This document shows, piece by piece, positions 1 to 26,102 of a stretch of DNA of 26,102 bases (its first letter is position 1; each line of letters opens with the position of its first letter). This DNA comes from a virus. Under the pieces are notes generated by a model, which searched no databases, was not told where the DNA came from, and saw only the letters and a program-made list of their open reading frames with translations. Where the stretch lies: positions 1-26,102 of IMG/VR virus record IMGVR_UViG_3300042306_000316; one strand, given 5' to 3'. The position numbers and the translations under genes are program-made.

Positions 1-401
1 GCGATGTAACCAAGAATTTCTTGATATACAGTTTTTCCAAAGCCCCAGAATCTTACACCTTCACCTTCTTCACCTCTTACCAATACTGGTACGAATGTTC
101 TAAGTTTCGGCTCCATTTTCTTGGCAGCTTTCCAATCTTCTTTATCACCCATTCTTTTCAACTTATCAGCGAACTCAACGATAGGGTCAGGTCTGCCAAA
201 AGAAGATGGAGATAGATAAGATTTGTTGTTAATGTTGTAGTGAAAGAATAATTCAATAAAAGGATTCTCTTTGTTGAATTTGTAAGGGACTAAACGAATA
301 GTGTGTTTGCCCGGAGCTGGTTTCCAAAGTTCTACTTTCTTTGAAGTTGTGCTTTGTAGTTTGTTCAGTCTACCTCTGATTGCGTCTAAGTTAATAGCCA
401 T
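1..401 (-). CDS. gp32-like single-stranded DNA-binding protein (3' end outside window)
   Basis: This frame opens at ATG 401-399 and stays open to the window edge, giving about 133 N-terminal residues (MAINLDAIRGRLNKLQ...). The order of features matches T4 gp32: a basic N-terminal segment for cooperative binding, then an OB-fold core with IRLVPYK, NPFIELFFHY and, near the break, VRFWGFGKTVYQEI. By family it coats single-stranded DNA during replication, recombination and repair. T4 gp32 has a zinc site built from one His and three Cys in the core. The equivalent stretch here (YLSPSSFGRPDPIVEF) has no Cys, and the whole visible part has none, so this looks like a zinc-free variant. Upstream are a host-type promoter and an ATATTTATA motif, so it may be expressed both early and late. 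Identity is inferred from remembered family features, not a search. Confidence 0.85.
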   Translation of the reverse strand, partial: MAINLDAIRGRLNKLQSTTSKKVELWKPAPGKHTIRLVPYKFNKENPFIELFFHYNINNKSYLSPSSFGRPDPIVEFADKLKRMGDKEDWKAAKKMEPKLRTFVPVLVRGEEGEGVRFWGFGKTVYQEILGYI

Positions 402-468
402 TTTTTTGCGTTTTAAGAGTTTATGTTTTATGGTTTTATTTAGGTGAGTGTCCTTCACCCTCTATGTA

Positions 469-477
469 TATAAATAT
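469..477 (-). promoter_or_regulatory. Late-promoter-like motif ATATTTATA upstream of the SSB gene
   Basis: The coding strand reads CTTTATATTTATATAC, 68 bases before the SSB start codon. The same 9-mer recurs before most virion genes in the window. It lies just downstream of a host-type promoter, so this gene may have two start sites. Confidence 0.4.
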
Positions 478-487
478 AAAGAGATTA

Positions 488-519
488 CAAATATACAACA
501 ATTTATTGGACTTTCCAAA
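488..519 (-). promoter_or_regulatory. Bacteroidetes-type promoter of the SSB gene
   Basis: The coding strand has TTTG (519-516), exactly 20 bases, then TATATTTG (495-488). This is a perfect match to the TTTG / TAnnTTTG pattern of the Bacteroidetes housekeeping sigma factor. Transcription would start near 481, leaving a leader of about 80 bases. Confidence 0.6.
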
Positions 520-611
520 TCTTTTTTGAAGTATATTTTTTAATCAGATTAAGCATTTATATGGGTTTGAGATTTACTCAAAGATACGAAAAATACCTGA
601 TACTACCAAAT

Positions 612-637
612 AAAAAAGGGAGTATTTAACTCCCTTT
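612..637 (-). terminator. Rho-independent terminator after the endolysin gene
   Basis: A 9-bp stem AAAGGGAGT/ACTCCCTTT (615-623 with 629-637) has a 5-base loop and is followed on the minus strand by a T-run. It lies 5 bases past the endolysin stop codon. A T-rich tract on the other side could let it act in both directions. Confidence 0.85.
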
Positions 638-642
638 CTTTT

Positions 643-1485
643 TTATGCTAATAAATGATAATATTCTTTAAAGTGTTTGATTCTGTCCGGTAATCCAATT
701 GTTCCTCCGTTTACTCTTTTAGTAATCTTTGTTACAACTGTATCACTAGCTCCTTCATCTGCTATCTTATGTAATCCGTTTTTAGAGAAGAACCAAGCTG
801 CTGATAATAAAGCGTAAGATGATGCTACCTTATCAGGATTTGCTGTCATATCTTCACCAATTGATTTACCAAATGCGGTGTAGTTTTCTTTACCTGTTAA
901 TTGAATATATCCTCTACCTCTAAATTTGTAACCTTCACCTGTTGATTCAGGTCCGTTACCCATTCTACCACCATATACTTTAGATGCAATCTTTTGTGGT
1001 TGTCTAGCATAAGGTGCTGCAGCTGCTTCAGTTGGAAAGTATTTTTTAAAGATACCTGCCAATCCTTTTGCTGAATAGTTTAAGTTTTCTTGCGTTGCTT
1101 TGAATCCGCCACTCTCATGTCCACATTGTGCTAAGAAGTGTGCTAATCTCAATGGAGTATTAATTTGGAACTTAGCTGCCGTATCAGGAATCATTGCGAT
1201 TACTGCATCAGGAATATGTCCTTTTAATTTATCTAATTTTAATCCACCCACAGTTGCTATTGGAGCTGGTGCTACGGGTGTTGGTACTGATGTTGTTGCT
1301 TCACCCATAATTTTTGCCCAAGTTGATGGTCCTACAATACCATCTGCAGTTAAACCATTTTTTGCCTGCCATTCTTTTACAGCTGCTTCAGTTTTTGGTC
1401 CAAAGTTAGTTACAGCCGGCTCGATACCAAGCTTTTGTTGCATTAACTTTACGTTTTCGTTATTATCTCCCTTTTTTAATAACAT
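643..1485 (-). CDS. Endolysin: peptidoglycan-binding domain plus GH19 lysozyme/chitinase-like domain
   Basis: The 280-residue protein has two parts. Residues 1-61 form a PG_binding_1 domain (repeat pattern ending FGPKTEAAVKEWQ and DGIVGPSTW). A Thr/Pro/Ala-rich linker spans about 62-78. Residues about 85-280 match glycoside hydrolase family 19: HFLAQCGHESGGF holds the likely acid Glu124, Glu133 in ENLNYSA may be the second catalytic residue, and GRGYIQLTGKENY (190-202) is the family signature. By family it cleaves the peptidoglycan sugar backbone at the end of infection. There is no signal peptide or membrane segment, so export would need a holin, which I do not see nearby. It starts 8 bases after the previous gene and probably shares its transcript from the motif at 1951. 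A strong terminator follows. Confidence 0.92.
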   Translation of the reverse strand: MLLKKGDNNENVKLMQQKLGIEPAVTNFGPKTEAAVKEWQAKNGLTADGIVGPSTWAKIMGEATTSVPTPVAPAPIATVGGLKLDKLKGHIPDAVIAMIPDTAAKFQINTPLRLAHFLAQCGHESGGFKATQENLNYSAKGLAGIFKKYFPTEAAAAPYARQPQKIASKVYGGRMGNGPESTGEGYKFRGRGYIQLTGKENYTAFGKSIGEDMTANPDKVASSYALLSAAWFFSKNGLHKIADEGASDTVVTKITKRVNGGTIGLPDRIKHFKEYYHLLA

Positions 1486-1493
1486 AATAAAAA

Positions 1494-1925
1494 TTATTTA
1501 GATTGTCCTTCCGTAACTTCTTTATTTCCTTCACCGAAATCAATTACCTCAAAAACTCTTGTCTGAATTTTCTTAGTTCCTTCGGCGTTTGTTAATATAA
1601 TTGAATTTTTGAACTTCTGCCAATTGATGACAAAAGATGTATCCAACACCCCACCATTTTCCTCTTTAACTAATTCGTTAAGAGCATTTATAGTGTAAAG
1701 TGAGTTAGATTCTTTCTTTCTATGTATTAGTATTGTGTTTTCCAATGGAGTCTCCGGTTGGAAAGCAGTATCTATATTATAAGTTACAAACAATTCCTCT
1801 AAATTGGACTTGTTTTGTAATATATAAATATAGTTATAGACTATATGATAAGTCTCTCTTATTTGTTGTAGAGTGTTTTGTAACTCCTCCTTTGTTGTAA
1901 ATGTACAAAGTAACTGTGTCTTCAT
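1494..1925 (-). CDS. Hypothetical protein upstream of the endolysin
   Basis: I do not recognise this 143-residue protein. It starts MKTQLLCTFTTKEELQNTLQ and looks like a soluble alpha/beta protein: charged N-terminal helix, a Tyr-rich strand (YHIVYNYIYILQN) at about 26-38, and an acidic, Lys-rich C-terminus. There is no signal peptide or membrane span, so it does not look like a holin. The start is supported by a Shine-Dalgarno-like AGAGGAAG directly before the ATG and by the ATATTTATA motif 26 bases upstream. The endolysin follows after 8 bases, so a late, possibly lysis-linked or virion role is reasonable but only by context. Confidence 0.75.
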   Translation of the reverse strand: MKTQLLCTFTTKEELQNTLQQIRETYHIVYNYIYILQNKSNLEELFVTYNIDTAFQPETPLENTILIHRKKESNSLYTINALNELVKEENGGVLDTSFVINWQKFKNSIILTNAEGTKKIQTRVFEVIDFGEGNKEVTEGQSK

Positions 1926-1950
1926 TCTTCCTCTTATTTCTTTTATTGTC

Positions 1951-1959
1951 TATAAATAT
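1951..1959 (-). promoter_or_regulatory. Late-promoter-like motif ATATTTATA (lysis unit)
   Basis: The coding strand reads TTGATATTTATAGAC, 26 bases before the start codon at 1925. It would drive the small unknown gene and the endolysin. Confidence 0.45.
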
Positions 1960-1988
1960 CAAAAACCAAAAGGAAGGGTAAAAACTGA

Positions 1989-4900
1989 TTATTTTTTATC
2001 TTTGTTTGCTTTTCCTTTCAAACAACCTTGCATTTCCTTTCCTAATCCACTTACAACAGATTTAGATTCTCCTTTTGTACGATATACCTCTTTACCCAAT
2101 TCTGCTTTTGTTTTTCCATTTACGAATACAATAGAATCATCTTTTGGTGATACTCTAACTCTTTTTTCTAAATGAGAAACCAATCCTTGTCTACCCTCTG
2201 GTGTATCCAATTTTCCAGTATATCCAGAAAGTTCTGCTAAACATTGTCTATAATATTCAGGTTCAACATTATCACCTCCAATATTTTGAGAACTAACACC
2301 ATCTCTTTCACCTAATATATAAGATGCGAAGTGCATTCTATGTAGGAAATCCTTTACATATGCTTGTTGATGTGGTCCGTTATCTGCGTTTTTATCATAA
2401 GGGTATGCTGGTGGTTTTGTTGCTTTATCTGCTTTTTGAATTTCAGTTACTAATTCAGTATGAGCTTCACCCATAACATCTCTACGAGTTTTAGCTGCTG
2501 CTTTTAATATACCAGCACTATTTGCCAAATTTAATAATTCATCTGCACTTAAATTAAATGCTGGTGCTAATTTAGCTGCTGTTTCCGGTGTTACCTTTTC
2601 CAACATTTCACTTACTTTAATTAAAACTTTTAAAGCGGCTGTTGGTGCTGGCGTATCACCTGCACATGCAATAGCTATTCTAGCTGCATCTTTTTCAGAT
2701 TCTACTGGAGTTTTTATACCCAACTCAGCTGCTTTTTTATCAAACCAAGGTTTACCTTTACATTCATCTAAATAATTCTTTTTTCCACCACCTCTTACTG
2801 GGTATGCACTAACTACTTTTGCTATAATTGCGTCTTGTGCATTTCTCTCATTTGGTTTCATTGAATCTCTACCCTCATCAAATTTTCTACATGCATCCTC
2901 AATGCCAGCAGAAGCTTCCGCTACTTTTTTACTAACATCTTGCATTTTCTTTGCAAGCTTAGGGTCTAAGTTACCACCCATAGTTTGATTCATAGCTTTT
3001 ATCTTCTCATCAACTGATGTATTGTTATGTGGGTCATTATATGCACTTTTGTTGGATGTATGCTTAAATCCAACAGTACCATCTTCTCTTTCATACATAA
3101 CACCAGTATCACTTTCAGTTAATGTATCTATATAATTTAATTGCTTTTGATAATGTTGTTTTTGTTTAGGAGTTTTTGCATTTTTCATTAACTCAACAAA
3201 ATGTTTTTTAAGTATTGACTTAGATTGCTTATCCATAATAACACCCATTGGATATGGTGGTGTTTGTTTTTTAGCTGCTTTATACTTTGATTGATACATT
3301 AAAACCTTTACTTCGGTTTTTGCAGTTTCCAATGCGATTTTAGCCCATCTCTTTCTATCTTTTTGCGGAATTTCTTGAGCTAATGGGGTTTCCATTATTT
3401 CATTTATAATTGCATCTTCCTCCTGCGGTGTTAAGTTTCCACCTTTTTTCCAAATTTGATTAATATATTTACCACCATTATTTTCTCCCAAAGATGATGC
3501 AGGAGAACCTGCAGGTCTTAAATAATTACTATTTATTTCAGCTTGTCTTTTTAGCATGAAATCCGTTGCATATTTAGCTTTATTTTTAGATTTGTCAAAT
3601 TCAGATTCAACTTTAGCAATTCTATCATCAACAAACTTTTTAAGTTGTGCTGGTTTCATTTTTGAGAAGTCCGGCTCAGTATCATTTGTTGGTTTAGGTT
3701 CTGCTTTAGTAGGTTTTCTTTTAACATCAGCAGTTTTTCTATAATCCATACCACTACCTGCTATTTTCTTTGGAGCTTCTTTATCAGCTTTTGTCATTTT
3801 ATGAGTACCACCTTTTACAGCCGCATCTCTTGCTTCTTTTGATTTAAACACGGATGTCATACCAGTATCTTTTTTGATAGCTGTAAATGTTTCACCTTTT
3901 GCTTCCAAAGTAATTTCTGAAATTATCTCCCTTACTAATGATTTTATTCCCATTTTATTTATATTTTCGTTATAGATTTCTTTGTTTACCTTGCCATATT
4001 CTCTCATCAAAATTCCTGCAATTGCATTTGCTTGATTTTCTATTCTAGAACCAGCTGAACCATCTTTATCAATGTTCTTAAGGAATCCCTTTTCTTCTTG
4101 CTTTCTATGTACCATTTCATGTGCAATAGTTCTTAAAATATCAGCTGTCAATCTTTTATCGGTTGCAACAAATATTTCTTTTGAAGAAGGGTCATATCCA
4201 CCTAAAGCTGCTAATTCATTTTTAAATTCATTTCCACTCACTAAATTAACTTTTGGAGTTTCTTTTAAATTTAATCTCTTAGATGCAAATTCAACAAAAT
4301 CATTTATAGAAGTTTGCTTTGAGTTTGATGTTTTTTCTTTCAATAAACTAGCTAAATCTTTTAATTTATCTTTCTTTTCTTTTTCTTTTTCTTTTTGGGC
4401 TTTTTCAAACTTATATGACCTTATACTTTCTAATTTTTGCTGAGGAGTCATTTTGTAAGTTTTCATTTTCTCCAACCCCAATCTACAAAGTTTTTCAAAA
4501 AAATCTTTACTAGCAAGCTCATCATTCTTATCACCAACACCTTCTAATACTAAATCATATCCTTCAATTTCCTTCCAAAATGATTCTAATATACCACCAC
4601 TTAATGCACTTGCAGCCAAACCACTTCCAGCTGCCGCATATGGATTTGATACTCCAAGTGTTTCTGCCAACGCATGCTTTCCAAAATCTTTTGCAATATG
4701 TGCAAGAATTTCACCAGCACCATGATGTGCAGCTTCTTTAGCTACCGTTCCGGCTACTTGTGTTCCAGCTACTTGCGTTCCACCTGCTGCAGCTCCACCA
4801 AGTCCCGCTTTAGCTAATAACCATGGGCCAGCCAATGCACCTCCAATTATCAATGAGGCTTCAATTGCCAAATGTTTAACTGCGTGTTTTCTTTCATGCT

Positions 4901-7900
4901 CAACATGCTCTGCATGATGTGCAACATGCTTTTGTTCCGGAGTTAAATCATCTTCTAAATCAGCAACTTCTTGCGTAGATGGGACCTCTTTTCCCGGAGG
5001 CCAACATAACCAACATCTTTCTGTTTTTTGTGTTGTATTACCTTGAGCATCTAACTTTTGTCCTTTTTCATTTATTTCCTCTCCATCTTTATCATAGTAT
5101 TTTCCATCTCTCTTAAAATATCCTGTTTTAGAATCCAATTCACTTGCTTTAAAGGCGTTTTCTTTGGTAGTACCTACCGCTTTTCCACGTTCTCTAGGAC
5201 CTATATAACCAGCGCCCATCAATCCAGTATAATATGAACCATCGGGTCCAAAATCAGCTGGGTCTGGTTTTTCTCCACTTTCATATACAGGTACTGTTTT
5301 ATATTTTGGATTTCCTTCTTCATCTCTTTTTTGATAATCTTCTACGTGTACGTCTTTACATTTACTATCATCACGTTTCTCTTTCTTTTTACCTGTCTTA
5401 TCTAAAGATGCTAAATAATCTTGTCTATGTTGAGGAGCTTCTTTTATAATTTCATTCGTATTTGCATGAGGTCCTTTTGGTGCATCACTACAATCTTTAG
5501 TAGTACCAGATCTACCTGTTTTGTATTTTTGTTCTACTGCTTTATATACATTTTTTAGCATTTTTCCTTTTTTCATAAGCCAGTTACCAACCATAGTATC
5601 TTGCATTGCTTTCTGAATAATCGTTCTATCATTTAATGCTTTATCAATTGCCTCTGCTTTATCTTCATCAGACATTCCATCCAAATATTCATACGCCTGA
5701 TTTTCTTGATGTGATAATCCTTCCTTTTCTTTTGCTATTTGTTCATTTGCTTCTTTATCGGTTGGAACTGCATCTCTAGTAGTAGGATTTTCATTATTAG
5801 CATCTGCTTTATTAGCTGATGATGGTTGTGTATCTGCACCAGTTTGTTTACCACTCTTAGCTGCCACACCAAATTCTGATGCGAACTCATTTGATGTTTC
5901 AATGGCTTCATCTATATTCTGGTCGATAATCATTGTTTTTAATGGTAATGGATTATCAGGATGCTCCATATTATATGCCGTAATTGCTGCCCATCTATGG
6001 TGTCCATCAACCACATATCCATCTTTACTTACATAAAGTGGTGCTGTCATTTTCTTATATGATGGGTGTGAAGGTCCTGCATCTAATACTGATTTCATTC
6101 CTAATACTTTATCACCAACTAATTCACTTTGAGTTGCTTTTAATGATTCGGATGGAACGTCCGCATCAGTTACTTTAATGCCTTTATCAGCCAACATTTG
6201 TCTAAAGTATGGTTCTCCATCGGCTTCCGTAGCAGTTGGGTCTGTTTCTTTTGCTTTTTGTAATACATCCCACGCTTGAGTACCTTCCCTTGGCTCACCT
6301 TTAAATTGTGGCATATCTTTACGAGGAATTCCTTTATTACCAGAACAAAATAAGTTTGAATTTGGTAATGATACTTTACATAAATTATATGTTGGTTTTT
6401 GATTCTTCTTTACTTCAGCTTCATATGCTGCTTTTTCTTCTCCGTTCAATCCCTTAGCCTGCTCCTCACTATATCCCATCTTCTCTCTAGCAATACCTTC
6501 AGCTTTTTTCTTATCGTCTTTAAAGTCATCATAGTACTTATTCATTTCAGTACTCTTTTGCTTTAAGAATTCAGGATCTATATCTTTTAATCCCGGCTCA
6601 GTTTCAATTGTTGTTCCTGCTATCTTACCATCTTTCTCAACACCCTTTTCATTTTTAGGTGGTGGGGTTTCTATTGGAGTAAACTTACCAGGAACATCAG
6701 TACCATCAGTCTTTTTAGCTGCAGGTTGCTCGGCCGGCTTTTCAGTTGATGTAGTTGGTTGTTGTACCGGTTCTTCTTTTGAAGATGTTGCAGCTGCTTT
6801 TGCTCTTTGAGTAGCTTTTTTAACTGCTCTTGGAGGAAGTTCTTGTACCGTTATCTTTTCACCATTTTGTAAAGTACCTGTAATTGATTTTTCAAATAGT
6901 GCAAATACATCTTCGTTTAAAGAATTCTCAAATGCCATTTCAACCACCGATTCAGTTCTTACATATTTTGCAGGACCATTTGGTTTATCGGAATAATATC
7001 CACCACCAATAGAATATAATGAACCACCGCTATCAGTTTTAGCTTCTTTGCCCGGCTTCTCTTTTTTTATATCATCCTTAGTTGCCTTTGGAGTTTCTTC
7101 CGGCTTAGTTGGTTCTTCTTTTGGTTTATCCTCAGGCTTATCTTTTGGTTTAGTATCAGTTGGAGTTTCCTCAGGTTTTTTTGCTGAAGGTTGTTCCGGC
7201 TTAGTATCAGTTGGAGTTTCCTCAGGTTTAGCTGGTTCTTCTTTTGGTTTATCTTCCGGCTTATCTTCTGGTTTAGTATCAGTTGGTTGCTCAGGTTTTT
7301 GTTGTGATTTCATTCTCTGTCTTCTCATATCAACATGCGAATTACCAACCGGTGCAATTACTGTATATCCAGCATCTTCTGCTTCTTTAATTTTTCTATC
7401 TAATTCTTTTTGACGGAAACCATTATAAGCCTGTTGGCCTTTCATAATTTCATTATCACCCATTTTACCCTCATCGTTATAATTTAACTCATAAAGGTCT
7501 TTCTTTTGTGCATCCGTTAAATTATTCCAATCAACCTCACCATCAAATTGTGAACTTCCACCTTTTTTAGCTTGGTCTATAATCCATTGCTTACCTTCAT
7601 CATCTAAATAATCTTCAGGCTTCAGATTATCACCTTGCCCAACCATATTAGTCCAAATAGATGCTCTAGATTTTGATGGGCTACCTAATTCTTTTTCTAT
7701 TTCTTTATATACTTGAGATTTATCATCTTCTATATTTGCATTTTCATCCCAACTACTTTCTTCTGCATTATCAAAGTGTCCTTTTACTCCATCTCTAATT
7801 TCAGCTTGCTCTCCACCAAATTGAATATTACCATCCTTATCTTTACTCATACCACCTTCACCCACAAACATTACTTTTGTATCTTTAGGTAGTTTTTGTA

Positions 7901-9443
7901 TTTGCTCAATGGTTTGCTTTGTACTTTCAAGTTCACCACCATGCTCTACACCAATAATCAATGAACCATTTGGAGTTGTATCAACATCTAAATCTTCTTG
8001 ATTACCATTTTCATCTTTAGTAGTTTTTCTTTTCTTTAAATTAGATGCTGCTTTTGTAGTTTGTTCTTTGGTTTTTTCCTTTTTTGCGTTTTGCTTTATT
8101 TTTTCTCTAACATCTTTTGTAGCTTTTACTTGATTTAATAAGTCCGGGTCCATTTTATCCCAATCAAGTCCTGTATTTGCAAATAGTTCAGGATGTTTAG
8201 CTTGTAATCTTTTTAAAGATTCTATATCATTTGCATCACTTTCTGCTTTATCTAATAAGTCATATAAATCAGAAGTTGCTTTATCTATCTTTGTTTCTTC
8301 GGGCTCATCACCTAATGCAGCTGGTGCTGGTGGTTCTTCACCATCTTTAGGTTCTTCTCCATCTGCTGGTGGGGTTGTATCGGGCTTTGATGGCTCGTTT
8401 GCTGGCGGTTCTTCATTAGGGCCGGCTTCAGGTCCTTTTGGTTCGTCATCTCCCCATTTTGCAGAAGTTCTTTCACCACCATCACTATCTGGATATGGAA
8501 TATCGGCTTTATATGGTTCTCCATATTTTTCCTCATACTCTTTTTTTCTTGCAAGGAAATTTCCTACTGCAGCATCTGCGATTTCTTTATCACCACCTTT
8601 GCTTGCTTTTCTCATTTCCTTTTCCACTTTATGCTGTGCGTATTCAGTATTAGCTTTATCCGCTGCTTTATCATCACCACTCTTTTGAGCATCATTCATT
8701 TTTTTCTCCGCATCAGTTATGGCTGTATCTAATTGAGTATCACTCATAGCATGTAGTGAATCATCATATCCTTTTTTCTTTGCTTCTTCCTTATCCTTTG
8801 CTACTTTATCAGCCTTATTTTTAAAATCTTCAGGACTTCCAGGAGTTGGTTCTTTTTCAGCTTCACTATCCTCTTTATCCTTTTGTGCTAATTTTTCACT
8901 AGCAGCTTTTTCTCTATCTAAACGAGCTCCCATAGCAGGGTCTGCTTTTGGGTCAAACATTGCTGCTGCTTTTTTCTTTTTTTCATCTTCAGCTGCAGCT
9001 CCACCTTCTTTACCATCTTCACCTTCTTTACCTTTTGCATCTTCTGGTGGTTTAGCCTTACCATCTTTCTCCGCACCTAATTCCTGATTCATTGTTTCTC
9101 TTTCAGGACTTCCTTCCGGTGGTAATGTTGCTTCTGCAGCCTTTCTACCAGGGGAATCTTCAGGCTGTCTTAATAAATTACCAACAATACCTTCTTTATC
9201 TTCACCACTAGCACTTTTATATCTAACTTTTTTATTAAGTGCTGGATTTGTAAACCCGCCAGCTTCTGCTTCATTCAAGCTTTGTAATATTTCAGATTTA
9301 ACATGACCCAAACCCATTTCGTTTAACACAATTTCCAATTCTTTTACATGCATTGGATTTTTTGGGTTTGGCATTCCATCATTTACTCTGTATGCCCAAT
9401 CAGCTACTATTTCGTTTATTAATTCAGATAAATTCATATTCAT
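1989..9443 (-). CDS. Giant multidomain phage protein (ParB-like and HExxH metallopeptidase-like domains)
   Basis: This is a single 2484-residue open frame. Residues 1-110 form a compact start domain (NLSELINEIVADWAYRVNDG). About 110-480 is charged low-complexity sequence. About 488-705 looks like an alpha/beta domain with GVEHGGE near its start and GNSHVDM near its end, loosely like the TraB/ChaN/EreA group (weak). About 715-795 is a Pro/Glu/Lys/Thr tandem repeat. About 1018-1200 includes a ParB/sulfiredoxin-like domain with DGHHRW at 1146-1151. A Cys pair (CWLC) lies near 1480 and a hydrophobic Ala/Gly-rich stretch at about 1525-1560. About 1728-1825 holds a zincin motif, HEMVH (His1775, Glu1776, His1779), with Glu1802 in ENQA as a possible third ligand. 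The C-terminal 600 residues are mostly helical and unrecognised. Its place among late genes suggests a virion or ejected protein; this is inference. The start overlaps the nuclease stop as TAATG, and Met3 is an alternative start. Confidence 0.85.
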   Translation of the reverse strand: MNMNLSELINEIVADWAYRVNDGMPNPKNPMHVKELEIVLNEMGLGHVKSEILQSLNEAEAGGFTNPALNKKVRYKSASGEDKEGIVGNLLRQPEDSPGRKAAEATLPPEGSPERETMNQELGAEKDGKAKPPEDAKGKEGEDGKEGGAAAEDEKKKKAAAMFDPKADPAMGARLDREKAASEKLAQKDKEDSEAEKEPTPGSPEDFKNKADKVAKDKEEAKKKGYDDSLHAMSDTQLDTAITDAEKKMNDAQKSGDDKAADKANTEYAQHKVEKEMRKASKGGDKEIADAAVGNFLARKKEYEEKYGEPYKADIPYPDSDGGERTSAKWGDDEPKGPEAGPNEEPPANEPSKPDTTPPADGEEPKDGEEPPAPAALGDEPEETKIDKATSDLYDLLDKAESDANDIESLKRLQAKHPELFANTGLDWDKMDPDLLNQVKATKDVREKIKQNAKKEKTKEQTTKAASNLKKRKTTKDENGNQEDLDVDTTPNGSLIIGVEHGGELESTKQTIEQIQKLPKDTKVMFVGEGGMSKDKDGNIQFGGEQAEIRDGVKGHFDNAEESSWDENANIEDDKSQVYKEIEKELGSPSKSRASIWTNMVGQGDNLKPEDYLDDEGKQWIIDQAKKGGSSQFDGEVDWNNLTDAQKKDLYELNYNDEGKMGDNEIMKGQQAYNGFRQKELDRKIKEAEDAGYTVIAPVGNSHVDMRRQRMKSQQKPEQPTDTKPEDKPEDKPKEEPAKPEETPTDTKPEQPSAKKPEETPTDTKPKDKPEDKPKEEPTKPEETPKATKDDIKKEKPGKEAKTDSGGSLYSIGGGYYSDKPNGPAKYVRTESVVEMAFENSLNEDVFALFEKSITGTLQNGEKITVQELPPRAVKKATQRAKAAATSSKEEPVQQPTTSTEKPAEQPAAKKTDGTDVPGKFTPIETPPPKNEKGVEKDGKIAGTTIETEPGLKDIDPEFLKQKSTEMNKYYDDFKDDKKKAEGIAREKMGYSEEQAKGLNGEEKAAYEAEVKKNQKPTYNLCKVSLPNSNLFCSGNKGIPRKDMPQFKGEPREGTQAWDVLQKAKETDPTATEADGEPYFRQMLADKGIKVTDADVPSESLKATQSELVGDKVLGMKSVLDAGPSHPSYKKMTAPLYVSKDGYVVDGHHRWAAITAYNMEHPDNPLPLKTMIIDQNIDEAIETSNEFASEFGVAAKSGKQTGADTQPSSANKADANNENPTTRDAVPTDKEANEQIAKEKEGLSHQENQAYEYLDGMSDEDKAEAIDKALNDRTIIQKAMQDTMVGNWLMKKGKMLKNVYKAVEQKYKTGRSGTTKDCSDAPKGPHANTNEIIKEAPQHRQDYLASLDKTGKKKEKRDDSKCKDVHVEDYQKRDEEGNPKYKTVPVYESGEKPDPADFGPDGSYYTGLMGAGYIGPRERGKAVGTTKENAFKASELDSKTGYFKRDGKYYDKDGEEINEKGQKLDAQGNTTQKTERCWLCWPPGKEVPSTQEVADLEDDLTPEQKHVAHHAEHVEHERKHAVKHLAIEASLIIGGALAGPWLLAKAGLGGAAAGGTQVAGTQVAGTVAKEAAHHGAGEILAHIAKDFGKHALAETLGVSNPYAAAGSGLAASALSGGILESFWKEIEGYDLVLEGVGDKNDELASKDFFEKLCRLGLEKMKTYKMTPQQKLESIRSYKFEKAQKEKEKEKKDKLKDLASLLKEKTSNSKQTSINDFVEFASKRLNLKETPKVNLVSGNEFKNELAALGGYDPSSKEIFVATDKRLTADILRTIAHEMVHRKQEEKGFLKNIDKDGSAGSRIENQANAIAGILMREYGKVNKEIYNENINKMGIKSLVREIISEITLEAKGETFTAIKKDTGMTSVFKSKEARDAAVKGGTHKMTKADKEAPKKIAGSGMDYRKTADVKRKPTKAEPKPTNDTEPDFSKMKPAQLKKFVDDRIAKVESEFDKSKNKAKYATDFMLKRQAEINSNYLRPAGSPASSLGENNGGKYINQIWKKGGNLTPQEEDAIINEIMETPLAQEIPQKDRKRWAKIALETAKTEVKVLMYQSKYKAAKKQTPPYPMGVIMDKQSKSILKKHFVELMKNAKTPKQKQHYQKQLNYIDTLTESDTGVMYEREDGTVGFKHTSNKSAYNDPHNNTSVDEKIKAMNQTMGGNLDPKLAKKMQDVSKKVAEASAGIEDACRKFDEGRDSMKPNERNAQDAIIAKVVSAYPVRGGGKKNYLDECKGKPWFDKKAAELGIKTPVESEKDAARIAIACAGDTPAPTAALKVLIKVSEMLEKVTPETAAKLAPAFNLSADELLNLANSAGILKAAAKTRRDVMGEAHTELVTEIQKADKATKPPAYPYDKNADNGPHQQAYVKDFLHRMHFASYILGERDGVSSQNIGGDNVEPEYYRQCLAELSGYTGKLDTPEGRQGLVSHLEKRVRVSPKDDSIVFVNGKTKAELGKEVYRTKGESKSVVSGLGKEMQGCLKGKANKDKK
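7075..7310 (-). repeat. Imperfect tandem repeat coding for Pro/Glu/Lys/Thr-rich linker
   Basis: Units built on KPEETPTDTKP and KPEDKPKEEP recur inside the giant protein at about residues 715-795, and the underlying DNA repeats with a period near 100 bases. It probably encodes an extended linker between the domain at 488-705 and the rest of the protein. Confidence 0.75.
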
Positions 9444-10045
9444 TAAAATTTGTGGTCTTTTGCTTCACATAGCATTTCCAATTCTTCCCAAGAAAATTTA
9501 GGTTTTTCATTTAGAAATACATAACATTTCCATTTCTTTTGTTTTTCAAAATAGATGTGTTTTTGTAAATGCGATGGAATTGCTGCTCCAGTTCCTACTC
9601 TCTTTGCAGGAGTATCAAAGAATGTTTTTATTAGTACTGTAATGTTTTCGGTATCATCCCATTTACGGATTTGTTCTTCTAACATTCTCCACTCACCTCT
9701 ATTAAGATATTTGTCCTGCATTATACAATTTAAGTAAGAAAACGTTTGTTTTAGATTTTCCATATTGTCAGAAAATGTTGCAGCTGGTGCACCATGTCCT
9801 TTATCGTATATGTTTGCTTTATAATCTTCCGCATCTGATGTTTTGATATTCACTTCCTTATAAAAATCCATAGCTCCTCTATTCACATTTGTAGGACGGT
9901 TTGTTGAACGATACTTAATTACTAAGGGTTGTTCTAACGATTGTGAGTATAAAACCTCAAACACATTATTTTTAATTCTTACATTTTGTCCTAAAGAAAC
10001 CAAAGAAAGGATTAAAAAACTAAAAAGGATAACGATTTTCTTCAT
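9443..10045 (-). CDS. Secreted DNA/RNA non-specific endonuclease (beta-beta-alpha-Me, NucA-like)
   Basis: This is a 200-residue protein. Residues 1-20 (MKKIVILFSFLILSLVSLGQ) are a clear Sec signal peptide of Flavobacteriia style. The core matches the DRGH endonuclease family: YDKGHGAPAATF with likely general-base His84, then Asn106 in YLNCIMQ as the probable metal ligand, followed by LNRGEWRMLEEQIRKW, which mirrors the family's N..W..LE helix. Arg of DRGH is Lys82 here, a tolerated change. At 200 residues it is near the short end for the family. By family it cuts DNA and RNA without sequence specificity, here in the periplasm or outside the cell. Its stop overlaps the giant gene's start (TAATG), and an ATATTTATA motif lies 25 bases upstream, so it is probably made late together with the giant protein. 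Confidence 0.82.
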   Translation of the reverse strand: MKKIVILFSFLILSLVSLGQNVRIKNNVFEVLYSQSLEQPLVIKYRSTNRPTNVNRGAMDFYKEVNIKTSDAEDYKANIYDKGHGAPAATFSDNMENLKQTFSYLNCIMQDKYLNRGEWRMLEEQIRKWDDTENITVLIKTFFDTPAKRVGTGAAIPSHLQKHIYFEKQKKWKCYVFLNEKPKFSWEELEMLCEAKDHKF

Positions 10046-10069
10046 ATTATAGCATGTTTTTGTATATAC

Positions 10070-10078
10070 TATAAATAT
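10070..10078 (-). promoter_or_regulatory. Late-promoter-like motif ATATTTATA (nuclease and giant gene)
   Basis: The coding strand reads CCCATATTTATAGTATAT in the 39-base gap between the polymerase stop and the nuclease start, 25 bases before the ATG. Confidence 0.45.
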
Positions 10079-10084
10079 GGGTTC

Positions 10085-11371
10085 TTATAGTTTTCCGTAA
10101 TCCAAACCCCAACTAGCCTTAACAGGAAAACCACCTCCTTCAATGATTTCCTTCAATCCTTTAATCAAACTCTTATCAATATCAGTCGGAACATCAAAAA
10201 GGAACGAGTCATAGGTATATAAACAAAAATGGATACCACTACCTCTTATATAATCCAATATCTTTCTCATAACCTCAATGTTCATCTCAGTCTCAACGGC
10301 TTGTAATAAATAGTTGAATACCTTTTGTGCATTTGGTTGTTCTATCCAGCTCAATGGGATTTCTCTATGAGGTGTTTGTAAGTAACCCTGCTTTTGTGTT
10401 TCAATCCATAGGTTATCAATGTAATCAGCTACCGCATTAAAGTATGGTATCTTACGGAAATCATCATCAATACCACCATAAAGTAATTGGAACGTAATTC
10501 CTTTCGATTCATCCACATCACATCCATATTGTTCGGCTAACCACTCATGCACACTGGTTGTTGGGAGTTCGAAGTTCACCAACTTACCAATCAATCGAGG
10601 GTGATATGCGTTATAATCCATTTGTAAGAATATCCCATCCGATACAAAACATTCTCTACTACCATCGGTTTTGTTTAGGGCAGCATAGTTCACACCACCA
10701 TGTCTATTGGATGGTCTACCTGTCACCGTAAATGGATTGTATTCCGTAAACACTAAATTATCGGAGGAAAGCTGTTTAGTGGCTTGAGGCCATCTATCAG
10801 TAAATTTTTTCCCATCGACACGGATTCCGAATTGTTCAATATCTGAAAGGGTAGGTATAAAAACTTCGTTGTACCACTTAAGAGTAGTAGTGTAAGGTTC
10901 ATTATGGAAATACTTACCGAATTGCGGTTCTATTGCTTCTACAATCTTCATTAGAGGAAGGGATTGTATCAAGTCATCTCTATACCCTTTGTGAGTTAGG
11001 GTTGAAAGGAGAGGATTTAAAGGGGCTTCATAATCAATTACCTTTGCTTCCTTTCTAAAGTATGCCGAATCTACATCATATAGATTTACCGAAACATTAA
11101 GAGTATGTAATATCTTTTTCTTTTGGAATACCCACTTTTGTCCGTTGGTATTAAGTACCGTCTCTATTTCTTCATTAGATAGCGATAGAGCGTCTGTATG
11201 TTTATGTGGTAATATGTATAACCCATCGGAACATCGTACAACTACGAGCGAAAGAGAAGTGTTTAACGGATGCTTACTATTATCTACCCACAATGGATAC
11301 CAAATAGATACTTCCGTTTCCAGCTTTTGTTTTAATTCATTAATTTCCTGAATAGACTCAACAATATTCAT
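10085..11371 (-). CDS. Compact, divergent family A DNA polymerase
   Basis: The 428-residue protein starts at Met 11371; a longer frame from 11407 would begin inside a terminator and promoter. Palm and fingers motifs of family A are in order: a pre-palm segment like pol I (LSDIEQFGIRVDG, 175-187), a GRPSNRHGGVNYAAL block (218-232), motif A MDYNAYHPRL with Asp252, motif B KGITFQLLYGG (Lys290, Phe294, Tyr298, Gly299), and motif C TYDSF with Asp388. Both catalytic aspartates are present. Odd points: motif A lacks the usual Glu (DYSQIELR in pol I; His257 here), motif C has YDS instead of HDE, and the motif B Arg is missing. The N-terminal 160 residues show no intact 3'-5' exonuclease triad that I can identify. 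It presumably replicates phage DNA or repairs it; whether it is the main replicase is unclear. Confidence 0.8.
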   Translation of the reverse strand: MNIVESIQEINELKQKLETEVSIWYPLWVDNSKHPLNTSLSLVVVRCSDGLYILPHKHTDALSLSNEEIETVLNTNGQKWVFQKKKILHTLNVSVNLYDVDSAYFRKEAKVIDYEAPLNPLLSTLTHKGYRDDLIQSLPLMKIVEAIEPQFGKYFHNEPYTTTLKWYNEVFIPTLSDIEQFGIRVDGKKFTDRWPQATKQLSSDNLVFTEYNPFTVTGRPSNRHGGVNYAALNKTDGSRECFVSDGIFLQMDYNAYHPRLIGKLVNFELPTTSVHEWLAEQYGCDVDESKGITFQLLYGGIDDDFRKIPYFNAVADYIDNLWIETQKQGYLQTPHREIPLSWIEQPNAQKVFNYLLQAVETEMNIEVMRKILDYIRGSGIHFCLYTYDSFLFDVPTDIDKSLIKGLKEIIEGGGFPVKASWGLDYGKL

Positions 11372-11376
11372 AGATA

Positions 11377-11408
11377 CAAAGATACAAAAAAAATCCCAAA
11401 CTACCAAA
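11377..11408 (-). promoter_or_regulatory. Bacteroidetes-type promoter of the DNA polymerase gene
   Basis: The coding strand has TTTG (11408-11405), 20 bases, then TATCTTTG (11384-11377), a full consensus match. Only 5 bases separate the box from the ATG at 11371, so the mRNA may be leaderless. The promoter overlaps the tmRNA terminator hairpin. Confidence 0.6.
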
Positions 11409-11427
11409 TTAATGTAGAATGGGATTT
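11386..11427 (-). terminator. Terminator of the tmRNA gene
   Basis: Directly after the CCA end of the tmRNA, AAATCCCA pairs with TGGGATTT (420-427 with 391-398 in 11xxx numbering) and is followed by eight T on the minus strand. An inner CTAC/GTAG pairing (11401-11404 with 11414-11417) fills the loop. Confidence 0.75.
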
Positions 11428-11813
11428 TGGTGGAGATGAGGGGAATCGAACCCCTGTCTTACAAAGTAATCATAATACCAGCATATCACACGTTTAGGTA
11501 AAGTTTAATCTTATTCACTTTCCAAAATAATTGGGGCCGTATGGTTAGTACAGCTTTCCACCAACCTATCAGTTTTTAAGAGCCGATAGGTAGAGCTCCG
11601 TTTTGTTCACTTCTATTTAAATGTTCCACGAGTGATGCGGAATGAACTAAGCAGCGTATGCGTACTCAGAAGCCCCAATGAATTCCATCATAGAATCAAA
11701 GGTCATAGTTGACATTTCGTCAGTTATTGTTTTGTACAGATTTAAAGACATCTAGCACTTCTGTCTACGTGTGGTACTACCATTCTCATTGCAATCAAGT
11801 CCATGGCATCCCC
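11428..11813 (-). ncRNA. ssrA: Transfer-messenger RNA (tmRNA)
   Basis: This 386-base RNA has every core tmRNA part. The acceptor stem GGGGATG pairs with CATCTCC over 7 bp (one G-U), followed by an encoded ACCA end. The T-arm is AGGGG-TTCGATT-CCCCT. The D-like region reads TGGACTTGA. Helix 2 pairs CACACGT with ACGTGTG (11767-11773 with 11487-11493). A PK1-like pseudoknot lies at about 11732-11767 (AGACA/TGTCT with AGAT/ATCT). The probable resume codon is GAC at 11721-11719, preceded by AATAACT. The tag frame runs 24 codons to TAG at 11649-11647, starting DEMSTM and ending ASEYAYAA. Helix 5 encloses the end of the tag (11633-11643 with 11682-11690), and a further helix ACCTATC/GATAGGT follows (11564-11570 with 11585-11591). 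It would rescue stalled ribosomes and tag their products. It needs SmpB, which is not in this window. Confidence 0.95.
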
Positions 11814-11824
11814 ATATAATTATG

Positions 11825-11856
11825 TAAATATACGAATAATTTGTTAGAGTACCAAA
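11825..11856 (-). promoter_or_regulatory. Bacteroidetes-type promoter of the tmRNA gene
   Basis: The coding strand has TTTG (11856-11853), 20 bases, then TATATTTA (11832-11825), one base off the TAnnTTTG box. It ends 11 bases before the mature tmRNA 5' end, as expected if RNase P trims a short leader. The upstream box overlaps the end of the preceding gene. Confidence 0.55.
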
Positions 11857-12212
11857 TCTTTCTTCTTTTTAAATTGAAGTAAATTTGGAAGATATGATTG
11901 TATTAATGGTATCTTATCAACAATAGTCTTTATTGATTTAAAATTACATTCTTTTATTTCTGCATCAGTTCCTTTTACTTTCCAATCTAAAGATGCGGCT
12001 GTATAAAATGCATTTCCTAAAAACTTTTTGTATCCTATATAATCAACTTCAGTTATTCTAGAATTAGTATCATTTGCTTTTTGAATAAAATATCTTACAA
12101 TATATCCCCTATCATAATCCAAATCAGTTAATGTTGGTATATGTGCTGATATTATTCTTTCATCAAAAGTACTACCTATATTTGATATTGTGTTATATCT
12201 GTTTAAATCCAT
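11844..12212 (-). CDS. Hypothetical protein, last gene of the tail block
   Basis: I do not recognise this 122-residue protein. It begins MDLNRYNTISNIGS, is mixed in composition with several Tyr and Ile, has no signal peptide or membrane span, and ends in a basic tail (QFKKKKDLVL). It starts 11 bases after the hub gene's stop and is in the same transcription direction with no promoter between them, so it is probably a baseplate or tail accessory protein. Its last codons overlap the upstream box of the tmRNA promoter. Confidence 0.75.
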   Translation of the reverse strand: MDLNRYNTISNIGSTFDERIISAHIPTLTDLDYDRGYIVRYFIQKANDTNSRITEVDYIGYKKFLGNAFYTAASLDWKVKGTDAEIKECNFKSIKTIVDKIPLIQSYLPNLLQFKKKKDLVL

Positions 12213-12223
12213 TTTATATTATA

Positions 12224-14512
12224 TTATCTTTGTAATCTAAAGCCACCTTCTATTTCAGTTTTCCAAATCATATCAGTAATTGTATGTTTTACAGATGTTA
12301 CTTGAAAAAATCCAGTTTGTTCATATGCTTTTGGAATACCATTTACTGCAAACTTATCACCTCTTTTAATACCACTCACACCATGTATAGTAAAACTAAA
12401 TTTAATTGGCATTAATGCAGATACTCCATTTTCTTCTTTAACAACATCATTACCATTTTTTAATGATTCAAATACTAACTGGTCATTATATGCAGTAATA
12501 TATGTCATTTCTTCTAATGTTTTTCCAAAATCAGAACTTGCAATCAAATCAATTTTTGGTGCATACCCAATTTTACTTAAAAACATTTGCATTGCCTTTT
12601 CTTTAGCTTTTTCAGCTGCTTCACTTTTTTCTTTTGCAGTAGGAGTTTTTGTAGTTCCCTTATCTGCTGGTTTAGCTTGCTTTCCCTCAATACTTTTTAA
12701 AACCAAATCATCCGAATCCGTAAAAAGTCCTTTTTTCTTTTTACTATTTACCTGAGGTTGACTTCCGTTTACTTTTTGTCCTAATCTATTTCCAATAATT
12801 TGATTCATCTTTGCACCACTAATATCTAAATCCAATGAAGCATCCATAAAAATAGAATTTGAACCAGCTACATCAAATCTATATGGAGTTCCAGATGTTT
12901 GTGGATTTACATTCATATCAACTACACATAATTCAGTAGAGCCATCCGATGAGTTTTGTTCTTGTATTTGAAAATCCCATACTCCGCCAGCTGCCCCAGA
13001 TATACCATTAAGAATTTGATATAATGCATCTTTTATAGAAAAGTTTTTAGTTTCTAATATACCTTTAACAAATTGCATATTAACATAAAGGTCTTCTAAA
13101 AATCCATAAGAAAGTGCTGGTTTATTTAATCCCACAAATGTACCATCATCTCCGAATTGAATTTGTCCTCTACTTGCAACACTACCATTTGCTATTGCTT
13201 CATCGTATGGGAATCTAACCTTTGTAGTACCATCGGTAACTGAATTATCAATTACGTTTGTGAAATCGGTTTGAGCTTGGTTTTCTGATGCTTGTAGTAA
13301 TGAAAACTTTGGTGTTTGTGGATTTGGTATGAACAATTTATTTTTATCAGTACTAAATATTTTTGGAAATGCAAAACACACAGTGTTTTTTGTATTTACT
13401 CTAACACTAACTAATTTATTTCCAACTTTAAATGCCTGAAATCCTATTTTACTTAAAACTTCAGATAATACTGAAAATCTTATAAATCCACTATCTCCAA
13501 TAAGTTCAGTACCTTCTGGTAAATCTACTTTTTTTGCATCACCACCTTTATCTGCTGTACTTGCCCCACCTCCAAATGTAAATCCAAAAAAACTAGTTCC
13601 TTTTAGTTTTGAATTCATTTCAGCTTTTACATTTTCATCTACGTTTATATAGTTTAATGTTGATGCAAAATTAACATCTTTTAATAATTCAGTAACTTCA
13701 AGACTTTGTTTATTGGATGGTAAATTATTAAATGCCATCATAAACCTTTGCTTGCCAACATCTTGTTCAGATGATATATCAGATGATTCATAAGCCTCTG
13801 CTTTATTAGTAGTTGTTTCTTCTTTACCTTCGGTATTATCAGCTGCATTAAGAAATGCTGGCAGTTCTGTAAATCCTGTACACTTTACAGTTATTGTCCA
13901 TTCTTGTCCTGTCATTGAAACACTACCACCTGTTATAAATCCTAAATAATTATCATAGTGTCCGCCAGATGCTTTTCTTTTCTTATTAACAACTTGAAAT
14001 GATTGATTTTCACCAACACTATCTCCCGTTAATCTTTGCTTATATTGAGATACTCCTTTATTTGTATTCCATCCCCATTCTAAAAATATAGTATATCCAG
14101 GCTCCAAATAATACTTACACATTGTATCCAATTGTGCTCTTGTATAACAAGTTATAGAAAATGTTGCTTTTCTAGAAATATTCCCAGCTCCCTCATCAAC
14201 TTCAATTGAAGTTATATTTGGTTTAGGTCTATATCCATGAAACTCACCAGATGGTGAAATAAAATTTCCATACCAAGTAGTACCAACTGTACCACTCATT
14301 GTATCATTACCATATATTGAGCCTGCTCCACCACGTGGGTCACCAAATAAAGAAAAGTTTGGATTAGATATTATTTGACAACCACCGCCTACACCAGACG
14401 CTACCCTAACCCAAGCATTTAAGTTAGACACTCTCATAGTATCTCCTTTTCTAAGGGCTAGTTCTTTTTGAACGTAATCTGCGATGTTGGAAAAATTTGG
14501 AAACGCTGACAT
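12224..14512 (-). CDS. Large baseplate hub-like protein
   Basis: The 762-residue protein starts MSAFPNFSNIADYVQKELAL. It has beta-rich blocks with repeated Thr/Gly/Trp strands (for example YTIFLEWGWNTN and EWTITVKCTGFTELP near 140-220), a charged Lys/Ala linker at about 600-650, and a C-terminal module ending FFQVTSVKHTITDMIWKTEIEGGFRLQR. That ending resembles the last strands of gp27/gpD-type hub proteins, where residues near the C-terminus read like VTSVKH and W.TE.EG. By position between the LysM/gp53-like gene and the end of the tail block, a central hub role is the best guess. Other baseplate or wedge proteins cannot be excluded. No lysozyme motif is visible, unlike T4 gp5. Confidence 0.6.
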   Translation of the reverse strand: MSAFPNFSNIADYVQKELALRKGDTMRVSNLNAWVRVASGVGGGCQIISNPNFSLFGDPRGGAGSIYGNDTMSGTVGTTWYGNFISPSGEFHGYRPKPNITSIEVDEGAGNISRKATFSITCYTRAQLDTMCKYYLEPGYTIFLEWGWNTNKGVSQYKQRLTGDSVGENQSFQVVNKKRKASGGHYDNYLGFITGGSVSMTGQEWTITVKCTGFTELPAFLNAADNTEGKEETTTNKAEAYESSDISSEQDVGKQRFMMAFNNLPSNKQSLEVTELLKDVNFASTLNYINVDENVKAEMNSKLKGTSFFGFTFGGGASTADKGGDAKKVDLPEGTELIGDSGFIRFSVLSEVLSKIGFQAFKVGNKLVSVRVNTKNTVCFAFPKIFSTDKNKLFIPNPQTPKFSLLQASENQAQTDFTNVIDNSVTDGTTKVRFPYDEAIANGSVASRGQIQFGDDGTFVGLNKPALSYGFLEDLYVNMQFVKGILETKNFSIKDALYQILNGISGAAGGVWDFQIQEQNSSDGSTELCVVDMNVNPQTSGTPYRFDVAGSNSIFMDASLDLDISGAKMNQIIGNRLGQKVNGSQPQVNSKKKKGLFTDSDDLVLKSIEGKQAKPADKGTTKTPTAKEKSEAAEKAKEKAMQMFLSKIGYAPKIDLIASSDFGKTLEEMTYITAYNDQLVFESLKNGNDVVKEENGVSALMPIKFSFTIHGVSGIKRGDKFAVNGIPKAYEQTGFFQVTSVKHTITDMIWKTEIEGGFRLQR

Positions 14513-14521
14513 AAACTTTAT

Positions 14522-14815
14522 TTAATTATTTGTAAAATCGGTTACTATTTGTATATAGTTTAATGGAATTCTTAATATTGTTTCTTCTGGGAATCCTAAT
14601 GGTGCATCATGTATATTATTTGCTGATGCGATTATCCACCAAAGGGTTGGGTCTTGATAATATTGAAATGCTAATGTATCCAATCTATCACCTAATTCGG
14701 TCATTACATAGACATCATCATCTCTCAATGGAATATTAGGATATATTTTTGGTCTATATACCTCTCTACCATCGTGGGTTTTTTTAGTTTCTAATTCGTA
14801 ATATCTACTTTCCAT
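14522..14815 (-). CDS. LysM/gp53-like baseplate protein
   Basis: This is a 97-residue protein. Residues about 38-85 form a LysM-like unit: GDRLDTLAFQYYQDPTLWWI followed by IASANNI and a Pro-rich ILRIPLN end. This pattern is shared by gp53-like wedge proteins of T4-like phages and by tail protein X. In those systems it helps lock baseplate parts together rather than binding free peptidoglycan. It sits 4 bases downstream of the gp48/gp54-like gene and 9 bases upstream of the hub gene, which fits a baseplate operon. Confidence 0.8.
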   Translation of the reverse strand: MESRYYELETKKTHDGREVYRPKIYPNIPLRDDDVYVMTELGDRLDTLAFQYYQDPTLWWIIASANNIHDAPLGFPEETILRIPLNYIQIVTDFTNN

Positions 14816-14819
14816 ATCT

Positions 14820-17606
14820 TTAAGTTATATTATCACTTTTTTCATAGAACTTTCCATCTACATAAAAACCTTGCATTTTTCCTGTTTTAATCAATGATTG
14901 CTTTACAGCCTCAACTCCTGTATATCTTTCTACAATTTCCTTTTGCTGCCCCATCGGCCCATCCCAATAAGAATAAGTATATCCAAATGTACTAACGTAT
15001 CCTTGCGTTTGTATAAGTTTTCCATTAGCATATATTTTTCCTTCATATCCATCGCCAGTATCCCTTGCTTCAATTTTATATGTTGGTGGTGGTTCTACTT
15101 TTGGTACTGCTGCGTTTTCCAAACCAGAATTTGTTTGTGTTGCTGTTGTTGCTTGAGCAGGATTATTAACAGGTGCAGTTGCTGACACAGCATCAACCTT
15201 TGGGGTAGTTGTATTAATAGATGCCTCAGCTTGTGCGGTACTTTCTTTATTATTTGAGTCAGCTGCAGCTTCTATTGAAGTTGCTGTATTTTCTGTTGTA
15301 AACGTTGATGATGTTTCTTTACCACTTTTATCTTTTCCTTTTCTAATTTCTCTAGGTAATTTATCAAATCCATATAAATAACCATCCTTTGTATTTGATT
15401 TTGATTCCACAAAGTTTAATGTTACACTAACATCTATTATTTTTGGTAATTTGTAATTATCTAAAGATGTTGATTCCCCATTCAATTTGAATGATTCATT
15501 ATCAGCCATACCCATAGCAGCAACAGGTCCAACTTCCCAAGTACTATTATCATCAACAGTATATGAAAGTTGTGCAATAAAACATTCTTTATTTTTATAT
15601 AAATTTCCAATTGTAACTCTAAGGAATGGTGCAAGTACTGCTATATTTCCTGCATATCCCTGTGGGTATGCTAATGATGTCAAAAAGTTTAATCTTTGCC
15701 AAGCTGCTATATGTTGTAATGGTGTAGTTGAATATACTTTAAAATTAAAAGATACACTTCTTTCTATACCAGTATAAGTCCAATATGGAAATGGTGAACC
15801 AATAAATTTAGCCGAATCCCAACTTGGTGTTGTAGTTTCTGTAATACCAGATAAAGTTGCTCTGAAGTTTACTGATTGCTTTTTTGCAATTGATGTAAAT
15901 TTTAAAGTTATAAAATCATAATCATCCAATGTATCAGGCCCTATTTTTAATTCACTACCAGCATATTGAGTTTTTTCATTTACAAAATCAGTTTTACCAC
16001 TACTATCAATACCATATTTTGTTTTTAAAGTTACTTTAGGAGTTTGTGCATCTTTTAATGATGAATAAGTACTAATAGTAACTCCCGGTCTTTCAGCTGA
16101 TGTTGCGCTTGTACTCATATCGGCAGTTGCTGCGGTTAGTGCTGCTAACTTAGATGATAAATCATTTCTTAATGCAACATCATCCTGCGATGAATCAACC
16201 GTCTCTGAATATTTTGTTTTACCATCGTGCTTAGATTCTACTCCGGCCGCTATTGCTTTTTCATCCTTTGCAGCCAAATTTTGTTGTCCTTCTTTTCTAC
16301 CTTCGGATAACTTAGCAGTTGCATCTTTTGTTGTTGAATCTAATGTTTCTTTGGTAGATGCAAATGGATTTTTAACTGGTAATGTTTTACCTGTTAATGA
16401 TATATCAGGAGCTACTTCCGGAACACCTGGTTTAGCTACGGCCGCACCTTTAGATTTAGATTCATCATTAGCAGTATTTAATCCATCTAATTTGGATGAT
16501 AAATCGTTTCTTAATTTAATATCATCCGATTTAGCATCTATTGTAGATGAATATGTAATATTAGCATCTTTAGCTCCTGCAGGTGTATCTTTTTTTGTAT
16601 CGCCTATTTTTGTTTTACCATCCGATATTGCTTGTTGTCCTTGCTTTTGGGCCTCTGCTAATTTTGTTTTTCCACTTTCAACTGCTGTTTTAAATTTATC
16701 ACTAACACTTGAAAATAATCCACCAGGATTTGGAATATCCAATCCTTTTGATTTTGGTACTAACTCATCTATTTTTTTATTAACACGGGGGCCGCCACCT
16801 AATGCTTTTGTTTCTTGTGCAACTAAAATAGATGAAAGGTCATTTCTTTTAAAATAATCTTCATCAGTTGGACTTATAGTATCTGAATATTTTCCGGAAC
16901 TATCGTATTGTACTTCTTGGTCACTTTTACCTGCTAAGTTTTGTGCACCCTGCTTAGGTGCTCCAAATAATTTTTTCTTTATTTCACCTTTAAGTAAATT
17001 TATACCTGCTCCCAATAATTGATTACCAATTTGCTTAGGAGTTCCTCTTGCACTATTCTTTAAAACTTGTCCAACTAAATTACCTTTAGAATCTCCTTTA
17101 ATTTTAGCAAGAGTAATCATCGTATCAGGTTCTTTACCTGCTTTGAAATCTGCGTTTAATGAAATCTTTGTTGGTATAGTTGATTCAGGAAAAGCAATAC
17201 CTAATTTACCAGCAATTTTTAATCCAAAATCTTCTGCTTTTTTAAGGAAGTTACCAACAATACCAGCATCTTGTGGGTTATTGGAATTTACACTATCCTT
17301 CATTATTTCAACTAGTCTAGTTGATTTTTTTTGAAATTTAAATATATCAGTACCATATATTAAAGGTGCTGATAATGTATTTATTATTCGTAATCCACTT
17401 GTTTCTTCTTCTAATCTAGTTTCACCTTTGGTTGTTGATATTTTTCGTCTAATTGCAGTTGCTGCTTTAAAAGATGGTTCTAATAATACCGTAGTGTTCG
17501 CACTTATAGGTAAATCCTTACTATTGCGGATATCATATTTCTGCTCAGCAGTTTTACCATCTGCTAATACTTTGGTCTTAAATAATTCTTCTATTGTCTT
17601 ACCCAT
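14820..17606 (-). CDS. Baseplate/tail-tube-cap protein (gp48/gp54-like) with internal repeats
   Basis: This is a 928-residue protein. Residues 1-235 form a start region with helical segments. Three repeats follow with anchors at Tyr240, Tyr352 and Tyr466, each reading roughly YS-T-(D/E)-DD-RNDLSS and spaced 112-114 residues. About 550-750 is a conserved beta domain (DYDFITLKFTSI, FIGSPFPYWTYTGIERSVSFNF, AWQRLNFLTSLAYPQGYAG, WEVGPVAAMG) that fits baseplate proteins of marine T4-like phages placed as gp48/gp54. A Ser/Thr/Ala linker leads to a C-terminal domain at about 838-928 (GYEGKIYANGKLIQTQGYV). By family it would cap the baseplate hub and start the tail tube. The repeats are much longer than in T4 gp48 or gp54. 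It begins 2 bases after the tape-measure stop. Confidence 0.7.
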   Translation of the reverse strand: MGKTIEELFKTKVLADGKTAEQKYDIRNSKDLPISANTTVLLEPSFKAATAIRRKISTTKGETRLEEETSGLRIINTLSAPLIYGTDIFKFQKKSTRLVEIMKDSVNSNNPQDAGIVGNFLKKAEDFGLKIAGKLGIAFPESTIPTKISLNADFKAGKEPDTMITLAKIKGDSKGNLVGQVLKNSARGTPKQIGNQLLGAGINLLKGEIKKKLFGAPKQGAQNLAGKSDQEVQYDSSGKYSDTISPTDEDYFKRNDLSSILVAQETKALGGGPRVNKKIDELVPKSKGLDIPNPGGLFSSVSDKFKTAVESGKTKLAEAQKQGQQAISDGKTKIGDTKKDTPAGAKDANITYSSTIDAKSDDIKLRNDLSSKLDGLNTANDESKSKGAAVAKPGVPEVAPDISLTGKTLPVKNPFASTKETLDSTTKDATAKLSEGRKEGQQNLAAKDEKAIAAGVESKHDGKTKYSETVDSSQDDVALRNDLSSKLAALTAATADMSTSATSAERPGVTISTYSSLKDAQTPKVTLKTKYGIDSSGKTDFVNEKTQYAGSELKIGPDTLDDYDFITLKFTSIAKKQSVNFRATLSGITETTTPSWDSAKFIGSPFPYWTYTGIERSVSFNFKVYSTTPLQHIAAWQRLNFLTSLAYPQGYAGNIAVLAPFLRVTIGNLYKNKECFIAQLSYTVDDNSTWEVGPVAAMGMADNESFKLNGESTSLDNYKLPKIIDVSVTLNFVESKSNTKDGYLYGFDKLPREIRKGKDKSGKETSSTFTTENTATSIEAAADSNNKESTAQAEASINTTTPKVDAVSATAPVNNPAQATTATQTNSGLENAAVPKVEPPPTYKIEARDTGDGYEGKIYANGKLIQTQGYVSTFGYTYSYWDGPMGQQKEIVERYTGVEAVKQSLIKTGKMQGFYVDGKFYEKSDNIT
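16150..16900 (-). repeat. Three imperfect repeats of about 112 codons in the baseplate gene
   Basis: The coded protein repeats a Tyr-Ser ... Asp-Asp ... Arg-Asn-Asp-Leu-Ser-Ser core three times at a 112-114-residue spacing, separated by Lys/Ala/Gln-rich helical segments such as EGQQNLAAK and KQGQQAISDGK. The repetition is visible at protein level more than DNA level. Confidence 0.7.
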
Positions 17607-17608
17607 CG

Positions 17609-20203
17609 TTATCTTTTACCATATGAATTTGAACTACCCTTATCAACTATTGCCGATACTCTTGATGTAACTTTTTGTCCATCCATATTAACGGATATTT
17701 TACCAGCATTTAAATCTGCTCTTAAACCTTTTATTTCTTCAATCAATTGAGCCGTACTATCAGTCTTACCTTCACCACCACCTTCTCCACCACCTCCAAA
17801 TAAGCTAGATAATCCACCCAATGCCATCAAAACAGGAAGTGCAAGTAAACCACTAATAGCAACCAATGCTAATGCACCTGCTAACATAGTTAATGCACCT
17901 GCTAATCCTAAAATTGGCATGTAATCTATTTGAGATACTGCTGATATTTGTTCCATTATAGCTGGTAGTGTTGCGGATATTGCACCAAATCCACTACCTA
18001 TTAAATTCATACCAGTTCCAAATACTATCAATGCTGCACCTAAAACAGCTATACCCAATGCACCAGCTAATACAAATGGTAATATTAAACCAAGTCCAGC
18101 AGCTGCTACACCAAATAAAACCAATCCAGCTGCTGCAGCTAATACAGAATCTATATTTAATCCTTGTATTAAACTCATAGCAAATGCAAATGGTATCAAT
18201 GCTGCGCCTAATATTGCTATTGCTATTGCTCCTTGTATCATAGAACCACTTGCTTTTGATAATACATATGCAATACCAGCCAATCCAACCAATCCAACCA
18301 ATCCCTTACCAACATCTTCCCACTTAACCGTTGCAAACTCTTGGAATGCTTTAGCAGATACATAAAGTGCTGCTGCTAATATTAATAATGCAGCTGCTCC
18401 TTTAATTAAATCACCTGCTTTTATCTTTCCAAATTTATTAGCTTGGTCAGCTCCCCCACCACCAGGTGCTGGAGTTGTTGCAGTAGATGGAGTTTTAGCT
18501 GCAGCTGCTGCGTTTCTTTGTGCAAGTAATTCTTTTCCTTTTGAAAAACTACCACCAGCAAATTGAGATGCAGAATCACCAGGACCACCTTTACCCATAA
18601 TTTTACTAGCTGCCGCTTTAACCATATTTTTTACAAACTCTGCCGATGATTTTACAATACCACCCATATTAATTCCCAACCCACTTAATCCAGTTCCCAT
18701 TTGGCCAATTGCAATTAAACTACTACCAAATCCTTTAGCAACACCAGCCAATGGTCCTGTTACAAATGCAGTAGTTCCTTCCCAAAGTGCGCTCCATTTA
18801 GAATTGCTACCTTCACCAATATCAGATATTTTATCTGCATTGGTTGCCATTTTTTGGAATTCATCAACTGATAATCCCAATAACTCTGCCGCTTTTCTCT
18901 TTTGGAAGATATCCATTTTATTGAATGCTTCTATACCACCCAATTCATCCAAAGTTGATTTTACAGCTCCGTTAATATCTCCCTCATATGCTAAACCTCT
19001 TGCTCTATCTAAATTAAGATTTTTACCAAGCATTGCACCCAATTCCATCTCCGCATTAATAGATGTTTCAAAATCTAAAAGGGAATCAGTTACTTTCGTC
19101 ATTGAATCCATACTAACACCCATCTTAGCTGCTGCTACTGCTGCCTTAGATATATTTAATCCACCATTTTTACCATATTCAGCAAATGCTTTTGTTGAAC
19201 CAGCTACATCCTTCATTAAGGAATCAATTGGAACACCAGCCGCTTTACCCATTGATTTTGTAGCTGCTGCCATATCCATAGCAGTTGAAGCAGAACCTTC
19301 GTTCATTCTTGCAAAGTTACCAACTACATTTGCAGCTTCAGCACCACTAATACCCATATTAGTTGCCATTAAATTGGCATTCAACTGAGTACTAAATGAT
19401 ACATCTTTTAATCCACCAAATTCTTTTGATAATCCCTTTGCAGTTTCTTCTGCATCCTTAAATGCAAAACCTAAAGCAAATGTTGATATTTGTGCTGAAT
19501 CCACGTATCCTCCAAAACTTCTAACACTCTTACCCCACGCCTCCAAACCATACCCAGCACCAAGTATTGCAGCTCCTAAAGCTCCCTTAACATTAGATGT
19601 TAATAAACTTGCAGTTTCTAATATACCACCTATTGTATCTTTTATACCATCATATACAGCTAATTGCTTTCCTAAAAAATCTTTTTGAGCCTTAGTCATT
19701 TTACCAAGACTAGCTGCCATTTTATTTTGGTCTGCTAAATTTTCAAGAATAACTTTATCTGTTTCACTTATAGTGCCTAATGTACCTTTTAAATCATCAT
19801 ATTCTTTTTTCAATGCAGCATGTCCCGCCACATCATCCAATGTTAATTGTGCTATATCACTATTGATATCAGCCATTTTATTTAATACTTGAGTTTGTTC
19901 AAGTGTTAATGTATTGGATGTAAGAGTATTTTTAATTCTATCTCTTTCAAATTTATTTAGATTTTGGTACAAACCACTTATACTACTTACTGACTTTTCA
20001 GCGTTCTTAAGACCATCTAGTCTATCTTGATTTATTTTTTTAATTTCCTTTCCAGCATCTGATATTATTTTTTCCTGCTCCTTCAGTGCTGCAGTCATAT
20101 CTCGATTTAGACGTAAACCTTCTGCCAACAAACGATTATGCTCAGCTTCTGCGTTTGATATTTTCAGTAAGGCTGCTGCTTTTTTATTTTCTAAATCGGC
20201 CAT
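17609..20203 (-). CDS. Tail tape measure protein
   Basis: This is an 864-residue protein. Residues 1-60 and 110-200 are coiled-coil-like (ISNAEAEHNRLLAEGLRLNR, then Lys/Asp/Leu-rich helices). About 200-560 is Ala/Gly/Ser-rich and helical. About 600-810 is a long series of hydrophobic Ala/Gly/Leu segments (for example GAIAIAILGAALIPFAFAM), typical of tape measures that insert into host membranes, and is followed by a Gly-rich stretch. The C-terminus ends in a polar tail. In contractile-tailed phages this protein fills the tube, sets its length and helps pass DNA through the inner membrane. At about 0.15 nm per residue it would suggest a tail near 130 nm (inference). It lies downstream of the gp26/gp51-like pair, as expected. 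Confidence 0.9.
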   Translation of the reverse strand: MADLENKKAAALLKISNAEAEHNRLLAEGLRLNRDMTAALKEQEKIISDAGKEIKKINQDRLDGLKNAEKSVSSISGLYQNLNKFERDRIKNTLTSNTLTLEQTQVLNKMADINSDIAQLTLDDVAGHAALKKEYDDLKGTLGTISETDKVILENLADQNKMAASLGKMTKAQKDFLGKQLAVYDGIKDTIGGILETASLLTSNVKGALGAAILGAGYGLEAWGKSVRSFGGYVDSAQISTFALGFAFKDAEETAKGLSKEFGGLKDVSFSTQLNANLMATNMGISGAEAANVVGNFARMNEGSASTAMDMAAATKSMGKAAGVPIDSLMKDVAGSTKAFAEYGKNGGLNISKAAVAAAKMGVSMDSMTKVTDSLLDFETSINAEMELGAMLGKNLNLDRARGLAYEGDINGAVKSTLDELGGIEAFNKMDIFQKRKAAELLGLSVDEFQKMATNADKISDIGEGSNSKWSALWEGTTAFVTGPLAGVAKGFGSSLIAIGQMGTGLSGLGINMGGIVKSSAEFVKNMVKAAASKIMGKGGPGDSASQFAGGSFSKGKELLAQRNAAAAAKTPSTATTPAPGGGGADQANKFGKIKAGDLIKGAAALLILAAALYVSAKAFQEFATVKWEDVGKGLVGLVGLAGIAYVLSKASGSMIQGAIAIAILGAALIPFAFAMSLIQGLNIDSVLAAAAGLVLFGVAAAGLGLILPFVLAGALGIAVLGAALIVFGTGMNLIGSGFGAISATLPAIMEQISAVSQIDYMPILGLAGALTMLAGALALVAISGLLALPVLMALGGLSSLFGGGGEGGGEGKTDSTAQLIEEIKGLRADLNAGKISVNMDGQKVTSRVSAIVDKGSSNSYGKR

Positions 20204-20211
20204 TTATAGAA

Positions 20212-20427
20212 TTATTTTGAATACTTTTGTATTAATTTATTAAGAGTATCACTTTCTTTTTCAATTCTTTCCATAGCATCAATTACATCCGGTGGAAATT
20301 TGTTTTGTTTTGCCTGGTCTAATGCTTTATTTATTGCATTTTGTTTTAATCCATCAAAAAATGCATCAGTAAATTTTTTAGCTGAACTGAATAGACCCTC
20401 TTTAATTGGTTGTTTTTGTTTTGACAT
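20212..20427 (-). CDS. Small conserved-looking tail protein of unknown function
   Basis: This is a 71-residue, mostly helical, charged protein (MSKQKQPIKEGLFSSAKKF ... ESDTLNKLIQKYSK). Small proteins of this type precede the tape measure gene in marine T4-like phages, but I know no function for them. The start is well supported: AAAAGGAG lies 7 bases before the ATG, and an ATATTTATA motif is 21 bases upstream, directly after a terminator. It therefore starts a transcription unit that includes the tape measure and baseplate genes. Confidence 0.8.
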   Translation of the reverse strand: MSKQKQPIKEGLFSSAKKFTDAFFDGLKQNAINKALDQAKQNKFPPDVIDAMERIEKESDTLNKLIQKYSK

Positions 20428-20447
20428 AGTTTTCTCCTTTTATATTG

Positions 20448-20456
20448 TATAAATAT
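20448..20456 (-). promoter_or_regulatory. Late-promoter-like motif ATATTTATA (tape measure/baseplate unit)
   Basis: The coding strand reads CCAATATTTATACAAT, 21 bases before the start codon at 20427 and right after the terminator of the upstream unit. No TTTG box lies at a suitable distance, so it is not a host-type promoter. Confidence 0.5.
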
Positions 20457-20464
20457 TGGATAAT

Positions 20465-20493
20465 AAAAAAGTGAGGATTAACGCATCCTCACT
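20465..20493 (-). terminator. Rho-independent terminator after the gp51-like gene
   Basis: A perfect 9-bp stem AGTGAGGAT/ATCCTCACT (20470-20478 with 20485-20493) has a 6-base loop and a run of six T on the minus strand. The stem includes the last codons and stop of the preceding gene. Confidence 0.85.
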
Positions 20494-20726
20494 TTCGATT
20501 TACTTTGAGCTTTTTTATATTCCTCAGCTTCTTTTTTCTTCATTTCAACCAATTTATTGAAATAAAACCTTCTCAAATATACAGGCATATGGTAAACTTC
20601 AGACCAAGTAAATCCATTACTGAATTGAACCATTTCCCAAATTTGCGAATGTAATTGTATTCTATAATCAAGCGGAAGGGTAAAAAAAGTTAATCCCGAA
20701 GGGTATATCAAGCGCCTCCGTTTCAC
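20478..20726 (-). CDS. gp51-like baseplate/tail assembly protein (start uncertain)
   Basis: The frame gives up to 82 residues from a GTG at 20726. The likely conserved part begins near residue 17: LPLDYRIQLHSQIWEMVQF, GFTWSEVYHMPVYLRRFYF, then a Lys/Glu-rich helical tail ending KVRMR. The VY-MPV-LR-F pattern fits the small protein that follows gp26 in marine T4-like phages (gp51-like, hub assembly). It overlaps the gp26-like gene by 59 bases in another frame. The GTG start has no good ribosome site, and GGAGG lies inside codons 3-4. A downstream ATG (codon 32) would cut into the conserved part. The frame may instead be entered by slippage at a T7 run within the overlap. Confidence 0.7.
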   Translation of the reverse strand: MKRRRLIYPSGLTFFTLPLDYRIQLHSQIWEMVQFSNGFTWSEVYHMPVYLRRFYFNKLVEMKKKEAEEYKKAQSKSKVRMR

Positions 20727-21477
20727 CAGTTATTTGTGATGTAAATTGGAATGTCAAATCCATATCAGGACTCATTTCCTTAACATGCTTTCTAAACGCC
20801 TTAGTATCTTTTGCTAAGAATGCATTATATACCCATCTATTGATAAATCCTCTATCAGTATTACCATCAACAGATGTAATCATATACTTCAATCTAGTTG
20901 TTACATCATATTGAGTAGATGAGTTTTTGTTTAATTTTTCTAAAGCCTGAGTTTCTTTTGTTATCTCTTGCTCATCACCATGTGTAAGTAATTTAAATTC
21001 AATTTCTTTACCACTTGAAGGTAATATGAATTTATATGAATTATTAGAATTTAATACTTCCGTATCAATATCTTTTGTTTGCACTTTACCCAAATCAATA
21101 GTTACTGCTTGCTTTTCTAAAGTAAAAGGGTCAGTCATTTCTATCTCATAATCAGCGCCATATCCTAAAATACGAGTTGCTAAAAGGATAGCGTTCTTAT
21201 CACCAATGTAAATATCATTTGGATTTACACCTGGTTCAACCACAACCGATTCAAATAACTTATCCAATACAATACCTTTTTTAATAAGGTTTTGGGATGC
21301 AAGAATATCTTCTTCTCTTGCTGTCATATACTTTATCTCACAAGTACCCTTTCTTAATGGATGTCCTTCAGGATATACTAATCCTTGAGATGGTAATTCA
21401 ATGGTTTCGGTTGGGAAATCATTTTGTTTTGGTGCGGTTTGCATTTGCACCTTAGTTGTATTTGTCATTTCTGCCAT
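20668..21477 (-). CDS. gp26-like baseplate hub assembly protein
   Basis: The 269-residue protein matches the T4-like gp26 baseplate family as found in marine myophages: ETIELPSQGLVYPEGHPLRKG, then EIKYMTAREEDILASQNLIKKGIVLDKL, DKNAILLATRILGYG, and a C-terminal beta-rich part ending DIPFGINFFYPSA. In T4-like phages it acts in assembly of the baseplate hub. It is longer than T4 gp26 (about 208 residues). Its last 20 codons overlap the next gene. An ATATTTATA-like motif lies 25 bases upstream, after a terminator, so it heads its own unit. Confidence 0.8.
   Translation of the reverse strand: MAEMTNTTKVQMQTAPKQNDFPTETIELPSQGLVYPEGHPLRKGTCEIKYMTAREEDILASQNLIKKGIVLDKLFESVVVEPGVNPNDIYIGDKNAILLATRILGYGADYEIEMTDPFTLEKQAVTIDLGKVQTKDIDTEVLNSNNSYKFILPSSGKEIEFKLLTHGDEQEITKETQALEKLNKNSSTQYDVTTRLKYMITSVDGNTDRGFINRWVYNAFLAKDTKAFRKHVKEMSPDMDLTFQFTSQITGETEALDIPFGINFFYPSA
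20682..20688 (-). other. Possible ribosomal slippage site (T7 run) joining gp26-like and gp51-like frames
   Basis: On the coding strand AAC-TTT-TTT-TAC in the gp26 frame contains seven T. A shift of +1 or -2 there re-pairs tRNA-Phe perfectly with TTT and enters the gp51-like frame (ACT-TTT-TTT-ACC) just before its conserved part. It occupies the place, before the tape measure, where lambda G/GT and Mu use programmed frameshifts. No stimulating hairpin was identified. Confidence 0.3.
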
Positions 21478-21501
21478 AACGTTGTTTATTTTGTTTGTAT
21501 A

Positions 21502-21510
21502 TATAAATAC
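21502..21510 (-). promoter_or_regulatory. Late-promoter-like motif (gp26-like unit)
   Basis: The coding strand reads GTATTTATATAT, one base off the common 9-mer, 25 bases before the start codon at 21477. Confidence 0.4.
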
Positions 21511-21536
21511 ATAGAAATTAAAAAAATAGAAAGCAC

Positions 21537-21565
21537 AAAAAAGGGGATTCTTTTGAAATCCCCTT
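21537..21565 (-). terminator. Rho-independent terminator after the tail tube gene
   Basis: A 9-bp stem AAGGGGATT/AATCCCCTT (21541-21549 with 21557-21565) has a 7-base loop and a run of six T on the minus strand. It allows high sheath and tube expression independent of the following genes. Confidence 0.88.
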
Positions 21566-21583
21566 ATTTTTATTATTTTTAGA

Positions 21584-22072
21584 TTAGAATTCTAAGATTG
21601 CGTAATCATAAGATAGTGTTAATTCGATTGTTGCAACTTCATTTGAATCGAATGATAAATCTCCAAAGTTTGCTTGAGAGATAAATGCACCTTTCAATTT
21701 CCATTGTTCAATCTTATCACCAACTGGTCCTAATAAATAGAAATCAACATCTTTCTTATAGAAATCAGCGTATCCATCTCTACCAGTAATTGATTCATGT
21801 CCTAAACGAATCCACTCCATTACCGCTTGTGCTCCAGAAGGAACGATTGGGTCATAAAGTGTGATAGTGATATCTTGCCACTCACCTTTACCTTTCAACT
21901 TTCTCTTTACGTTGATATGGTCTAAAGTTACGGTTTCAAATTGAATTGTAGGTCTATTTGCTGCCTTTACAAGATATGAAGGGATATTATCTATCTCCAT
22001 CACATATCTATTTTTCATCTTCGGTTCGAAGTTCGTATAGAACATCTTATCAAACTCTAATATTTCTGCCAT
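21584..22072 (-). CDS. Tail tube protein (gp19-like)
   Basis: The 162-residue protein is almost the same length as T4 gp19 (163). It shows the tube-protein layout: MEIDNIPSYLVKAANRP near the start, ITITLYDPIVPSGAQAVMEW at the middle, YFYLLGP-like VDFYLLGPVGDKIEQWKLKG, and a C-terminal FDSNEVATIELTLSYDYAIL strand pair. It polymerises into the inner tube through which DNA passes. The start has AAAAGGAAT before the ATG and an ATATTTATT motif 24 bases upstream. It lies 52 bases downstream of the sheath gene and ends at a strong terminator. Confidence 0.93.
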   Translation of the reverse strand: MAEILEFDKMFYTNFEPKMKNRYVMEIDNIPSYLVKAANRPTIQFETVTLDHINVKRKLKGKGEWQDITITLYDPIVPSGAQAVMEWIRLGHESITGRDGYADFYKKDVDFYLLGPVGDKIEQWKLKGAFISQANFGDLSFDSNEVATIELTLSYDYAILEF

Positions 22073-22095
22073 TTTTTATTCCTTTTATTTGTATT

Positions 22096-22104
22096 AATAA
22101 ATAT
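22096..22104 (-). promoter_or_regulatory. Late-promoter-like motif ATATTTATT (tail tube)
   Basis: The coding strand reads AGATATTTATTAATAC, 24 bases before the tube start codon. The last base differs from the common form. Confidence 0.4.
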
Positions 22105-22124
22105 CTACTTTATTGATTTTCGTA

Positions 22125-24443
22125 TTATGCGTTAAAACTTGCTCCAGTTGGTAAGATGTTGAAATCTATTACGATAAATTCCGCTGTCTTAGCCGGTTGT
22201 AAGAAAATTTGTCCTGCTAATATGTTTCTATCAATTACATCAGGTGTATTGTTTGATTCATCCATTACAACTCTAAATGCGTATAAACCTTGTCTTTGTT
22301 GAACTGCCTCTAAGTAAGGGTTCACAGTGTTTAAGAATCTTGCTCTAGTTGTTGCTGTGTTTTGTTCGAACACTAAGAAACGAGATGTAGATGCTATAAA
22401 CTTCTTAAGAGTGATAAGTAATCTTCTAACATTGATTCTATCTAAAGCTGATGCCTTATCTTGCAATGTCTTCTGTCCGAATGCTACAATACCTTGTCCA
22501 GGGAATGCTGCGATTGGGTTTACTTTATTCTCATATAGAGTATCTCTTTCAGAATGTGTTAATCTATTCATTACTGAAACTGCTCCAATAATACAACCAC
22601 TATTCAAACCAGCAGGTGCGAACCATTCAGCTGCCAATCTATCGTTTGCAGCGAATACAGCCGGCATCAATACTGATGGAGGTACACTCATTAATTTATT
22701 ACTATTAGTATCAACTGTCTTAACCCAAGGGTAGTAAGTTCCAACGTAGTTAGAATCTACTGAATTTGCTTCTTCGGTTGCTTCAGTAATTGTTGCAGTT
22801 GCTGCCACAAAATCAGCGATGTAGAAACAATCTTGTCTATCTTCAACCATATCAATTACTTTTGTAGTAATAGATGGGTGTAAAGAACGAATGATACCAG
22901 GAGTTACAACTAAGTTAATATCGTATTCATCTGCATTTGATACAGCGTTAATTGCTTTTGTATATGCAATTGAACCATTAGTTGAGTTATTTGAACAGTT
23001 AAATCCTTGCGTATTTGCTCCAGTTATAGATGTACCTAAGTTAATTTTTACAGTTGGTGCGTTACCATCAAATCCATATTGGAATCCTAATAAAAATTGT
23101 CTTTTAACCATATCAGTTGCTGCCGAACCTGTCATTACATATGATAATTGAGAATCAAATGCGAAATCAACGTTTGCTCCAACCAATGCTCCAACAGGAA
23201 TTGGTTTTAAGTATTGTTTGTTATCATCGGATGCACCAACAGTCTCAAAATCAAATCCAGAATAATATATAGGAGATGATGATGTGTTATTTGCCGAACC
23301 AGTTTGGTAAACTACCGCAGGTACTTTAGTTGTATCTGCTACATTTGTTACTATTGGGTTTGTATATGCTCCATGTCCAAATGGTGCTGATGAAATCGGG
23401 AATGAACCTGCCTCAGCTATTACTACTCTTACATATTTTGATTTGTTTGAGTAATCTCCATTTTCAGTTATCTTACCATTGTTATCAATCGTATTCCATC
23501 TATCACCAATTCTTCTAGCTATATAGTTAGGAGAAGCAGGGTCTAAGTTTACATTATTAAATGTTTCTACAACACTCTTTCTCTTATCAGTATCACTATA
23601 TCCTCTTACAGTTACAGTGAATACAGAATAATCAGTTGCTCCATCTTCACCAGCTGCCTTTACGTTTGAAATACCAATTTTGAATTTAGTATTATATGGA
23701 GTACCATGTCCTAAAGTTACAAACTTAAATAAATCATATCTAACATTGTTATTATCTTTTTGAGATTTAACATATGGAGTTTCTGCAGAACTAATATCAC
23801 TATAAATTTGTGGAGGTAATGCCGATGCTGATACAAATGTACCACCTTCAAGCCCCATCGCAGCGTTAGTGTAATTAGTTGTTGCTATATTTTTAAAATA
23901 AGCGTAAGTATATGCTGTTTTAGCTCCGAATGGAGAAGAACCAAATGTATCTACTACATCGTTAGTAGCAGTTTCTAAAATAGATGCTGATACAAATCCA
24001 AATGAAGAAGATACTACAAATGAACCAGATGCAAATCCAGGTCCTGCACCTGTTACAGTTGGTGTTCTGAATCCTACAGCCTCATCACCAGTTTCAGTTG
24101 AATATAAAACTCCAATAAGTTTTTGTCCAACCAAACCACCAGATGCAAATATACCAACAGGTAAATTTTGAGTATAACCACCAATACCACCAACTCTTAC
24201 GATGGTAGCACTTCCAGCTTCTCTTAAATAGTTTTGTACTGCATATTCAGTATAATAAGTTCCATCAGGAGTTCCGAAGATATCTTCGAATTCTGATTGC
24301 GTTCTAACAATAGTTGGAACAAATGCAGGTCCTTGCTTAAAAGGTCCTATAAATGCTGCTCCAATCTCGCCTACTCCTTGTGCTAGGAAGGAAAGGTCAT
24401 TTTCTCTTGTGAATACGCCGGGTGATACGATTCTTTCTGCCAT
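22125..24443 (-). CDS. Contractile tail sheath protein (gp18-like)
   Basis: This is a 772-residue protein. The N-terminus has the sheath signature: SPGVFTRENDLSFLAQGVGEIGAAFIGPF and FGTPDGTYYTEYAVQNYLREAG, then VRVGG. The middle (about 110-520) is a Ser/Gly/Thr-rich insertion of beta strands, the part that differs most between sheaths. About 570-772 is the conserved sheath C-terminal domain: DRINVRRLLITLKKFIASTSRFLVFEQNT, VNPYLEAVQQRQGLYAFRVVMDE, and AEFIVIDFNILPTGASF. The T4 protein has 659 residues. It surrounds the tube and contracts to drive it through the envelope. The 59-base gap upstream of the start holds an ATATTTATA motif. Confidence 0.95.
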   Translation of the reverse strand: MAERIVSPGVFTRENDLSFLAQGVGEIGAAFIGPFKQGPAFVPTIVRTQSEFEDIFGTPDGTYYTEYAVQNYLREAGSATIVRVGGIGGYTQNLPVGIFASGGLVGQKLIGVLYSTETGDEAVGFRTPTVTGAGPGFASGSFVVSSSFGFVSASILETATNDVVDTFGSSPFGAKTAYTYAYFKNIATTNYTNAAMGLEGGTFVSASALPPQIYSDISSAETPYVKSQKDNNNVRYDLFKFVTLGHGTPYNTKFKIGISNVKAAGEDGATDYSVFTVTVRGYSDTDKRKSVVETFNNVNLDPASPNYIARRIGDRWNTIDNNGKITENGDYSNKSKYVRVVIAEAGSFPISSAPFGHGAYTNPIVTNVADTTKVPAVVYQTGSANNTSSSPIYYSGFDFETVGASDDNKQYLKPIPVGALVGANVDFAFDSQLSYVMTGSAATDMVKRQFLLGFQYGFDGNAPTVKINLGTSITGANTQGFNCSNNSTNGSIAYTKAINAVSNADEYDINLVVTPGIIRSLHPSITTKVIDMVEDRQDCFYIADFVAATATITEATEEANSVDSNYVGTYYPWVKTVDTNSNKLMSVPPSVLMPAVFAANDRLAAEWFAPAGLNSGCIIGAVSVMNRLTHSERDTLYENKVNPIAAFPGQGIVAFGQKTLQDKASALDRINVRRLLITLKKFIASTSRFLVFEQNTATTRARFLNTVNPYLEAVQQRQGLYAFRVVMDESNNTPDVIDRNILAGQIFLQPAKTAEFIVIDFNILPTGASFNA

Positions 24444-24502
24444 TTTATTTTTCGAATTTGTATTTTAAGTTTGTAATTAAGAAAATCCAATATAATTACT
24501 TA

Positions 24503-24511
24503 TATAAATAT
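24503..24511 (-). promoter_or_regulatory. Late-promoter-like motif ATATTTATA (tail sheath)
   Basis: The coding strand reads CTTTATATTTATATAAG, 59 bases before the sheath start codon and just downstream of a hairpin. A TTTG occurs 18 bases further upstream of TATATTTA, so a weak host-type reading is also possible. Confidence 0.45.
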
Positions 24512-24516
24512 AAAGA

Positions 24517-24564
24517 AAATGTCCAAAACACAAATTTGTTTATAAATCTGCACTTTGGACATTT
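24517..24564 (-). terminator. Possible terminator with long loop before the sheath gene
   Basis: An 11-bp perfect stem AAATGTCCAAA/TTTGGACATTT (24517-24527 with 24554-24564) encloses 26 bases and is followed by a T-rich stretch with one C. It lies after the stop of the gene at 24582. The long loop makes it a weaker candidate; it may also stabilise the sheath mRNA. Confidence 0.5.
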
Positions 24565-24581
24565 AAAGTTAATATTTTTAA

Positions 24582-24980
24582 TTAAACCACTAAAGAACCA
24601 GTAGGTTCTATCGATGAACCTGATGTAGGTGACCAAGGTAAATTAACTGCCTCAACGCTACTAATAATAGATGTTTTTTCTTTTATTTGTGTGTTGATTC
24701 TATCTGATATATGGTCCCAATAGTTAGTTGCTCTATTTGAGCCACTTACATATCCTTTAATCCAATCCAATACAATTTCTTCTGTCAATTCATTGTATGG
24801 TACAAAATTATCAGGATTAATTTGGTCTAATGTAAACGGAGTTGCTCCAGTAAATAAACCATCGTTTCCATTTTCATCTATTCCTTTAACTTCCCATCTA
24901 GTACCAATTATAGCGTTATCTACACTATCATTGGTTGTTTTTTTAATTTGAGTTATTTTCCACTCGTATGTTAATGCCAT
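24582..24980 (-). CDS. Small hypothetical phage protein upstream of the sheath
   Basis: This is a 132-residue protein with no signal peptide or membrane span. It begins MALTYEWKITQIKKTTN and continues with a strand-rich IGTRWEVKGIDENGNDG, then FVPYNELTEEIVLDWIKGYV and a helical INTQIKEK, ending in a Pro/Ser-rich tail. This layout (a beta start, then a LTEE-VL-WI helix) recalls small proteins of unknown function near tail genes in marine T4-like phages. No function is known to me. An ATATTTATT motif lies 14 bases before the ATG. Confidence 0.75.
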   Translation of the reverse strand: MALTYEWKITQIKKTTNDSVDNAIIGTRWEVKGIDENGNDGLFTGATPFTLDQINPDNFVPYNELTEEIVLDWIKGYVSGSNRATNYWDHISDRINTQIKEKTSIISSVEAVNLPWSPTSGSSIEPTGSLVV

Positions 24981-24993
24981 AGTATTTCTTTTT

Positions 24994-25002
24994 AATAAAT
25001 AT
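24994..25002 (-). promoter_or_regulatory. Late-promoter-like motif ATATTTATT
   Basis: The coding strand reads AAATATTTATTAAAA, 14 bases before the start codon at 24980. The short distance predicts a very short leader. Confidence 0.38.
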
Positions 25003-25016
25003 TTATTTTTTCAAAA

Positions 25017-25307
25017 TTATGATAATGTGTGATTAATTACTACTAATTCAAATTCATCACACATCTTTTCAGCCAAATAAGTATTGCTACCACTCCATGC
25101 ATTTAATACATTGGTTGGTACATCCCATATTCCACTATTTATAATAGTATCAGGAACTGCATCAGATTCTCTATTCGGGTCTCTGAATCTTAATTCATAT
25201 CTTAATCTACAATCATCCTTTCCTAAATCGTAACTCAGAATATTGGTTAAAACAACATTAATTGTTTTTCCAAATAAGTTTTTATTTTGTATTGTTGTTA
25301 GTATCAT
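25017..25307 (-). CDS. Small hypothetical protein (96 residues)
   Basis: I do not recognise it. The start is placed at Met 25307 (MILTTIQNKNLFGKTINVVL) and not at 25340, because the upstream extension would translate the ATATTTATA motif and overlap the preceding gene's stop. The protein is strand-rich at the start, with RLRYELRFRDP near the middle and a short acidic C-terminal part. No signal peptide or membrane span. Neighbours suggest a virion or tail accessory role. Confidence 0.7.
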   Translation of the reverse strand: MILTTIQNKNLFGKTINVVLTNILSYDLGKDDCRLRYELRFRDPNRESDAVPDTIINSGIWDVPTNVLNAWSGSNTYLAEKMCDEFELVVINHTLS

Positions 25308-25311
25308 TGTG

Positions 25312-25320
25312 TATAAATAT
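25312..25320 (-). promoter_or_regulatory. Late-promoter-like motif ATATTTATA, 5 bases before a start codon
   Basis: The coding strand reads TAAATATTTATACACAATG. If it is a -10 element, the transcript would begin at or near the start codon and be leaderless. Confidence 0.4.
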
Positions 25321-25333
25321 TTAATTATAAAGA

Positions 25334-25759
25334 TTAACAATCTTCTAATTCAGATGCTGATGATATAACATTTCTATCTTTTAAATCTTCTACTAATTTT
25401 GCTTTCAAAAGTGGATATGCTTGTGCAAATATATCTGCACCTTGTAGAGATGAAAAATCAGCTACTGTTTTTTGATAAGACCTGCCATCAATTACTTCTG
25501 TTATAGATGCTGTCATTGGAATAGAATGCCAATGTGGTATTGCATCTACTTTTGCAAGAAATCTTTCATGAATAGGAGAACCAACTCTAGAAGCTATCGA
25601 TGTTTCTATTAAATTAGCTTCTTCTTCACTCTTAAATACATTAACGTATAATTCAAGAGCTCCTTTGTTTCTATCTACAACATAACGATAAATTCTTACA
25701 TAAGCTTCGTCTGTAACACCTTGAGATGTTCCTATCGTTGTATTAATTTTAATTGCCAT
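25334..25759 (-). CDS. Hypothetical virion-region protein (141 residues)
   Basis: I do not recognise this protein. It starts MAIKINTTIGTSQGVTDEAY, with strand-rich segments (VRIYRYVVDRNKGALELYVNVF), a His/Pro patch (IPHWHSIPM), and a helical C-terminus (LLKAKLVEDLKDRN). No signal peptide or membrane span. The N-terminal pattern, with strands flanking a Gly/Arg-rich turn, would suit a small structural protein. It lies between the fibre gene and another small gene, each preceded by its own ATATTTATA motif. Confidence 0.75.
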   Translation of the reverse strand: MAIKINTTIGTSQGVTDEAYVRIYRYVVDRNKGALELYVNVFKSEEEANLIETSIASRVGSPIHERFLAKVDAIPHWHSIPMTASITEVIDGRSYQKTVADFSSLQGADIFAQAYPLLKAKLVEDLKDRNVISSASELEDC

Positions 25760-25778
25760 AGTTATTCTATTTTATATA

Positions 25779-25787
25779 TATAAATAT
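25779..25787 (-). promoter_or_regulatory. Late-promoter-like motif ATATTTATA
   Basis: The coding strand reads CATATATTTATATATA, 20 bases before the start codon at 25759. The surrounding AT alternation makes this copy less specific than the others. Confidence 0.4.
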
Positions 25788-25794
25788 ATGGTTT

Positions 25795-26102
25795 TTATTC
25801 AAAACTCATTTTTTCTTTTAATTCTTTTAATTCTTTTTTAGTTTCATCCAATTCAGCTTTTAATTCTTTGATAGCTTCTAACAATAATGCTGGAATACCT
25901 CTATCTCTAACTGCCAAATAACCATCTTCACCTGCTCTTACTAAATCAGGAACAACATCTTCTATTTCCTGAGCTATGAATCCAATATCATGTCTTAACT
26001 TAGTTGTTTCATATTCGTCAGTTCCTTCTTTCCAATCATATTCAACTCCTCTCATTCTCATTACTTTTTCTAATGAGTTTTCTAAAGGTTTAATATTTTC
26101 TT
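25795..26102 (-). CDS. Tail fibre/spike C-terminus with S74-type intramolecular chaperone domain (5' end outside window)
   Basis: The frame is open to the right window edge; the internal ATG at 26061 is not a likely start, since upstream codons (ENIKPLENSLEKV) continue the family pattern. The visible 102 residues match the C-terminal part of the Peptidase_S74 domain: VEYDWKEG, HDIGFIAQEIEDVVPDLV, YLAV and RGIPALLLEAIKELKAEL, followed by a coiled coil rich in Lys/Glu/Leu. In fibres and spikes this domain helps the trimer fold and then cuts itself off at a Ser; the cleavage site and catalytic dyad lie outside the window. The preceding part, not visible, should carry the receptor-binding region. 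Confidence 0.88.
   Translation of the reverse strand, partial: ENIKPLENSLEKVMRMRGVEYDWKEGTDEYETTKLRHDIGFIAQEIEDVVPDLVRAGEDGYLAVRDRGIPALLLEAIKELKAELDETKKELKELKEKMSFE

Follow-up and report, generated by a model that had tools for sequence, protein, structure and literature searches.

A 2,484-residue modular protein of a freshwater T4-like phage is a candidate head-packaged cargo precursor

A viral contig of 26,102 bases, hereafter the window, carries one gene that occupies positions 1989-9443 and raises the question of how a phage uses a single protein that joins several enzyme-like modules. The original prediction suggested a late protein that is either carried in the virion and ejected or processed as a polyprotein, perhaps by a protease domain of its own. 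The ORF call and translation confirmed one unbroken frame of 2,484 codons, with its ATG at 9443 and its stop at 1989-1991, and placed the gene, which we call P0001, on the minus strand, a detail that the prediction had omitted. The motifs that it named, the hydrophobic segment (about residues 1525-1625), and the strongly charged, low-complexity linkers between domains were all located in the translation. All of the window's features described below are likewise on the minus strand. Matches of the whole protein to the Pfam and NCBIfam families WHEP-TRS, Hairy_orange, and DUF4809 were under their cut-offs and were taken as chance.

The source is a freshwater, T4-like phage, and all main genes of the window are on the minus strand. 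In the sense of transcription, the window begins with genes for a tail sheath, a tube-like protein, a baseplate-hub-like protein (PF12322, phrog_150), and a presumed tape measure. These are followed by baseplate wedge-like genes, a tmRNA, a polA-like gene, a nuclease of NS type with a signal peptide, P0001, orf143, and a GH19 endolysin. P0001 is thus downstream of the sheath, tube, and baseplate genes on the same strand, and adjoins late or virion genes of the phage. The window, a 26-kb fragment, is without the major capsid protein (MCP), portal, and prohead protease genes of its own phage. Its tail sheath is closest to those of Microcystis phage Mel-JY01, a 484-kb uncultured phage, and Flavobacterium phage immuto. 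The style of the signal peptide, together with a Flavobacterium phage among the relatives, only hints at a host in the Bacteroidota.

The genes upstream of P0001 are part of a conserved neighborhood. The nuclease gene (9443..10045; PF01223, E 2e-19) has a stop that overlaps the start of P0001, and it is kept immediately upstream of most of the related giants; a secreted nuclease inside a phage late operon is unusual. The polA-like gene (10085-11407) codes for 440 residues that resemble DNA polymerase A in its C-terminal part only (phrog_17, E 2.8e-12), and it is also kept beside the giants. Next to it is the tmRNA (11428-11813, minus strand; RF00023, 89 bits), for which ARAGORN gave the tag DEMSTMTFDSMMEFIGASEYAYAA; a phage tmRNA is also kept in L002, L006, and L007.

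A second contig, L002, carries an identical full-length P0001, and identical partial copies are present on three further contigs. In addition, an independent 95-kb contig encodes a full-length homologue of 2,447 residues, whose best segment reaches 72% identity. With these copies and this homologue, we conclude that P0001 is neither an assembly artefact nor a chance ORF. A scan of viral contigs with just the N-terminal module (N-module) as query returned 211 loci. In nearly all of the 80 that were kept, the order is polA-like gene, nuclease, giant, and orf143, and the proteins range from 599 to 2,484 residues, P0001 being the longest. At the same locus, the 484-kb phage encodes a 358-residue protein beginning with the N-module, and Mel-JY01 has no homologue there. 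A search of a plasmid collection gave no match. Two short members of the locus (L208, 951-2945, 657 residues; L217, 5980-7803, 599 residues) have a cargo that appears nuclease-like by eye (D...SLKK and D...SMK, respectively), and these C-terminal parts had no Pfam match.

The cut made by T4 gp21 falls behind L/I-X-E, and the internal proteins of T4 have propeptides at their N-termini that target them to the capsid (PMC9026906). Residues 1-58 of P0001 (9270..9443; MNMNLSELINEIVADWAYRVNDGMPNPKNP...SLNE) form a helical propeptide-like module and candidate head-targeting element that is N-terminal in over 200 viral loci. The module ends in LNE (residues 56-58, 9270..9278) followed by A59, a candidate prohead-protease cut site. 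Among nonredundant homologues, the end of the module read [L/I]xE in 24/24 and [L/I]xD in 0/24, with alanine the commonest next residue, compared with 2.7 of 15 for [L/I]xE in random windows; for this and the other motif tests, the sequences were gathered by similarity, so that sampling was non-random, and the sets were made nonredundant and the controls drawn from the same proteins. The motif that closes a T4-type head-internal propeptide is present in every nonredundant member, and removal of the propeptide is predicted. The following module (residues 59-125, 9069..9269; FTNPALNKKVRYK...GNLLRQP) is duplicated in five relatives (L218, L219, L221, L222, and L224), and in the two members read closely the second, internal copy directly follows IEE|AD or LEE|AD. 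P0001 is not enriched in the motif overall (6 occurrences of [LI].E[AGS] vs 5.35 in shuffles), so global counts were dropped as evidence and the prohead-protease claim is drawn from motif position only. No strict LxE closely flanks the TraB-like or ParB modules of P0001, and short motifs that are conserved close to where modules start could belong to the fold rather than mark cut sites.

Related genomes supply both the protease and the head context. A gp21-type protease (Peptidase_S77) is encoded in three genomes (G057, G058, and G059), all of which have N-module giants. The MCPs of 11 related phages read QLLDE|A, QLLKE|A, QLISE|A, or QIVSE|A at what we take, by analogy with T4 gp23, to be the maturation position. 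In immuto, 23/30 head-cluster proteins have an LxE within their first 25 residues vs 5/34 other proteins (Fisher 5e-7), and the N-module is also N-terminal in gp78, whose gene lies a short way upstream of those for terminase and portal. In related giants, a ligase module starts directly after [L/I]xE|GG in 25/25. The giants that combine a nucleotidyltransferase with a zincin share with P0001 the zincin, mostly the hydrophobic segment, and sometimes the mid module; on 17 contigs they are 5.6-9.6 kb upstream of a T4-type portal gene on the same strand. On other zincin contigs the portal is 10-19 kb away in five and 64 kb away in one. Giants like L065, L051, and L067 are widespread, with 1,300-2,100 residues, a cytidylyltransferase-like domain, a zincin, and a ligase-like KTDG module near a T4-like portal, and L027 adds an HD domain. 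In the 484-kb phage (LR756508.1, 146009-149425 and 156507-158102), matches to portal and prohead protease come in pieces within single frames (1,387 and 576 residues), suggesting inteins or large insertions.

The zincin metallopeptidase domain of P0001 (residues 1704-1830, 3954..4334) contains HEMVH (1775-1779, at window 4107-4121) and the glutamate ligand E1802. The HExxH and the downstream glutamate (H86, E87, H90, and E113) are invariant in 39 diverse homologues, and the domain is probably catalytically active. Pfam metallopeptidase families matched it weakly but consistently, below their cut-off; PDB profile matches to Toxin B (E 0.04 or worse) left the HExxH uncovered and were ignored. 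Just before the domain is a candidate prohead-protease cut, LKE followed by K (residues 1701-1703, 4335..4343; SLLKE|KTSN). This site is supported by positional enrichment, in that [L/I]xE was found 5-20 residues upstream of the zincin in 34/45 nonredundant homologues vs 5.9 expected. Stand-alone zincins of 124-136 residues start with MKKFREYLKE|Q or MNYKQFLRE|S. The hydrophobic segment, rich in glycine and alanine (residues 1525-1625, 4569..4871), was recognized by composition and is kept beside the zincin in the head-cluster giants. After the zincin, residues 1834-1900 (3744..3944) hold an internal KSLVREIISEITLEAKG helix and a KSKEARDAA module similar to head-cluster proteins; this segment resembles the N-terminal helices of stand-alone proteins of the head cluster more closely than any other part of P0001 does. 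The KSKE module is itself N-terminal in two proteins of G016 encoded between portal and MCP.

The other domains that had been proposed, ParB-like and TraB-like, found partial support. The ParB/sulfiredoxin-like domain (residues 1008-1200, 5844..6422) contains DGHHR (1146-1150, at window 5994-6008), which is invariant in 11 homologues, and it matched phrog_2859 (E 1.7e-17). An AlphaFold2 model of the 71%-identical module of L019 reached a pLDDT of about 90 there. In Foldseek, this model matched sulfiredoxin 1xw3 with a probability of 0.92 and a TMt of 0.45, but an E of only 0.37. Profile matches to ParBc_2 (E 0.046, in only 2/11 sequences) and to SerK 1vk1 were weak, and there was no match to the ddrB-ParB family of Pfam. 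ParB and sulfiredoxin belong to one superfamily, as stated in the passages of PMC5512222 that bear on them. A ParB/sulfiredoxin-like fold is proposed for the DGHHR module on moderate evidence. For residues 485-725 (7269..7991), conserved in 13 homologues, a TraB-like fold is only suggested. This candidate TraB/ChaN-like domain has the motifs GVEHGG (498) and GNSHVD (700), and its AlphaFold2 model (pLDDT 83.8) had no match in the PDB; in a viral fold library it gave a weak match to a TraB family protein (probability 0.89, E 4e-3, TMq 0.31).

The remaining modules are conserved. A GGGYYSD hairpin module (residues 796-880, 6804..7058) recurs in most relatives and contains LNE|D (842-844) and LFE|K (849-851); in relatives it often reads VLIE|G...LLFE|A. 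The mid module (residues 1220-1500, 4944..5786), to which no fold was assigned, is 72% identical to that of L007 and is also present in the L051 giant. The C-terminal cargo module (residues 2060-2484, 1992..3266) belongs to a family of 12 sequences that also occurs alone behind the N-module, and it matched neither Pfam nor the PDB, leaving it without an assigned fold. A PD-(D/E)XK nuclease, proposed by eye from D..ISNKK, was rejected because the model, of low-to-medium confidence, consists mostly of helices with two strands in that region and matched nothing in the PDB.

These modules are reshuffled among relatives. The order in P0001 is N-module, TraB-like, GGGYYS, ParB-like, mid, hydrophobic, zincin, and C-terminal. 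Homologues of the kind anticipated do exist, but a shared domain order does not hold throughout: in L007 the ParB-like module is ahead of the TraB-like module, the reverse of P0001, and other relatives have no zincin or have different C-termini. The zincin, the C-terminal module, and the N-module were each seen alone or in other fusions. When the 330-residue C-terminal segments of 75 members were compared, they fell into 11 clusters without detectable mutual similarity. The suggestion of a multi-enzyme, late, virion-carried, and possibly cut protein thus gains indirect support at the sequence level from the reshuffling, the stand-alone modules, the head-cluster neighbors, and the LxE motifs at boundaries.

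From the LxE motifs that close the N-module and stand at module boundaries, together with the homologous modules of head clusters, we infer a head-packaged, prohead-protease-trimmed, and ejected polyvalent protein. We consider it probable that P0001 is a cargo precursor of this kind in a T4-like phage, with packaging, cleavage, ejection, and enzyme targets all inferred. P0001 would be made as one precursor, and residues 1-58 would serve as a core-targeting propeptide removed at LNE|A by the gp21-type prohead protease of the phage. Some downstream modules (zincin, ParB/Srx-like, TraB-like, and C-terminal cargo) could be separated at further LxE motifs, though probably not all. Ejection alongside the DNA would bring the parts to the host, on which they would act at an early stage of infection; the DGHHR module would perhaps be a nuclease or an NTPase, and the zincin would work as a peptidase. 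The zincin may have the host as its target, or else itself or other modules.

That last option leads to a different explanation, in which the zincin itself cuts the linkers of a polyvalent protein, before packaging or after ejection, and the LxE motifs have no role. The catalytic set of the zincin looks intact, and Iyer et al. 2017, in the passages concerned (PMC5512222), propose zincin processing of polyvalent proteins, citing P1 DdrB with its ParB domain and zincin. However, a zincin is missing from many members that share the N-module and its LxE site, the zincin is also found alone, and the enriched boundary motif fits gp21 specificity. We regard self-cutting as unlikely, and for the N-terminal cut the original proposal of an own protease is not favored because the motif there fits the gp21-type serine protease that related genomes encode; the zincin may still serve as a second processing enzyme.

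The gene neighborhood could be read in two further ways. With DNA-metabolism genes (polA-like and ssDNA-binding-like) and a secreted nuclease on one side, P0001 could be a late or middle intracellular polyprotein that is never packaged, its N-terminal helix and LxE being protein-interaction elements and its enzymes acting in the infected cell. This we find rather improbable, as homologous modules are located in head clusters near terminase, portal, and MCP, and the glutamate-specific motif resembles MCP maturation sites. Alternatively, the gene directly follows hub and wedge-like genes, as it might if its product were associated with the tail or baseplate and injected through the tail, but we found no structural tail fold in P0001, and its modules recur in head clusters; we give this reading very little credence. 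The position of P0001 downstream of baseplate genes and outside the head cluster does count against a head cargo. Alt-type head proteins of T4-like phages are likewise linked to baseplate genes, as the section of PMC5512222 on them describes, and the position is therefore not diagnostic.

Taken together, the loci point to a broader possibility, which we put forward tentatively: T4-like phages may have a polymorphic head-cargo locus in which a constant N-terminal head-delivery propeptide, cut by the prohead protease, is joined to freely swapped effector modules of at least 11 unrelated C-terminal types. In phage heads, such a locus would correspond to the polymorphic toxins, with several enzymes delivered per gene at fixed stoichiometry. 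It would explain how large multi-enzyme effectors are loaded into T4-like heads: polyvalent proteins would follow the T4 route of capsid targeting and prohead-protease cleavage. If this is true, a simple sequence rule, an N-module ending in L/I-X-E, would pick out head-delivered effectors from metagenomic sequences, and the swapped C-terminal modules of the locus could be read as new enzymes of anti-defence or host takeover.

Several known systems resemble P0001 in part. The giant late proteins of F116-like and Klebsiella ZX1 podoviruses, annotated PLxRFG or "structural", have the DGHHR module in common with it at 27-30% identity; unlike P0001, their match is limited to this module, and neither N-module nor LxE propeptide was detected. 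The nucleotidyltransferase-zincin-ligase giants (such as L065 and L051) and immuto gp88 share the zincin and LxE boundaries and are in the head cluster, whereas the former have a cytidylyltransferase-like front with a short leader and are at another locus than P0001. The polyvalent proteins, including P1 DdrB and the N4 virion RNAP, are closer in architecture as portrayed in the pertinent parts of PMC5512222: very large late proteins with a zincin, a ParB-like domain, and disparate domains that are reshuffled. P0001, as read from its sequence, likewise appears to combine at least two disparate activities in one large chain (zincin, Srx/ParB-like, and further modules), and it had no match to the polyvalent-protein domains of Pfam. 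Unlike the polyvalent proteins as those parts present them, it has a conserved propeptide ending at a T4-type prohead-protease motif, and we favor trimming by the prohead protease where zincin autoprocessing was proposed for them. Within the literature searched, polyvalent proteins and a prohead protease came together only in Iyer et al. 2017, which is no proof that the link is unpublished. The T4 internal head proteins (IPI-III and Alt; PMC9026906) have, like P0001, a propeptide running to L/I-X-E, for which core targeting and removal by gp21 are predicted in P0001, and its stand-alone relatives have short CTS-like N-termini as the T4 proteins do. Whereas each T4 internal protein delivers one small cargo behind a propeptide of 10-19 residues, P0001 has 2,484 residues, multiple modules, and a propeptide of ~58 residues.
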